NCBI GenBank assembly: GCA_017473775.1
Contig: JAFUJH010000079.1
Location: 1-57,058, forward strand
Origin: Ruminococcus sp.
GTDB taxonomy: Bacteria > Bacillota > Clostridia > Oscillospirales > Acutalibacteraceae
Length of the DNA stretch: 57,058 nucleotides
Direction of reading: 5' to 3'
Below are positions 1 to 57,058 of this stretch, piece by piece; position 1 is the stretch's first letter; every line of letters starts with the position of its first letter. Both the position numbers and the translations under genes were made by a program. Below the pieces are notes generated by a model. It searched no databases. It was not told the origin of the DNA and saw only the letters and a program-made list of their open reading frames with translations.

Positions 1-5
1 TGTTT

Positions 6-87
6 GTAGAGCATATTGGATTCTCCGTTTCTGGTTTCTAGACAACTCCATTTTAACGGATTTCTTTCAAATATGCTCTACTTTTTT
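6..87 (+). terminator. Long inverted repeat followed by a T-run
   Basis: Bases 6-17 (GTAGAGCATATT) are the exact reverse complement of 70-81, and TTTTTT follows at 82-87. A second inner pairing (TCCGTT with AACGGA) lies in the 52-base loop. This could be the terminator or 3' half of a gene or small RNA that starts left of the window, or the end of a small mobile element. The loop is long for a simple terminator. Confidence 0.4.
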
Positions 88-187
88 ACTCTTTTTTTCA
101 GTAGGCTCTTTTTCTTACCCCAACATTTATTATAGAGCCGAAAATGACCTTGAGATTTCTCAGGGGCTTTATTATTATGCATTGATA

Positions 188-196
188 TGCTATAAT
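188..196 (+). promoter_or_regulatory. Extended -10 promoter of the DUF3267 gene
   Basis: TGC-TATAAT is an extended -10 element 17 bases before the ATG at 214. There is no good -35 hexamer at the expected spacing. Confidence 0.35.
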
Positions 197-213
197 AAAA
201 ACGAGGTGATAAT

Positions 214-795
214 ATGAAGGCGGTTGAAATATTACCCGAAGGTTATAATCAAATATACGCTATTGACCTTCAAAAGAATAAAAAGACAGCACTGTTAGTC
301 AATCTGTTATCTCTTTTTATTGCTCTTGTTGTGGCAGTACCGATGCATTTTGTTGTGCCGATTTCTTACTTGTTTAATATGGAAAATGAAATACAAACTT
401 ATTTGTTCAGGTTCGGAGCTTTGCTTGCTCTGATGATTCTGTATATGGTTCTTCACGAGGTTGTTCACGGCATTGCAATGAAGCTCTGCGGAACTAAAAA
501 AGTTAAATACGGTTTTACCGGGATGTATGCTTTTGCAGGGAGTAATGATTTTTATGATAAGAAATCTTATATTTTTATTGCTTTAGCACCTGTTGTTCTT
601 TGGGGAATTGTTCTCGCTGTTATAAATTCTTTTGTTCCTCTTGAATGGTTTTGGGTTGTTTATCTCATACAAATTATTAACTTGTCGGGTGCTGCCGGTG
701 ATTTGTTTGTTACTGTAAAGTTTTTACATTTGCCAAGCGATATTTTGATACAGGATTATGGCGTTGGTATGACTGTTTATTCTAAGTGTAACTGA
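214..795 (+). CDS. DUF3267 zincin-like membrane protein
   Basis: This 193-residue membrane protein has hydrophobic segments at about residues 27-50, 65-80, 117-140 and 145-165. A HEVVH motif at residues 81-85 matches the HExxH zinc-binding signature of zincin metalloproteases, inside the predicted second membrane segment. This layout is typical of the DUF3267 family, whose members are predicted intramembrane metalloproteases with few known substrates. The start follows the ribosome binding site GAGGTGAT. The gene stands alone behind an extended -10 promoter. The metal-site motif is seen directly; protease activity and substrate are unknown. Confidence 0.75.
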   Translation: MKAVEILPEGYNQIYAIDLQKNKKTALLVNLLSLFIALVVAVPMHFVVPISYLFNMENEIQTYLFRFGALLALMILYMVLHEVVHGIAMKLCGTKKVKYGFTGMYAFAGSNDFYDKKSYIFIALAPVVLWGIVLAVINSFVPLEWFWVVYLIQIINLSGAAGDLFVTVKFLHLPSDILIQDYGVGMTVYSKCN

Positions 796-841
796 GTTAT
801 CGCTTTAAAATAAATAATATTATTTTTGCCATTGATTCGTC

Positions 842-871
842 TTGAAGTAACTGCTAACTATGTGATATTAT
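842..871 (+). promoter_or_regulatory. Promoter of the gene at 896
   Basis: TTGAAG (842-847), an 18-base spacer and TATTAT (866-871) with a TGA extension form a likely sigma-A promoter 25 bases before the start codon. Confidence 0.4.
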
Positions 872-895
872 CATTATAAAGGAGGTGGAGGATAA

Positions 896-1486
896 GTGAA
901 TTTCAAGCTTTCGATTGAAAGAATGAGAGACAATTTTTATAATTCCCGTCCTGATAATATACACCTGCATCGACCTTGGTGGATGTTTGTTGATGATGAG
1001 CTTTCTAAAATATATAAAGACAAGAAGGTTTTATTGCAACAGGGGAAGGTCTATTATGCCTGTCTTATGCAAGCTAACACTAAACTGTTTCAGAAGTTTC
1101 CTCCCTTTGATTATCCTGCACAGATTGTTTATTCCACTTCCTTTGAAGTGGATGAGAATCCTCTATTGTTGAAGGATACCATTGAGGAAATCTACTCCTA
1201 TAAATATAGTGACGAAAATCCTCCTGAGCAGTGGAAGGATATCGTTGAAAATATCAGAAATGAAAAAGACCGTTCTATACTATCCTTTGCGTGTTCATAT
1301 GATAATGCCAGAATTGATGCAAGGATGCAGACATTAATGATATTCAGAAAACATCTGCCCACAGGGATTTTGAGTGGAAATGTACTTCCTATAATTGCCT
1401 GCCCTGATGCTTGTGATTCGGTGATTGTACTGCCGTCAGAGTATTGGTCGGATGAATTCAAGGAATTCTGGTTTGCTCATTTGTAA
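896..1486 (+). CDS. Unrecognised 196-residue protein
   Basis: I do not recognise this family. The GTG start at 896 is set by a strong AAAGGAGGTGG ribosome binding site about eight bases upstream. The product is soluble, without signal peptide or membrane segment, and rich in aromatic residues. A conserved-looking C-terminus contains a 'Wx(S/A)' tract and the ending FWFAHL. It is followed at 1620 by another unrecognised gene on the same strand. The two may be accessory genes that travel together, because neither resembles the surrounding housekeeping genes. Confidence 0.65.
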   Translation: MNFKLSIERMRDNFYNSRPDNIHLHRPWWMFVDDELSKIYKDKKVLLQQGKVYYACLMQANTKLFQKFPPFDYPAQIVYSTSFEVDENPLLLKDTIEEIYSYKYSDENPPEQWKDIVENIRNEKDRSILSFACSYDNARIDARMQTLMIFRKHLPTGILSGNVLPIIACPDACDSVIVLPSEYWSDEFKEFWFAHL

Positions 1487-1619
1487 TATCTTTTATTATA
1501 CCTGCTGAGTAGCTTTGCTTATATGGTAATTAGTGAGAATTTAATTTTTTATTTCAGAAGTTGTAAGATATATTGGAAATAAGAAAAATATCATTATTAT
1601 TTGAAGGGGAGTGTGGATT

Positions 1620-2642
1620 TTGGAGTTGGATGTATTATTGATTGACAACCTGCTTGAGAAAAAGTGCAGTTTTGTAAACAGTGATGGGGTTTATTGCTTT
1701 GATATCTCTAATGATAAGATAAAAGGCTTGGAGGATATACTCTATCGTTATAGCGATAAATATCCTTACTTTGCACTTATTGAGCATCTGGACGAGGCGG
1801 TGGACTCTTATCCTCAGCAGCTTGCCAGAGACTTGGCAGCGGAGCTGATGTCTGTCAGTGACTCTGATACTACATATGAAGAACGGGAGTTAATGATAGA
1901 AAAAATCGTTCCTATTATACAGGAGAGAATTAAGGTTTTCTATTCTATTGATACTGTTCTTGATAGGGTTGAGAATGTGGATATCGGTATTGATTGCGGC
2001 GATTCCGGATGGGAGTTTACTGCTAACTGTATTTATCCTGCTTGTGATAACTACTATTCCTTGGATGAGGTTAAGTATGATTCACCTATAGTCTGGCTGC
2101 TTGGGCAGCAGGGACACAGGCTCAGTGAGCTTGCTTTTGCTCTGAAAAATGTTGTGAAGAATTCCGAGAACATTCAGAACGAATTTGTAAAGAGTCTTGC
2201 ATATGAAGTGTGGCACGAAATGTGCTCAGAAAATCAGCTTTTCTTCTTTGTAAAGATGAAACTCAGGGATGTGCTCATAATCAATTCACTTATGAAGTGG
2301 AGTCTTGATGAGAAAAAATGGGGCGGCTATATTATCGTAACCCCTGAAGCAACATCGGGCTTTTACTCCCATAGTGTAGGCTCCTGTAGTGTGCTTGGTA
2401 TCAAACCGGAAAAAGAAATAAAGATTCCCTGTCGTTTGATTCACAGGGTTATGCCTGATTATGGCTTTGATTCAGAGGGCTATTACGGATATTCTCTGGA
2501 GAGTGTGATAAACAGTACAGAGGTCTGGGACAAGGGCAGAGTAGTCTATATGAGCTTGCCGAAGGGCTTCCGACTAAGTATGGAGAGTATGGGGCTTCTT
2601 CCTGTAAAAAAGAACGAAAGACATAATGATGACTTGATTTGA
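1620..2642 (+). CDS. Unrecognised 340-residue protein
   Basis: The reading frame opens with GTG at 1611, but that codon overlaps the ribosome binding site AGGGGAG. The TTG at 1620, eight or nine bases downstream, is the better start. The product is soluble and acidic. It has a helical N-terminal half and a C-terminal half with repeated Gly/Tyr-rich turns ('WGGYIIVT', 'GYYGYS'). No catalytic motif or known domain is visible. Its end overlaps the promoter of the small RNA that follows. I can assign no function. Confidence 0.65.
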   Translation: MELDVLLIDNLLEKKCSFVNSDGVYCFDISNDKIKGLEDILYRYSDKYPYFALIEHLDEAVDSYPQQLARDLAAELMSVSDSDTTYEERELMIEKIVPIIQERIKVFYSIDTVLDRVENVDIGIDCGDSGWEFTANCIYPACDNYYSLDEVKYDSPIVWLLGQQGHRLSELAFALKNVVKNSENIQNEFVKSLAYEVWHEMCSENQLFFFVKMKLRDVLIINSLMKWSLDEKKWGGYIIVTPEATSGFYSHSVGSCSVLGIKPEKEIKIPCRLIHRVMPDYGFDSEGYYGYSLESVINSTEVWDKGRVVYMSLPKGFRLSMESMGLLPVKKNERHNDDLI

Positions 2643-2665
2643 TGAGAATAATATGATAGTATAAT
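2639..2665 (+). promoter_or_regulatory. Candidate promoter of the small RNA
   Basis: A consensus TATAAT lies at 2660-2665, with TTGATG at 2639-2644 (15-base spacing) or TTGATT at 2634-2639 (20-base spacing). Neither -35 spacing is ideal. The likely transcript start is near the GGAGATG arm at 2669. Confidence 0.4.
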
Positions 2666-2668
2666 TAT

Positions 2669-2853
2669 GGAGATGGAGTATAAGTATCCACAGAAATGTG
2701 CCCTGCGACACAAACTCCACGGCGTTTACTTGGGCATTTTGCCAAGATGCTGGGTATTTTCATACCCTCTGGACAGGTGTCAACACGGTTATCGAGAAAG
2801 CTACACATCTCCTCCAAGTAACTGCAGTCTGAGTTAATCGGACTGCAGTTTTT
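2669..2853 (+). ncRNA. Candidate structured small RNA
   Basis: This 185-base stretch without an ORF has a promoter-like element in front and a perfect intrinsic terminator at its end. GGAGATG (2669-2675) pairs with CATCTCC (2806-2812) as a closing stem. Inside are hairpins CTTGGGCA/TGCCAAG (2729-2746) and GGGTAT-TTTC-ATACCC (2752-2767), and GACAC/GTGTC can pair. The branched fold differs from the single elongated hairpin of 6S RNA and lacks tmRNA, SRP or RNase P core motifs, so I cannot name the family. It could also be the leader of the glycosyltransferase, but that gene has its own promoter. Confidence 0.5.
2820..2853 (+). terminator. Intrinsic terminator of the small RNA
   Basis: AACTGCAGTC (2820-2829) and GACTGCAGTT (2841-2850) form a perfect 10-bp stem with an 11-base loop, followed by a run of Ts. 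Confidence 0.8.
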
Positions 2854-2875
2854 ATGTATATAAGGCTTCTTACCA

Positions 2876-2904
2876 TTGACTATATATTGTGTTTTTGTTA
2901 AAAT
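2876..2904 (+). promoter_or_regulatory. Promoter of the GT2 glycosyltransferase
   Basis: TTGACT (2876-2881), a 17-base spacer and TAAAAT (2899-2904) with an upstream TG form a good sigma-A promoter. It shows that the ORF upstream of the ATG at 2948 is not coding. Confidence 0.6.
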
Positions 2905-2947
2905 TATCTATGGCTGTGTTATTATTTTTTTCAATGGGGGTCATTCT

Positions 2948-3976
2948 ATGAGACCATTAATAAGCATCATCATTCCGGTTTATAATGTGGAAAAATATAT
3001 TATCGAGTGTCTGGAATCTGTGAAAAATCAGACTTTTACTGACTTTGAAGTAATTGTTGTAAATGATGGAACCAAGGATAACAGTGCCATAATAGCACAA
3101 GAATATATTGAAAAAAACAATTTGACAAATTTTTATATCATCAACAAAGAAAACGGCGGTCTGTCTTCTGCGAGAAATGCAGGATTGGACAATGCTAAAG
3201 GTAAGTGGATTTATCTTCTTGACAGCGACGATTGGCTTGAGCCGGATGCAATGCAAATTCTTGTTGATTGCCTGAATAAATATGATGTTGACTTGGTTAT
3301 TGAGGGATACCAGGCGTATGATGAGTCAACAGGTGCTGTTGAAGTTTGGAACAATTATCCTTTTGAGTATGGCGTTTTGCCTGATGACCTTTGGGGACTT
3401 CATTCATTCAGCTTTTCTGTTGCGAGACTCTATAAAAAATCAATTATTGATGAGCATAAGGTACGGTTTGATGAGCGTATTGAATATGCAGAGGACAATG
3501 CGTGGCAGTTTGATTATAACTCTCATGTAAAGTCTTATGCTTGTACCAATAGAGTCGGATATAATTATCGTATAAACAGATCAGGGTCTCTTACAGACAG
3601 ATTGATTACTCCCAAGATGAAGTACCATATTGCTGAGCATATGTACAGGTTTTATGAACTGCTTGATGAAAAGACTATTTTTGACAGCCTTAAAAAAAAT
3701 CCCAGACTCCTGAGCGTTACATGGGGAGTTTTGTCTACCAATGTTGTTAACGATATACTTGATAAAAAATATGACGATGCAAAGGCAAAAATGAAAACAA
3801 CAATCGCAAAGTCAATTAATCAGTTTTTAGCTCCCCGTTCAAAGAAAGAGAGACTTTTCTTTTGGCTGTGGAAGCATTCGTTTCTTCTGCTTCGTATGTT
3901 TGTTGTGGTGTATTACGGTAATTTTGAGAAAATCAGAAGAAGTAAATTTATGCAGAAAATGTCTGCCAGAGGTTAA
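2948..3976 (+). CDS. GT2-family glycosyltransferase
   Basis: This 342-residue enzyme carries a family 2 GT-A fold at the N-terminus: the opening strand ISIIIPVYN, then NDGTKDNS, then 'GGLSSARN' and the metal/sugar-nucleotide motif LDSDDW at residues 91-96. Such enzymes move a sugar from a nucleotide donor onto cell-surface polysaccharide, teichoic acid or lipid acceptors. The acceptor cannot be read from the sequence. The C-terminal third is basic with a hydrophobic stretch ('FFWLWKHSFLLLRMFVVVYY') that may touch the membrane. The start at 2948 fits the ribosome binding site TGGGGGT and lies downstream of the promoter. The gene is monocistronic. Confidence 0.9.
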   Translation: MRPLISIIIPVYNVEKYIIECLESVKNQTFTDFEVIVVNDGTKDNSAIIAQEYIEKNNLTNFYIINKENGGLSSARNAGLDNAKGKWIYLLDSDDWLEPDAMQILVDCLNKYDVDLVIEGYQAYDESTGAVEVWNNYPFEYGVLPDDLWGLHSFSFSVARLYKKSIIDEHKVRFDERIEYAEDNAWQFDYNSHVKSYACTNRVGYNYRINRSGSLTDRLITPKMKYHIAEHMYRFYELLDEKTIFDSLKKNPRLLSVTWGVLSTNVVNDILDKKYDDAKAKMKTTIAKSINQFLAPRSKKERLFFWLWKHSFLLLRMFVVVYYGNFEKIRRSKFMQKMSARG

Positions 3977-4058
3977 TTAAGGCAAAATACTGTGGTGCTG
4001 AGTTATGATTCCTTAGAATTGTATTTTTGTTTTATACAATACTATAGATAAAAAGATG

Positions 4059-4099
4059 AATCCTTTGGGCTGTGTACGGTTCAAAGGATTTGTTTTTTC
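4059..4099 (+). terminator. Terminator after the glycosyltransferase
   Basis: AATCCTTTG (4059-4067) pairs with CAAAGGATT (4082-4090), followed by TGTTTTTT. Confidence 0.75.
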
Positions 4100-4105
4100 T
4101 TTACA

Positions 4106-4134
4106 TTGACTATACTGCTGATTTTTGATACAAT
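4106..4134 (+). promoter_or_regulatory. Promoter of the NSS symporter
   Basis: TTGACT (4106-4111), a 17-base spacer and TACAAT (4129-4134) precede the ATG at 4163. Confidence 0.6.
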
Positions 4135-4162
4135 CAATCTATATTTTTATTCAGGTGATTTA

Positions 4163-5560
4163 ATGGAAAGAGAAAGACTAGGCAGTCGGCTGGGATTTAT
4201 ACTCCTCAGTGCAGGCTGTGCAATTGGTGTGGGAAATGTGTGGAAGTTTCCGTGGATGGCAGGGCAGTACGGCGGCGGTGCCTTTGTACTGATTTATCTT
4301 ATATTCCTGCTGATACTGGGACTTCCTGTAATGGTGATGGAGTTTTCTTTGGGCAGAGCAAGTCAGGCAAGCCCCGTAAAGCTTTATCAGAAGCTTGAGA
4401 AACCTTCTCAGAAATGGCACATTCACGGTTATGCTACACTTGTAGCAAATGTACTGTTGATGATGTTCTATACTTCGGTTTCAGGTTGGATTCTTTATTA
4501 TTTCATAAGTTTCCTCAGTGGTAAAATGACAGGCATCAGTAACGAAGCCTCGGCACAACTCTTTGATACTATGTTGGCAGACCCTGCTGTAATGGTGGGG
4601 TTTATGGCGATAGTTGTTGTGATGGGTTTCCTGATTCTGTCCTTCGGACTGCAAAACGGTGTTGAGCGAGTAACAAAGTATATGATGCTTTTATTGCTTG
4701 GTTTGATGATTGTTCTTGCAATCAACAGTTTTACTCTGGAGGGTGCAAAGGAAGGACTTACCTTCTATCTCAAGCCTGATTTGTCCAAGATAAACGGCTC
4801 GGTTATTGTCGGCGCTATGAATCAATCCTTCTTTACACTGAGTCTGGGTATAGGCTCTATGGCAATATTCGGCAGTTATATCGGCAAGGAACGCTCACTT
4901 GTAGGCGAATCACTGAACATTCTTATACTGGATACCTTTGTTGCGATTACTGCAGGACTGATTATTTTCCCTGCCTGCTTTACCTTTGATGTGGAGCCTA
5001 CCTCAGGCCCTAAGTTGCTGTTTGTGGCAATGGCGAAGGTGTTCAATAATATGGCAGGCGGCAGATGGTGGGGAGCACTATTCTTCCTGTTTATGTTCTT
5101 TGCGGCTATGTCTACGGTTATTGCTGTATTCCAGAACATTCTGGCTTGTGTCCGTGAGCTTACAGGCTGGGGCAGAATCAAGGCTTGCCTTATCTGCGGA
5201 GCTTGTATTCTTGTTCTCTCTGTGCCCTGTGCACTGGGATATAACCTGTGGTCCTCATTTACTCCCTTTGCGTCTAAATCTACAATCCTTGATTTGGAGG
5301 ACTTCCTGGTAACTAACTGTTTTCTGCCCTTGGGTGCGTTGTGCTATGTGCTTTTCTGTGTAAGCCGTAAGGGTTGGGGCTTTGACAATATGCTTGATGA
5401 GGCAAACGCAGGCAAGGGACTGAAGCTCAAAAAGTGGATGAAGCCCTATATGACATGGGTGCTTCCTGCTGTGATAGTAGTTATTTTCTTTATTGGAATA
5501 TTTACTTATCCTTTTGCAGATAACTTCACAATCTGGGGCTGGATAAAGAGTATGATTTAA
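4163..5560 (+). CDS. Sodium-dependent transporter, NSS/SNF family
   Basis: This 465-residue protein has 11-12 predicted membrane segments and the LeuT-type signature of the neurotransmitter:sodium symporter family. The first helix reads 'GxVWKFPW' within residues 10-35, followed by the Gly-rich loop GQYGGGAF and the 'GLPVMVMEFSLGR' region. Family members couple the sodium gradient to uptake of amino acids or related solutes; the substrate cannot be read from sequence. The start at 4163 follows the site AGGTGATT and lies 28 bases after the promoter. It is a single-gene unit between two terminators. Confidence 0.93.
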   Translation: MERERLGSRLGFILLSAGCAIGVGNVWKFPWMAGQYGGGAFVLIYLIFLLILGLPVMVMEFSLGRASQASPVKLYQKLEKPSQKWHIHGYATLVANVLLMMFYTSVSGWILYYFISFLSGKMTGISNEASAQLFDTMLADPAVMVGFMAIVVVMGFLILSFGLQNGVERVTKYMMLLLLGLMIVLAINSFTLEGAKEGLTFYLKPDLSKINGSVIVGAMNQSFFTLSLGIGSMAIFGSYIGKERSLVGESLNILILDTFVAITAGLIIFPACFTFDVEPTSGPKLLFVAMAKVFNNMAGGRWWGALFFLFMFFAAMSTVIAVFQNILACVRELTGWGRIKACLICGACILVLSVPCALGYNLWSSFTPFASKSTILDLEDFLVTNCFLPLGALCYVLFCVSRKGWGFDNMLDEANAGKGLKLKKWMKPYMTWVLPAVIVVIFFIGIFTYPFADNFTIWGWIKSMI

Positions 5561-5565
5561 ATTTT

Positions 5566-5602
5566 AAAACCTATGGGTAAAAATATCCATAGGTTTTCTT
5601 TG
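5566..5602 (+). terminator. Terminator after the NSS symporter
   Basis: AAAACCTATGG (5566-5576) and CCATAGGTTTT (5587-5597) form an 11-bp stem with T-rich sequence after it. Confidence 0.75.
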
Positions 5603-5659
5603 TTATAATCGCCGAAAATCCGACAATTTTTGCGTGGCAAAAAACAGCTATTCTGCGAA

Positions 5660-5688
5660 TTGAATCGGATTTTGTTTTATTGTATAAT
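5660..5688 (+). promoter_or_regulatory. Promoter of the leader and DUF2798 gene
   Basis: TTGAAT (5660-5665), a 17-base spacer and TATAAT (5683-5688) form a near-consensus promoter. It places the transcript start near 5695 and leaves a leader of about 130 bases before the ATG. Confidence 0.65.
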
Positions 5689-5717
5689 ACTCAGGCAATA
5701 AAATAATAATCTGAACG

Positions 5718-5801
5718 ACACATGTTGTACCTTTGGTATGTAAATCTGATCACTGTTCACAGTAAGGATTTATAAGCCGTCAGGTGGGGCATGTGTTTTT
5801 T
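5718..5801 (+). promoter_or_regulatory. Structured 5' leader ending in a terminator (possible riboswitch)
   Basis: ACACATG (5718-5724) pairs with CATGTGT (5790-5796), directly followed by a T-run to 5801, so the closing stem doubles as a terminator. It encloses hairpin GTACC-TTT-GGTAT (5727-5739) and a longer hairpin with stems TAAATC/GATTTA (5741-5746, 5767-5772) and ACTG/CAGT (5752-5755, 5760-5763). The ribosome binding site starts five bases later at 5806. A promoter, folded leader, terminator and ribosome binding site in this order are typical of a riboswitch or attenuator. I could not match it to a class I know. Confidence 0.5.
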
Positions 5802-5823
5802 GTTCGGAGAAGGAGTGGAATTT

Positions 5824-6375
5824 ATGCCTAGAAATCAATTTGAAAGGTGCATTTTTGCACTTATCACAGTAGTAATCACAGTGCACGCTTATGTGTTCTA
5901 CAGCTTGTATGTAGTCAACGGCTCTGTGCTGATGGAGGTTACAGGACAGAGCAGTGTGCTCTCAGCAATCAATGCGCAGGGTGGCGTCTATATGGTAGGC
6001 AGAATGGTGCCTATCTGGGCGGTAGTTGTGCTTGAGTTTGTGCTGGCTTATACCCTTGAAATGGTGATGGGAAGTCCCTGCTCGTTCAAGCTTGCCTGCA
6101 AGGTGTTTGACCCCAAGACCACACACCCTGTGCTTTTTGAGTCTGCAATCATCTGTGCAACAGTTGGACTTATGTGCCCTGCAATGAGCTTCATTGCCGC
6201 ATTCCTGTATTATCCCTATTATGCAGGATTTTCAGTGCTGACACTGCTTGCAAACTTCCTGAAGCTTGTGTGTCTGAATTTTCCCTTTGCTTTCTTTACA
6301 CAGCTTTTCTTCATTCAGCCTTTTGTACGAACAGCGTTCAAGACAATTTTCAGAAGAAACAAAAAGCAAGCATAA
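5824..6375 (+). CDS. DUF2798-type membrane protein
   Basis: This 183-residue protein has four predicted membrane segments (about residues 8-30, 60-82, 98-122 and 128-155) and a basic C-terminal tail RRNKKQA. The opening 'MPRNxFER' followed by a hydrophobic helix resembles the DUF2798 family, which has no established function. The start at 5824, not the earlier ATG at 5791, is fixed by the ribosome binding site GGAGAAGGAG (5806-5815). The gene sits directly downstream of the structured leader, which suggests that its expression responds to a small ligand, possibly one this protein transports. Confidence 0.65.
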   Translation: MPRNQFERCIFALITVVITVHAYVFYSLYVVNGSVLMEVTGQSSVLSAINAQGGVYMVGRMVPIWAVVVLEFVLAYTLEMVMGSPCSFKLACKVFDPKTTHPVLFESAIICATVGLMCPAMSFIAAFLYYPYYAGFSVLTLLANFLKLVCLNFPFAFFTQLFFIQPFVRTAFKTIFRRNKKQA

Positions 6376-6392
6376 TGCAATATTGATTTTTA

Positions 6393-6426
6393 CAGCCTGT
6401 GTATTTGTTTACGCAGGCTGTTTTTA
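6393..6426 (+). terminator. Terminator, copy 1 of a duplicated terminator
   Basis: CAGCCTG (6393-6399) pairs with CAGGCTG (6414-6420), followed by Ts. The block of about 31 bases recurs unchanged at 7763-7795 after the MerR gene. Confidence 0.8.
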
Positions 6427-6442
6427 TATTTTAAAAAAAGTA

Positions 6443-6473
6443 TTGACATTTACCTTGGGTTAAAATGTAATAT
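6443..6473 (+). promoter_or_regulatory. MerR-type promoter with dyad operator
   Basis: TTGACA (6443-6448) is 19 bases from TAATAT (6468-6473). Such overlong spacers are the hallmark of promoters that MerR proteins twist into activity. The spacer contains an imperfect dyad (ACATTTACC, TTG, GGTTAAAATGT). The adjacent gene encodes a MerR protein, so autoregulation is likely. Confidence 0.55.
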
Positions 6474-6514
6474 ATAGTTGTAATCAGTGGTTTTGCTTTG
6501 AGGAGGATATGCCT

Positions 6515-7750
6515 ATGAAGATGAAAGAGGTATTGTCAAGGACAGGTTTAACTGACCGTGCCGTCAGACTATATATTGAAAACGGACTTGTTGAGCCTGA
6601 TTGCAATGAGTCACACAGCGGACGGAAAAGTCTTGAGTTTTCAGAGAAAAATGTGCAGGAACTTAATAATATTGCATTGCTCAGAAAAGCAGGCTTTTCC
6701 ATTGCGGATATAAAGCTTCTGATGCAAGGTGGAGAAGATGCCCGTCAGGTGATTGAGAAATATAAAAGTGAAACAGCAGAACTTATTGAGTGGAAAGAAA
6801 AGGTCCTGGAAGCCTTGGAGAGTCTGACTGAAAGCAGTGAGATTACACTCGAAACTGTTTGCCAAAGCCTTTCTGTTGCAGTTGCTGACAGAAAACTACC
6901 TGCAGAGGATAACAAACTCACAATACTGCAACGAATAGAGGTGTATTCTTTCAGGACGGTTTCAATAATCGGATTAGTTCTTTCGTTGGCTGTATGTGTT
7001 TTTCTTATTCTTTTTTATAAAGGGAATTTCAGACACACGACTTTTGTGCCTCTTTCTGAACAAGCTTCTGTCTTGATTGCTTTTTATATTCCTATAATTC
7101 TAAATTCAATAGTTTCTTTGGCGTTACTTGTTATTTATCTGAAGCCGAAGTTCGGAACAATTCAACATATAGTGCGTGTAGTAGTTGCGTTTTTACTGAC
7201 AGTAGTTTTAGTTTGCTCTGTGATAAAAACCCCTTTAGCAATGGCTATGGTGGCTTTTGTACCTCCCGTGTATTCTCAGACAAACTCCCCTGCTGATTAT
7301 TTGCAACTTGACAGTTATGTGGAAGAATACTCTGCTGTTGAAGAACTGTTCCCTGAGAAAATTCCTGATGAAGCGATAGAAAACGGAGTGAGAAGCCACC
7401 CTTGGGAGACTTATCCCAAAACAGTAAGGTATTATTATATGTATAGTCATTTTGTTGACCCTCAGTTTGATTTGTATGCAGAATGGCGATTGCCAAAAGA
7501 GGTATATGCAGAAACAAGAGATGAAATGTTTGCAAATCCGCCATGGGAGATTGCAGGAACTCGAGAAAAAGGGGAGTGGACTTGCTTGTATTTTGCGGAT
7601 GTGGAGGGTGAGGAACCATATACATTTACTTATTATTACCTCATTTTCGCTTATAACGATAAAACAGATACAGTGAGATATATTGCTTCATACTGTATGG
7701 ATACAGGGGATAGTTCACGCAATCCTTACTTTGTTTCTTTGAATTGGTAA
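6515..7750 (+). CDS. Membrane-anchored MerR-family regulator
   Basis: This 411-residue protein starts with a MerR winged-helix DNA-binding domain (residues 1-70: 'YIENGLVEPD', 'LLRKAGFSIADIKLLM') and a coiled coil (about 75-115). Unlike a normal MerR effector domain, it continues into three membrane segments (about 145-168, 185-212 and 222-250) and a 150-residue C-terminal domain that probably faces outside. It may therefore sense an extracellular or membrane signal. The ATG at 6515 is eight bases after AGGAGG; the ATG at 6509 is too close. The preceding promoter has the 19-base spacer of MerR targets. The truncated MATE gene downstream may once have been its target. Confidence 0.85.
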   Translation: MKMKEVLSRTGLTDRAVRLYIENGLVEPDCNESHSGRKSLEFSEKNVQELNNIALLRKAGFSIADIKLLMQGGEDARQVIEKYKSETAELIEWKEKVLEALESLTESSEITLETVCQSLSVAVADRKLPAEDNKLTILQRIEVYSFRTVSIIGLVLSLAVCVFLILFYKGNFRHTTFVPLSEQASVLIAFYIPIILNSIVSLALLVIYLKPKFGTIQHIVRVVVAFLLTVVLVCSVIKTPLAMAMVAFVPPVYSQTNSPADYLQLDSYVEEYSAVEELFPEKIPDEAIENGVRSHPWETYPKTVRYYYMYSHFVDPQFDLYAEWRLPKEVYAETRDEMFANPPWEIAGTREKGEWTCLYFADVEGEEPYTFTYYYLIFAYNDKTDTVRYIASYCMDTGDSSRNPYFVSLNW

Positions 7751-7762
7751 ACACAAAATCTA

Positions 7763-7795
7763 AGCCTGTGTATTTGTTTACGCAGGCTGTTTTTT
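7763..7795 (+). terminator. Terminator, copy 2 of the duplicated terminator
   Basis: AGCCTG (7763-7768) pairs with CAGGCT (7783-7788), followed by TTTTTT. The sequence is identical over about 31 bases to the terminator at 6394-6425. Confidence 0.8.
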
Positions 7796-7921
7796 GAGTT
7801 GACAAAATATGTAGTTTTATGTACTCTAAATAGGTGAGAAAACAGAATTGTCTATCTTTGTTTTTTTGATTTGCTACATAATTATATTATCGCAAAACTG
7901 TTTTTGCCCTGAGAGGATTAT

Positions 7922-8119
7922 ATGACTAAGAAAATAAACGGAAAAATTGAATGGAGTATGATTGCCGCTATATTTACCCTTGCGTGGCCAACTATGCTTG
8001 AGCAGCTTATGCAGACGGCTGTTCAGTACATAGACACCGCAATGGTGGGTACATTGGGTACACACGCAACTGCCGCAGTTGGCTCTACTACCATGGTGAA
8101 TCGGCTCAGGGGCAGATGA
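7922..8119 (+). pseudogene. Truncated MATE-family efflux transporter
   Basis: The first roughly 58 codons encode a clear MATE N-terminus (AWPTMLEQLMQTAV, then DTAMVGTLG and TTMVN), after which the frame leaves the family sequence and stops at residue 66. Full MATE transporters have about 450 residues and twelve membrane segments, so about 85 percent is missing. The ribosome binding site GAGAGGA and the start are intact. A good terminator at 8154-8189 still follows, which suggests an internal deletion. The truncation lies just before the promoter of the four-gene operon at 8340. Confidence 0.8.
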
Positions 8120-8153
8120 AATCCTCTTGAGAAAAAATAATAAATTTACTTAT

Positions 8154-8189
8154 AAAGCAGTCATTACAGCAATGTTCTGACTGCTTTTT
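8154..8189 (+). terminator. Terminator downstream of the MATE remnant
   Basis: AAAGCAGTCA (8154-8163) pairs with TGACTGCTTT (8178-8187), followed by Ts. The stretch 8120-8339 holds this, the operon promoter and no gene. Confidence 0.75.
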
Positions 8190-8237
8190 GTTCTATATTA
8201 GAAAATAGCAAAAAGTTAAATTTTTTGACATTTCATA

Positions 8238-8266
8238 TTGACAAGCGGTTATATATTTTGTAAAAT
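8238..8266 (+). promoter_or_regulatory. Promoter of the CARF-nuclease/AAA/RyR operon
   Basis: TTGACA (8238-8243), a 17-base spacer and TAAAAT (8261-8266) with a TG extension form a near-consensus promoter. A second TTGACA lies at 8225-8230 and a second TATAAT at 8306-8311. Confidence 0.65.
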
Positions 8267-8339
8267 ATTAACAGTATTACTCAAAATATGACGAAGCTTG
8301 TATGGTATAATTCATAATCAGAAAATGAGGGGTGTAGTA

Positions 8340-9584
8340 ATGACGATTATTGAGTTCTATGATAAAGCTGATATTAACAACATTGTGGGTGCGTTGGTGT
8401 ACAAGCCCCACAAGGTTATCCTCATAGGGGATTGTAACAGGGATATGAATCAGAGTGTTGAGGATTACAGGAGATTGCTTAGCAAAAAAGGCATAAACAC
8501 TGTAATCGACCCGGTAAAGGTAGAGACTCAGAACCTCCATCGGATATACGACGCCCTTGTAAAGATTGTAGAGGAAAACGAGGATTGCGTTTTTGACCTT
8601 GCAGGGGGAGACGACTTGTTCCTTGTGGCTGTGGGTATGATTGCACAGCAGTACAAAGACAAGGTACAGCTTCACAGAATTGACGCAAGGAAGAATACCG
8701 TCACTGACTGCGATGCAGGTCTGAACACTACTGAGGAAATCCCCCTGAGTCTTTCTGTGGAGGAGCTTGTCTCTGTGTACGGAGGCAGGGTTATTTATAC
8801 AGAGGATTTGGATGACGGTACATATAAATGGGATTTTAACGAGGGATTTATCAGGGATATCGAGAAAATGTGGGATATCTTTAAGGATGACCCCAGAGGC
8901 TGGAATACCCAGATGAATGCCCTTGATGGTATGAGCGGCAAGTATTATGGGGACGAAGACCTTTATATCGAAGCGAATAAGGAGGAGGCAAAGGCATACC
9001 TCAAAACCAAGGATGTGAAGTTTGTATTCTTCAACAGAATGTTCCGCAGGCTTGCATCCGCAGGAATTATCCGAGGCTATAACCCGGGCTTTGACTCGGG
9101 TGTGTTCTCCTTCAGCTTTAAGAACGAGCAGGTAAAACGATGCCTCACTAAGGCAGGTCAGCTTCTGGAGCTGTACGCAACTTATGTTGCAAGGGAGCTG
9201 TTCAGAGACGGAGAGGCGTTTTTTGACGATGTAGCAACAGGCGTGTACATCGACTGGGACGGCAAGCTGTCTTCGGAGGATGAGGCTGATGTCCACAACG
9301 AAATAGATATTATTCTGATGAAGGGACTTGTGCCTGTGTTCATCTCCTGCAAGAGCGGAGTTGTCAAGGTGGATGAGCTGTACAAGCTATCCTCGGTTGC
9401 AGACCGATTCGGCGGCCCTTATGTGAAAAAGGTCCTGCTCAGTGCAAGCCTTGATGACGACAAGCGTAACGGCCCTGTTGTCAGAGCAAGAGCGAAGCAG
9501 ATGGGCATCAGAATCATCGACGATGTAGATAATATGTCGGTTTCTTATTTCCGCAAACAGCTTTGTATGCTTTGGGATAATTGA
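8340..9584 (+). CDS. Card1/Can2-like CARF-nuclease (DUF1887 family)
   Basis: This 414-residue protein matches the two-domain plan of DUF1887 proteins such as the Vibrio VC1899 structure and the CRISPR effectors Card1 and Can2. The N-terminal Rossmann-like domain has the strand KVILIGD and the CARF-type loop 'DLAGGDD' (AGGDD at residues 88-92), where CARF domains bind cyclic oligoadenylates. The C-terminal PD-(D/E)XK-type nuclease shows 'NEIDIILMKG' (E321, D323) and 'FISCKSG' (K338). A winged-helix-like region may lie between. The start follows GAGGGG; upstream ATG/GTG codons lack a site. It is the first gene of an operon, 31 bases before the AAA protein, with no CRISPR locus in view. Confidence 0.88.
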   Translation: MTIIEFYDKADINNIVGALVYKPHKVILIGDCNRDMNQSVEDYRRLLSKKGINTVIDPVKVETQNLHRIYDALVKIVEENEDCVFDLAGGDDLFLVAVGMIAQQYKDKVQLHRIDARKNTVTDCDAGLNTTEEIPLSLSVEELVSVYGGRVIYTEDLDDGTYKWDFNEGFIRDIEKMWDIFKDDPRGWNTQMNALDGMSGKYYGDEDLYIEANKEEAKAYLKTKDVKFVFFNRMFRRLASAGIIRGYNPGFDSGVFSFSFKNEQVKRCLTKAGQLLELYATYVARELFRDGEAFFDDVATGVYIDWDGKLSSEDEADVHNEIDIILMKGLVPVFISCKSGVVKVDELYKLSSVADRFGGPYVKKVLLSASLDDDKRNGPVVRARAKQMGIRIIDDVDNMSVSYFRKQLCMLWDN

Positions 9585-9615
9585 TATCAGATTAAAATGA
9601 AATGAGGTAATTACT

Positions 9616-12600
9616 ATGAATGATATTAAATTCAGCTCTTTTATGAAATATGTAATAGAAAAAGCAACCGAGATTGCCAAGACCCGAGGAGAGACAGTGG
9701 CAACGGTTGAGGATATCTTTACCGTTGTGGTTATCAACACTATCCTTGTAATGAATGGTGATATCAGTCAGGACAAATTCTCCAAGGAGGAGATGGAGGC
9801 ACTGGGCAGTTTCGTAAGCTCCTTGACAGGCAATGTTACCGAGCGTATCAGCAGTGTGGCAGAGGCTGTATCTGTCAAGAAGGCAGACCCCTTCAACTCA
9901 ACAATCCAGTACGAATCACTGATTGCAAGGGCAGATAAATCCGCAAGAAAAAACGGCAGTGAGGTTATTACAGCAGATGTGGTTATCAATTGCATCCTTG
10001 AGCGACCCACAGACCTTATCGATAATTTTATGTCAGGCAAGGATATCCCTGCAGCAACCCAGACAGCTCCTGCAAAGCAGACTCCCTTTGCCGATGTTTC
10101 AAAGAAAACCTCAGCCTCACAGGATGCAGTGTATATCTTTGATAACAAGCCCAAGTCCGACACCGAGACCTGCGCTGAGCCTGCCTCAGTGCCTGAGAAA
10201 AAGCAGGAGAGCAGTGAGCCGCCAAAGACCAGACTCGCAAAGGAGATGGAGATACTCAAGCAGGTTCGCGGAAAGCTTCTTGAGAGAGTGTTCGGACAGG
10301 ACCATGTGGTGAACAGCGTTATTCAGGGCCTATTCAAGGCGGCTGTTGCTGATATGACCGACAAGGAGCGTCGCCGTCCCCGTGCAACTTTCCTCTTTGC
10401 AGGCCCTCCCGGAGTAGGTAAGACCTTTATTGCAGAACAGCTCAGAGAGCACTTAGGCTACGAGGAGAGACAGTACAAGCGTTTTGATATGAGTGATTAC
10501 TCTGACGAGGATTCTCTGGTTGGACTTTGCGGCTCGGACGATGTGTACAAGGGTGCACAGCAGGGTCAGCTTACACAGTTTGTGGCTGAGAATCCCAAGT
10601 GTATCATTCTTTTTGACGAGATTGAGAAGGCTCACCTGAAGGTTATCCATCAGTTCCTGCAGATTCTGGATGCAGGCAGATGCCTTGACCAGAAAACAAG
10701 AAGATATGTATCCTTCAAGGATGCAATCGTTATATTCACAACCAACGCAGGCAGACCTTTGTATGAAAATTCAGAGCAGACCACATATGCCGATGTATCA
10801 CCCAAGGTTATCCTCAATGCTCTGAAGAATGATATCGACCCCAACACAAAGGAGCCCTTCTTCCCGGCGGCTATCTGCTCACGATTTGCCACAGGTAATG
10901 TGGTTATGTTCAACCATATGCAGGCTAATGACCTTATCAGACTTGCAAGAAAGAACATTGAGGACCATGTGCAGGCAGTGCAGGAGAGCTTCGGCTATAA
11001 AATTACAATTGACGACAAGCTCTATCCCTCGGTACTGTATGCAGAGGGCGGCCTTGCCGATGCCCGTTCTGTCAGTGCCCGTGCAAAAAGCTTCTTTGAT
11101 AATGAGCTTTACGAGCTGTTAAGACTTGTGGAGGCAGAGGACTCAGCCTTTGGTATTGCAGATGTTGAGAGCATCAGCATTGAGGTTGAGCTTCCTTCGG
11201 ATAAATCCGACATCAGGGCTATGTATAACCCCGAGTTCGGCAGGGACCTGCTTGTTTATGCAGACGAGCAGACCGGTGCCGTAATCAAATCAGCGGCAGA
11301 AGCCTTCAGGGTGCATATTGCTACTGATTATGAGGAAGCAGTAAGAATTATTAAGGAAAAGGACATCAGAGCTGTACTGTGTGACTTCTGCTGCGGCAGC
11401 TCAGAATCCTGTGCTGATTACCTTAATATCGAGGATTTAGAGACTGACGGCAGAGCACTGTTCAGATATGTTACCAAGGAGACAGATGTTCCTGTTTATG
11501 TTATAGCAATGCCCTCAAACCCCTTGAGCGAGGAGGAGATTGTATCCCTCAACAAGGAAGGTGCAAGAGGTATCATAGACAATCTGTCAGATACAAAGGC
11601 ACTTAGTGCGCAGCTTGATGATGTAGGCAATCAGATTCATTATCAGGCTACACTCAAGGAGCTTGCACGAGCCAATAAGATGCTCAGATTCTCCACAGGT
11701 CAGACTATATCACAGGACGGAAAGTCTGCTGTTATAAGACTCTTTGACCTGACTATGGATGTGGCTGTTGACGCAGAGGACCAGGACAGCATCCTCTCCA
11801 AAATGTCAAAGCCTGATATTAAGTTCAAGGATGTACGCGGTGCAGAGGACGCAAAGAAGGAGCTTCAGTTCTTTATCGACTATCTGAAGAATCCCAGAAA
11901 ATACGCAGGCTCAGGAGTAAGCGCACCCAAGGGTATCCTCCTGTACGGCCCTCCCGGAACAGGTAAGACCCTCCTTGCAAAGGCTACAGCAGGTGAGTCG
12001 GATGTTACCTTTATCTCTCAGGAGGGTAACGATTTCCTCAAAGGCGGTATGGGTGAAGGCAAAAAGGCTGTTCATGACTTGTTCTCTCTTGCTCGCAAGT
12101 ATGCTCCTTCTATTATCTTTATCGATGAGATTGACGCCATTGCAAAGGAGCGTACAGGCTACTCCAGCCCTGAGCGGGAAGCTACCCTGACAGCCTTCCT
12201 GACAGAGATGGACGGCTTTAAAACCGATACCTCCAAGCCTGTGTTTGTGCTTGCGGCTACAAACTTTGAGGTTGAGGAGGGTACAGCCAAGAGCCTTGAC
12301 TCTGCACTTATGAGAAGATTCGACAGGCGTATCTACATCGGACTTCCCTCCAAGGAAGGCCGCGAGGAGCACCTGAGAGAAAAAATAAAGAAGAATCCCA
12401 TTTTTGATATCAGTGATGATACAGTGAAGAATATCGCTGTCCGTTCTATGGGTCAGAGCCTTGCAAACCTTGACTCTGTACTTGAACTTGCACTTCGTAC
12501 AGCTCTCAGAGACGGAAAGCGTAAGGTCACAGACCAGATTCTGGATGATGCCTTTGAGACCTTCAACAGCGGCGATGTAAGAAAACGCAGTGAGGAAAAA

Positions 12601-13131
12601 ATACTCCGCACTGCAAGACATGAGGCAGGTCACACCCTTCTTTACTGGCTTGCAGGCGATGTGCCTTCATATGTAACCGTTGTGTCCCGCGGTGATTACG
12701 GCGGATATATGATGCCCGGCGATAAGGCGGAGGAGGGCCTGAGCACCAAGAAGGATATGCTCAACCGAATCCGTACAAGCCTTGCAGGCCGTGCCGCCGA
12801 GATTGTATACTACGGCGAGGAGGACGGAATCTCCACAGGTCCCTCTGCTGACCTGAGAAGTGCCACCAATGTTGCAATGCATATGATTTGCTCATGGGGT
12901 ATGAATGACGACTTCGGACTGTCGGTAATAGATGTAAGCCATGTGGATATGTCATCCTTAGGCGATGATGTGAGAAAGGTCGTAAACGAAATCCTCACAA
13001 CAGAGTTCAGATATGTAAAGGATGTCATCACCAACAATAAGGCGAAGATTGACGCTCTGGTAGATGCCCTCATAGAGCGCAGCCAGCTCACAGGCACCGA
13101 AATAGTAGAAATCTTCGAGTCTGTAAACTAA
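9616..13131 (+). CDS. ClpB-like AAA+ / receiver-like / FtsH-like protease fusion
   Basis: This 1171-residue soluble protein joins parts normally found in separate machines. Residues 1-150 look like a Clp N-domain and are followed by a flexible linker to about 205. A ClpB D2-type AAA+ module has Walker A GPPGVGKT (263-270) and Walker B IILFDE (330-335). Residues about 545-680 resemble a response-regulator receiver fold with an acidic residue at D590. A second AAA+ of FtsH type has GPPGTGKT (778-785), FIDEID and the arginine finger region 'ALMRRFDRR'. An M41 zinc protease follows with HEAGH (1002-1006) and the third ligand candidate D1079, 77 residues on as in FtsH. Unlike FtsH it has no membrane segment. 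It probably unfolds and degrades proteins in response to a signal. Confidence 0.88.
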   Translation: MNDIKFSSFMKYVIEKATEIAKTRGETVATVEDIFTVVVINTILVMNGDISQDKFSKEEMEALGSFVSSLTGNVTERISSVAEAVSVKKADPFNSTIQYESLIARADKSARKNGSEVITADVVINCILERPTDLIDNFMSGKDIPAATQTAPAKQTPFADVSKKTSASQDAVYIFDNKPKSDTETCAEPASVPEKKQESSEPPKTRLAKEMEILKQVRGKLLERVFGQDHVVNSVIQGLFKAAVADMTDKERRRPRATFLFAGPPGVGKTFIAEQLREHLGYEERQYKRFDMSDYSDEDSLVGLCGSDDVYKGAQQGQLTQFVAENPKCIILFDEIEKAHLKVIHQFLQILDAGRCLDQKTRRYVSFKDAIVIFTTNAGRPLYENSEQTTYADVSPKVILNALKNDIDPNTKEPFFPAAICSRFATGNVVMFNHMQANDLIRLARKNIEDHVQAVQESFGYKITIDDKLYPSVLYAEGGLADARSVSARAKSFFDNELYELLRLVEAEDSAFGIADVESISIEVELPSDKSDIRAMYNPEFGRDLLVYADEQTGAVIKSAAEAFRVHIATDYEEAVRIIKEKDIRAVLCDFCCGSSESCADYLNIEDLETDGRALFRYVTKETDVPVYVIAMPSNPLSEEEIVSLNKEGARGIIDNLSDTKALSAQLDDVGNQIHYQATLKELARANKMLRFSTGQTISQDGKSAVIRLFDLTMDVAVDAEDQDSILSKMSKPDIKFKDVRGAEDAKKELQFFIDYLKNPRKYAGSGVSAPKGILLYGPPGTGKTLLAKATAGESDVTFISQEGNDFLKGGMGEGKKAVHDLFSLARKYAPSIIFIDEIDAIAKERTGYSSPEREATLTAFLTEMDGFKTDTSKPVFVLAATNFEVEEGTAKSLDSALMRRFDRRIYIGLPSKEGREEHLREKIKKNPIFDISDDTVKNIAVRSMGQSLANLDSVLELALRTALRDGKRKVTDQILDDAFETFNSGDVRKRSEEKILRTARHEAGHTLLYWLAGDVPSYVTVVSRGDYGGYMMPGDKAEEGLSTKKDMLNRIRTSLAGRAAEIVYYGEEDGISTGPSADLRSATNVAMHMICSWGMNDDFGLSVIDVSHVDMSSLGDDVRKVVNEILTTEFRYVKDVITNNKAKIDALVDALIERSQLTGTEIVEIFESVN

Positions 13132-13153
13132 ACATAGCTTAAAGGAGAACTTT

Positions 13154-15520
13154 ATGAACATAGCAGTTTTTTTACTGGTGTTGTTATCATGGATTGCTTT
13201 TGCAGCAGGTATAGGTACGATTGTATACCTGTTCAAAAAGCAAAAAGGTATGTCTGTCAGTAAAAAGATTCTGATTTTTTCGGGTACACTTTTTCTCTCG
13301 ATATTCCTACTCAGATTGGCTACCTCAGTTTATATTGATGTATCACTGACAAGTAATGCACTGTCAGATGATTTTATCTCTATGCTTGGAGAGAACGCAA
13401 TCAACATAGGTTTCCTTGACCATTGTGTCCGCAGTATGATTCAGTCTTTGCGTACATTTGCGTTTGATGAGGATTTTTATTTGTTTGCAATAACAGCAGA
13501 TAAAATGAAGGACACAGTGTTCTTCTCCTGCAACGCACTTTCCGTGATATACAGAGTCCACGCGGCGGCAGTTACATTGATTGCTCCTGTGACAACCGGT
13601 GCTATTGTTATCGGTTTCCTTACAAAATTGTTCTCCAAGCTTATACTGAAGCTTATGCCTGCCAATCGGGATTTCTATGTGTTCTCTGAGCTTAACAACA
13701 GCTCACTTGCACTTGCACAGAGCATTGTGGATGAACACAAAGCTTCAGAGGAAATGCGCAAGCCTGTTATAGTTTTCACTGATGTGTATATTGACACTGA
13801 GAACGAGGTTGTATCAGAGCGTGTAGCAGCTGCAAAAAATCTGGGTGCAATCTGTCTGACAGATGATATCCTCCATATTAAAATTCGCGGTTGTATCCGT
13901 ACAAAGCGTGGTACAAAGGTGAGCTACCTTCTTATGGATGAAATAGAAGAAAATAATCTGCATACACTATCTATGCTTGCTGAGCACAACAAGGGTGAGC
14001 GGTTGCTTTACTCCTATGTGTATTTGTTTGGCAACGGAGCTTCTGTCAGCAATCTTGTCAAATGTGTGGATTGGAAATTACGCAATGAGTATAAGATTGA
14101 CAAGGATAAGCTCCCTGTAATCAGAGTTATCGAGGGTTACAAAAATCTCGTCTATAATCTTCTTTGTGAGGTTCCCCTGTATGAGCCCCTTGTGGGTCGG
14201 GTTCCTGTTGAGGGTAAAAAGGAAAAAGACCTGAATGTTACCATTATCGGCAGTGGTATTATCGGTATGCAGATGTTCCTTGCAACCTATTGGATGGGAC
14301 AGATGCTGGATGTTAACCTGCATATCAATATAGTTTCTCAGGAGAGTGAGGAGTCCTTCAGAGACAGAGTCAACCTGATAAATTCAGATGTTCTCAAAAC
14401 AGAGGCATCACAGGCAGATACAGAGCTTCTCAGGATTTACTCCAATTCTCACGAAACAGCAAAGCCCTACTTCACTATGAGGTATACAGTTGCCGATGTT
14501 ATGACAGGCAATTTGTACGATGCACTGAACAAAAAGCACACAAGCGGACGATTTGCTCTTTGCCAGTCAGATTACTTTGTTGTAGCTATCGGCTCTGATG
14601 AGAATAATATTCTGGTAGCTAACAAAATCAAAGAGATAATCGGCAGGGATTTGTTATGCGACAGAACTAACAGACGGGCGATAATCAACTATGTTGTCTA
14701 TGACAAGGATGTTTGTTCAACGCTCAACTGTGTTCAGGATAATCCCAATATTTATATGAATGCTTTTGGTAATTTCAGGGATGTATATAACTATAATTAT
14801 GTATTTATGTCCAGAACCGATAAGGTTGCAGTGAAGCTTAACGAGACTCATGCCCACAAGTCCTCCCGTTATAATACATACGGTAAGGAAGAGATGAACG
14901 CATATGTCTCTGATGAATACAAATACTGGTCATCTATAGCCAGAGGAATTCATATTCCGTACAAATACTTTTCTGCAGGAGCAATCACTGCTTCAGCGGT
15001 GTTTGATAAGGCTCTGCCTGCAACAGAGGATCAGGCTGTGATTCAGGATTATCTGAGGCGGGTTTGTCTGGAGGATGGCTTTGAAGCTGATAACCTGCCC
15101 ACTGTAGAGGAGCGGGAAAAACTCTACTACAGACTTACATGGCTTGAGCACAGACGATGGGTCGCTTTTATCAGGACCTGCGGTTTTTCTGCTCCTGACA
15201 AGGAACAGCTTGATGCATATGCATTTGTAGACGGTAACGGTACCAAGGAGCTTTCCTTGAAGTTCCATCCTTGTCTTGTGGAGTGTGACGAGTTCAAACC
15301 AAAGCTTCCTGCCGCACAGCCAAGAACAGGTGATATTGCAAAAGGTGTGGGCACTGACCTCAAATGCATTAAAGTTGATAATTACGATTGCCTTGATGCT
15401 GTGTCTTTATATCTGCACAAGCTTGCACAGGACCGTGTTGAAGGTATCGGTTGTGTTTATAAGGCATACGATTGTCCTTATGAGTACAATCCAAAGAATA
15501 AAACAATAACAATTCAATAA
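13154..15520 (+). CDS. Membrane protein with Rossmann domains and RyR-like C-terminus
   Basis: This 788-residue protein begins with two membrane segments (residues 1-27, 35-60) and a third at about 138-165. The cytoplasmic remainder has a TrkA/RCK-like Rossmann domain starting near residue 172 ('FYVFSELN'), a second one with the dinucleotide loop GSGIIG (366-371), and a C-terminal region with LEHRRW (664-669), the motif that marks prokaryotic RyR-related domains. RCK-type domains gate ion channels by binding nucleotides. A membrane effector controlled by a nucleotide ligand is therefore plausible but unproven, since no channel filter is visible. It starts after AAAGGAGAA, 22 bases after the AAA protease. 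Confidence 0.75.
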   Translation: MNIAVFLLVLLSWIAFAAGIGTIVYLFKKQKGMSVSKKILIFSGTLFLSIFLLRLATSVYIDVSLTSNALSDDFISMLGENAINIGFLDHCVRSMIQSLRTFAFDEDFYLFAITADKMKDTVFFSCNALSVIYRVHAAAVTLIAPVTTGAIVIGFLTKLFSKLILKLMPANRDFYVFSELNNSSLALAQSIVDEHKASEEMRKPVIVFTDVYIDTENEVVSERVAAAKNLGAICLTDDILHIKIRGCIRTKRGTKVSYLLMDEIEENNLHTLSMLAEHNKGERLLYSYVYLFGNGASVSNLVKCVDWKLRNEYKIDKDKLPVIRVIEGYKNLVYNLLCEVPLYEPLVGRVPVEGKKEKDLNVTIIGSGIIGMQMFLATYWMGQMLDVNLHINIVSQESEESFRDRVNLINSDVLKTEASQADTELLRIYSNSHETAKPYFTMRYTVADVMTGNLYDALNKKHTSGRFALCQSDYFVVAIGSDENNILVANKIKEIIGRDLLCDRTNRRAIINYVVYDKDVCSTLNCVQDNPNIYMNAFGNFRDVYNYNYVFMSRTDKVAVKLNETHAHKSSRYNTYGKEEMNAYVSDEYKYWSSIARGIHIPYKYFSAGAITASAVFDKALPATEDQAVIQDYLRRVCLEDGFEADNLPTVEEREKLYYRLTWLEHRRWVAFIRTCGFSAPDKEQLDAYAFVDGNGTKELSLKFHPCLVECDEFKPKLPAAQPRTGDIAKGVGTDLKCIKVDNYDCLDAVSLYLHKLAQDRVEGIGCVYKAYDCPYEYNPKNKTITIQ

Positions 15521-15568
15521 TCTGACATTGATGTAATATACTTTATCACAGATAAAGGAGGAAGATAT

Positions 15569-15853
15569 ATGTATACACCAAAACCCGTTGACACAAGTGA
15601 TGTGGAGCTGTCTGCAGATTTGTTGGAGCTTACAGAGAAAATTGCAGAGAATGTGCACGAGGTCTGGGCTGCCGGCAGAGTAGCCGAGGGCTGGACCTAC
15701 GGCGAGGTGCGTGACGATGAGAAGAAGACTACACCCTGCCTTGTGCCTTACTGCGAGCTTCCCGAATCAGAGAAGGACTACGACCGCAACACAGCACTTG
15801 AGTCTATCCGTCTTATAGTAACTCTCGGTTATGAGATAAAGAAGAAAGATTGA
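15569..15853 (+). CDS. Stand-alone RyR domain protein
   Basis: The 94 residues consist almost entirely of one ryanodine-receptor (RyR) repeat: 'PxPVDTSDVEL', 'ENVHEVWAAGR', 'GWTYGEVRDDEKK', 'PCLVPYCELPESEKDYDRNT' and a final 'LGYEI'. RyR domains occur in animal calcium channels and scattered in bacteria, where they have been proposed to bind nucleotide-derived ligands. Here the domain is free and could act as a ligand buffer, sensor or partner of the membrane protein upstream, which ends in a related domain. A strong AAAGGAGGAAG ribosome binding site precedes the ATG. It is the last gene of the operon. Confidence 0.9.
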   Translation: MYTPKPVDTSDVELSADLLELTEKIAENVHEVWAAGRVAEGWTYGEVRDDEKKTTPCLVPYCELPESEKDYDRNTALESIRLIVTLGYEIKKKD

Positions 15854-15868
15854 TGACAATCACACAGG

Positions 15869-15898
15869 GCAGGCTGTCTTTTTGCGGCCTGCTCTTTT
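15869..15898 (+). terminator. Terminator of the CARF/AAA/RyR operon
   Basis: GCAGGC (15869-15874) pairs with GCCTGC (15887-15892), followed by TCTTTTAT. It marks the right end of the operon. Confidence 0.7.
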
Positions 15899-15920
15899 AT
15901 TTGCAGGATTTGTGTCCAAA

Positions 15921-15951
15921 ACTTGCATTTTTGCAAGTGTGGTGGTATAAT
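15921..15951 (+). promoter_or_regulatory. ppa promoter with overlapping dyad
   Basis: TTGCAT (15923-15928), a 17-base spacer and TATAAT (15946-15951) form the promoter. A perfect dyad ACTTGCA-TTTT-TGCAAGT (15921-15938) covers the -35 element and looks like an operator. Confidence 0.55.
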
Positions 15952-15982
15952 GTAAATATTATACAGAGAAGGAGAAGGGTAT

Positions 15983-16513
15983 ATGTCTAATATATGGCAC
16001 GATATTGCTGCAAAGAGAATCAAACCTGAGGATTTTGTTTGTGTAATTGAAATCTCCAAGGGCAGTAAAACTAAGTATGAACTTGACAAGGAAACAGGCT
16101 GTATAATGCTGGACAGAATTCTGTATACTTCAACTCAGTATCCTGCAAACTACGGCTTTATTCCCAAGACCTATGGTGAGGACGAGGACCCCCTTGATGT
16201 ACTGCTTCTTTGCTCGGAGCCGTTGGCACCCCTCACACTGGTTCGTGCATATCCCATTGGTGTTATCACAATGATTGACAACGACAGATGTGATGATAAA
16301 ATTATCGCTATTCCCTTTGGCGACCCAAGTTACAATCAGTATAAGGATATTACCGACCTGCCTGTTCACATCTTTGAGGAGATGAAGCATTTCTTCAAGG
16401 TTTACAAGAATCTTGAGAACAAGAACACCGCTGTCAACGAAGTAAGCGGCAGAGAAAAGGCATTGGAGATTATCCGCAAAGCAAGAGCGGATTACAAGGA
16501 AATCTTCGGTTGA
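15983..16513 (+). CDS. ppa: Inorganic pyrophosphatase, family I
   Basis: This 176-residue cytoplasmic enzyme hydrolyses pyrophosphate to two phosphates and so pulls biosynthetic reactions forward. The family I signature is clear: 'SKxKYELDKETG', 'YPANYGFIPKT' and the metal-binding 'DEDPLDVL', with the usual length of about 175 residues. The ribosome binding site GGAGAAGG precedes the ATG at 15983. It is transcribed alone from a promoter whose -35 box is covered by a dyad, so it may be regulated. A bidirectional hairpin separates it from the convergent gene. Confidence 0.97.
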   Translation: MSNIWHDIAAKRIKPEDFVCVIEISKGSKTKYELDKETGCIMLDRILYTSTQYPANYGFIPKTYGEDEDPLDVLLLCSEPLAPLTLVRAYPIGVITMIDNDRCDDKIIAIPFGDPSYNQYKDITDLPVHIFEEMKHFFKVYKNLENKNTAVNEVSGREKALEIIRKARADYKEIFG

Positions 16514-16547
16514 TATTCTGACCATAACAAGTTAAGAACGCAAAAGC

Positions 16548-16580
16548 AAAAGCCTGCTTCCATTATGGAGGCAGGCTTTG
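16548..16580. terminator. Bidirectional terminator between ppa and the DUF308 gene
   Basis: AAAGCCTGC (16548-16556) and GCAGGCTTT (16571-16579) form the stem between two convergent genes. T-rich sequence follows best on the minus strand. Confidence 0.65.
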
Positions 16581-16605
16581 TTTGTGTCTGTATTTATATG
16601 TTGTG

Positions 16606-17232
16606 TCAGATGTCGGTGTCCACTGCGTCAGAGGACTCAACATCTATCATACCGTCGTCCTTTGCGGCAAAGTTCTTTGCAATTTTTGAGAGGATTGCAA
16701 CGGAAACTAAATCCCACAGTGCGTTCACTACAAGTGAGATACCGATGAACAGCATAAGCCACTTGGAGGCTGTGAAGGGGTTGAAGAATACAACTGCACC
16801 CAATGTGATGGATATGATTGCACCCAGCAGGGAGATGTACCAGAATTTTGCCTTCAGTCTGAGGAAGTCTACTGCATACTGGAGCTTCATTACACCGCTG
16901 ACAATGAGGATAATTGCCAGTGCCGCAGACAGAAACGCCTTCAGCATACCGGGGTTGATTATAAAGAGGATGCCAAATCCTAAAAGTGCCGCACCCTGTA
17001 CCAGTGCAAAGGAGCCGAAGGACTCCACCTTACCTGATGCAAAGTAGGTGATAAGTCGCACAAGTCCCCAGATGCCCAGTATTACACCAATGGAAATGCA
17101 GATGATATCACCTGATTGCTCAGGGAAAATTATCATCAGTACACCAAGAATCAGAAGCGCTACATCAACGAAGGTTACTTCACGCTTTGTACTCTTTACC
17201 TGCTTGCGGATTTTTTCAGAAATGCTTTTCAT
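16606..17232 (-). CDS. HdeD-like (DUF308) membrane protein
   Basis: This 208-residue protein has six predicted membrane helices in three hairpins, the repeated pattern of the HdeD/DUF308 family ('GVILGIWGLVRLI', 'LLGFGILFIINPG', 'SITLGAVVFFNPF'). In enteric bacteria HdeD relates to acid resistance; in Clostridia the role is unknown. The start at 17232 follows AAAGGATGTG, and the upstream extension in the frame lacks a ribosome binding site. A TGG-TATAAT extended -10 lies at 17285-17290 on the minus strand. The gene is monocistronic and converges with ppa. Confidence 0.85.
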   Translation of the reverse strand: MKSISEKIRKQVKSTKREVTFVDVALLILGVLMIIFPEQSGDIICISIGVILGIWGLVRLITYFASGKVESFGSFALVQGAALLGFGILFIINPGMLKAFLSAALAIILIVSGVMKLQYAVDFLRLKAKFWYISLLGAIISITLGAVVFFNPFTASKWLMLFIGISLVVNALWDLVSVAILSKIAKNFAAKDDGMIDVESSDAVDTDI

Positions 17233-17357
17233 AAAAACACATCCTTTGTGCTTTGATTTTGCAAGGAAAAACTTCCTTAAATTCATTATACCAGTTATCG
17301 GAGACAAAGTCTATGTGCATATTAAAAATATTCTGTGCCTTTTTATTTTAATTATGA

Positions 17358-17386
17358 TTGTGCCGTGCTTGATTTTGTGGTATACT
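17358..17386 (+). promoter_or_regulatory. tsaD promoter
   Basis: TTGTGC (17358-17363), a 17-base spacer and TATACT (17381-17386) with an upstream TG. Confidence 0.5.
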
Positions 17387-17470
17387 GTGAATATAATGAG
17401 ATGATTTGTGGCTTGTTAAAAGCTGTGGTACTGCTTTTGATGAGCTGTGATATACGAAAGGGGAAAGGGT

Positions 17471-18481
17471 ATGAGAATATTAAGCATAGAGTCCTCCTGC
17501 GACGAAACCGCGGCGGCGGTTGTTGAGGACGGAAGGCGGGTTCTGTCCTCGGTTGTAGCTTCTCAGGTAGAGGAGCACAGGCTGTATGGCGGCGTTGTGC
17601 CTGAGATTGCATCCCGTCGTCACGCAGAGTCTATATCCTCAGTAGTAAGGGAGGCACTCTTGCAGGCTGACCTGACACTTGCTGATATTGATGCTCTGTC
17701 TGTTACCTTTGCACCGGGACTTATCGGCGCATTGCTTGTGGGTGTGAACTTTGCAAAGGGACTGTCCCTTGCAACAGGCAAGCCCCTCATCCCTGTGCAT
17801 CACCTTCGTTCCCATATTGCGGCAAACTACATAAGCCATCAGGAGTTGAAGCCGCCTTTTCTGTGCCTTGTGGTGTCAGGCGGTCACAGTCACATTGTCA
17901 TGGTGGAGGATTACACCAAAATGCGTGTCATAGGTGCTACCCGTGATGATGCGGCAGGCGAGGCATTTGACAAAGCAGCACGCACAATGGGTATGCCTTA
18001 CCCTGGCGGAATCGAGCTTGATAAGGTAGCAGAGCTTGGCGATGACAAGGCGTACACTCTGCCTCATCCTACAGTTGCAGGCTCTCCCTATGACTTCAGC
18101 TTCTCAGGACTTAAAACTGCAGTTATCAACCTTCTTCATAATGCTGAGCAGAAGGGGGAGGAAATATGCAAGGAGGATTTGTGTGCTTCCTTCAGACGGG
18201 CTGTAGTGGATTGCCTGACAACTAACCTGTTCAAGGCGGCAGAGGATTTGGGGGTTAAAACCATAGTTGCCGCAGGCGGTGTTTCTGCTAACAGACTCCT
18301 TCGGCGTGAGCTGGAGCGTCTCTGTGCTGAGAAGGGCTATGAGCTTTATGTACCTGAGCTTTCTCTGTGCGGTGATAACGCGGCAATGGTAGGCTCTCAG
18401 GGCTATTATGAATTCTTGAGCGGCAACATTGCTCAGACCGACCTGAACGCGGTTGCAACCCTGCCCATTGATTACAAATAA
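17471..18481 (+). CDS. tsaD: tRNA threonylcarbamoyladenosine synthesis protein TsaD
   Basis: This 336-residue ASKHA-fold protein transfers the threonylcarbamoyl group to A37 of ANN-decoding tRNAs, with TsaB and TsaE, which are not in this window. Diagnostic parts are the opening 'LSIESSCDET', 'GVVPEIASRRH', the metal-binding 'HHLRSH', 'LVVSGGHS', 'DDAAGEAFDK' and 'AAGGVSAN'. The ATG at 17471 follows GGGAAAGGG; the earlier in-frame ATG at 17447 has no site. It is transcribed alone. rimI, often its neighbour in Clostridia, lies 10 kb downstream. Confidence 0.97.
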   Translation: MRILSIESSCDETAAAVVEDGRRVLSSVVASQVEEHRLYGGVVPEIASRRHAESISSVVREALLQADLTLADIDALSVTFAPGLIGALLVGVNFAKGLSLATGKPLIPVHHLRSHIAANYISHQELKPPFLCLVVSGGHSHIVMVEDYTKMRVIGATRDDAAGEAFDKAARTMGMPYPGGIELDKVAELGDDKAYTLPHPTVAGSPYDFSFSGLKTAVINLLHNAEQKGEEICKEDLCASFRRAVVDCLTTNLFKAAEDLGVKTIVAAGGVSANRLLRRELERLCAEKGYELYVPELSLCGDNAAMVGSQGYYEFLSGNIAQTDLNAVATLPIDYK

Positions 18482-18545
18482 GACAAATTTGTGAAAAATA
18501 ATAAAAATGTGTTAAAAGTTTAACAAATATATAACAAAAAATATA

Positions 18546-18574
18546 TTGATATACTTTTATCTTTATGGTACAAT
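18546..18574 (+). promoter_or_regulatory. pckG promoter
   Basis: TTGATA (18546-18551), a 17-base spacer and TACAAT (18569-18574) in an AT-rich stretch; the ATG follows at 18626 after AAAGGAG. Confidence 0.6.
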
Positions 18575-18625
18575 ATTTATGGTTTTAAGCCAAATCAAGT
18601 TATCAACCGAAAGGAGTTTAACAAT

Positions 18626-20392
18626 ATGACAAACAACAAATCAGTTCTTAAATGGCTTGACGAGATGCAGGCTCTCCTTACACCTGACAAGGTAGTATGG
18701 ATTGATGGTAGCCGTGAGCAGGTTGAGGCACTCCGTGCTGAGGCTTGCGAGACAGGCGAGATGATCAAGCTTAATCAGGAGAAGCTCCCCGGCTGTTACC
18801 TCCACCGTACAGCTGTTAACGATGTAGCTCGTGTTGAGGACAGAACTTTCATCTGCCCCAGAAACGAGGAGGACGCAGGTCCTACAAACAACTGGATGGA
18901 TCCTGAGCGTGCTTATGAGATGCTCTTTGATATTGCTCGTGGCAGCTACAAGGGCAGAACAATGTACATCATTCCTTATTCCATGGGTCCCATTGGCTCA
19001 CCTCTCTCTCAGATTGGTATCGAGGTAACTGACTCCATCTATGTTGTTCTTAACATGGACATTATGACTCGTACAGGTAAGGCTGTACTTGATACACTGG
19101 GTGACAGTGAGGACTGGATCAAGGGTCTCCACTCACGCTGTGATATTGACGAGGAGAAGAGATACATCTGTCACTTCCCCGAGGATAACTACATTATCTC
19201 CGTTAACTCCGGTTACGGCGGCAATGTTCTTCTTGGTAAGAAGTGCTTTGCACTGCGTATCGCTTCCTACCTTGGCAAGCAGAACGAGTGGATGGCAGAG
19301 CATATGCTCATCCTTGGTATCGAAGATCCCGATGGCAATGTAACATATGTTTCCGCTGCATTCCCCTCCGCTTGCGGTAAGACCAACCTGGCTATGCTCA
19401 TTCCTCCCGAGGGCTACAGAGCAAAGGGCTACAAGGTATGGACAGTAGGCGACGATATCGCTTGGATGCGTAAGGGCCCCGATGGCAGACTTTATGCTAT
19501 CAACCCTGAGAACGGCTTCTTCGGCGTTGCTCCCGGTACAAATGTTAAGTCCAACCCCAACGCTCTCGCATCTACTCAGCAGGGCACAATCTTCACTAAT
19601 GTAGTTCACAACCTTGATGACAATACAGTATGGTGGGAAGGTCTGGATAAGAATCCTCCCGCAAATGCAGTTGACTGGATTGGCGAGCCTTGGAACGGTC
19701 AGACTTCTGACAAGAAGGGTGCACATCCCAACAGCCGTTTCACAGCTCCTGCAAAGAACTGCCCCTGCATCAGCTCAGAGTTTGACTCTACACAGGGCGT
19801 TCCGATTTCTGCTATCATCTTCGGCGGCAGACGCGCACAGACAACTCCCCTTGTATATCAGTCCAGAGACTGGAACAACGGTGTATTCGTAGGCTCTATC
19901 ATGGCTTCTGAGACAACTGCTGCTGCAACAGGTGCAGTTGGTGTTGTTCGCCGTGATCCTATGGCTATGCTGCCCTTCTGCGGCTACCACATGGGTGACT
20001 ACTTCAAGCATTGGATTGATATGGGCGAGGTTCTCGGCGAGAAGGCTCCCAAGATCTTCAATGTAAACTGGTTCCGTCTTGACGACGAGGGCAACTTCCT
20101 CTGGCCCGGATTTGGCGACAACTTCCGTGTTCTGGAGTGGATTGTTAAGCGTTGCAACGGCGAGGCTGATGCAACTGAGACAGCTATCGGTTTCGTTCCT
20201 GCAGCAGAGGATATCAACCTTGAAGGCCTCGATATGGATATCGAAGTTCTCAAGAGCATCCTCGAGGTTGACAACGAGAAGTGGCTCGGCGAGACAGCAG
20301 GCATCGAGGAGTTCTATCAGAAGTTTGGCGACAGACTTCCCGAGGAGCTCAGAGCTCAGCTTGAATCACTCAAGGAGAGACTCAGCAAGTAA
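18626..20392 (+). CDS. pckG: Phosphoenolpyruvate carboxykinase (GTP)
   Basis: This 588-residue cytoplasmic enzyme interconverts oxaloacetate and phosphoenolpyruvate with GTP/GDP. In anaerobic gut bacteria it often runs in the CO2-fixing direction toward succinate or supplies oxaloacetate. The GTP-type signatures are present: the kinase loop 'FPSACGKTN' with its reactive cysteine, 'VGDDIAWM', 'ENGFFGVAPGTN' and 'FGGRRAQTTPLV'. Length matches the family (about 590-620). The codon use is strongly biased to C-ending codons, which suggests high expression. It is monocistronic with its own promoter and terminator. Confidence 0.97.
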   Translation: MTNNKSVLKWLDEMQALLTPDKVVWIDGSREQVEALRAEACETGEMIKLNQEKLPGCYLHRTAVNDVARVEDRTFICPRNEEDAGPTNNWMDPERAYEMLFDIARGSYKGRTMYIIPYSMGPIGSPLSQIGIEVTDSIYVVLNMDIMTRTGKAVLDTLGDSEDWIKGLHSRCDIDEEKRYICHFPEDNYIISVNSGYGGNVLLGKKCFALRIASYLGKQNEWMAEHMLILGIEDPDGNVTYVSAAFPSACGKTNLAMLIPPEGYRAKGYKVWTVGDDIAWMRKGPDGRLYAINPENGFFGVAPGTNVKSNPNALASTQQGTIFTNVVHNLDDNTVWWEGLDKNPPANAVDWIGEPWNGQTSDKKGAHPNSRFTAPAKNCPCISSEFDSTQGVPISAIIFGGRRAQTTPLVYQSRDWNNGVFVGSIMASETTAAATGAVGVVRRDPMAMLPFCGYHMGDYFKHWIDMGEVLGEKAPKIFNVNWFRLDDEGNFLWPGFGDNFRVLEWIVKRCNGEADATETAIGFVPAAEDINLEGLDMDIEVLKSILEVDNEKWLGETAGIEEFYQKFGDRLPEELRAQLESLKERLSK

Positions 20393-20412
20393 TTGCTTAA
20401 ATAAAACTTACA

Positions 20413-20445
20413 AAAGGGACAGCACACTTTGCTGTCCCTTTATTT
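20413..20445 (+). terminator. pckG terminator
   Basis: AAAGGGACAGCA (20413-20424) and TGCTGTCCCTTT (20430-20441) form a 12-bp stem with a short loop and trailing Ts. Confidence 0.85.
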
Positions 20446-20468
20446 CCATCAGATATTCAGGAGTGTAT

Positions 20469-21803
20469 ATGAAAAACCGCCTTATTGCTCTCTTACTTTG
20501 CTTGGTGCTTGCAGTGACCTTCACAGGATGCATACCAAGGGACAATACAATAACTACAACTGAGTCTGAGGCTTTATCAACACAGGCAGAGCCTACTATA
20601 CCATCCGCCACCGACGGATACGATAAAGTAGACCCCAATGTGCTGGATTTTAGTTTGGACTTGTATACTGCTGTGGAGCTTGACAGAGGGTTTGACGCCT
20701 TGCAGACAGATGCTCAGCGTCAGTGCTACAGGCTTATGGAGGACAGTGTGTTCTACATTTCTCAGGAGTCTGAGGAGGGTGTGTATAATATCCTGCCTGT
20801 TTCTGTGGCAGGGGTGAATCTTACACAGTCGGAGCTACACCTGATTATCTCTGCTTTTACCTTTGATCATCCTGAGGTGTTCTGGATAGATAATGCCTTT
20901 ACCTACTACGACACATCAGGAGCAACTCACCTGATGCTTGCCTCTAATATGAGTGCACAGCAGGTGACAGCTTCTGCAAAGGAAATGCACGCAGAACTCA
21001 GGGAGGTATTCTCCGGTATGCCGGGCAACCTCAGCGAGTTTGACAGGGAGCTGTATATTCACGATAAGCTCATAGAGCGATGTGAGTATGCAGATGAGGC
21101 AACAAGGGCAGACAGCGGTGCTGATATTTACACAAGCCTTGGCTCTATTGTAAACAGCTTGGCTGTATGCGAGGGCTACACACGAGGTGTACAGCTTATG
21201 CTCAGCCTTGTGGGTATAGAGAGTTACTATGTATACGGCAGAGGTAACAACGAGCTTCATATGTGGAACAGTGTGAGGATATCAGATAACTGGTATTATC
21301 TGGACGCAACTTGGGACGATAACGGACAGAAGGGTGCATCCTACAATAACTTCAACATTACCACAGAGCAGGCACTCAAGGACCGCACAATTGCTCCTTT
21401 GTACAGCACATTGACTGCTGAGGAGATATGCGGCACAAGCTCAACCCCTGCTGTGAATTTCAACCTGTTTGTGCCTGATTGCAACGCTGACAATATGAGC
21501 TTCTATGCTCATAACGCAGTTACCGTCACGGGCTTTGACGAGGAGAATCTGAACACAATTGCTCAGGCAATTGCTGATGCCGCAGTGAAAGATGAAGAAG
21601 CAGTGCATCTTTATATCGACCCCTACTATATGGAGTATCAGACTGCAAAGGACTACCTGCTCAGCGGCGATTATCTGATATTTGATTGTATATCAAGAGC
21701 AAACAGCTTGCTTGATGGAGTAACTGTCAGCGACGAGTCAGTTGCAACCGAGGAGTCAGAGGACTTGTATATACTCACTATATTTTTTGAATACGGAAAT
21801 TAA
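20469..21803 (+). CDS. Lipoprotein with transglutaminase-like domain
   Basis: This 444-residue protein has a lipoprotein signal peptide ending in 'TFTGC' (lipid-anchored cysteine near residue 21), then a Thr/Ser-rich linker. The core has the transglutaminase/protease fold triad: C234 in 'AVCEGYTRG', H264 in 'ELHMWN' and D279 in 'YYLDATWDD'. Such domains usually cleave or cross-link peptides at the cell surface; the substrate is unknown. The start at 20469 is preceded by AGGAGTG. A long upstream extension of the frame only overlaps pckG in another frame. ruvX follows 12 bases downstream, so the two are probably cotranscribed. Confidence 0.85.
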   Translation: MKNRLIALLLCLVLAVTFTGCIPRDNTITTTESEALSTQAEPTIPSATDGYDKVDPNVLDFSLDLYTAVELDRGFDALQTDAQRQCYRLMEDSVFYISQESEEGVYNILPVSVAGVNLTQSELHLIISAFTFDHPEVFWIDNAFTYYDTSGATHLMLASNMSAQQVTASAKEMHAELREVFSGMPGNLSEFDRELYIHDKLIERCEYADEATRADSGADIYTSLGSIVNSLAVCEGYTRGVQLMLSLVGIESYYVYGRGNNELHMWNSVRISDNWYYLDATWDDNGQKGASYNNFNITTEQALKDRTIAPLYSTLTAEEICGTSSTPAVNFNLFVPDCNADNMSFYAHNAVTVTGFDEENLNTIAQAIADAAVKDEEAVHLYIDPYYMEYQTAKDYLLSGDYLIFDCISRANSLLDGVTVSDESVATEESEDLYILTIFFEYGN

Positions 21804-21815
21804 CTGAGGTTTCAT

Positions 21816-22226
21816 ATGGTTATTATGGCAGTGGATTTGGGCAAAGCCAGAACAGGTATTGCCGCTTCGGATAAAACAGAATACCTTGCATCTCCTGTGG
21901 CTGTTATCAGCGAAAAACGCAGGGATGTACTGCTCCGAAAGGTAGCAGACAAAGCCGTTGAAATAAAGGCAGAGCTTATAGTTGTGGGGCTTCCACGCAA
22001 TATGGACGGCTCTGAGGGCGAGAGTGCCGTGAATGCCCGTGCCTTTGCACAAGAGCTGGGGGAGGAGCTTGGTTTGGAAATTGTCCTCTGGGATGAGCGA
22101 TGCACCACCATTACAGCTCACGGATACTTAAACGATACCAACACCCGAGGCAAAAAGCGTAAGGCTGTTATTGACGAGGTTGCCGCTACAGTTATCCTGC
22201 AGAGCTACCTTGACAGCAGGAGATAA
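21816..22226 (+). CDS. ruvX: Putative Holliday junction resolvase RuvX (YqgF)
   Basis: This 136-residue RNase H-fold protein of the YqgF/RuvX family acts in pre-16S rRNA 5' processing and perhaps on DNA junctions. It shows 'AVDLGKARTGIA' with the first catalytic aspartate, 'VVGLPRNMDGSEG', 'LWDERCTT' and a C-terminal 'IDEVAATVILQSYL'. In Bacillus ruvX lies beside ireB and a DUF1292 gene; here ireB is 15 kb away. The start at 21816 follows TGAGG. The stop lies four bases before the lgt start, so translation is likely coupled. Confidence 0.93.
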   Translation: MVIMAVDLGKARTGIAASDKTEYLASPVAVISEKRRDVLLRKVADKAVEIKAELIVVGLPRNMDGSEGESAVNARAFAQELGEELGLEIVLWDERCTTITAHGYLNDTNTRGKKRKAVIDEVAATVILQSYLDSRR

Positions 22227-22230
22227 GCCT

Positions 22231-23022
22231 ATGTGTCCTTATGTTGACTTGTGGGGGCTGGAGCTTCCTGTATACGGATTAATCTCCGTTGTGGGGATTT
22301 TAGTCTCTGCAACTGTTGCGTTTGTTCTTGCAAAGAAAAAAGCGGTAGATTTATATGACTTTCTCATCACAGCAGTTGTTGGCGGATTGGGACTTTTTAT
22401 CGGTGCACATCTGTTGTATGCTCTGACCCGCACAGGCGACATAATATCCGCTTTTTCACTTTATAATACATTTGATACAACGGGGGAATTTATAAAATAC
22501 CTCCTTGATATTGCAAGCGGAATGGTTTTCTACGGCGGACTTTACGGCGGACTATTGGCAGGTTTTCTTTGGATTCGTCATAAAAAGCATCCTGCAGGAT
22601 TGTTTGCTGATATTTTTGCTGTGGTTATTCCTTTGTTTCACTCCTTTGGCAGAGTGGGTTGCTTCTTTGCAGGCTGCTGCTACGGAGTAAAGTGGGAATA
22701 TGGTATAAGCGGCAGAGTCCTCAATTCAGGTGTGCGTGAGCTGACAGCCAGATTTCCTGTACAGCTTGTGGAGGCAGCCTGCCTTTTGGTGCTGTTCTCG
22801 CTGTTGCTTGTGTTTTTCCTCAGAGGTAAGGCACAGGGCAGATTGCTCACGGTATATCTTGCCTCATATGCAGTGCTCAGGTTTGTGCTAGAATTCTTCC
22901 GCGGTGACAGTATACGAGGACACCTGCTGTATCTTTCAACCTCCCAGTGGATAAGCCTGCTTACCTTAATCGGTGTGGGATTGTATCTGTTTTTATCACG
23001 CAGAAAGTATGCAAAAGAATAA
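22231..23022 (+). CDS. lgt: Prolipoprotein diacylglyceryl transferase
   Basis: This 263-residue membrane enzyme transfers diacylglycerol from phosphatidylglycerol to the lipobox cysteine of prolipoproteins. About seven membrane segments are visible, with the Lgt signature 'GRVGCFFAGCCYG', 'YGGLYGGL' and 'RFPVQLVEA', and the late 'RFxxEFFRGD'. The ATG at 22231 follows CAGGAGAT inside the end of ruvX. The upstream genes of this group include a lipoprotein that would be its substrate. A dispersed palindromic repeat begins shortly after the stop codon. Confidence 0.95.
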   Translation: MCPYVDLWGLELPVYGLISVVGILVSATVAFVLAKKKAVDLYDFLITAVVGGLGLFIGAHLLYALTRTGDIISAFSLYNTFDTTGEFIKYLLDIASGMVFYGGLYGGLLAGFLWIRHKKHPAGLFADIFAVVIPLFHSFGRVGCFFAGCCYGVKWEYGISGRVLNSGVRELTARFPVQLVEAACLLVLFSLLLVFFLRGKAQGRLLTVYLASYAVLRFVLEFFRGDSIRGHLLYLSTSQWISLLTLIGVGLYLFLSRRKYAKE

Positions 23023-23033
23023 GACCTTGCCTC

Positions 23034-23140
23034 CCTCTGATGAGGAAATTCCCCTGTTAGGGGAAATGTCTGCTTCGCAGACATCTCCCTTATTAAGGGA
23101 GTTTCCTCACAAGGGGAGCCACGATTGATAAGGTGTGCCT
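23034..23140. repeat. Dispersed palindromic repeat, copy A
   Basis: The region contains stacked palindromes (TTCCCCTGTTAGGGGAA, then TGTCTGCTTCGCAGACA, then CTCCCTTATTAAGGGAG). Bases 23041-23070 are identical over 30 bases to 37404-37433, and TGATAAGGTGT near the end recurs at 37491 and 40898. This is a non-coding REP- or MITE-like element. Confidence 0.7.
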
Positions 23141-23178
23141 TCTCATTTTTTGAGAGGGCTTTTAATTTTGCAAAAATA

Positions 23179-23207
23179 TTGATTTATTCGGCGTGTAGTA
23201 ATATAAT
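23179..23207 (+). promoter_or_regulatory. alr promoter
   Basis: TTGATT (23179-23184), a 17-base spacer and TATAAT (23202-23207); the alr ATG follows at 23278 after CCGGAGGAA. Confidence 0.6.
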
Positions 23208-23277
23208 TATCATAGGTATATATGTTTATAAATTACTTTACCTGTCACTCTGATAAAAAGAATCCGGAGGAATAGAC

Positions 23278-24462
23278 ATGGAATTGGATATAATAAAAAG
23301 AACATGGGCAGAGGTTGACCTGGATGCTATTGAGCATAACTTCAGGGCAATCCGTGCTCATATAGGCGAGGACACCAAGCTGTGCTGTGTGGTCAAGGCT
23401 GACGGCTATGGCCACGGAGCAGTGAAGCTTGCTCAGCTATACTCAGAGTTGGGTGCGGATTTCTTTGCAGTTTCCAATATTGATGAGGCGTTGGAGCTGA
23501 GAGGCAGCGGCATAACAGAGCCTGTGCTCATTCTGGGCTATACTCCTGTGTCTCTTGCAAAAATACTGGCAGACAACGGCATAGCTCAGGCGGTGTACGG
23601 ACTTGATTATGCAAAGGCTCTGTCTGCTTCATCACTGCAGGCAGGAGTAACAATCGATGTCCATATCAAGATTGACACAGGTATGAGCCGTATCGGCTTT
23701 ATGTGCCAGAGCTTCCCCGAGGATAACTCCTCAATAGATGAAATTGCAGAGGCTTGTGCTCTGCCTGCACTTAATCCTTGCGGTATTATGGCGCACTTTG
23801 CGGTGTCTGACGAGGGCGAGGAGGGCAAGGCCTACACTCTGCGTCAGCTTGATGCTTTTAACTTTACAGTAAAATCTCTTGCTGACAGAGGCGTTACCTT
23901 CCCCTTGATTCACCACGCAAACAGCGGTGCTGTGGAATATTACAGGGATGCACACCTGTCGATGGTCCGTGCAGGTATTATTCTTTACGGACTTGCTCCC
24001 AATCCTGCAATTGCATCAGCACTTGACCTGAAGCCTGCAATGAGCCTCAAGTCCACAGTAGCCTTTGTCAAGAAGCTTCGCAAGGGCTCTGATGTAAGCT
24101 ACGGCAGGACCTTCACAGCAGACAGGGATATGACGGTTGCCACTGTGCCTGTGGGCTATGCAGACGGATATTTCCGCAATTTGTCAAAGGACGGCTATAT
24201 GACCATAAAGGGCAAGAAGGCTAAAATTCTGGGCAGAGTATGTATGGACCAGACAATTGTGGATGTGACAGATATCGAGGATGTTCGGATAGGGGACGAG
24301 GTGGTGCTGTTCTCAAACGGAGAGAACAACACTCCCACAGCTTGCGAGCTTGCCACATTCGCAGGAACTATCAATTACGAGATTGTGTGTGCGGTATCAA
24401 AGCGTGTACCTCGTATTTATAACAGAAACGGAAAAACAGTGGATGTGATGTATAAATTATGA
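23278..24462 (+). CDS. alr: Alanine racemase
   Basis: This 394-residue PLP enzyme makes D-alanine for peptidoglycan. The PLP-binding lysine is K40 in 'VVKADGYGHG'. 'GMSRIGF', 'HHANSGA', 'VRAGIILYG' and 'VPVGYADGY' complete the fold type III barrel, and 'VSYGRTF' with 'GRVCMDQ' marks the C-terminal domain with the second catalytic tyrosine. The start follows GGAGGAA. Its stop overlaps the polA start (ATGA), so alr heads an operon alr-polA-phosphatase-rimI. Confidence 0.97.
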   Translation: MELDIIKRTWAEVDLDAIEHNFRAIRAHIGEDTKLCCVVKADGYGHGAVKLAQLYSELGADFFAVSNIDEALELRGSGITEPVLILGYTPVSLAKILADNGIAQAVYGLDYAKALSASSLQAGVTIDVHIKIDTGMSRIGFMCQSFPEDNSSIDEIAEACALPALNPCGIMAHFAVSDEGEEGKAYTLRQLDAFNFTVKSLADRGVTFPLIHHANSGAVEYYRDAHLSMVRAGIILYGLAPNPAIASALDLKPAMSLKSTVAFVKKLRKGSDVSYGRTFTADRDMTVATVPVGYADGYFRNLSKDGYMTIKGKKAKILGRVCMDQTIVDVTDIEDVRIGDEVVLFSNGENNTPTACELATFAGTINYEIVCAVSKRVPRIYNRNGKTVDVMYKL

Positions 24463-27023
24463 GATTATTAGCAGTTGACGGCAACAGTATACTTAACCGA
24501 GCATATTACGGAATCCGTCCCTTAACAACAAAGGACGGACAGTTTACTCACGCTATTTACGGATTTCTCACAATGCTTGAGAAGATAAAGGCAGATACCA
24601 CACCCGATTGTGTGGCGATTGCCTTTGACCTGCGTGCTCCTACATTCCGCCACAAGGCATACACAGGCTACAAGGCTACCAGAAAGGGTATGCCCGAGGA
24701 GTTGGCGTCTCAGGTGGAGCCTCTTAAAGAGCTGTTGACCCTTTTAGGCTATAAGCTTGTATCCTGCGAGGGCTACGAGGCTGACGATATACTGGGTACC
24801 TTCGCCAAGATTTGTGAGGAAGGCGGCAACGAGTGCATAATTGCTACAGGAGACCGCGACTCACTACAGCTTGTGTCAGACAAGGTGACAGTCCGCCTTG
24901 CATCCACCAAGCAGGGCAGTCCTACCGCTACCATTTATGATGCAGATAAGGTGATGGAGGAGTACGGAGTTGAGCCTGTGCGTCTGATTGATATTAAGGC
25001 ACTGCAGGGAGACAGCTCAGACAATATCCCCGGCGTATCAGGTATAGGCCCCAAGGGAGCCTGCGACCTTATCAGCAAGTTCGGAAGCCTTGACGGCGTG
25101 TACGAGAATATCGACTCAGCCGATATAAGGGAAACTGTCAGAAAGAAACTTCTGGCAGATAAAGAGAATGCATATCTCAGTCGTATGCTGGGTGAGATTT
25201 ACAGGGCTGTGCCCATTGATACAGATTTAGAAAACTACAAAGTAGTAATGATCGACCCGGAGGCTGCCGCAAGATATATGGCACGGCTTGAGCTTTTCAA
25301 GCTTATTGATAAATTCGGACTTCATCAGGTGACTATAACCGCAGTGGAGGATAGCACAGCGGCGGCTGTTGTTAATGCAAAGATTGTTGACAAAGCGGCA
25401 CAGCTTTCCAAAGGTATAAACCCCGTTGCGGATGTTGAGTTTTCAGGCGGTGAGTTTGTCCGTCTGTGTGTGTATACAGAGGATACTGTGTATGTAACCG
25501 ATAACGAGGATATTCTCTGCGATTATCTGTGCAGTGCTGATAAAAAAGCTTACTATGACAGCAAGCCTGTCTATGCCTATGCAGAGAAGAAGGGGCTTGA
25601 TATTCAGCTTGCAGAGTTTGATGTGTGCCTTGCGGCATATCTGCTCAATCCCTCCTCCTCAGATTATTCTCCTGAGCGGCTTTGTGCCGAGTACAGAGTG
25701 TCTGTACCTGAGGTTCAGGGTGAGTGTGAGGGCATAGACCCTTCGTTCTGTGCGTTGCCGGAGTTATCCGTGAGACTTCGTAAGGAAATAGCAGAGAAGA
25801 ATCAAAAACAGCTCCTTGATACTATCGAGCTTCCCCTTGCCAAGGTGCTGGCAAGAATGGAGAGCATCGGTTTTGCAGTAGACCGTCAGGGTATAGAACG
25901 ATACGGCGAGTATATCGGCGAACAGCTCAGAAGCTTTGAGCAGGAAATATACGACAGTGTGGGCTACGAGTTCAATATAAATTCCCCAAAACAGTTAGGC
26001 GTTGCCCTCTTTGAAAAGCTGGGACTCCCTGCTAAGAAAAAGACCAAGAGCGGATATTCCACCAATGCAGAGGTACTGGAGGGACTCAGAAGCTACCACC
26101 CTGTGGTGGGACTTATTCTTGAGTACAGAACCTACGCAAAGCTCAAGTCCACCTACTGCGACGGACTCACAAAGGTTATCGCAGAGGACGGCAGAATTCA
26201 CTCAAGCTTCAATCAGACAGAGACCCGTACAGGCAGAATCAGCTCCACAGAGCCCAATCTGCAGAATATTCCTGTGCGGACAGACCTTGGCAGAGAGCTG
26301 AGGAAGTTCTTTGTTGCCCGTGAGGGCTGTGTCCTTGTGGATGCGGATTATTCTCAGATAGAATTAAGAGTGCTGGCTGATATTGCAGGGGACGACAATA
26401 TGCGTAAAGCCTTCCTTGAAAATACAGATATCCACACAGTAACCGCCTCTGAGGTTTTCCGTATGCCTGTTGGTATGGTAACACCTGTTATGCGTAGCCG
26501 TGCCAAGGCGGTAAACTTCGGTATCGTTTACGGTATCGGTGCGTTTTCTCTTGCAAAGGATATCGGCGTTACCAATCGTGAGGCATCTGAATATATCAGG
26601 AACTACCTTGAGCATTACTCGGGTGTGGACTCATATATGAAGAATGTAATTGAGACCGCCAGAATCACAGGTTATGTGGAGACTGTGTTCGGACGCAGAC
26701 GCTACCTGCCTGAGCTTACTGCTACTAATCACATCACCCGTTCCTTCGGTGAGCGTGTAGCCCGTAATATGCCTATTCAGGGCACAGCGGCAGATATCAT
26801 CAAGATTGCAATGGTCCGTGTGGATGAGCGTCTCCGTGCCGAGGGTATGGAATCCCGACTTATCCTGCAGGTACACGACGAGCTCATTGTAGAAGCTCCT
26901 GTCCACGAGTCAATGCGTGCGGCAATGGTGCTTCAGGAAGAAATGGAGAATGCAGTAAAGCTGTCTGTTCCCTTGGTGGCAGAGGCATCAATGGGAGAGA
27001 CCTGGTATGATGCAAAATCCTGA
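24459..27023 (+). CDS. polA: DNA polymerase I
   Basis: This 854-residue enzyme fills gaps and removes primers. The N-terminal 5'-3' exonuclease is intact ('AVDGNSILNRA', 'YEADDILGT', 'TGDRDSLQL', 'SDNIPGVSGIG'). The middle 3'-5' exonuclease domain lacks its acidic DxE motif and is probably inactive, as in Bacillus PolA. The polymerase domain has motif A 'VDADYSQIELR' (D630), motif B 'RAKAVNFGIVYG' and motif C 'VHDE' (805-808). The start overlaps the alr stop by four bases, which implies translational coupling. Confidence 0.97.
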   Translation: MRLLAVDGNSILNRAYYGIRPLTTKDGQFTHAIYGFLTMLEKIKADTTPDCVAIAFDLRAPTFRHKAYTGYKATRKGMPEELASQVEPLKELLTLLGYKLVSCEGYEADDILGTFAKICEEGGNECIIATGDRDSLQLVSDKVTVRLASTKQGSPTATIYDADKVMEEYGVEPVRLIDIKALQGDSSDNIPGVSGIGPKGACDLISKFGSLDGVYENIDSADIRETVRKKLLADKENAYLSRMLGEIYRAVPIDTDLENYKVVMIDPEAAARYMARLELFKLIDKFGLHQVTITAVEDSTAAAVVNAKIVDKAAQLSKGINPVADVEFSGGEFVRLCVYTEDTVYVTDNEDILCDYLCSADKKAYYDSKPVYAYAEKKGLDIQLAEFDVCLAAYLLNPSSSDYSPERLCAEYRVSVPEVQGECEGIDPSFCALPELSVRLRKEIAEKNQKQLLDTIELPLAKVLARMESIGFAVDRQGIERYGEYIGEQLRSFEQEIYDSVGYEFNINSPKQLGVALFEKLGLPAKKKTKSGYSTNAEVLEGLRSYHPVVGLILEYRTYAKLKSTYCDGLTKVIAEDGRIHSSFNQTETRTGRISSTEPNLQNIPVRTDLGRELRKFFVAREGCVLVDADYSQIELRVLADIAGDDNMRKAFLENTDIHTVTASEVFRMPVGMVTPVMRSRAKAVNFGIVYGIGAFSLAKDIGVTNREASEYIRNYLEHYSGVDSYMKNVIETARITGYVETVFGRRRYLPELTATNHITRSFGERVARNMPIQGTAADIIKIAMVRVDERLRAEGMESRLILQVHDELIVEAPVHESMRAAMVLQEEMENAVKLSVPLVAEASMGETWYDAKS

Positions 27024-27038
27024 TGAGGTTTTGATTTA

Positions 27039-27479
27039 ATGAAGAAGATATTATTTGTCTGCACAGGCAACACCTGCCGAAGCCCCATGGCGCAGGGCTT
27101 GTTCAATCATATATGTGCTGAGAACAACCTGCCCTTTGCAGCAGAGTCTGCAGGGCTTTCTACCATAACGGGTCTGCCTGTGGCAGAGAATTCTAAGAAA
27201 GCTATGGCGAAAAAGGGGATAGATATATCCTCTCTTACCTCCACAGATATAGCCGATAAACGCCTTGAGGACTACTGCATCATAGCAGTTATGACAAGTG
27301 AGCACAGGGACATTCTGCGGTACTACGGAGTACCTGTTGACAGTATATATATCCTTTCGGAGGATAAGGGTGGCATATTTGACCCTTACGGGGGCTCTGA
27401 GGCACTTTATGAGTTATGCGAGAATGAGATTGAAGAAGCGGTAAAAACGCTTATAACGAAGCTCAGAGGGGAACTATGA
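27039..27479 (+). CDS. Low-molecular-weight protein tyrosine/arginine phosphatase
   Basis: This 146-residue protein has the LMW-PTP active-site loop CTGNTCRS (nucleophile C8, arginine R14) and the late 'DPYGG' general-acid aspartate. It resembles YwlE/YfkJ-type bacterial phosphatases and could act on phosphoarginine or phosphotyrosine. The CTGNT version of the loop, with threonine before the second cysteine, is the form seen in YwlE-like arginine phosphatases. It lies 15 bases after polA, and its stop overlaps the rimI start (ATGA). Confidence 0.92.
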   Translation: MKKILFVCTGNTCRSPMAQGLFNHICAENNLPFAAESAGLSTITGLPVAENSKKAMAKKGIDISSLTSTDIADKRLEDYCIIAVMTSEHRDILRYYGVPVDSIYILSEDKGGIFDPYGGSEALYELCENEIEEAVKTLITKLRGEL

Positions 27480-27913
27480 CCATACAAAGATTATCACAAG
27501 ACCACACCAAGGCAATCCATAGGGTGGAGGAGAGCTGTTTTCAGAGTCCTTGGAGCGAAAACACCATAGAAGCACTTTTGAAAAGCGATAACGCTCAGTG
27601 CTTCGGCTGTTTTGAGAATGATACCCTTGTGGGGTATATCGCCCTTGAGTGGGTGCTGGATGAAGGAAGCCTGACAAACCTTGCAGTACTTCCTTCTTAC
27701 CGTCGACGGGGCATAGCCGAGAAGCTGACAGAAGCTCTCTTGGAGGAAGCAATAAAAAAAGACCTGCAGTTTGTAACACTGGAGGTCAGAGTATCAAACA
27801 CTCCTGCTTCAAATCTCTACAGAAAAATGGGATTTGATGAAGTAGGTGTGCGCAAGGGTTATTACAGCAATCCCCGTGAGGACGCCCTACTTATGACAAA
27901 ATACCTGGCGTGA
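27476..27913 (+). CDS. rimI: Ribosomal-protein-alanine acetyltransferase RimI
   Basis: This 145-residue GNAT enzyme acetylates the N-terminal alanine of ribosomal protein S18 or similar targets. The acetyl-CoA loop 'YRRRGIAEKL' and the RimI-type ending 'ASNLYRKMGFDEVGVRKGYY' are clear. The start overlaps the phosphatase stop by four bases. It is the last gene of the alr operon. In many Clostridia rimI sits in a tsaB-rimI-tsaD cluster; here tsaD lies 9 kb upstream. Confidence 0.93.
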   Translation: MTIQRLSQDHTKAIHRVEESCFQSPWSENTIEALLKSDNAQCFGCFENDTLVGYIALEWVLDEGSLTNLAVLPSYRRRGIAEKLTEALLEEAIKKDLQFVTLEVRVSNTPASNLYRKMGFDEVGVRKGYYSNPREDALLMTKYLA

Positions 27914-28030
27914 CTGTCCTTCGGACATCACGCGGCGATATAAATTCCTTGCGGAATTTGCGATATGCACTAAAGCGCGCGATATACACAAGGCGCGATA
28001 TGTTTGCTACGCAAACGACACATTACAAAA
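27914..28030. repeat. GCGATAT repeat cluster with small palindromes
   Basis: The motif GCGATAT occurs four times between 27944 and 28003, each beside a short palindrome (GTCCTTCGGAC, ATTCCTTGCGGAAT, TTTGCTACGCAAA). It carries no gene and looks like an intergenic REP-type array. Confidence 0.55.
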
Positions 28031-28038
28031 ATAAAAAC

Positions 28039-28086
28039 AGAGCAAGAATAGAAGGTTCTTCACCTTTTACTCTTGCTCTTTCTTTT
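28039..28086. terminator. Terminator between rimI and the CofE-like gene
   Basis: AGAGCAAGA (28039-28047) pairs with TCTTGCTCT (28071-28079), followed by TTCTTTT on the plus strand. It serves the alr operon and may also serve the convergent gene. Confidence 0.65.
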
Positions 28087-28099
28087 ATAAGCCTATAAA

Positions 28100-29281
28100 T
28101 TATTCAGTTGCGTAGTTGTCAAAGTAACCCTGAATGAGAATTACAGGAGTACCTCTGTCGCCACTGCCGCTTGTCAGGTCACACAGTGAGCCCAGCAGGT
28201 CGGTGAGCTGTCTTGGGGTTGTACCCTGAGACTGCATATTGCCCACAAGGTCGTCGTCCTTAGCCTTAATCATCTTCTTCATAGCCTCTGCAAGCTCATC
28301 GCCTGAAAGGTCAGAGAAGTCGTTATCAGCAAAGTACTTCATCTTCAGCTCGTTGGGCTTGCCTGCAAGACCGGGTGTGTAAGCAGGGGATACCACAGGG
28401 TCAGCCAGCTCCCAGATACCGCCTACAGGGTCCTTGAAGCCGCCGTCGCCGTATACCATACACTCAAGCTTCTTGCCTGTAGCCTTGAACAATTCAGCCT
28501 GAAGCTTGTCTACAAACTCCTGACAGTCACGGGGGAAGAGCTTAACCTTGTCCTCTGTAGCCTTGTTGGAGCCCAAGAGTCCGTACTGAGGGTTGAAGCC
28601 TGAGCCGTTAACGCTCTCGGTGAGTATCTCGTCCATACGGTAAACCTTCTGAGCACCTGCAGCCTTCAGAAGTCGCTGTGTGCGGAAGCGTGTGTGGATG
28701 TCGCAGTTGAGGACATTCTTTGTATACTTGAGGATGTATCTGGGGTCGTTGGAGAAGATAATCTCGATGTTGTCGCCCAGACTCTTGTAGTATTCAATAT
28801 AGTCAACACCTGTGAAAGTGTGCTTTGTATCATAACCGAAAACAGCTCTGAATTCTTCTTCATTGAAGCTGTCTGAGTAGGGGTTGACACCCTTCTCGTC
28901 AATCTGGTCGTAGGTAATGAAGGAGTTGCCTACTTCGTCAGAAGGATAAGAAAGCTGAACATACAGCTTCTTGCAACCCTTTGCGATAGAACGCAGGAGT
29001 ATAGCAAAACGGTTACGGCTGAGAATGGGGAATACAATGCCCAGCTCTTCACCGCCGAATTTATTGCGGATATCTGTTGCGATCTGATCGGTGGTGGCGT
29101 AGTTACCCTGTGTACGGGCTACAACTGCCTCGGTAACACCGATGATGTTTCTGTCCTGAAGCTCAAATCCCTCACCCTTGGCGGCGTCGGTAACGCTCTT
29201 TACGATAGCGGCTACCAGGTCGTCACCCTGCTGGAAGATAGGGCAGATGATGCCTCTGGAGGTTACTCCTGTGTAATGCAT
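28100..29281 (-). CDS. CofE-like (coenzyme F420 gamma-glutamyl ligase family) protein
   Basis: This 393-residue protein resembles the coenzyme F420-0:L-glutamate ligase family by 'GIICPIFQQGDDL', 'IGVTEAVVARTQGN', 'VFPILSRNRFA' and 'MVYGDGGFKDP'. CofE adds glutamates to F420. Gut Clostridia generally lack F420, so this paralogue probably ligates glutamate or another amino acid to a different acid substrate. The start at 29281 follows AAAGG; the upstream 14 codons lack a site. It has its own promoter at 29327-29355. Confidence 0.7.
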   Translation of the reverse strand: MHYTGVTSRGIICPIFQQGDDLVAAIVKSVTDAAKGEGFELQDRNIIGVTEAVVARTQGNYATTDQIATDIRNKFGGEELGIVFPILSRNRFAILLRSIAKGCKKLYVQLSYPSDEVGNSFITYDQIDEKGVNPYSDSFNEEEFRAVFGYDTKHTFTGVDYIEYYKSLGDNIEIIFSNDPRYILKYTKNVLNCDIHTRFRTQRLLKAAGAQKVYRMDEILTESVNGSGFNPQYGLLGSNKATEDKVKLFPRDCQEFVDKLQAELFKATGKKLECMVYGDGGFKDPVGGIWELADPVVSPAYTPGLAGKPNELKMKYFADNDFSDLSGDELAEAMKKMIKAKDDDLVGNMQSQGTTPRQLTDLLGSLCDLTSGSGDRGTPVILIQGYFDNYATE

Positions 29282-29326
29282 AATAATCAACCTTTCACAA
29301 ATTAGAGTTTCTTTTGCGAACAACTT

Positions 29327-29355
29327 ATTTTACACCCAAGTTATTAATCTGTCAA
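29327..29355 (-). promoter_or_regulatory. Promoter of the CofE-like gene
   Basis: On the minus strand TTGACA (29355-29350), a 17-base spacer and TAAAAT (29332-29327) form a near-consensus promoter. Confidence 0.65.
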
Positions 29356-29394
29356 TAAATATGAGCATATTTTTGAGGATGTATTCAAATAAAT

Positions 29395-29432
29395 TTATTC
29401 CTCCTGTGGAGAATTTTTCACAGGAGGAATAA
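29395..29432 (-). terminator. Terminator of the O-antigen-ligase-like operon
   Basis: A 14-bp perfect stem (29395-29408 with 29419-29432, core CCTCCTGTG/CACAGGAGG) follows the minus-strand gene that ends at 29463. Confidence 0.75.
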
Positions 29433-29462
29433 TAATTATAAGTATTGTTCTTTTGGAGAAAA

Positions 29463-31109
29463 TCAGAAACCGTTGCTTGTAAGCTCGTAAGTTGAATTTG
29501 CACGCAGACGGGTAGACTCGTTAACTGCAATGAAGATAATAAACCAGGGAACATTCACAGGGTTTGCAATGTTGACTATATCCTGCACTGCATATGCAAG
29601 GATTACAAATGCACACACAAGTGACAGGGGATTGAGCTTTGAATTTTTAATACTGCTCACAACAGCAGAGCCGATAAACATCAGATATGCTGCAAGTCCG
29701 AATATACCCTGAGTAATAAGGTAGTTGATGTACACATTGTGAGCCGCATTGGTAGAGCCTTCGTTGAAAAGCTCAGACATCTCAGAGAAGTAAGGCTGGA
29801 ACATATAGTAGAAGGTCTCGGGACCTGCGCCGAACAGCTTCTGCCAGAAGTTCATATTGCTGTAAACCTCAAAGGAATTTATCCAGAAGTAGCCTCGGTG
29901 AGTACCCCAGTACTCGTTGAAGCGGAAGAATCTCAGCATTCCTGTCAGGGCAGTCTCTTTGTCAATAAAGGTGAAGTAAATCATAAGACCTGCAAAGCCT
30001 ACAGCGGCAAGGCATACTACAGCAAGTATTGTATAGAATACAATCTTGGAAAGCTCATCGGTAGCATCCTCGTTTTTGCGTTTGCTGTCATAGAACAATA
30101 TACCTGCAAAGATAGCAAATATAACAAGGATAACGAACACAGCGTTGTTGCTGATAAAGAACTCAGAGAAGCTGGAGTAGCCCTTGGAGTTACCCTTCAT
30201 AATAAGGTCGAACAGCCACAGCACCTTTGCACCCAGCATCATCACTGCAATGCCTGCACAGTATCTCATAAGCTTCTTACGGCTGCGGCTTACAACCACT
30301 GCCATAACTGCAAATGCGGCAAAGCAACCAAGGAAACCGCCGTCACTGGTGGCAACTATCAATCCCATAAACTGCAGTGCGGTGCTTACATATGCAACTA
30401 TACGCATAATCTTATCCTCAGTGGCTATAGCCATACCAAAGGAGAAGGGCAGAGCAACACAGATTAGTGCAGACAGGTAGTTTTTGTTGCCGATAGTAGA
30501 GGTGAAGTCGTTGATTACCGTGTCATAGCTTGAGGAGCCTTTGTAAGCCTCAAACATACCCAGCGGGTCTATGTAGTAATAATTGAGAATAGCCAGCACA
30601 CTCACAATTGTTATACCGCCAAAGATGCAGTAATAAACAACCTTTTTATCAAAGAAAAAGCGGGATATCATCATATATGCCCCAAGGAGCAGAAGTATAG
30701 TGATAAGTCCCATATTTCGTCCGTTGCTCACATTGCCGGAAAGTCCCATTAGACAATGACCAATCCTGCCGCTTGCAAGAGTAGAGATAAGTGTCACTCC
30801 TGCAAATGCAAAGAAGCCGATATCAGTAAGGCTGAGACTGAAGGGGTCCCGATGTGTATTGAGCTTTCTGTTATACTCGCTGTTACGGGTGAACAGATTA
30901 ACAAGGGATATGATACCCACTGCAACGCCGATAACTGCAGTGATAATCAGAAATGACCAGAACTTGTCACGCCTTGCGGCGGCATAGTAGTTTGACAGAA
31001 ACAAGGGGAAGAAGGTAAACAGCATCACCACATAAATATCTGTCAATGCGTGGCGCACAGTGAATCTGAGCCTGGGTTGGTTTGATTTAGCAGTTTTTTT
31101 AACAGCCAT
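29463..31109 (-). CDS. O-antigen ligase-like polymerase/ligase membrane protein
   Basis: This 548-residue protein has about 12-14 membrane segments and a large extracellular loop before 'GAGPETFYYMF' and 'AHNVYINYLITQGIFGL', the Wzy_C signature of the WaaL/Wzy family. Such proteins polymerise or ligate surface glycans, or in Gram-positives attach polysaccharide or teichuronic-type polymers. The start at 31109 follows AGAGGT. It lies 35 bases after a lipoprotein gene with which it is probably cotranscribed. The acceptor cannot be read from the sequence. Confidence 0.85.
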   Translation of the reverse strand: MAVKKTAKSNQPRLRFTVRHALTDIYVVMLFTFFPLFLSNYYAAARRDKFWSFLIITAVIGVAVGIISLVNLFTRNSEYNRKLNTHRDPFSLSLTDIGFFAFAGVTLISTLASGRIGHCLMGLSGNVSNGRNMGLITILLLLGAYMMISRFFFDKKVVYYCIFGGITIVSVLAILNYYYIDPLGMFEAYKGSSSYDTVINDFTSTIGNKNYLSALICVALPFSFGMAIATEDKIMRIVAYVSTALQFMGLIVATSDGGFLGCFAAFAVMAVVVSRSRKKLMRYCAGIAVMMLGAKVLWLFDLIMKGNSKGYSSFSEFFISNNAVFVILVIFAIFAGILFYDSKRKNEDATDELSKIVFYTILAVVCLAAVGFAGLMIYFTFIDKETALTGMLRFFRFNEYWGTHRGYFWINSFEVYSNMNFWQKLFGAGPETFYYMFQPYFSEMSELFNEGSTNAAHNVYINYLITQGIFGLAAYLMFIGSAVVSSIKNSKLNPLSLVCAFVILAYAVQDIVNIANPVNVPWFIIFIAVNESTRLRANSTYELTSNGF

Positions 31110-31144
31110 ATAATACCTCTTTTCAGTTCAGTATTTAAGCATTT

Positions 31145-31780
31145 TTACATCAGATGGCCGTAAAGCTCAGTCCTGTCTGCAAAGGCTATGTATACTTGCT
31201 GATTGTTATTCTCAAGAGAAATTGTACACTCATATGCCTTGTGACCTGATTTGTAAATCAGGTTGACAGATGTCACCTCTCCTTTGGGATAGAGTGAGTC
31301 AATGTCAACATGGGTGATACGGTCAAGCTCTGTTACAGTTGCAACTGAGTCCTCGCCAATGCCCAGCACAGGCAGATATACAGCGCTGTTGCTTGCGTTG
31401 ATTGCGGCGAAGGCATAGGATACTGTGTCTCTGAATGTGTTAGAGCCTCCCTGCAGATACAGAGCATCAGGCTCAGGCTTGGAGACTACAGTTGTGCCCT
31501 CAGGCTGTGTGAAGGATGCGGCACTGTACTGGTTGACAACCTCAACAGAGAACCAGCCCTCCACATCGTTATCACTGGGCATCTGCACAGGATTGCCGTG
31601 CTTGTCGTATATCTGTGTAGGATAGGTGGAGCTATTGCTGTCGGAGTTGCTTTCTCCGTTTGCACTGCCGCCGTTGCCCGTATTATTTGAGTTACCAGTG
31701 TTTGCACAGCCTGTCATAGCCATAACAAGAATTAAAGCCAAGACAATGAGTAAAGCACAGAATCGGGTTGATTTTTTCAT
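31145..31780 (-). CDS. Lipoprotein upstream of the O-antigen-ligase-like gene
   Basis: This 211-residue protein has a lipoprotein signal peptide ending in 'AMTGC' (cysteine near residue 25), then an Asn/Gly/Ser-rich linker of about 40 residues and a small beta-rich domain. I do not recognise the domain. The start at 31780 is set by GGAGG seven bases upstream. A dyad ACAGATTTCTGT at 31840-31851 lies in the likely promoter. Cotranscription with the ligase-like gene suggests a role in surface glycan assembly. Confidence 0.75.
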   Translation of the reverse strand: MKKSTRFCALLIVLALILVMAMTGCANTGNSNNTGNGGSANGESNSDSNSSTYPTQIYDKHGNPVQMPSDNDVEGWFSVEVVNQYSAASFTQPEGTTVVSKPEPDALYLQGGSNTFRDTVSYAFAAINASNSAVYLPVLGIGEDSVATVTELDRITHVDIDSLYPKGEVTSVNLIYKSGHKAYECTISLENNNQQVYIAFADRTELYGHLM

Positions 31781-31880
31781 AGTATTTCCTCCCTGTAGCA
31801 AAGGCTACTGTGATTTTTAGATATCACTTTAATAATATCACAGATTTCTGTATTAGTCCAGCATAAAGAAAAAACTTCAG

Positions 31881-31918
31881 AAAAAAGCAAAGCCCGATGT
31901 TTGTAACACCGGACTTTG
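31881..31918 (-). terminator. Terminator of the feo operon
   Basis: On the minus strand a 13-bp stem with G-U pairs (31918-31906 with 31900-31888) is followed by CTTTTTT at 31887-31881. Confidence 0.7.
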
Positions 31919-31959
31919 TGAGGTATGCTTTATGAATATGTAGAAAGGAATAGGTTAAT

Positions 31960-32181
31960 TTATTCAGGACTGTTGTCGCTGTGGCAACTGTCCTTTGAGG
32001 CACAGCCTGAGCATCCGCAGGAGCAGGCTGAAGCCTTTGATGAAGCACCACAGGTGCCGCTGTCGGGACAGCCGATGCACTTCTTGCCGCTTTTCTTAGC
32101 TTTGATAACATAGAAAACAGCCAGACCTACAATCAGCAGTATAACAGCAATGATGATAATATTTGTAATAATAGTTTCCAT
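31960..32181 (-). CDS. FeoB-associated Cys-rich membrane protein
   Basis: This 73-residue protein has one N-terminal membrane helix (residues 5-27) followed by a short basic stretch and ten cysteines in a Ser/Gly/Ala-rich tail ('CIGCPDSGTCG', 'CSCGCSGC'). This is the layout of the FeoB-associated Cys-rich proteins, thought to bind ferrous iron or sulfur near the FeoB pore. It lies 17 bases after feoB and is the last gene of the operon. Confidence 0.88.
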   Translation of the reverse strand: METIITNIIIIAVILLIVGLAVFYVIKAKKSGKKCIGCPDSGTCGASSKASACSCGCSGCASKDSCHSDNSPE

Positions 32182-32198
32182 AGTGAAAACCCTCTTGA

Positions 32199-34265
32199 TT
32201 ATTTTGTAACAGTAGCCTTTGCCTTTGTACCGCTGAGCGCATACTCTGTCTTGAGCTTCTTGTCAGAGTTAATACAAAGAGCCACAACAATACCAGCCAT
32301 AACAGCCACAGCAACACCGCCGCAGATTGCAGGGATAACTGCAAGGCTTGCAGGATTTGTGAAGAGTGTACCTACTGTGTATACAAGATAGCCTACTGTG
32401 AAGCCGATACCAAGCTGGAGGCCGATACCGCCCCAGAGCCACTTGGAGCTCTTCATCTCAGAGTTCATAGCACCGATAGCTGCAAAGCAGGGAGGTGTGT
32501 ACAGGTTGAACATAAGGTATGCAAGAGCGGCAACCTTTGTGATAGCCATAACTGCTGCAGTCTCTGCACCTGCACCTTCCATAAGAGCAAGCTCCTCTGT
32601 GTCGATGAGGTTCTCAAGACCAACGAAGCATACAGCCAGTGTACCAACAACATTCTCTTTAGCGATGAAGCCTGTAACAGCAGCTGCTGCCAGTTCCCAG
32701 GAAAGAACGCCTACAATGGGAACAAGGATATAAGCAAAGGGACCTGCGGTAGATGCAAGGATGGAATCATCTGCACTCTCTGCAACCTGGAAATTCCATG
32801 CGAAGGTCTGCATAATCTGAACTGCTGTGTTGCACAGAAGGATGATTGTAGCAGCCTTAACTATGTATGCCCAGCCGCGGCTGCACATAGACTTGAATGC
32901 TCTCCAAAGTGAGGGAGCCTTGTACTCGGGAAGCTCAATGATAAAGAAGGACTTTCTTGCTTTGTGACCTGCAATCTTGTTTACAAGCAGAGCACCAAGG
33001 AAGATAAGAACAATACCAACAATGTACATGGTCCAGCTTACCCAGCCTGCATTGTCAAAGAAAGCACCTGCAAAAAGTGAAATTACGGGAATCTTAGCGC
33101 CGCAGGGCATAAAGGGAGTCAGCATTGCAGTAGCTCTGCGCTCACGCTCGTTGCGGATAGTACGGCTTGCCATAACACCGGGGATAGCACAGCCGATACC
33201 GATAACAAAGGGGATAACAGACTTACCGGAGAGACCAACCTTCTTGAAGATGGGGTCAAGCACAACAGAAACACGAGCCATATAACCGCAATCCTCAAGG
33301 AGAGCAATCAGGAAGTACATTACCATAACCAGAGGCAGGAAGCCTACAACAGCACCAACACCGCCGATTACACCGTCAACAAGCAGTGCAGACAGGATAG
33401 GAGCGGCATTTGCACTCTCAAGCAGACCGCCGACCCACTCGCCGAACATCTCGATAAGAGTTACAAGACCGGGAATGGTTGTGCCGTTTGCAAGCTCACA
33501 GCCTTCAGCAATGAAGGGACCGACCCAAGTCTGAGAAATCTGGAATACAAGCCACATTACAACAGCGAAAATCGGAATTCCCAGCCACTTGTTAGTGAGA
33601 ACTGCGTCGATTTTATCCTGTGCGTTCTTGTCCTTTGTGAGCACCTTACGGGTCTCTACACTCTTCACAATCTTGTTTACAAACTCAAAACGCTTTCTGT
33701 CAGCCTCAACAACAGCCTTCTTGTCGGTCATATCGATGTCGCCCTGTACATAGGGAGCAGCCTGACCCTTGCCATACTGAGCAACAGCGGCCTTGACTAC
33801 ATCTGCAAGACCCTCTGCAGATGTGGATATTGTCTCAACAACAGGACAGCCTAACTTTGCACTGAGAGCTGCAACATCAATTTTGTTTTCTTTCTTCTTG
33901 TTGATATCAGTCTTGTTCAGAGCAACAACCACAGGGATGCCAAGCTCAAGAAGCTGAGTTGTGAAGAACAGGCTGCGACTAAGGTTTGTAGCGTCCACAA
34001 TGTTGATGATAACATCGGGATTCTCGTTCTTTACATAGGAGCTTGTGATGCTCTCCTCAGATGTGAAAGGAGACATGGAGTAAGCACCGGGAAGGTCAAC
34101 TGCAATCAGTTCTTCGCTAGTGCCTGCAAAGCTCTTCTTGATAGGATGTTCTTTTTTCTCAACGGTAACACCTGCCCAGTTGCCGACCTTTTCGTTACGG
34201 CCGGTCAGAGCATTGTACATAGTGGTCTTACCGGAGTTGGGATTGCCCGCTAAAGCAATTCTCAT
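32199..34265 (-). CDS. feoB: Ferrous iron transport protein B
   Basis: This 688-residue protein couples a GTPase to ferrous iron uptake through the membrane. The N-terminal G-domain has G1 GNPNSGKT (7-14), G3 'DLPG' and G4 'NKTD'. After about residue 210 come the membrane domain with 'PFMPCGAKIPV' and the two Gate regions. Length is typical for Firmicutes. The ribosome binding site GAGGAGG precedes the ATG. A DtxR-type operator at 34353-34370 lies upstream between feoA and feoB, so feoB may have its own iron-controlled promoter. Confidence 0.97.
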   Translation of the reverse strand: MRIALAGNPNSGKTTMYNALTGRNEKVGNWAGVTVEKKEHPIKKSFAGTSEELIAVDLPGAYSMSPFTSEESITSSYVKNENPDVIINIVDATNLSRSLFFTTQLLELGIPVVVALNKTDINKKKENKIDVAALSAKLGCPVVETISTSAEGLADVVKAAVAQYGKGQAAPYVQGDIDMTDKKAVVEADRKRFEFVNKIVKSVETRKVLTKDKNAQDKIDAVLTNKWLGIPIFAVVMWLVFQISQTWVGPFIAEGCELANGTTIPGLVTLIEMFGEWVGGLLESANAAPILSALLVDGVIGGVGAVVGFLPLVMVMYFLIALLEDCGYMARVSVVLDPIFKKVGLSGKSVIPFVIGIGCAIPGVMASRTIRNERERRATAMLTPFMPCGAKIPVISLFAGAFFDNAGWVSWTMYIVGIVLIFLGALLVNKIAGHKARKSFFIIELPEYKAPSLWRAFKSMCSRGWAYIVKAATIILLCNTAVQIMQTFAWNFQVAESADDSILASTAGPFAYILVPIVGVLSWELAAAAVTGFIAKENVVGTLAVCFVGLENLIDTEELALMEGAGAETAAVMAITKVAALAYLMFNLYTPPCFAAIGAMNSEMKSSKWLWGGIGLQLGIGFTVGYLVYTVGTLFTNPASLAVIPAICGGVAVAVMAGIVVALCINSDKKLKTEYALSGTKAKATVTK

Positions 34266-34352
34266 TTTGGATTCCTCCTCATTAATATATTACAAGGTAT
34301 TTTTAACAGTTGTATAAACACTGTGTAAAACAAGTTAAATGCAATAAATATC

Positions 34353-34370
34353 AGTTAGTTAATGCTAACT
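34353..34370. promoter_or_regulatory. DtxR-type operator upstream of feoB
   Basis: AGTTAG, six bases, CTAACT form a perfect dyad in the 149-base gap before feoB. It matches the two operators at 34700 and 34734 (consensus RGTTAG-N6-CTAACY). Confidence 0.6.
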
Positions 34371-34414
34371 ACAGGGTAAAAAGTAATCAGCGGATTACTT
34401 TGTTTTCTGAAAAA

Positions 34415-34627
34415 TCAGACAATGATGGCCTCAGCAAGCTGATAATCGATGTTGTATCTGCCGTCCTTGATGGAAACTACACAGCCGCCCTTGATGTGAG
34501 AGATAACAGTGATGGGCTCACCGCTGTAGCAACCCAAAGAAAACAGAAAAGCATCCATTTCTTCATCATCGGTTTCTATCCGCTGAATGATGTATTCTTT
34601 TCCTTCCTCTGCAGTCATTAAGTTCAT
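34415..34627 (-). CDS. feoA: Ferrous iron transport protein A
   Basis: This 70-residue SH3-like protein belongs to the FeoA family and works with FeoB. It shows the FeoA pattern 'LGCYSGEPITVISHIKGGC' and 'YNIDYQLAEAIIV'. The start at 34627 follows AGGAG. It heads the operon feoA-feoB-Cys-rich protein. Two DtxR-type operators at 34700-34751 lie upstream, between it and the divergent DtxR/MntR-like gene. Confidence 0.93.
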   Translation of the reverse strand: MNLMTAEEGKEYIIQRIETDDEEMDAFLFSLGCYSGEPITVISHIKGGCVVSIKDGRYNIDYQLAEAIIV

Positions 34628-34699
34628 AAAGCTACTCCTGATAATTTATAAATTATAATGAAATATATATTAAATGAAGCGATAACTTCCGTAATTGAT

Positions 34700-34751
34700 G
34701 ATTAGCAAAGGCTAACCAATCGTTTGTATTAAAGGTTAGCCCACGCTAACC
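34700..34751. promoter_or_regulatory. Two DtxR-type operators between feoA and the regulator gene
   Basis: GATTAG-N6-CTAACC (34700-34717, one mismatch) and GGTTAG-N6-CTAACC (34734-34751, perfect) share the 18-bp dyad found before feoB and resemble the DtxR consensus. The rest of the 365-base gap 34628-34992 holds the feoA promoter region (TATAAT at 34653-34658, minus strand) and the regulator promoter. Confidence 0.65.
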
Positions 34752-34923
34752 ATATGTTATGATACTCGATTTTCTGCTTTGTGTCAATGCTTTAAGTGGA
34801 AAATTTTTGAATATTCTTAGATTTTCGTCATTTTGTGCAAGAGGTTTCAGAAATCCCAATGGATATTGTTAAGTTTTTATCCAAAAAATCATATGAAAAC
34901 AGCGCCGCAGATATTCTCTCTAC

Positions 34924-34952
34924 TTGAAAAAACATACAGGTTATGGTATCAT
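34924..34952 (+). promoter_or_regulatory. Promoter of the DtxR/MntR-like gene
   Basis: TTGAAA (34924-34929), a 17-base spacer and TATCAT (34947-34952) lie 40 bases before the ATG. This position shows that the longer upstream frame is not coding. Confidence 0.5.
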
Positions 34953-34992
34953 TATAATCACAGATAAACAATATATAAAGGAGGTCGCGGAT

Positions 34993-35358
34993 ATGCACCT
35001 GCAGGAATCAGGCGAGATGTATCTTGAGGCCATTTTAATACTTCAAAGTAAAATGAATACTGTCCGCTCACTGGATGTGGCAGAGTACCGCAACTACTCT
35101 AAGCCCTCTGTCAGCCGTGCTGTGAAGCTTCTCCGTGACGGCGGCTACATCACCGTGGATGAAAACGGCTTTTTGCATCTGACCCAAATCGGCAGGGAAG
35201 TAGCAGAGAAAATCTATGACCGCCATCGGGTGCTGACACAGTTCCTCACAAGCCTTGGGGTTGACGAGGAGACAGCCTCCGCTGACGCCTGCCGTATGGA
35301 GCATGTCATCAGTGATACCACCCTTGAGGCAATCAAATCCCACCTTGAGAATAATTAA
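34993..35358 (+). CDS. DtxR/MntR-family metal-dependent repressor
   Basis: This 121-residue protein has an N-terminal winged helix ('ESGEMYLEAIL', 'NYSKPSVSRAVKLL', 'GYITVDENGFLHLT') and the dimerisation region with metal ligands 'EKIYDRHRVLTQFL' and 'CRMEHVISD'. It lacks the SH3 domain of DtxR and has the short MntR-like form. It lies divergent to feoA across two dyads of DtxR type, so it is the likely iron-dependent repressor of feoAB. The ATG at 34993 is eight bases after GGAGG. Confidence 0.9.
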   Translation: MHLQESGEMYLEAILILQSKMNTVRSLDVAEYRNYSKPSVSRAVKLLRDGGYITVDENGFLHLTQIGREVAEKIYDRHRVLTQFLTSLGVDEETASADACRMEHVISDTTLEAIKSHLENN

Positions 35359-35367
35359 TGTATTTGC

Positions 35368-35396
35368 ACCGCCTCGTTTTTTACAAGGCGGTTTTT
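35368..35396 (+). terminator. Terminator of the DtxR/MntR-like gene
   Basis: ACCGCCT (35368-35374) pairs with AGGCGGT (35386-35392), followed by TTTTT. Confidence 0.75.
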
Positions 35397-35492
35397 GCAT
35401 ATTTTCTTAATTTATGTGTGAGGTTTTACTTTTTTCTCCGTCTAATAAGTGAAAAGACAAATTAACTTTACAATACCGAAAGGAGAATGAAT

Positions 35493-36626
35493 ATGAAAAA
35501 GATACTTTCTTTTGTGCTTACCCTGACTATTCTTTTTGCAATGTGTGTTGTATGCGTGCAAGCTGATTCCGTAAGCAACACAGATGCTGAAGAAGTCACC
35601 GCGACCTATGATGAGGCGGTGCTCAGGGGTATTATTGCGGATTATATCACAGCTCGTCGCGATGATGTAAAGCTTTTTGATTCAACCTACGATGAGATTG
35701 AGTATACTGTTGTGTACTCTCACTGTACACTTGAGGGGGCTACTCCCGATTATGTATTGGTAGATGTTGATTTTCGCAGTAATTGCAATCCTGAATTCGG
35801 CGTACAGTTAGGAGACTACATCATTACAAATGATGCGTGGTATCGATTTAACCCGTTCTTCGTTCTGGGATACTTTGTTGTTATTCCTGAAACAAGCGAA
35901 GTTCTTATGTTAGAGCAGGCATATAACCGTCAGATTGAGGGCTTTGAGTGTATCTTTACCGAAACAGATATAGCAAGACGAATCGGTGACGCGGACAATG
36001 ACAGGTCTGTCAACATAAAGGATGCTACTTATATTCAGAAGATTCTGGCTGAGTTTGAAGGATATGAGAAGGATTATTATCAACTGAATGCCTATGTTAT
36101 GAAATACTACTATGCAGACTTTAACGGAGATTTTGATGTTAACATAAAGGATGCAACAGACATACAGAAATATATTGCAGGTCTTGAGTATTCGTACAGA
36201 TATGATGAAGTTATCTTTTCTTCTGTTCCTGACAGTGCAAAGCCGGTGAATTTCACAGAGGAAAATGTTATGTATATGGGGGATAATCCATATAAACATT
36301 CCTATAATAAGTTGATTACCTCTGCCTCTGAGTATAACTCCTTCTTCCTGCAGTCAAGTGATGTGTATAACGAGGAATTCTTTGAGACAAAGAGTTTGGT
36401 TTATATATACAGATGTTACTCAACAGGTATGATTACCTATCAGGTGAATTCTGTGTATGCAGAAAACGATGTCATTTATATAAACAGTCGGGAAAATCAC
36501 CCGAACCCCGACTCTATGGTTACCTGTGATATCGGAGTTTATGAAAAGTTTATTGTTGTGGATAAATCCGAATGCGGAGATGTCAGCAAGCTTGTGATAG
36601 ATGAGAGATTTGTTTATTACGATTGA
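35493..36626 (+). CDS. Secreted protein with internal type I dockerin
   Basis: This 377-residue protein has a signal peptide (cleavage after 'VCVQA', near residue 24). Residues about 164-235 form a type I dockerin with two calcium-loop repeats ('GDADNDRSVNIKDATYIQK', 'DFNGDFDVNIKDATDIQK'). Dockerins bind cohesins and so attach proteins to a scaffoldin complex. The domain usually sits at the C-terminus; here unrecognised regions of about 140 residues lie on both sides. The ATG at 35493 is seven bases after AGGAG; the ATG at 35487 is too close. Confidence 0.85.
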   Translation: MKKILSFVLTLTILFAMCVVCVQADSVSNTDAEEVTATYDEAVLRGIIADYITARRDDVKLFDSTYDEIEYTVVYSHCTLEGATPDYVLVDVDFRSNCNPEFGVQLGDYIITNDAWYRFNPFFVLGYFVVIPETSEVLMLEQAYNRQIEGFECIFTETDIARRIGDADNDRSVNIKDATYIQKILAEFEGYEKDYYQLNAYVMKYYYADFNGDFDVNIKDATDIQKYIAGLEYSYRYDEVIFSSVPDSAKPVNFTEENVMYMGDNPYKHSYNKLITSASEYNSFFLQSSDVYNEEFFETKSLVYIYRCYSTGMITYQVNSVYAENDVIYINSRENHPNPDSMVTCDIGVYEKFIVVDKSECGDVSKLVIDERFVYYD

Positions 36627-36646
36627 TACAAACTGAAGCTAATAAA

Positions 36647-36690
36647 AACAGCCGTGGCGATAAAAGCCACGGCTGTTGTGTTTTGTGTTA
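36647..36690. terminator. Bidirectional terminator
   Basis: AACAGCCGTGGC (36647-36658) and GCCACGGCTGTT (36666-36677) form a 12-bp stem between convergent genes. A clean T-run follows on the minus strand. Confidence 0.8.
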
Positions 36691-36700
36691 TGCTGTTTTG

Positions 36701-36991
36701 TTAAGCTTCAGCAGAGAGGGCTCTGCGCAGCCAGATGTCTGCAATGTCCATTGCAAGGAAGAGCCCGGGCTTCTCAGATACCTTGACAATCTGCTTTCTG
36801 GGGCTTAAGTCAGGGTCTGTGCACAGAAGCTGGATTGCAACCTTGTCTGCAACCTGCAGACCGTTTACATCCTTTTTGGATTTGATTTGCATACGGATAA
36901 CGAATCTGTCTGCCATAGAACCGTAGTACAGTTCGTCACCGCAACGAACAAGGGGCTTGCCCTTGTAGGTAAAGAATTCTTTATTTGCCAA
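36701..36991 (-). CDS. Small hypothetical protein in the ireB operon
   Basis: I do not recognise this 96-residue protein. It is soluble and beta-rich at the N-terminus ('FFTYKGKPLVRCGDELYYG') with a helical C-terminus ('MDIADIWLRRAL'). It starts after CGGAGGAAT, 14 bases behind ireB, so the two are cotranscribed. In other Firmicutes the ireB neighbours are ruvX and a DUF1292 protein; this one does not look like DUF1292. Confidence 0.7.
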   Translation of the reverse strand: MANKEFFTYKGKPLVRCGDELYYGSMADRFVIRMQIKSKKDVNGLQVADKVAIQLLCTDPDLSPRKQIVKVSEKPGLFLAMDIADIWLRRALSAEA

Positions 36992-37005
36992 AGTGTATTC
37001 CTCCG

Positions 37006-37251
37006 TTAACTCTTGATGTATGACTTGACAAGAGCCTCCAGCAGGTCGTCTCTGTCAATTTTAGAAATGATATTCCGGGCGTTGTTGTAGGTGGTGATAT
37101 AGGTAGGGTCCTCAGAGAGAATATAGCCCACAATCTGGTTAATGGGGTTGTAGCCCTTTTTCTTCAGTGCATCATACACAATAAGCAGAGCACGCTTAAT
37201 CTCATCATCCCTGTCACCGCCAAGGGAGAATACCATAGTTTTATCCAACAT
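37006..37251 (-). CDS. ireB: IreB-family regulatory phosphoprotein
   Basis: This 81-residue protein matches the IreB/UPF0297 family through 'KKGYNPINQIVGYILSEDPTYI' and 'YNNARNIISKIDRDDLLEALVKSYI'. In Enterococcus IreB is phosphorylated near its N-terminus by the PASTA kinase IreK and limits cephalosporin resistance. One candidate threonine is present at residue 5 ('MLDKTM'). The ATG at 37251 is eight bases after GGAGG; the earlier GTG at 37260 touches the ribosome binding site. A TATAAT (37273-37278, minus strand) may be the -10. Confidence 0.93.
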   Translation of the reverse strand: MLDKTMVFSLGGDRDDEIKRALLIVYDALKKKGYNPINQIVGYILSEDPTYITTYNNARNIISKIDRDDLLEALVKSYIKS

Positions 37252-37395
37252 CCGAAACACCTCCGTTTACAATATATTATAGGATATCGGGGCGGAAGAT
37301 TATGTAAAATCTTATACCACATTAATTATACAATATATTTTCATAGAATTCAAGCCCAAATATATAACAGTTTTGTTGCAAATAGCAAAGAGGGG

Positions 37396-37740
37396 CTTCC
37401 CCTTGAGGAAATTCCCCTGTTAGGGGAAATGTCGGCTATGCCGACAAAAGGGTTGCCGTTTTCGCAGAAAAAAGCTCCTGCGGAGCAGGTGATAAGGTGT
37501 AGGACATGCGGTGTCCGTTGTATATGTTGCTATATCTGCAAAGTTTCCACCTCATCCACCGCAAGCGGTCCCTACAATAAGAGAAAAGCTACATTGTAGG
37601 GGCGATTCAAGAATCGCCCGAAAGGTTTCATATCGAGGCAAGGTTTCACGGGAGGTTCGTGAACCGCCCCTACAAATATGGTTCCCTCAAAAAAGTGGCT
37701 TTACGGGTCGTCGGGACGCCGGTCCCTGCAATAAGAGGAA
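37396..37740. repeat. Dispersed palindromic repeat cluster, copy B
   Basis: The gene-free stretch 37252-37844 is mostly repeats. It holds the 30-base block shared with 23041-23070 (37404-37433), TGATAAGGTGT shared with 40898, a 34-base block (37571-37604) identical to 41033-41066, and about 108 bases (37630-37737) almost identical to 40939-41045. Palindromes such as GGTTCGTGAACC and the pair CCTACAAT/ATTGTAGG stand inside. No start codon with a ribosome binding site is present. Confidence 0.75.
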
Positions 37741-37771
37741 CACCGCATCTCAGGTGAGAAAAAAGGATTGC

Positions 37772-37811
37772 AAAAAGCAGACACAGGGATATTGCATCCC
37801 TATGCCTGCTT
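37772..37811 (-). terminator. Terminator of the LRR-dockerin gene
   Basis: On the minus strand GCAG...ATCCCT structures (37809-37777) form an imperfect 14-bp stem followed by TTTTT at 37776-37772. Confidence 0.7.
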
Positions 37812-37844
37812 TCTGCTATATGTTATATGCTTTTATTGATAAAA

Positions 37845-40550
37845 TTACAGAAGTCCTGCAATCTTCTTCTGGATAGCGGTAGCATCCTTGATGGTAACAA
37901 CGCCGTCTGCATCGTAATCTGCAAGGAGCATTGCTTCGTCATCAAGTGTAATCAGCATAGCAATATGTTTTTGAATTGCTGTAGCATCCTTGATGTTGAC
38001 ATCTCCGTCCTTGTCAACATCTCCTAGGTCAAAGGCGGAGACGGATTTTGCAACTGCAAGTACATACAGGCTGAAGTGGTCGGTTGTGAACACCATAAAG
38101 CCGTCAACATATGTCGCATTCATATCAGTTAGCATGCCGTCAGATTCAACTCTGTAAACTTTTGCGTTTTCGTTATCTGTGGGAATTTTTACTGTAACAG
38201 TCCCCTCAGGTCGAACCTCTATGCCGTCCTTAGTGAGAGTTATGTCGTAAAGTGCAGTAACATCTACATTTGGAAGAACGAACTTTATATCATCAATTGT
38301 TTTTGTATCAGTAATTGTTTCAACCTGAAGCTGTACATCAGCTTCTGTAATAATTGTAATGTTTGTTGCTTCATCGGTTAACTGTATATCTATAGGTGTG
38401 GTTTTTGCGAAGTGTATTTCTGCCGATTCTAAACAGTCGTTTAAATCAGCAATTGATATTTTACTCCAGTCTGCTTTGCTCCCTAAGTAGTAAATATCTG
38501 TGAGGTTAGTACAATTATAAAATGCCGCGAACTGTATATCAGAAACACTTGCAGGGATTGTGATGGCTTTGAGATTAGTGCAAGAACCAAATGCGTACAT
38601 GCCAATTGTTTTTACTTTTTCTGGTATAACAATGTTGCTAAGATTGCTACAACCTAAAAATGTACTATCTTCTATATTAATAATGTTTTCAGGGAGAATA
38701 AGGTCTTGTAGCTTTGTGCAACTACTGAATGTATTAGGACCGATTGTTTTTAAGGTGCTTGGCATAGAGATGCTTTCAAGATTCACACAATTAATAAAAG
38801 CTCCTTTTCCTATATGCAACATACCATCTGGAAGGGTGATGTTTGTAAGTGAAGTGTTTTCAAGGAATGTATAATTTGCAATAACCGTTGTTCCGTTTTT
38901 TACATCACAATTTTTGTTTATGGTGTTTTTAGCAGCTAACAGATATGAATTATAGTAAAGAGTTTCATCTTCCCAGTTGGTTGCGTTGTTATAATATGAA
39001 GTATTGTATAAAGCGTCCTTCCCGATTTCTTGCAAAGTCTCAGGAAGAATAAAGTTGCTAAGTTGTTTACAACCGCGAAATGCATTACTGCCTATACAAA
39101 CAACACTATCAGGTATTACTACATTATTTAGGTTTATGCAATCTTCAAAGGTAGAGTATTCTATACTTGTAATATTGTTTGATAAAGTGATAGATTTTAG
39201 TTCATCACAACCGTTAAATGCACTGCTTCCTATGTAGCGTACACTATCAGGAATTGATATGTTGGAGACCTTTGAAAAAGAAAATGAACCAATAGAGATT
39301 ATTGCTGTTCCGTCTTTTATTGTATAATTTTCGCTTAAGTTTTCTTTTGTAGCTAATAGATATGAGTCGTGATATAGAACACCGTTTTCCCAGTTGTCTG
39401 GGTTGTTATAAAAAGCAGTATTGTAAAAAGCATAACCACATATGCTTTTGTTGAATTCTGGTAGTATAATACTTTCAAGACTTGTGCAATTATAAAAAGC
39501 ATCAAAAGCAAGTGTTTCAATGTTGTTGGGGATTACTATGCTTTTTAAACTTGTACAATTACAAAAAGCACTATTGTTTATAGCGTATACATTAGAAGGA
39601 ATATTGATATTTGTTAGATTTGTACAATCGTAGAAAGCTCCTTCACCAATATATACAACACTATCTGGTATTATGACTGTTTCAAGATTAGTGCAATGAC
39701 TGAAAGCTGAATCGGCTATACTCATAAAGCCATCAGGGAGAGTGACGCTCTTAAGATTTTTGCAGCCAGAGAAACCTTCCCAACCAAAACCTACTACACT
39801 ATCGGGGACTATATAAGTATCACCTTCTTTATCTGCGGGGTACTGAATCAATGTTGTTATTTCTTTATCAAAAAGAATACCATCAATACTGCTGTAATTC
39901 ATATTGTAGCTATCTACATTGAAACTCTCAAGATTAAAACAATTGTGGAAAGTATAGTAACCGATAGATGTAATGTGCTTTGGAAGTGTGATGCTTTTTA
40001 GACTGTTGCAACCATAGAAGGCATAACTGCCGATAGAGGTAATGCTATCAGGAAGTGTGATGCTTTTTAGACTGTTGCAACCATAGAAGGCATAACTGCC
40101 GATAGAGGTAATGCTATCAGGAAGCGTAATGTTTTTAAGATTATTGCATTCGTAAAAAGCGTAATCACTGATAGCGGAAATTCCCTCGGGAATAATAATG
40201 GTTTCAAGGCTTCGAGAATACCAAAAAGCATACTCGCCAATAGATGTAATGTTAGTTGGAATTGTGATGTTTGTTAGTGAACAGGCTTCGAAAGCCTTAT
40301 CATCAATACCCGTAACAGGATAGCCAATGATTGTATCGGGGATTGAAAGTTCAAGCGCAATTCCTTGGTAATCAGTTATGATTATTTCTCCGTTTTGAAC
40401 TTTGTACACTAATCCATCTTCGGTTGTGCCTGTTATTGGGTCGTCAGTTGTTTCTTCTGCAGCGACTGAAAGCACAGGCAGGGTGCCTATCAGAATTAGT
40501 AGGGATAAAATACACGCAAGGGTTTGTTTGAATGTCGGTTTTCTTTTCAC
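37845..40550 (-). CDS. BspA-like leucine-rich-repeat protein with C-terminal dockerin
   Basis: This 901-residue secreted protein has a signal peptide (cleaved near 'LSVAA'), then about 25 repeats of the BspA/LRR_5 type (about 23 residues: 'SIGxxAFxxCxxLxxIxLPxx') over residues 60-690, a beta-domain to about 830 and a type I dockerin at 838-901 ('GDVDKDGDVNIKDAT', 'YDADGVVTIKDAT'). Such LRRs bind host or glycan ligands; the dockerin would mount it on a scaffoldin. The start is a GTG at 40550 after AGGAGG; earlier in-frame starts lie inside the leader terminator. Two repeats are exact 69-base copies. Confidence 0.9.
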   Translation of the reverse strand: MKRKPTFKQTLACILSLLILIGTLPVLSVAAEETTDDPITGTTEDGLVYKVQNGEIIITDYQGIALELSIPDTIIGYPVTGIDDKAFEACSLTNITIPTNITSIGEYAFWYSRSLETIIIPEGISAISDYAFYECNNLKNITLPDSITSIGSYAFYGCNSLKSITLPDSITSIGSYAFYGCNSLKSITLPKHITSIGYYTFHNCFNLESFNVDSYNMNYSSIDGILFDKEITTLIQYPADKEGDTYIVPDSVVGFGWEGFSGCKNLKSVTLPDGFMSIADSAFSHCTNLETVIIPDSVVYIGEGAFYDCTNLTNINIPSNVYAINNSAFCNCTSLKSIVIPNNIETLAFDAFYNCTSLESIILPEFNKSICGYAFYNTAFYNNPDNWENGVLYHDSYLLATKENLSENYTIKDGTAIISIGSFSFSKVSNISIPDSVRYIGSSAFNGCDELKSITLSNNITSIEYSTFEDCINLNNVVIPDSVVCIGSNAFRGCKQLSNFILPETLQEIGKDALYNTSYYNNATNWEDETLYYNSYLLAAKNTINKNCDVKNGTTVIANYTFLENTSLTNITLPDGMLHIGKGAFINCVNLESISMPSTLKTIGPNTFSSCTKLQDLILPENIINIEDSTFLGCSNLSNIVIPEKVKTIGMYAFGSCTNLKAITIPASVSDIQFAAFYNCTNLTDIYYLGSKADWSKISIADLNDCLESAEIHFAKTTPIDIQLTDEATNITIITEADVQLQVETITDTKTIDDIKFVLPNVDVTALYDITLTKDGIEVRPEGTVTVKIPTDNENAKVYRVESDGMLTDMNATYVDGFMVFTTDHFSLYVLAVAKSVSAFDLGDVDKDGDVNIKDATAIQKHIAMLITLDDEAMLLADYDADGVVTIKDATAIQKKIAGLL
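39982..40119. repeat. Perfect 69-bp tandem duplication inside the LRR gene
   Basis: Bases 39982-40050 and 40051-40119 are identical. The unit is 23 codons, one LRR repeat, so the frame is kept. Other repeats of the gene differ at many bases, which points to a recent duplication. Confidence 0.95.
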
Positions 40551-40564
40551 AAAAATTCCTCCTG

Positions 40565-40600
40565 AAAATAAAAAGTGTGTGCAACCGAAGCTACACACAC
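40565..40600 (-). terminator. Terminator in the leader of the LRR-dockerin gene
   Basis: On the minus strand GTGTGTG (40600-40594) pairs with CACACAC (40581-40575), followed by TTTTTATTTT. It lies between the promoter and the ribosome binding site of the LRR gene, so it probably attenuates transcription. Confidence 0.7.
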
Positions 40601-40731
40601 CGAAAAATGCATAGCCTCATTTGCTGCGACACAAACTTTCACTTCCTGTAAAGGTATGCGAAAAAGAGCATGCATTTTTACCAATAATAAAAATACACAC
40701 CTGTACAGGAATTTATTCAGTTTGTGTCGCA
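40565..40731 (-). promoter_or_regulatory. Structured attenuator-like leader of the LRR-dockerin gene
   Basis: The transcript from 40730 can form a long stem: TGCGACACAAACT (40731-40719, read on the minus strand) with AGTTTGTGTCGCA (40637-40625), extended by TTCCTGTA/TACAGGAA (40711-40704, 40650-40643). A competing 10-bp pair (40679-40670 with 40612-40603, AAAAATGCAT/ATGCATTTTT) is interleaved with it. The terminator at 40565-40600 follows. Mutually exclusive stems before a terminator are the logic of a riboswitch or attenuator. I know no matching class. Confidence 0.5.
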
Positions 40732-40736
40732 ACTTT

Positions 40737-40765
40737 AGTATACCACCTGATTTGAGTAAAATCAA
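40737..40765 (-). promoter_or_regulatory. Promoter of the LRR-dockerin gene
   Basis: On the minus strand TTGATT (40765-40760), a 17-base spacer and TATACT (40742-40737) lie about 180 bases before the GTG start. Confidence 0.6.
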
Positions 40766-40856
40766 TATTTGTTGAGTAAATGTCTGTTGAAAAAAAGATA
40801 ACTGCCTGAGAAACTTTTCGCTCTCAGGCAGTTTAAGTTGTTTTTGAAGTTAGTAT

Positions 40857-41253
40857 AAGGCTTTGCCTCGGAGGGGAAGCTGTCACCGTAGGTGACTGAT
40901 AAGGTGTAGGACACGGATGTGTCCGTCCAAAAAGTTTGATATCGAGGCAAGGTTTCACGGGCGGTTCGTGAACCGCCCCTACAAATATGGTTTCCTCAAA
41001 AAGTGGCTTTACGGGTCGTCGTGGCGCCGACCCCTACAATAAGAGAAAAGCTACATTGTAGGGGCGGTAACCTCCAACGCGTAGGGACGACCATTGGTCG
41101 TCCGAAACAAGGCACCCTTGTGTAAAGGGAGCTCCGCCAAAGGCGCTGAGGGATGAAAAATCAATAAAAGCCACCGCGTTCATTGATGATATAAGTTTAA
41201 TACTCCTCCCGTCACGGCTATGCCGTGCCACCCTCCTCTCAGAGGAGGGCAGA
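40857..41253. repeat. Dispersed palindromic repeat cluster, copy C
   Basis: The gene-free stretch 40766-41296 repeats blocks of 37396-37740 in a different order: TGATAAGGTGTAGGACA (40898), about 107 bases at 40939-41045 and a 34-base block at 41033-41066. Further palindromes follow (TCCGCCAAAGGCGCTGA, CACGGCTATGCCGTG, CCTCCTCTCAGAGGAGG). I see no gene in it. Confidence 0.75.
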
Positions 41254-41282
41254 AAACGGCTCCCTGTGAAAGGGAGCCGTTG
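41254..41282 (-). terminator. pheST terminator
   Basis: AACGGCTCCCT (41255-41265) and its complement at 41270-41281 form a stem after pheT, with TTTTC on the minus strand. Confidence 0.7.
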
Positions 41283-41296
41283 AGAATATTAATTTA

Positions 41297-43666
41297 TCAG
41301 CCTCTCAGGGTGACGCCTATTGCAGAAAGGTTTGCTACAACCTTGTCCATAATCTCCTGAATCTCTGCACTTGAGAGTGTTCTCTCAGATGAGGAGAACT
41401 CAAAGCGGACAGTGATGGAGTGAATCTCCTCGGTGTCGTAGGTGTCTACGATGCGTGTGCTCTTGAGGAGTCCTTTGCCTTCCTCCTGCCAGCACTTCTC
41501 AAGGCTTTCAAAGAGTACCCCTGCAGGAATCTCTACGCTGATATCGTAGGTCATAGAGGGGAACTTGGAGGGCTCGTCATATACAATGGGTGCAACCTCA
41601 GCCTCGGTGAATGCGCTCATATCAATCTCAGCAAATACAATGTTTGCCTTCTTGTCGATGTTTCTTGATACTACAGGATGCAGGATGCCGATTGTACCAA
41701 TCTCCTCGCCGTCGATGAGGATTGTGTTCAGGTTTACGGGATGTTCGTATGCGTGACGAACCTGCTGTGCCTTGTAGGAGAGAGTCTTGTGCTTTAAGTC
41801 GCTTGCAATAACTGCAATAATATCGCGAAGCTCAAGGTACAGCTCCTTCATATCCTTTGTCTTGCTGAACAGTGTGATTGCGAGCATCTTTTGCTCATTG
41901 CAAAGTCCATTGTCTTTTAAGCCCTTGATAACTCTGCCTACCTCGAATACGCCGAAGTCAGCACCGTAACCTGTGTTAATCTTAACCTGACAAAGCTGTG
42001 TGGGAATGATAGAATTTCTCAGAGTCTCAATGTTGGGGTTTGTAGCGTTTGCAAGTCTGACATTATCCTCAACAGGGATTCCCAGAGCCTTCATCTCGTC
42101 ATTATATGCCCATACATAGGAATGGAGCTCGTGAAGGTTAAATTTCTTTACAAGAATATCCTTGATTCTGTCCTCGTTGTTCTTCACTGCCTCTGCACGA
42201 ACAGGGTACAGGGGAGAACGGGTGGTGTTGATATCAAAGTTATCATAGCCGTAGATACGGGTGATTTCCTCGATGATGTCAGCCTTGATGGTAACATCCT
42301 TGGTAGCTCTCCAGGAGGGAACAACTACAGAGAAGTTATCTCCCTCAAGTGTCACCTTAAAGCCCAGGTCGGTGAGAGTCTTGACGATAGTATCGTTGCT
42401 GATTTCAATACCTGTGTAGCGGTCAACAAACTTCTTGTCAAAGTCAAGAGTTACTGTGTCATACTTGTAAGCATACTCGTCTGTAAGAGCGGATACAACC
42501 TGAGCACCGCCGTCATATTTCTTCAGAAGATTTATAAATCTGCCGATAGCAAGAGTTGTCATCTCAGGGTCAAGGCACTTCTCATAACGCATAGAAGCGT
42601 CGGTTCTGTGTGCAAGACGGACTGTGGACTTACGGATAGAAACTGCATCAAAGGTAGCAGACTCAAGTGTAAGGGTTGTAGTGTCCTCAACAATCTCAGA
42701 GTCAAGACCGCCCATAATACCTGCGATTGCAACAGGTGTGTTGTCGTTACAAATCATCAGTGTGTTCTCGTCAATGTTACGCTCTACACCGTCCAGAGTC
42801 TGGAAAGTAAAGGGAGTGTCAAAACGCTTGATGCGGATTTTCTCCACCTTTCTGGAGTCGAAGGCGTGCATAGGCTGACCTACCTCAAGCATAAGGTAGT
42901 TTGTCAGGTCAGCAAGGAAGTTGATGCCTCTCATACCGCAGTAGTACAGACGGATTCTCATATTAACAGGGCTTATGTTTCTTGTGATGTTCTCAACCTG
43001 CATACAGGAGTATCTCTGGCACAGAGGGTCCTCAATCTTCATATCAATTTTGCGGAGATTGTCATACTGAGTAAGCTCCTCGCACTCAAGGGGCTTGAGC
43101 TCTCTGCCTGCAAGGGCTGCAAACTCACGGGCAAAGCCGTAGTGGCTCCACAGGTCGGGACGGTTTGTCAGAGACTTGTTGTCAATCTCAAAAACAATAT
43201 CATCAATAGCATAAAGCTCCTTGATATCAGTGCCGTTTTTGACATCCTCGGTAATATCCATAATACCTGAGTGGTCGTCGGAAATGCCGATTTCTGCCTC
43301 GCTGCAGCACATACCGCAGGACATGAAACCTGCAAGGGGACGGGGTGCAATCTCAATCTCACCCAATTTTGCGCCAACCTTTGCAAATGCTGTTTTCATA
43401 CCAACTCTTACATTGGGAGCACCGCAGACAACATCGGTGAGCTCGCCGTTGCCTGCGTCAACCTTGAGCAGGTGAAGCTTCTTTGACTCGGGATGGTCTG
43501 AAACCTCTACAATCTCAGCTACTACAACGCCGCTGAGGTCACTGCCCTTAAAGAATATCTCGTTTTCAACCTCTGCGGTTGAGAGTGAAAGCTTGTGTAT
43601 AAGGTCGAGTCTGTCAAGGCCAGTCAGGTCTACGAAATCCTCAATCCAATTCATTGATAATAACAT
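41297..43666 (-). CDS. pheT: Phenylalanine-tRNA ligase beta subunit
   Basis: This 789-residue subunit forms the alpha2-beta2 enzyme with PheS and charges tRNA-Phe. It has the N-terminal tRNA-binding EMAP-like domain ('VVAEIVEVSDHPESKKLHLLKVD'), B3/B4 editing domain, B5, the catalytic-like core and the C-terminal ferredoxin-fold anticodon-binding domain ('STRIVDTYDTEEIHSITVRFEF'). Length is typical. The ATG at 43666 is nine bases after AAGGAGG. The gene lies 14 bases after pheS and shares its T-box. Confidence 0.97.
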   Translation of the reverse strand: MLLSMNWIEDFVDLTGLDRLDLIHKLSLSTAEVENEIFFKGSDLSGVVVAEIVEVSDHPESKKLHLLKVDAGNGELTDVVCGAPNVRVGMKTAFAKVGAKLGEIEIAPRPLAGFMSCGMCCSEAEIGISDDHSGIMDITEDVKNGTDIKELYAIDDIVFEIDNKSLTNRPDLWSHYGFAREFAALAGRELKPLECEELTQYDNLRKIDMKIEDPLCQRYSCMQVENITRNISPVNMRIRLYYCGMRGINFLADLTNYLMLEVGQPMHAFDSRKVEKIRIKRFDTPFTFQTLDGVERNIDENTLMICNDNTPVAIAGIMGGLDSEIVEDTTTLTLESATFDAVSIRKSTVRLAHRTDASMRYEKCLDPEMTTLAIGRFINLLKKYDGGAQVVSALTDEYAYKYDTVTLDFDKKFVDRYTGIEISNDTIVKTLTDLGFKVTLEGDNFSVVVPSWRATKDVTIKADIIEEITRIYGYDNFDINTTRSPLYPVRAEAVKNNEDRIKDILVKKFNLHELHSYVWAYNDEMKALGIPVEDNVRLANATNPNIETLRNSIIPTQLCQVKINTGYGADFGVFEVGRVIKGLKDNGLCNEQKMLAITLFSKTKDMKELYLELRDIIAVIASDLKHKTLSYKAQQVRHAYEHPVNLNTILIDGEEIGTIGILHPVVSRNIDKKANIVFAEIDMSAFTEAEVAPIVYDEPSKFPSMTYDISVEIPAGVLFESLEKCWQEEGKGLLKSTRIVDTYDTEEIHSITVRFEFSSSERTLSSAEIQEIMDKVVANLSAIGVTLRG

Positions 43667-43680
43667 ATCTCATACCCTCC

Positions 43681-44733
43681 TTATTCGTCGTCGGTGAACT
43701 GCTCAAGCACCTTGAGTCTTCCGGAGTTCAGGTCACGGATGTCCTTAACGCCGTACTTCATCATTGCAAGTCGTGTAAGTCCCAGACCGAAAGCAAAGCC
43801 TGTGTACTCCTCGGGGTCAATGCCGCCTTCGCGAAGTACATTGGGATGAATCATACCGCAGGGACAAAGCTCCAGCCAGCCGCTCTGCTTACAGGAGGGA
43901 CAGCCCTCACCGCCGCAGATAAGACAGCTTATGTCAAGCTCAAAGCCCGGCTCAACAAAGGGGAAGAATCCGGGACGAAGCCGAACCTTGATGTCCTTTC
44001 TGAACACCTCGGAGAGCATAGTCTTCATAAAGTAGATAAGGTTGGAGATAGATATATCCTTGTCAACCATAACACCCTCCATCTGGAAGAAGGTGTTTTC
44101 GTGGCAGGCGTCGGTTGCTTCGTTACGGAAGCATCTGCCGGGGAAGATAGCCTTGATGGGAACGCCGTTCTCAGTGAGGTTCTTGCCGTACTTTCTGATA
44201 ATTGCATTCTGTGCGGCAGATGTATGGGACTTGAGGAGCTGACCGTTGTCAAGGTAGTAGGTGTCCTGCATATCGCGTGCAGGGTGGTGCTTGGGGATGT
44301 TGAGAGCCTCAAAGCACTCATAGTCAGTAACTACCTCGGGGTAGTCGATAACAGCAAAGCCCATAGACTTGAAGATAGTCTCGCACTGACGCTGTACCAG
44401 TGTGATGGGATGATATGAGCCGCGGTCAAGGTTTGCAGGAGCTGTAATGTCAAACACGGGCATAGATGAAAGCTCACGCTGAATTTCCTGCTCTTTAAGC
44501 TCCACTGCTCTCTCGTCGATTTTTGCTGTAGCGAACTCCTTGAGCTCGTTTACCTGTGCACCAAAGGATTTCTTCTCCTCAACTGACAGGTCCTTCATAC
44601 CCTTTAAGAGGGCTGTGATACTGCCCTTCTTGCCAAGGTACTCAACTCTGATGGCGTCAAGCTCTGCCAGAGAAGCGGCGGCAGAGACCTTGTCTGTGAT
44701 TTCATTTCTTAATTCCAAGATTTTCTCGTTCAT
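43681..44733 (-). CDS. pheS: Phenylalanine-tRNA ligase alpha subunit
   Basis: This 350-residue class II synthetase subunit has the N-terminal coiled coil (residues 1-85), motif 2 'FPGRCFRNEATDACHENTFFQMEG' and motif 3 'GFAFGLGLTRLAMMKYG'. A Cys-rich insert near residue 285 ('CLICGGEGCPSCK', then 'LCPCGM') looks like a metal site; related inserts occur in other bacterial PheS. The start at 44733 follows GGAGGAAAC. The longer frame to 44838 runs into the T-box and is not coding. Confidence 0.97.
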   Translation of the reverse strand: MNEKILELRNEITDKVSAAASLAELDAIRVEYLGKKGSITALLKGMKDLSVEEKKSFGAQVNELKEFATAKIDERAVELKEQEIQRELSSMPVFDITAPANLDRGSYHPITLVQRQCETIFKSMGFAVIDYPEVVTDYECFEALNIPKHHPARDMQDTYYLDNGQLLKSHTSAAQNAIIRKYGKNLTENGVPIKAIFPGRCFRNEATDACHENTFFQMEGVMVDKDISISNLIYFMKTMLSEVFRKDIKVRLRPGFFPFVEPGFELDISCLICGGEGCPSCKQSGWLELCPCGMIHPNVLREGGIDPEEYTGFAFGLGLTRLAMMKYGVKDIRDLNSGRLKVLEQFTDDE

Positions 44734-44749
44734 AAGTTTCCTCCGTAAT

Positions 44750-45020
44750 AAAATAAAAACGCCCTGCGTGCTTATAACACACGCAGGGACGAATAATATC
44801 CGTGGTACCACCCTGATTTTTGCATCAAAAAGAAGCAAACACTCCTGTGACCTTTAACGGTGTCTGCCGTTGAAGCCTACTGAGAATACAAGTTCAGCCC
44901 CACCGCTCAGAAGTGAACTTCGCTGTACCTGCTGTGTCGGTGCTTTCAGCCTGCGGCAACCGCTCTCTTTGCACAGCATTGATAGAGCTACTTTCTTCGT
45001 CATAGCGTTTAATAAATATC
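44750..45020 (-). promoter_or_regulatory. T-box leader of pheST (Phe-responsive)
   Basis: On the minus strand the T-box AGGGTGGTACCACGG (44814-44800) is unmistakable. It precedes a terminator (stem CCCTGCGTG/CACGCAGGG at 44762-44788, T-run to 44750). Upstream lies a Stem I arrangement (TGCTGTG paired with CACAGCA). A UUC codon (44917-44915) fits a phenylalanine specifier. Uncharged tRNA-Phe would stabilise the antiterminator and raise pheST expression. Confidence 0.92.
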
Positions 45021-45027
45021 AAGATTA

Positions 45028-45056
45028 ATATTATCACTAATTTGTTAATTTGGCAA
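45028..45056 (-). promoter_or_regulatory. pheST promoter
   Basis: On the minus strand TTGCCA (45056-45051), a 17-base spacer and TAATAT (45033-45028) stand just before the T-box leader. Confidence 0.65.
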
Positions 45057-45064
45057 GTGTTTTG

Positions 45065-45093
45065 TTGAAAAAACAAAATCAGTGTGCTATACT
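45065..45093 (+). promoter_or_regulatory. Promoter of the gene at 45127
   Basis: TTGAAA (45065-45070), a 17-base spacer and TATACT (45088-45093) with a TGC extension; divergent from the pheST promoter nine bases away. Confidence 0.65.
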
Positions 45094-45126
45094 ACTTATA
45101 TATTAACATCAGGACAGGTGATTTCT

Positions 45127-45666
45127 ATGGATGGATTTTGCGAACAGGTTGTAAAGCGTCAGTCAGGCGCAAAGCAGAAGGTGCTTTCAGGTATGATTGT
45201 CGGTATCTTTGCTTTGTTGGAGCTTTTCTTTATTTTTGTATATGTTATTGTGCCTGACCCTTTCTGGTTGGTGTTCACTCTTATTATTGCGATTTTGGCG
45301 GTTATTGTGCTCACACTGGCACTGCCCCGTATCAATAAGGTGGAGTTTGACTACTCTGTTATGGGTAATAATTTCTACATTGATAAAGTCGTAGACAAGA
45401 AAAGCAGAAAGAAGCTTCTGCGTATTGAGATTAACTCCATTGAGGATATGGGAAAAATCCAGGGGGACAACATCCCTGCTGACAGATATGCCCGCACCAA
45501 AGATTGCTCAAGCGGCAATATGGAGGAGAGCTACTACTGTGTATACCGCGAGGCAGGCAAGGGTAAGTGCCTGCTCATATTCTCACCTAATCAGAATATC
45601 ATAGACGGTATGCGTCCCCATATGACCCGTGAGATGGTGGTTAAGTTTTTCTACAATAAAAAATAA
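45127..45666 (+). CDS. Small two-helix membrane protein (DUF6106-like)
   Basis: This 179-residue protein has two membrane helices (about residues 18-42 and 47-68) and a soluble C-terminal domain of about 110 residues ('NNFYIDKVVDKKSRKKLL', 'YCVYREAGKGKCLLIFSPN'). It resembles conserved proteins annotated DUF6106 in Ruminococcaceae; I am not certain of the family and no function is known. The ATG at 45127 follows CAGGTGATT. nnrD starts 13 bases after its stop, so both belong to one operon. Confidence 0.75.
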   Translation: MDGFCEQVVKRQSGAKQKVLSGMIVGIFALLELFFIFVYVIVPDPFWLVFTLIIAILAVIVLTLALPRINKVEFDYSVMGNNFYIDKVVDKKSRKKLLRIEINSIEDMGKIQGDNIPADRYARTKDCSSGNMEESYYCVYREAGKGKCLLIFSPNQNIIDGMRPHMTREMVVKFFYNKK

Positions 45667-45678
45667 GGTGAGTTACTT

Positions 45679-46551
45679 ATGACAGTTACAGATAAGAAAA
45701 TTGTCAGGGATATATTGCCACAACGAACAGCCTGCGCCAATAAATATAGCGTGGGCTCTTTGCTTTGCATAGTGGGAAGTTACTCTATGGCAGGAGCGGC
45801 GGTGCTCAGTGCAAAAGCGGCACTGAGGACAGGTGCAGGGCTTGTCCGTGTGGCAGTACCTGAGAGTATATACCCCATTGTATCTGTGTCAGTGCCCGAG
45901 GCGGTGTTTTTAGTTTTGCCTGAGAGTGAGTCAGGTGCTATAAGCGAGAAGGCAACAAGGGAGATAATTAAGTACGCAAACAAAGCCGACGCAGTGCTTA
46001 TGGGTTGCGGCTCAAAAATGTGTGATGATACAAAGAGCATTGTGATGTCCATTGTATCCGAGTGCAAGACTCCTCTTGTACTTGATGCTGACGGCATAAA
46101 TGCAGTATCAAAGCATATAAATATTCTGAAGGAAAGAGTTTATCCCACAGTGCTCACTCCCCACGAGGGTGAGATGTCGAGGCTTACAGGATTATCTTCT
46201 GCATATATCCGTGATAACAGAGAAGCTGTGGCTCAGAATTTTGCTGATGAATACGGCGTCACCCTTGTGCTCAAGGGCAAGGACACCCTGATTGCAAGCA
46301 GAAACTCCGAGTGCTGTGTTAATCCCACAGGTAACGCAGGAATGGCGGTGGCAGGCAGTGGCGATGTGCTTGCAGGAATGATTGTGTCCCTTATTTCACA
46401 GGGCTGTGATGCAGTGCAGTCGGCTGTGGCAGGGGTGTACCTCCACGGACTCGCAGGGGACTATGCAAAGGATGAGCTTACCGAGTATTCAATGCTTCCC
46501 TCAGATATTATTGAGAGAATCCCAAAAGCTATCAAAGAATGTATTTTATAA
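45679..46551 (+). CDS. nnrD: ADP-dependent (S)-NAD(P)H-hydrate dehydratase
   Basis: This 290-residue ribokinase-like enzyme repairs damaged NAD(P)H hydrates using ADP. It corresponds to the C-terminal half of YjeF/Nnr. Signatures are 'GSYSMAGAAVLSAKAALRTGAGLV', 'VLDADGINAV', 'LTPHEGEMSRL' and 'GNAGMAVAGSGDVLAGM' with the catalytic aspartate. The epimerase half (NnrE) is absent here. It starts after AAGGTGA, 13 bases downstream of the preceding gene. Confidence 0.93.
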   Translation: MTVTDKKIVRDILPQRTACANKYSVGSLLCIVGSYSMAGAAVLSAKAALRTGAGLVRVAVPESIYPIVSVSVPEAVFLVLPESESGAISEKATREIIKYANKADAVLMGCGSKMCDDTKSIVMSIVSECKTPLVLDADGINAVSKHINILKERVYPTVLTPHEGEMSRLTGLSSAYIRDNREAVAQNFADEYGVTLVLKGKDTLIASRNSECCVNPTGNAGMAVAGSGDVLAGMIVSLISQGCDAVQSAVAGVYLHGLAGDYAKDELTEYSMLPSDIIERIPKAIKECIL

Positions 46552-46604
46552 ATTAGTCTTTGATGCAGGAATTTCAAAGTATCTTTTACCCACCGAGGTT
46601 ATCT

Positions 46605-47105
46605 GTGAAAAGAACTTTTGTATTCTTCCTTGCTATTATACTTTGTTTTCTGTCTGCCTGCAGTGCACAGCCACCAACACAGCCTGTGCTGGACTTTCAG
46701 GCAAAAGTCAGTATTGACGGAGAAAAAGCCTTTGATGGGCTGTTCTCACTACAGGCGGAGGTATCCTCCACAATGCAGGGTGCAGTGGTGATAAAGGTTA
46801 CAACTCCCGATGAGCTGTGGGGACTTACCTACAAGTGGACAGACAATTTTGAGATAATATATGAGGGGCTCCACGCTCAGACCCAGAAGGGCTATCTGCC
46901 CAAGGACTCCTATGCAGAAGCTATATACAATGTGCTGTGTGCTCTGTCCCGTGAGGAGCAGTGCGACTCTTTCTCAGACGGTGTGGCAGTATTCACAGGA
47001 GATTGCGCAAGCGGTACTTACAAGGTTACAACGGACAGCAAAGGATATATACGGAATATTTCTGTAGAAGAAATAAATCTTTCTGCAGATTTTACATATG
47101 AATAG
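46605..47105 (+). CDS. Small lipoprotein of unknown function
   Basis: This 166-residue protein has a lipoprotein signal ('FLSAC', cysteine near residue 19) and a domain of about 140 residues rich in beta strands ('FQAKVSIDGEKAFDGLFSLQAEVSS'), vaguely like LolA-type folds. The start is a GTG at 46605, seven bases after GAGG; the frame upstream to 46560 lacks a site. It lies 54 bases after nnrD and likely ends that operon. Confidence 0.75.
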   Translation: MKRTFVFFLAIILCFLSACSAQPPTQPVLDFQAKVSIDGEKAFDGLFSLQAEVSSTMQGAVVIKVTTPDELWGLTYKWTDNFEIIYEGLHAQTQKGYLPKDSYAEAIYNVLCALSREEQCDSFSDGVAVFTGDCASGTYKVTTDSKGYIRNISVEEINLSADFTYE

Positions 47106-47118
47106 GGAACAAACAACA

Positions 47119-47153
47119 AACCCCACCTGACCTATGTGATATCAGGTGGGGTT
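47119..47153. terminator. Bidirectional terminator
   Basis: AACCCCACCTGA (47119-47130) and TCAGGTGGGGTT (47142-47153) form a 12-bp stem between convergent genes. Confidence 0.8.
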
Positions 47154-47175
47154 ATTACATATATTGTCTGTATTA

Positions 47176-48153
47176 TCAATCAAAATCTTTGAAGAATTCG
47201 GTCATTGCATTCTCGTAGCCCTGCGTGTCCACAAGGAAGCTCATGCCATGGTCAGCACCGGGTACAACCAGCAGACGCTTGTGTCCTTTGCACGCCTTGT
47301 AATTCTCAAAGGTCATCTCTACAGGGACAAAGTGGTCGTCTGTGCCGTGGATGAACAGCACAGGGATTTTGCAGTTTTCCAGTGCTTGTGCACAGGAGAA
47401 GTCCTTGGAGCTAACCTGAATTTTCTTTCTGCACAGCTCGTCGGCAACTGCACTGTAAAGTCCGTAGGGAATCTTCAGGTTGTTCTGCACCACATACTTC
47501 CAGATTGCGTGGGGAGAGGTAAATCCGCAGTCAGCCATAATTCCATGGACTCGCTCAGGCAGTTCAAAGCCTGATGTCATGAGCACAGTGGAAGCACCCA
47601 TGGAAATTCCTGCAAGGTATATGGGCAGGGAAGAGTCTGTGTGCTCCTGCACCCAGTTTACCCACCGGAGGCAATCGTACCGCTCAAGTAGTCCGAAACC
47701 CATATATTCTCCGCCGCTGTCGCCTTGACCTCTCTGCTCTGCATACAGAACACTGCAACCGTTCTTATGCCAGAACTGAGATATAATACCGAAGTCTCTT
47801 GACCAGTCACTACGCCAGCCGTGCATAGCAACAATGACCCTCTTTGCACCTTCGCAGGGATACCAGTGCGCAACAAGTCTTACTCCGTCGTCAGCAGTTA
47901 TCTCTACTGTTTCGTGGTCCTGACTTTCAAGCTTTTCAGCGGCATCCATAAGCTTACCCATAATAACAGACAGCTCCTCAGAGCCCATAAGCTTCTCTCT
48001 GCCTTTGTTCATAATCTTAGGCTCTTTGCGGTCAAGGGCAAGCTTCATCATACTTTTGACAGTAAAATGATAAAGGGTGCCCACAGCGGCAACGCTCAGA
48101 GCGGTAACACCTGCGGCAATAAGTATGTTTTTGGTATTTTTATTCATTGCCAT
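47176..48153 (-). CDS. Membrane-anchored alpha/beta hydrolase
   Basis: This 325-residue protein has an N-terminal membrane anchor (residues 8-30) and an alpha/beta-hydrolase fold of the YfhR/BEM46 type: 'AMHGWRSDWSRDF' (oxyanion region), 'AEQRGQGDSGG', nucleophile S184 in GISMG, acid D272 or D273 and H302 in 'GADHG'. The substrate, probably an ester or peptide, cannot be told. The ATG at 48153 follows GGAGGCTG. The gene is monocistronic, behind the polyamine operon terminator. Confidence 0.87.
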   Translation of the reverse strand: MAMNKNTKNILIAAGVTALSVAAVGTLYHFTVKSMMKLALDRKEPKIMNKGREKLMGSEELSVIMGKLMDAAEKLESQDHETVEITADDGVRLVAHWYPCEGAKRVIVAMHGWRSDWSRDFGIISQFWHKNGCSVLYAEQRGQGDSGGEYMGFGLLERYDCLRWVNWVQEHTDSSLPIYLAGISMGASTVLMTSGFELPERVHGIMADCGFTSPHAIWKYVVQNNLKIPYGLYSAVADELCRKKIQVSSKDFSCAQALENCKIPVLFIHGTDDHFVPVEMTFENYKACKGHKRLLVVPGADHGMSFLVDTQGYENAMTEFFKDFD

Positions 48154-48203
48154 AGCTTCAGCCTCCCTATGGTATTACTCTGATATCTGTTTTTTATTAT
48201 AAA

Positions 48204-48235
48204 CAAAAGCCCGATATATTGCAATCGGACTTTTG
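48204..48235 (-). terminator. Terminator of the pot operon
   Basis: CAAAAG...CTTTTG (48204-48235) forms a 12-bp stem with G-U pairs just after the potCD stop on the minus strand. Confidence 0.65.
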
Positions 48236-48246
48236 TGAATTAAGTG

Positions 48247-50112
48247 TTAATTTGTGGATGCTTCTATGAACTTCTCCTGCATATAGTTGTAAATATCAGC
48301 AGGTGTGTTTGAGTACATATAGCACTTGTCAAGATATTCCTTTGAAGGATAGATGAGCTGGTTGTTTCTGATTTCCTCGTCAAGCAGTGCTACTGTCTCC
48401 TTATTGGGAGAAGCATAGCCGATGTACTCGCTGTTGGAAACGCCAACCTCGGGTTCAAGCATAAAGTTAATGAACAGCTCTGCAAGCTCCGGATTCTCTG
48501 CATTCTTGGGAATACACATAGCATCAACAAAGAAGTTTGTGCCTTCCTCAGGGAGGCAGTAGTTGAGGGAGTCGTTATTATCCATCATATAGTAGATGTC
48601 GCCTGCATAGTAGGGAGCAATGGCAGACTGGTCACACTCCATAAGGTCGTAAACCTGGTCCATTACATAATTCTGAACAAGAGGCTTCTGCTCCTTCAAG
48701 AGCTCACAAGCCTTGTCAATATCTGCCTTTGTGGGATTTGATGGGTCAAGTCCCAGTCTCTGCATAGCAATGGCAAGAGCATCGCGGCTGTTGTTGAACA
48801 TCAGAATCTGACCTTTGTTTGCCTCATTCCACAGGGCGTCAAAGCCTGTAACCTCGCCCTCAACCATATTCTCGTTGTAGCACAGTGCCACAACACCCCA
48901 TGTGTAGGGAACAGAGTATTCGTTGTTTGGGTCATAGGGCAGGTTCTTGTATTCATCTGCAATGTTCTTATAATTGGGGATATTGTCAAAGTCCAGCGGC
49001 AGGAGCATATCCTCTGCAATAAGCTTTCCTATCATATAATCCGAAGGGATGATGATATCGTAGCTTTCGTTCTGGAGCTTTGCGTACATTTCCTCGTTTG
49101 ATTCGTACTCGTTATAGTTGACCTTGACATTGTACTTCTTCTCAAATTCAGCTATAACATCCAGTGTTCCGTCCTCACCGTTTGCGATATTCTCGCCCCA
49201 GTTAAAGACATTGAGTACCTGAGTCTGGTTTGAACATCTTGAGTAGCCCACAAGACCGCCCAGAAGTATAATCAGAGCCAGTGCCAGACACAGCATCTTC
49301 TTGCCGTTTTTGCCGTTGTTCTCTTTGGTGTTTTTATTTTTGTTTGCACCTGAGATATTGGTGATGATGAGTACCGCAAAAATAACAACAAAGAGGATTG
49401 TGGACAGGGCGTTAATCTTGGGGGAAACCCTCTTTTTGAGCATAGTGTATATCTCAATGGGAAGGGTCTGGAACTTACCGCTTGTGAAGAAGGAGATTAT
49501 GAAATCGTCCAGCGAGTAAGTAAAGCTTATCAGAAAGCCCGATACAATGCCGGGCAGAAGCTCGTGAATTACAACCTGAAAGAAAGCCTGCAACTGAGTA
49601 CAGCCCAAATCCTGTGCCGCCTCAAACAGATGATTGTCCATCTGTCTGAGCTTGGGTGTTACCGACAGGATAACATAGGGAGTACAGAAGCCGATGTGAG
49701 ACAGCAGCAGGGTAACAAAGCCGTTCTCAAAGTGGAGAATCTGACCCAGAAATACGAACAGAAGCATCAGTGACATACCTGTTACTATCTCAGGGTTGAT
49801 GATGGGAATGTTGGATAATGTCTGGATGATTTTCCTTTTAGCACCCTTGAAGTTGTACATTCCCAAGGAGGCAACAGTACCCAGAATTGTAGAGAACGCC
49901 GCTGCCAATACCGCCACAAGCAGGGTATTGCCCAGAGCTGTCATAATAGCCTGGTCCTGAAACAGCTTTATATACCAGTCAAAGGTAAAGCCGCTCCATA
50001 CAGAGGATTTGCTGTCGTTAAAGGAGTAGGCAATAAGCACCGCGATAGGTGCATACAGGAACAGAAAGATAAGTCCGATGTAGAACTTCTTACCAAGAAA
50101 AAGCTTTTTCAT
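48247..50112 (-). CDS. potCD: PotC-PotD fusion: polyamine permease plus substrate-binding protein
   Basis: This 621-residue protein fuses two normally separate subunits. Residues 1-262 are the PotC permease with six membrane helices and the ABC-interaction loop '[18 protein letters not shown]'. A charged linker and one more membrane helix (about 272-293) follow. Residues about 300-621 are a PotD-like binding protein ('LNVFNWGENI', 'YNEYESNEEMYAKL', 'VPYTWGVVALCYN'). The binding domain is thus tethered outside the permease, an arrangement also known in streptococci and Clostridia. Its start overlaps the potB stop by four bases. Confidence 0.93.
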   Translation of the reverse strand: MKKLFLGKKFYIGLIFLFLYAPIAVLIAYSFNDSKSSVWSGFTFDWYIKLFQDQAIMTALGNTLLVAVLAAAFSTILGTVASLGMYNFKGAKRKIIQTLSNIPIINPEIVTGMSLMLLFVFLGQILHFENGFVTLLLSHIGFCTPYVILSVTPKLRQMDNHLFEAAQDLGCTQLQAFFQVVIHELLPGIVSGFLISFTYSLDDFIISFFTSGKFQTLPIEIYTMLKKRVSPKINALSTILFVVIFAVLIITNISGANKNKNTKENNGKNGKKMLCLALALIILLGGLVGYSRCSNQTQVLNVFNWGENIANGEDGTLDVIAEFEKKYNVKVNYNEYESNEEMYAKLQNESYDIIIPSDYMIGKLIAEDMLLPLDFDNIPNYKNIADEYKNLPYDPNNEYSVPYTWGVVALCYNENMVEGEVTGFDALWNEANKGQILMFNNSRDALAIAMQRLGLDPSNPTKADIDKACELLKEQKPLVQNYVMDQVYDLMECDQSAIAPYYAGDIYYMMDNNDSLNYCLPEEGTNFFVDAMCIPKNAENPELAELFINFMLEPEVGVSNSEYIGYASPNKETVALLDEEIRNNQLIYPSKEYLDKCYMYSNTPADIYNYMQEKFIEASTN

Positions 50113-50903
50113 ACTCCTACCGCCTCCTCATCGCCGAAGCGGTTCATTATAACCATAAATACAAGAATAACAATCATCAGCAACAGAGCGATTGCAGAGG
50201 CTGTGTGCTTGTCGCTCTTGTAGAGCATCTCAATAACATCGCCAATCATTCTGTTGTTGGGTCCGCCCAGATATTGCGACACAAGGAATGTACTGGCAGA
50301 GGGGACAAACACCATTGTAACGCCTGAGATAATGCCGGGAACAGAAAGAGGGAAAACCACCTTTCTGATAACATTGAATTTGCTGCAACCCAAATCCTGA
50401 GCCGCCTCAATGAGGCTCTTGTCGATTTTACCCATAACTGTGGTAAGGGGCAGAATCATAAAGGGCAGGAACTCGTACACCATACCCAGTACAACAGCAC
50501 CTGTGTTGTACATCAGGGGGATGTCGATTCCTATCATATTCAGAAAAGAATCAATGGGGCCGTTTGTCTGCAGAAGCAACACCCACGCACGGACGCGCAG
50601 AAGGAAGTTCATCCACATAGGCACCATAATCAGCATAGTGTAGGTGCTCTGAGCACGCTCTGAGCTCTGGGATATAAAGTAGCTCAGGGGATATGCCAGC
50701 ACAAGGCAGATGGATGTACTCAGAAAAGCAACCCAAAGGGAATACAGAAATTCGTCCTTGTAGTTCAGCGCCTTCTGCAGGAACATAAGTGTAAAGTTAC
50801 CGTTATTGTCTCTGCAGGTGTTGCTGATAATAAGCACAAGGGGAATAAGTGTAAACACAACCATCCAGAGGATGTAGGGAATTATCAGCTTCTTAGTTTT
50901 CAT
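50109..50903 (-). CDS. potB: Spermidine/putrescine ABC transporter permease PotB
   Basis: This 264-residue permease has six membrane segments and the EAA loop '[21 protein letters not shown]' that contacts PotA. The opening '[17 protein letters not shown]' and the central '[17 protein letters not shown]' are typical of PotB. It overlaps potA by 11 bases and potCD by four, so translation is coupled across the operon. Confidence 0.95.
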
Positions 50904-52311
50904 CGGCGTCCTCCTGAGTGTTTACAGGTGTAACGACAGCCTTTGAAAAATCAAAGCAAATAGGAACATAGGTAGCAACCTGTTCGTCCTGAGCACTGTG
51001 CATAATCCACTTACGCTCGTCGGACTCAAGGATGATTTCGTTGTGAGCACCCTTCCAGATAACTGACTCAACGAATACATCAGTAAGCTGACCCACACCT
51101 TCGCCGTCAACATAAAGACCGTCGGGAGGAAGCTGGATACTCAGGATAGTTCCCTTGGGATAGTAGCCGTTTTCAAGTTCTAACTCCTTACCCTCTACGG
51201 ATATTGTAACCACAGGAGAGTCCTCAGCGGAGTCCACAACCTCGGCTGTGAATTCGTTGTAAGGAGTGGGGAAGAGCTTGTTCATAATATGTATATTGTC
51301 AGGGGATACACGCATACCGATGCGGCTGCCTGCAGGGGAAGATACTGTGGAGTGAATAAGCAGTGTGCATTTGCCTACCTTTACTTCCATCTCGTAGTGA
51401 ACGCCCTTGAACACAACACCTGTCACATCGCCCACAACTGTGCCTTCCTCGGGGGATGTAACCTCAATATCCTCAGGGCGGATAACAATATCCACAGGTG
51501 TGTTCTCGCCGAAGCCCTTGTCAACGCACTTGAAGTCACTGCCCAGAATACGCACTCTGTAGTCCTTGAGCATAAGTCCGTCAAGGATGTTTGCCTCGCC
51601 GATAAAGTCTGCAACGAAGGCGTTGGCAGGCTCGTTGTATATATCGATAGGAGTACCTATCTGCTCAATTTTACCGTTGTTCATTACAACCACGCGGTCG
51701 CTCATTGTCAGAGCCTCCTCCTGGTCGTGAGTAACATATACAAAGGTTTTTCTGGTCATCTTCTGAATACGCTTGAGTTCAATCTGCATATCCTTACGGA
51801 GTTTAAGGTCAAGTGCACCCAGAGGCTCGTCCAGAAGCAGTACATCAGGGTCACATACCAGTGCACGGGCGATGGCAACTCGCTGCTGCTGACCGCCTGA
51901 AAGCTTAGAGACAGCACGCTTCTCGTAGCCCTTCAGGTCTACAATAGCCAGCATCTTGGTGACTCTGGCTTTTATTTCCTCTTTGGGAAGCTTCTTCAGC
52001 TTCAGTCCGAAGGCTACATTCTCATACACATTCAGATGAGGAAACAGTGCGTACTTCTGAAAAACGGTATTTATATTGCGTTTGTTGGGAGGAGTACCGT
52101 TGATACGCTTGCCTTCATAGAATACATCTCCGCTGTCAGGCTCCAGGAATCCGCCGATGATTCTCAGCGTGGTTGTCTTGCCACAGCCTGACGGACCCAG
52201 CAGGGTAATGAACTCCTTGTCCATTATATCCAAATCTATATTGTTAAGTATTACTTCACCGTCAAATTTAACGTTGATATTCCTAAGTGAAACAATTGGT
52301 TTCTGTTCCAA
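50893..52311 (-). CDS. potA: Spermidine/putrescine ABC transporter ATPase PotA
   Basis: This 472-residue ATPase drives polyamine import. It has Walker A 'GPSGCGKTT', signature 'LSGGQQQR', Walker B '[11 protein letters not shown]' and the switch histidine 'THDQEEA'. Residues 240-472 form an OB-type regulatory region that is about 100 residues longer than in E. coli PotA and contains a second beta-rich part. The start codon appears to be TTG at 52311, behind GGGGGTG; no ATG is near. It heads the operon potA-potB-potCD. Confidence 0.94.
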
Positions 52312-52397
52312 AAAACAACACCCCCGAATAAATTACAATTACTTTTTGTAAATTTGAGTACAAATCTGTTCTGATGTGTAGATTTATACAGTATAGA

Positions 52398-52426
52398 ATT
52401 ATATATTCAATGAGTCTGTTTGTCAA
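52398..52426 (-). promoter_or_regulatory. pot operon promoter
   Basis: On the minus strand TTGACA (52426-52421), a 17-base spacer and TATAAT (52403-52398) form a full-consensus promoter. The 413-base gap 52312-52724 also holds an odd palindrome GATAAAAATTTTATC near 52447 and the amylase promoter. Confidence 0.7.
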
Positions 52427-52640
52427 TTTATTTTCAGATGTAAAAAGATAAAAATTTTATCACACTAGCATACGAAAGTTTATCGTGCTTTCCAAGATAC
52501 AGGACAATGCCTTGATTTGCGTGTATATAATGGAAAGAAATAGTTCGTAAAACACATAGTAAATCTGATAAAATTTGCCCTGATATACATAATAATAAAA
52601 ATTGGATAATTTTTTGCCATATTCTCGTGTGTTTAATGCC

Positions 52641-52670
52641 TTGTTATTCTGCACTTTAGTTTGCTATAAT
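52641..52670 (+). promoter_or_regulatory. Amylase promoter
   Basis: TTGTTA (52641-52646), an 18-base spacer and TATAAT (52665-52670) with a TGC extension lie 55 bases before the ATG at 52725. Confidence 0.6.
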
Positions 52671-52724
52671 GTTATTTGTAAGGGTTTAGCTTTACAAAAA
52701 ATTAATGTGAAAGGAATGTTATCT

Positions 52725-55667
52725 ATGAAGAGAGTAAAAAGAATTATGTGTCTCCTGCTTGCAATGCTGACAATTGTGTCTCTTTGTGCAGTAGGCTTCA
52801 CAGCACAGGCTGCTGTAGTTGACACAGCAGAGACTTCTGTGGCATACCCCACAGCGGCTAACGATTTTACTTGAGATAACGCAACGGTCTACTTCCTTCT
52901 GACAGACCGTTTCAACAATGGAAACACATCAAACGACCACAGCTACAACCGCGGTCTTAACCGTGACGGTTCTGTTGCTTCCATCAATAATGTAGCTTCT
53001 TTCCAGGGTGGTGACTTCAAGGGTATCACTCAGAAGATTAAAGACGGCTACTTCGATGACCTGGGCGTAAACGCAATCTGGGTTGCAGGCTGGTTTGAAC
53101 AGATTCATGGTTATGTAGTAGGCGGTGACGGTAAGAAGAGCTTCCCTCACTATTCCTACCACGGATACTACGGACTTGATTTTACCGAGCTTGATAAGAA
53201 CTACGGTACAGAGGCTGAGTTCAAAGAGATGATTGACACAGCCCACGCACACGATATCCGTATTGTCCTTGATGTAGTTATGAACCATCCCGGCTACAAC
53301 TCCATCTACGATATGAACGAGTACGGCTTCGGTACACTTAACGGCGATGCTATGGATGTTTACTACAACTTCAGCAGCATTAACCAGACCAACTACCACG
53401 GTGCTATCAAGTACAATGAAAATGCCAATAACTGGGCTAAGTGGTGGGGCACCAACTGGATTCGTGCAGGTCTTGCAGGATATCAGGGCGGTGACGGCTC
53501 TGACCTGAGAGGTGAGGTTACATACCTTCCCGACTTTAAGACCGAATCCACTTCTACTGTAGACCTCCCCGAGATACTCAAGACAAAGTGGACAAAAGAG
53601 GGTACATACAGTGTAAAGGTAAGCGAGATTAACCAGACCTTCTCCAAGTATAACCTTGGCAATAAGACAGTTACAAACTACCTTGTTGCATGGTATGCAA
53701 AGTGGGTTGAGGAATACGGTATTGACGGCTTCCGTTGCGATACTGCAAAGCATGTTGACCAGTCCTCTTGGAAGAAGCTCTCTGAGGCTTGTACAAAGGC
53801 ACTCCAGAACTGGAGAAATGATAATTCCTCTGCTGTAGGTGCAGACTGGGACGAGGAGTTCTGGATGACAGGTGAAAACTTCGGTCAGGGCGTTTCTAAC
53901 AACCAGTACTATCAGAACGGCTTTGACTCCATGATTAACTTCTCCTTCTCAGGTGACAGCCAGGGTAACAACACCAACGGTATGAAGAAGGTTGGTAACC
54001 TGAACAGCACCTATGCTGATTATGCAAATCAGATTAACAACAACGCAAACTTCAATGTTCTCACATATATCTCCTCTCACGATACAGGTCTGTGCCGTGA
54101 TGACCTCTACTATCAGGGCTCTGCACTTCTGCTTCTGCCCGGCGGCGTTCAGATTTACTACGGTGATGAGACTAACAGACAGTATGTAGACTGCACTATC
54201 CACGACCACGAGAACAGAAGTTTCATGAACTGGTCAAGCATTTCAAATGCTTCCTCCAACGATGCACAGATTCTGGCTCATTGGCAGAAGGTGGGTACCT
54301 TCCGTAACAACCATGTTGCAGTTGGCGCAGGCGCACACACAAATCTCACTGCTTCTTCAGGTACAGCTTTTGCCCGTACTTATAACAAGAACGGCGTTAC
54401 CGATAAGGTAGCTTGCGTAGTAGGCGCTTCCAATAACGCTAACATCACAATCACTCTGAACAACACCTTTGCTAACGGCACAGTTGTACGCAATGCTTAC
54501 GACGGCACAACTGCTACAGTTGCAAATGGCAAGGTTACATTCAACTCAGGTGCTCACGGCACAATCCTTGTTGAGCTTGCAGAGGGTACACCTGTTACTA
54601 CTGCTCCCACAACAGTCAAGCCTACAACTCCTGATCCCACAACAGTTAAGCCCACAACTCCTGATCCCACAACCACAACTGCTCCTGTAACACCTGCAGT
54701 ATATGTAATCCTCGGTGACTCTGACCTTAATGAGATTGTAAACATCAAGGATGCTACCCTTATTCAGAAGGTAGTTGCAGAGCTGGAGACAATTGATGGC
54801 AATGCAAAAATCGCTGCTGATGCAGATGAGAGCAGTGTCGTCAACATCAAGGATGCAACTGCTATACAGAAGTTCGCTGCTGAGCTTGACGCAGGCTGCA
54901 GAGTAGGCGAGAAGATTAAGGTGTCCGGCTCTGATGCTCCCACACCTACACAGCCCGTTACTACTGTCCCCGGTGATGACCCTGTAGAGACTACAGTAAC
55001 AGATGCTCCCGATGATAACACAATCGACCTGACACAGATTGAGGGTCAGATTATCATCCTTGCTAACAACACCTACGCCACTCCTTATCAGCATTGCTGG
55101 ACAGACGGCGGCGACGCTTACAACACATGGCCCGGCGAGGCTCTTCAGCAGATTGGCGGATATTATGTAGCAATTATCCCCGATGCCGCAAATATGATTA
55201 TCTTCAACGATAACAACGGCAATCAGACAGCAGACCTTTCTATTCCCGGAGAGTTTGCTATCTATGATATGTCTACAGGTTCTTGGGCAGGTTTCCTTTC
55301 TGACTTCGTGGATGTTACCAAGTTCCCTGCAGACGGACTGAACATACCCACACCCGGTCCTACACCTACCAATCCTGTTGACCCTGACCCCTCAGGCAAC
55401 TACATCTACTTCAGAGATGCCGCAGGCTGGGGCACAGCATACTGCCACTATTGGTCTGACAACAGCGGCTCTGTATGGCCCGGCGACCAGATGGAGTCCT
55501 TAGGCAACAACCTCTACAGATTTGCTCTGCCCAATGATTCCACAGGTGCTATGTATCAGAAGGTTGTATTCAACAACGGCAACAACGGTGCTCAGACAGT
55601 CGACCTTATAGTAGAGCTTGGCAGAGCATACAACAACCAGACAAATCAGTGGGAGGATGTTAACTGA
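52725..55667 (+). pseudogene. GH13 alpha-amylase with dockerin and CBM26-like modules, interrupted by an in-frame TGA
   Basis: The frame is open for 980 codons except TGA at codon 50 (52872-52874), in 'NDFT*DNATVYF', where GH13 relatives usually have tryptophan. Codons 1-31 are a signal peptide. The GH13 barrel has region I 'DVVMNH' (D183), nucleophile D339 in 'GFRCDTAKH', acid/base E384 in 'TGENFG' and D453 in 'SSHD'. A Thr/Pro linker, a type I dockerin (about 662-725), another linker and two CBM26-like starch-binding modules (about 770-865, 890-980) follow. The protein would digest starch outside the cell. Either it is a recent nonsense mutant, or TGA is read through, or it is a sequence error. 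Confidence 0.9.
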
Positions 55668-55717
55668 TAATCAGTTTAGCATTTTCAGATTTGTAAAAGC
55701 CAAATAAACATTAAAAG

Positions 55718-55752
55718 AACAGCCTCTTCCGTATTGGAAGAGGCTGTTGTGT
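55718..55752. terminator. Bidirectional terminator
   Basis: AACAGCCTCTTCC (55718-55730) and GGAAGAGGCTGTT (55736-55748) form a 13-bp stem between the amylase and the convergent acyltransferase gene. Confidence 0.85.
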
Positions 55753-55767
55753 TGTGTATACTTTAAT

Positions 55768-56838
55768 TTACTTTTTGATTTTGTACTCGTCTTTTCTGAA
55801 CCAGTTAAGCACAGGAGCGAGTATCTTATCCCAGTGCATACAGGGATACAGTACATATTCAAAGTGCTTAGTTGAAAGTAAAAATATCAACGCCAGCGAA
55901 TATACAAGAAGAATCGGAAGCAGGAATCTTGGCAGTGTAGTACTGAACATCTCGTCAAAAAAGGAGTACCCGATAATATACTGAACAGCTCTGTGCAGTG
56001 CATATACGGTAAGTGTCCTTGAACCTGACCAGGTTATAAGCGGAATCCGCTTGTTCGGAATAAGGGAGAGTATCGCAGTTCCTACAAGAAAGCTGATTGT
56101 ATAGCTGCAGATTCTCAGGGGACCGCCCAGTATATGCCATATACCGCCGAATTCGTAGTAGGGATTGTTGCCTGTGAACAAGCGTCTGAGGTAGTAGGAC
56201 TTGTCCAGCGTAATGTAAAAGCCTGCAAATATTGCAATCAGAACAAGCACAGAGCATATACGCACCCAAGGCTTTTGTAGAAATGCAAGAAGCTTATCAG
56301 GGTCAAGCATATAACCAAGATAGAATATAGGGAAGAAAACAATAATACGGGAAAGCACAAAGACATTTCCTATTTCGTTCACATAGCCTGCAAGTATGGC
56401 AATCACAAAGCTTGTGGCGAGAATCTTCCATGGCTTGCAGTTGCGAAGCAGGTGTGCAATCATAATGTGTATGGCGGTTGCAAAGATATACCAGGATACG
56501 CTGTTGTCGCTCAGCAGAGAGAAGCTTGCCTTTCCTAAGCAAATCAGCTTGACAACATAGTTGAGAATTTTCATAAACAGGCTCAACAGCAGATAAGAAA
56601 TAACTTTTTCGTATCTGAAGGGGACACTGTCAACGGTTTTCTTCGCAAACAATCCGCCGATAAAAATGAACAAAGGCATATGGAAAGAGTAAAGTATTAC
56701 CTCCACCCATTTCATAGACTCTCCGTTGCCCATAAAGCTTGAGGCCATTGAGTGTCCGAGCACAACGCACAGTATCAGAAAGAACTTGGCGTTGTCCCAT
56801 TTAGCAACACGGGCTGTGGGCTTTGTGAGTGTGCTCAT
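55768..56838 (-). CDS. Acyltransferase-3 family membrane protein
   Basis: This 356-residue protein has about ten membrane helices and the acyltransferase-3 pattern: 'WDNAKFFLILCVVLGHS' with the family histidine, 'FHMPLFIFIGGLFAKK', and late 'YALHRAVQYIIGYSFF'. Such enzymes O-acetylate or otherwise acylate surface polysaccharides or peptidoglycan from the cytoplasmic side. The start at 56838 follows GGAGGAATC. The longer frame to 56970 runs into the repeat region and is not coding. It is monocistronic. Confidence 0.9.
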   Translation of the reverse strand: MSTLTKPTARVAKWDNAKFFLILCVVLGHSMASSFMGNGESMKWVEVILYSFHMPLFIFIGGLFAKKTVDSVPFRYEKVISYLLLSLFMKILNYVVKLICLGKASFSLLSDNSVSWYIFATAIHIMIAHLLRNCKPWKILATSFVIAILAGYVNEIGNVFVLSRIIVFFPIFYLGYMLDPDKLLAFLQKPWVRICSVLVLIAIFAGFYITLDKSYYLRRLFTGNNPYYEFGGIWHILGGPLRICSYTISFLVGTAILSLIPNKRIPLITWSGSRTLTVYALHRAVQYIIGYSFFDEMFSTTLPRFLLPILLVYSLALIFLLSTKHFEYVLYPCMHWDKILAPVLNWFRKDEYKIKK

Positions 56839-56869
56839 AGGATTCCTCCATTTTTTGAAGTAATAGGTA

Positions 56870-57058
56870 ATAGTGAATAGTGAATAGTGAAGAAGTGACT
56901 CCCTCTGAGAGGGAGTCTGTGGCTGTAGAAAAAGTCCGTGCCTCCCTCTGACGAGGGAAGACTCCCTCACAGTGTGAGGGAGATGTCACGGAGTGACAGA
57001 GGGAGACAGGCTCAGTTAGAGGTGGATTTTGCCGAAGGCAAAATACGGAGGGAGAGAA
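56870..57058. repeat. Palindromic repeat cluster at the right edge
   Basis: Three copies of ATAGTGAAT(AG) at 56870-56890 are followed by palindromes (CTCCCTCTGAGAGGGAG, CTCCCTCACAGTGTGAGGGAG, GTCACGGAGTGAC, TTTTGCCGAAGGCAAAA). GCCTCCCTCTGA(C/T)GAGG also occurs at 23029. It resembles the arrays at 23034, 37396 and 40857. No gene is visible; the window ends within it. Confidence 0.65.

Follow-up and report, generated by a model that had tools for sequence, protein, structure and literature searches.

Anatomy of the operon and its site

The window analysed here is the whole 57,058-nucleotide stretch of a Ruminococcus sp. contig (JAFUJH010000079.1). Four genes on its plus strand, with a promoter-like site on the 5' side and a terminator-like hairpin on the 3' side, form an operon. 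The first gene (8340..9584) encodes CARFnuc, a protein of 414 aa with a CARF domain and a Card1/Can2-type PD-(D/E)XK nuclease, as identified by Pfam and PADLOC. The second (9616..13131) encodes AAA-FtsH, of 1171 aa, to which Pfam, alignment and hydropathy assign two AAA+ modules and an M41 zinc protease. The third (13154..15520) encodes MemRyR, of 788 aa, in which a structure model and hydropathy indicate three hydrophobic helices, RCK-like Rossmann domains in tandem and a RyR-like end. The fourth (15569..15853) encodes a free RyR domain of 94 aa, recognised by Pfam PF02026 and by BLASTP with the phage protein RyDEP. The intergenic gaps are 31, 22 and 48 bases, and the ribosome sites are purine-rich. 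The promoter-like site TTGACA-17-TAAAAT (8238..8266, plus strand) is a consensus match only, with 11/12 matches; it is the top scorer of 21 such sites in 7700-16100, where shuffles predict 14.5. The hairpin (15866..15895, plus strand; 12 pairs and a T-rich tail) resembles an intrinsic terminator and is the best of 10 in the same interval. The gene coordinates and the best-scoring flanking signals bear out the initial annotation, which had described one promoter, four genes separated by 22-48 bases with ribosome sites, and one terminator. The operon is real.

A remnant of a MATE-type transporter gene (7922..8119, plus strand; 65 codons; Pfam MatE E 4.4e-6) abuts the upstream edge of the operon and serves as a site marker outside the system. 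It covers positions 1-38 of the 161 in the MatE profile. Two loci from the same genus have a full-size MatE protein in its place. One of them (L216) carries all four genes at the same site, between MATE and pyrophosphatase, and in the other (L217) MATE is followed by pyrophosphatase, without the operon. The neighbours of the window's operon (15983-16513 and 17447-20392) read as housekeeping genes rather than as a defence island.

The operon proteins of L216 are 62, 65, 54 and 82% identical to those of the window, and six flanking matches are 97, 96, 90, 84, 71 and 55% identical, the last being clipped by the fetched end. Faster evolution of the operon than of its flanks is unsupported because these ranges overlap. 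Diversifying selection was also rejected, as dN/dS was 0.06-0.16 where estimable, with synonymous sites near saturation, and revealed no positive selection; MemRyR was inestimable.

The nuclease and the protease

The description of gene 1 as a DUF1887 protein with CARF and PD-(D/E)XK nuclease domains held. CARFnuc matches Pfam Card1_endonuc (E 3.7e-8; 33.5 bits, cut-off 26.4), and residues 2-405 match the PADLOC model CARF4--CARF_PDDEXK (E 7.8e-36). It has an E-x-D motif at 321-323 and a K within SCK, and E321/D323, placed by motif, correspond to the Can2 active-site pair E276/D278. NE[ILV]D and SCK occur in 39/39 aligned rows, two of which share one assembly. The usual residue at the S of SCK is E. 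There is no sign of local decay, since the S is common to all 39 rows, including one on a Cas10 contig (L175). A search for solved structures related to CARFnuc by sequence returned none at E 0.01.

AAA-FtsH contains a ClpA/ClpB-like AAA+ module at about 254-409, an FtsH-like AAA+ module at 774-910 and a matched Peptidase_M41 domain, with the HEAGH motif at 1002. Across 20 aligned AAA-FtsH sequences, H1002, E1003, H1006, D1079 and the second Walker A motif, GTGKT, are invariant. The protein had been read as a Clp-N/ClpB-AAA/receiver-like/FtsH-M41 fusion. Both AAA+ modules and the M41 domain stand, but Clp-N has no match in the window's protein, and it stayed below the cut-off, at 16 bits, in the sole relative tried (L091). 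The receiver-like part between the AAA+ modules matches Response_reg below threshold (14.8 bits, E 0.032). Against the FtsH equivalog the protein scores 342 bits, below the cut-off of 600. A simple hydropathy profile has a single hydrophobic peak, of 1.92 at residue 28, well N-terminal of the FtsH module, and shows no evident FtsH-type anchor pair.

MemRyR and the putative RyR ligand pockets

Pfam has no match in MemRyR, including its RyR-like end, and none to a channel. The structure model (pLDDT 85.9, pTM 0.83) places the tandem RCK-like Rossmann domains at about 172-560 and the RyR-like domain at about 650-788. The VIA-align list is headed by RCK gating rings, with DMI1/CASTOR, TrkA, GsuK and Slo1 closest. 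The two Rossmann-like domains of the initial annotation are now best read as a probable RCK gating-ring unit. The membrane part matches GsuK loosely (rmsd 7.8). A helix at 87-102 and a conserved TFSMDEDY-like segment precede the last membrane helix, and no known channel selectivity filter was seen. A paralogue bridge supports the proposed RyR-like end, as do 22/22 Foldseek matches of the modelled C-terminal domain, all RyR structures and each weak by E-value. Neither MemRyR nor RyR was hit by any PADLOC protein model at an E of 1 or below. Together, the modelled features indicate an architecture like that of a ligand-gated channel.

The free RyR domain, as first described for gene 4, is confirmed by PF02026 (E 2.5e-36; 124.3 bits, cut-off 27.4), and BLASTP relates it to RyDEP at E 2e-13. 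RyDEP contacts its ligand through H75, W78, H100 and D117 (PMC13232231). The free RyR keeps H30, W33 and D72, while T55 replaces the phosphate-binding H100 of RyDEP; the H, W and D are present in 29/29 rows. In MemRyR, the H, W and H were placed by a weak profile alignment and the D by motif only. All four are invariant in 38 aligned C-termini, drawn from 58 MemRyR sequences. Across all 58, W669 and D745 are invariant and H666 and H705 are kept in 90% or more. Most of the cyclic ADP-ribose (cADPR) pocket is kept in the RyR domains of the operon as a putative ligand site. In a 2026 preprint, RyR domains from phages were found to bind or cleave 2'/3'cADPR, immune signals made by TIR, and to block Thoeris (PMC13232231). 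Among the homologues tested there, all of them phage proteins, 6/8 bound the signals and cleavage was seen in 0/8.

Spread, partners and association with TIR

The four-gene module is recurrent, being whole in six other genomes, L216 among them. A MemRyR-family protein occurs in 21/295 sampled genomes, 7 with a close relative (E below 1e-60) and 14 with distant relatives only, mostly short forms. It spans 9 families, and the window's own genome is the only carrier among the same-family genomes sampled. Genomes with the AAA-FtsH linker always have MemRyR too (10/10, p 3e-13), and CARFnuc co-occurs with MemRyR at p 2e-8 in the 295 genomes. Homologues that never co-occur would have spoken against the set; the co-occurrence found is strong, and the four genes are more than a chance neighbourhood.

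TIR genes are present in 21/21 MemRyR genomes compared to 53/274 others (p 2e-14, a statistic that ignores kinship). The association appears with close MemRyR (7/7, p 5e-5) and with distant MemRyR (14/14, p 1e-9). TIR is found in 6/24 CARFnuc genomes lacking MemRyR and in 47/250 genomes with neither. Defence-rich genomes were considered as a cause of the association, and the one marker used, N6_Mtase for restriction-modification, shows no enrichment (8/21 MemRyR genomes, 114/274 others). As a further control, Cas10 shows no association either (1/21 compared to 16/274). No TIR gene lies beside the window's operon, and the genome's two TIR genes are on other contigs.

Partners were tallied at 94 MemRyR loci with profiles made from the same loci, with L032, L033 and L035-L037 excluded as duplicates of named loci. 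Two pairs of loci, L075 with L076 and L118 with L126, each come from a single assembly. Among the partners in the run of MemRyR, free RyR occurs at 27 loci, AAA-FtsH at 24, CARFnuc at 18 and TIR at 10. The TIR frame of L108 has only about 63 codons. TIR lies within three genes in 15/94. None of the four marked partners is in the run at 45/94 loci; many loci are truncated at a contig edge. A natural fusion (L039) joins a kinase, an RCK part with an EHRRW motif, CARF and a nuclease. Some MemRyR loci hold large partner proteins, one of them tubulin-like. Carriage by phages or plasmids was rejected: for MemRyR, a scan of viral contigs gave 69 pattern hits with 0 confirmed relatives, and a plasmid search gave no match at E 1e-5.

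CRISPR context

The initial annotation saw no CRISPR components. This is correct for the window, where no cas gene adjoins CARFnuc, but not for the genome. Elsewhere, it has a type III-B cmr run in which matches to Cmr3, RAMP and Cas6 surround a Cas10 that keeps GGDD (SGGDD), and a repeat array of more than a dozen copies. The operon could be a detached type III accessory module, in which cyclic oligoadenylate made by Cmr activates CARFnuc, and the protease, channel-like protein and RyR are ancillary effectors. Can2 is activated by cA4 (PMC7969007). A same-family genome (G272) has a 42%-identical CARF nuclease sharing a contig with a Cas10 match, where it comes after a gene run with one gene matching RAMPs (L175). 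Against this, Cas10 is in 4/37 CARFnuc genomes as well as the single MemRyR genome above, without enrichment, although some genomes are incomplete. Among 50 of 77 named loci, it is in 2/14 genomes whose MemRyR run includes CARFnuc and in 9/36 others. CRISPR-dependence as a general rule was rejected on these counts. The accessory-module reading also leaves RyR and the TIR association unexplained, and we consider it improbable, though the strongest of the alternatives.

A proposed nucleotide-signalled effector operon

Our interpretation builds on what was observed computationally: the anatomy of the operon, the co-occurrence and modular shuffling of its genes, the site with and without it, and the conserved active-site and pocket residues. 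The genomic spread suggests that the operon answers NAD-derived alarm molecules and is probably an antiviral or suicide system. The source of the ligand had been left open; the RyR parts now have a specific candidate, TIR-made cADPR, which is the likely ligand given PMC13232231 and the TIR association. We give about an even chance to a modular effector operon signalled by TIR and cADPR, with the CARF nuclease as a second arm and a most likely anti-phage or abortive role. The jointly signalled defence set first proposed is supported in being recurrent, modular and patchy, with sensor and effector domains and some relatives beside TIR, and its antiviral role is inferred.

In such a system, trouble would be sensed by a TIR protein, whose gene lies on another contig here and next to or within the operon in some relatives, and which would convert NAD+ to cADPR. 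The RyR domain of MemRyR would bind the signal and its RCK ring would open or close a pore and so alter the flux of ions or the potential, as its architecture and pocket suggest. The free RyR may bind or hydrolyse the same signal and set a threshold or shut-off like phage RyDEP, in keeping with its homology and its H/D pair. As a second arm, CARFnuc would cut nucleic acid, perhaps in response to a different signal, a cyclic oligoadenylate that the genome's type III-B system could supply. In the weakest step, the apparently soluble AAA-FtsH may unfold and degrade a partner, for which the channel ring and the nuclease are candidates, and so release or end the response. A bolder version is tentative: MemRyR would be an ion channel driven by TIR signalling and gated by cADPR, functionally equivalent in bacteria to the ryanodine receptor, with RyR sensor, RCK ring and cation pore, and the operon would join cADPR/RyR and cyclic oligoadenylate/CARF inputs to a channel, nuclease and protease response with free RyR as the off-switch.

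RCK rings are mostly found in K+ channels and transporters. With the closest folds of MemRyR being DMI1/CASTOR, TrkA, GsuK and Slo1, and apparent housekeeping genes adjoining the operon, a role in ion or osmotic homeostasis was weighed. An RCK-regulated channel or transporter subunit would sense ADP-ribose or adenine nucleotides, with a membrane-quality protease and the nuclease as a passenger. The patchy spread, down to a single carrier in the same-family sample, and the TIR, CARF nuclease and kinase partners make this quite unlikely. Least probable is a toxin-antitoxin-like buffer, in which RyR proteins chiefly hold cADPR low and restrain the cell's own TIR proteins while the other genes act once buffering is overcome: RyDEP and the homologues tested with it act as a glycosidase or as sponges in the nanomolar range (PMC13232231), the free RyR keeps its H/D pair and MemRyR is confined to TIR-bearing genomes in the sample of 295, but a sponge would need neither an RCK ring nor membrane helices, and free RyR is absent from the run at 67/94 MemRyR loci.

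The 2026 RyDEP preprint reopens the question of whether cADPR acts on animal calcium channels through their RyR Repeat12 region. MemRyR, combining a RyR-like domain, an RCK-type unit and membrane helices, is a small system for direct tests of gating by a TIR signal. The TIR/cADPR-signalled reading points to RyR domains on the host side of NAD-based immunity, beyond the phage side. Card1-type CARF nucleases in this sample belong, for the most part, to genomes that lack a Cas10 match.

Comparison with known systems

The initial annotation knew of no named system with this exact set, and no title or abstract describing the four genes was found. Thoeris effectors are modular, as are those here, and the TIR association suggests a similar NAD-derived cyclic signal. 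The operon differs from Thoeris in lacking TIR and in its effectors, an RCK/RyR channel-like protein, a CARF nuclease and an AAA+ protease. Yirmiya is said to have covered TIR systems in 2025, and Burroughs reportedly treated RyR in prokaryotic conflict systems in 2015. MemRyR resembles the RCK-gated channels (CASTOR/DMI1, GsuK, Slo1 and TrkH-TrkA) in having tandem RCK-like domains after membrane helices, but it ends in a RyR domain and lacks a known selectivity filter or Pfam channel match. The free RyR shares PF02026, the H/W/D pocket and sequence similarity with the phage anti-Thoeris protein RyDEP (PMC13232231). Unlike RyDEP, it is host-encoded within an effector operon and has T for H100, and a second RyR-like domain closes a membrane RCK protein. 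CARFnuc is like Card1/Can2 (DUF1887) of type III CRISPR in its full-length CARF and Card1-type nuclease with the E-x-D motif. Nucleases of that group are usually, though not always, associated with type III CRISPR. However, it has no adjoining cas genes, is in an operon with MemRyR, and most genomes that encode it have no Cas10 match. The VC1899-type orphan CARF proteins are likewise DUF1887 proteins away from CRISPR, according to PMC7969007 and PMC4012209, whereas CARFnuc sits in a recurrent RyR/RCK/protease operon.

Results

The four genes of the operon lie close together on the forward strand, separated by gaps of 31, 22 and 48 bases with ribosome sites. The initial annotation had proposed one promoter and one terminator; a promoter-like site at 8238-8266 (11/12 matches) precedes the genes and a terminator-like hairpin of 12 pairs at 15866-15895 follows, each the top of its kind in the scanned stretch. 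Taken together, Pfam and PADLOC support a CARF/Card1-type nuclease in gene 1 (CARFnuc, 8340-9584) and a RyR domain in gene 4 (free RyR, 15569-15853). Gene 2 (AAA-FtsH, 9616-13131) had been described as a Clp-N/AAA/receiver-like/M41 fusion; the searches recover a double-AAA+ M41 protease, and the Clp-N and receiver parts fell below threshold. For gene 3 (MemRyR, 13154-15520), neither Pfam nor PADLOC gives a match. Structure models were made of MemRyR and of its C-terminal part, both as monomers. Elsewhere in the window, the sole Rfam match at the gathering threshold is a T-box leader (44782-45012, reverse strand).

The site of the operon was compared within the genus. In one relative (L217), a pyrophosphatase gene directly follows the MatE gene and the operon is absent; in another (L216), all four operon genes sit between the two. 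At the upstream edge of the operon, the window has a 65-codon remnant of a MATE-type transporter gene (7922-8119), and full-size MATE genes occupy its place in both relatives. The operon proteins of L216 are 62, 65, 54 and 82% identical to those of the window, compared to 97, 96, 90, 84, 71 and 55% for six flanking matches; therefore, the operon is not clearly faster-evolving than its surroundings.

Next to MemRyR genes, partners vary. The tally covered 94 loci (77 from a genome-contig scan, 16 unnamed loci and the window), and the MemRyR gene run included free RyR in 27, AAA-FtsH in 24, CARFnuc in 18 and TIR in 10, with none of these four in 45. The full four-gene set was found in seven loci (the window, L075, L076, L083, L085, L111 and L122). 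Since L075 and L076 come from one assembly and L216 was added later, the set is present in seven genomes, the window's included. TIR neighbors include a TIR-LRR protein at L036, whose contig also holds L080, and proteins with sub-threshold beta-propeller-type matches at L117 and L041. At L127, the gene order is CARFnuc, MemRyR, TIR. Parts of the operon also combine in other ways. A 1412-aa fusion (L039, 7015-11253, reverse strand) joins a protein kinase, an RCK part with the EHRRW motif, a CARF domain and a Card1-type nuclease, and the RyR profile gives no separate match in it. At L176 (3845-5400, forward strand), a free RyR gene begins 11 bases after CARFnuc, and a MemRyR match is absent from the fetched 13 kb.

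Other genes beside MemRyR were recorded as well. They include a 563-aa frame with a RyR domain at its C-terminal end (L128, 9844-11535, forward strand) and two genes upstream of MemRyR and RyR at L102 (5990-9883, forward strand), one for a ClpP-type protease (Pfam) and one that clusters with a TraG-type coupling protein. Recurrent large proteins (about 1200, 1700-1900 or 740-770 aa) adjoin MemRyR at L040, L045, L047, L051, L077 and L123; those tested mostly lack a family match, and one of about 1200 aa is tubulin-like.

Co-occurrence was examined in 295 genomes drawn automatically from the order of the window's organism, with p values that ignore the tree; MemRyR is spread over 9 families. MemRyR-family proteins (E 1e-5) were found in 21 genomes, seven with a close form (E < 1e-60) and 14 with distant, mostly shorter forms only. 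TIR_2 was found in 74 genomes, N6_Mtase in 122, CARFnuc in 37, Cas10 in 17 and the AAA-FtsH linker in 10. TIR was present in all 21 MemRyR genomes compared to 53/274 others (p 2e-14), and this held for close (7/7, p 5e-5) and distant forms (14/14, p 1e-9). CARFnuc genomes without MemRyR carried TIR in 6/24 cases, similar to genomes with neither (47/250). All 10 linker genomes had MemRyR (p 3e-13), and the linker occurred in five of the seven close-MemRyR genomes (p 3e-7). CARFnuc was present in 13/21 MemRyR genomes compared to 24/274 others (p 2e-8), and in 5/7 with the close form (p 4e-4). Neither Cas10 (1/21) nor N6_Mtase (8/21) was enriched among MemRyR genomes.

The window's own genome has two TIR genes, both on other contigs. 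It also encodes a type III-B CRISPR system outside the window, on contig C20, where it spans roughly 3.9-14.9 kb of locus L174 (C20:18500-37500). Matches to Cmr3, Cas6 and the RAMP family (two proteins) surround a 510-aa Cas10 with SGGDD, and next to these genes lies an array with more than a dozen repeats. When genomes were compared for 50 of the 77 named loci, 2/14 with CARFnuc in the MemRyR run had Cas10, compared to 9/36 without. The best CARFnuc match outside the window's genome in the 295-genome search (42% identical, same family) lies on contig C9 of genome G272 (L175), where a RAMP gene and a match to Cas10 are also found; L216, from the window's genus, has a closer copy (62%).

RyDEP is a phage anti-Thoeris protein with a RyR domain. 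Six of eight tested homologues bind the TIR-made signals 2'/3'cADPR, and the tested homologues did not cleave them (PMC13232231, preprint). In a BLASTP alignment with the free RyR of the window, RyDEP H75, W78, H100 and D117 pair with H30, W33, T55 and D72. The pocket H, W and D are present in 29/29 free-RyR rows, two of which share one assembly, and T stands at the H100 position in 25/29.

Discussion

The best-supported reading is that the operon is a TIR/cADPR-signalled effector module with three predicted effectors: the RyR/RCK protein, which is channel-like, the CARF nuclease and the protease. Its link to TIR is statistical and positional. The initial annotation knew of no named system with this exact gene set, and our literature searches likewise found no description of the set or of this effector architecture. 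In kind, the operon belongs with the known nucleotide-signalled effector systems.
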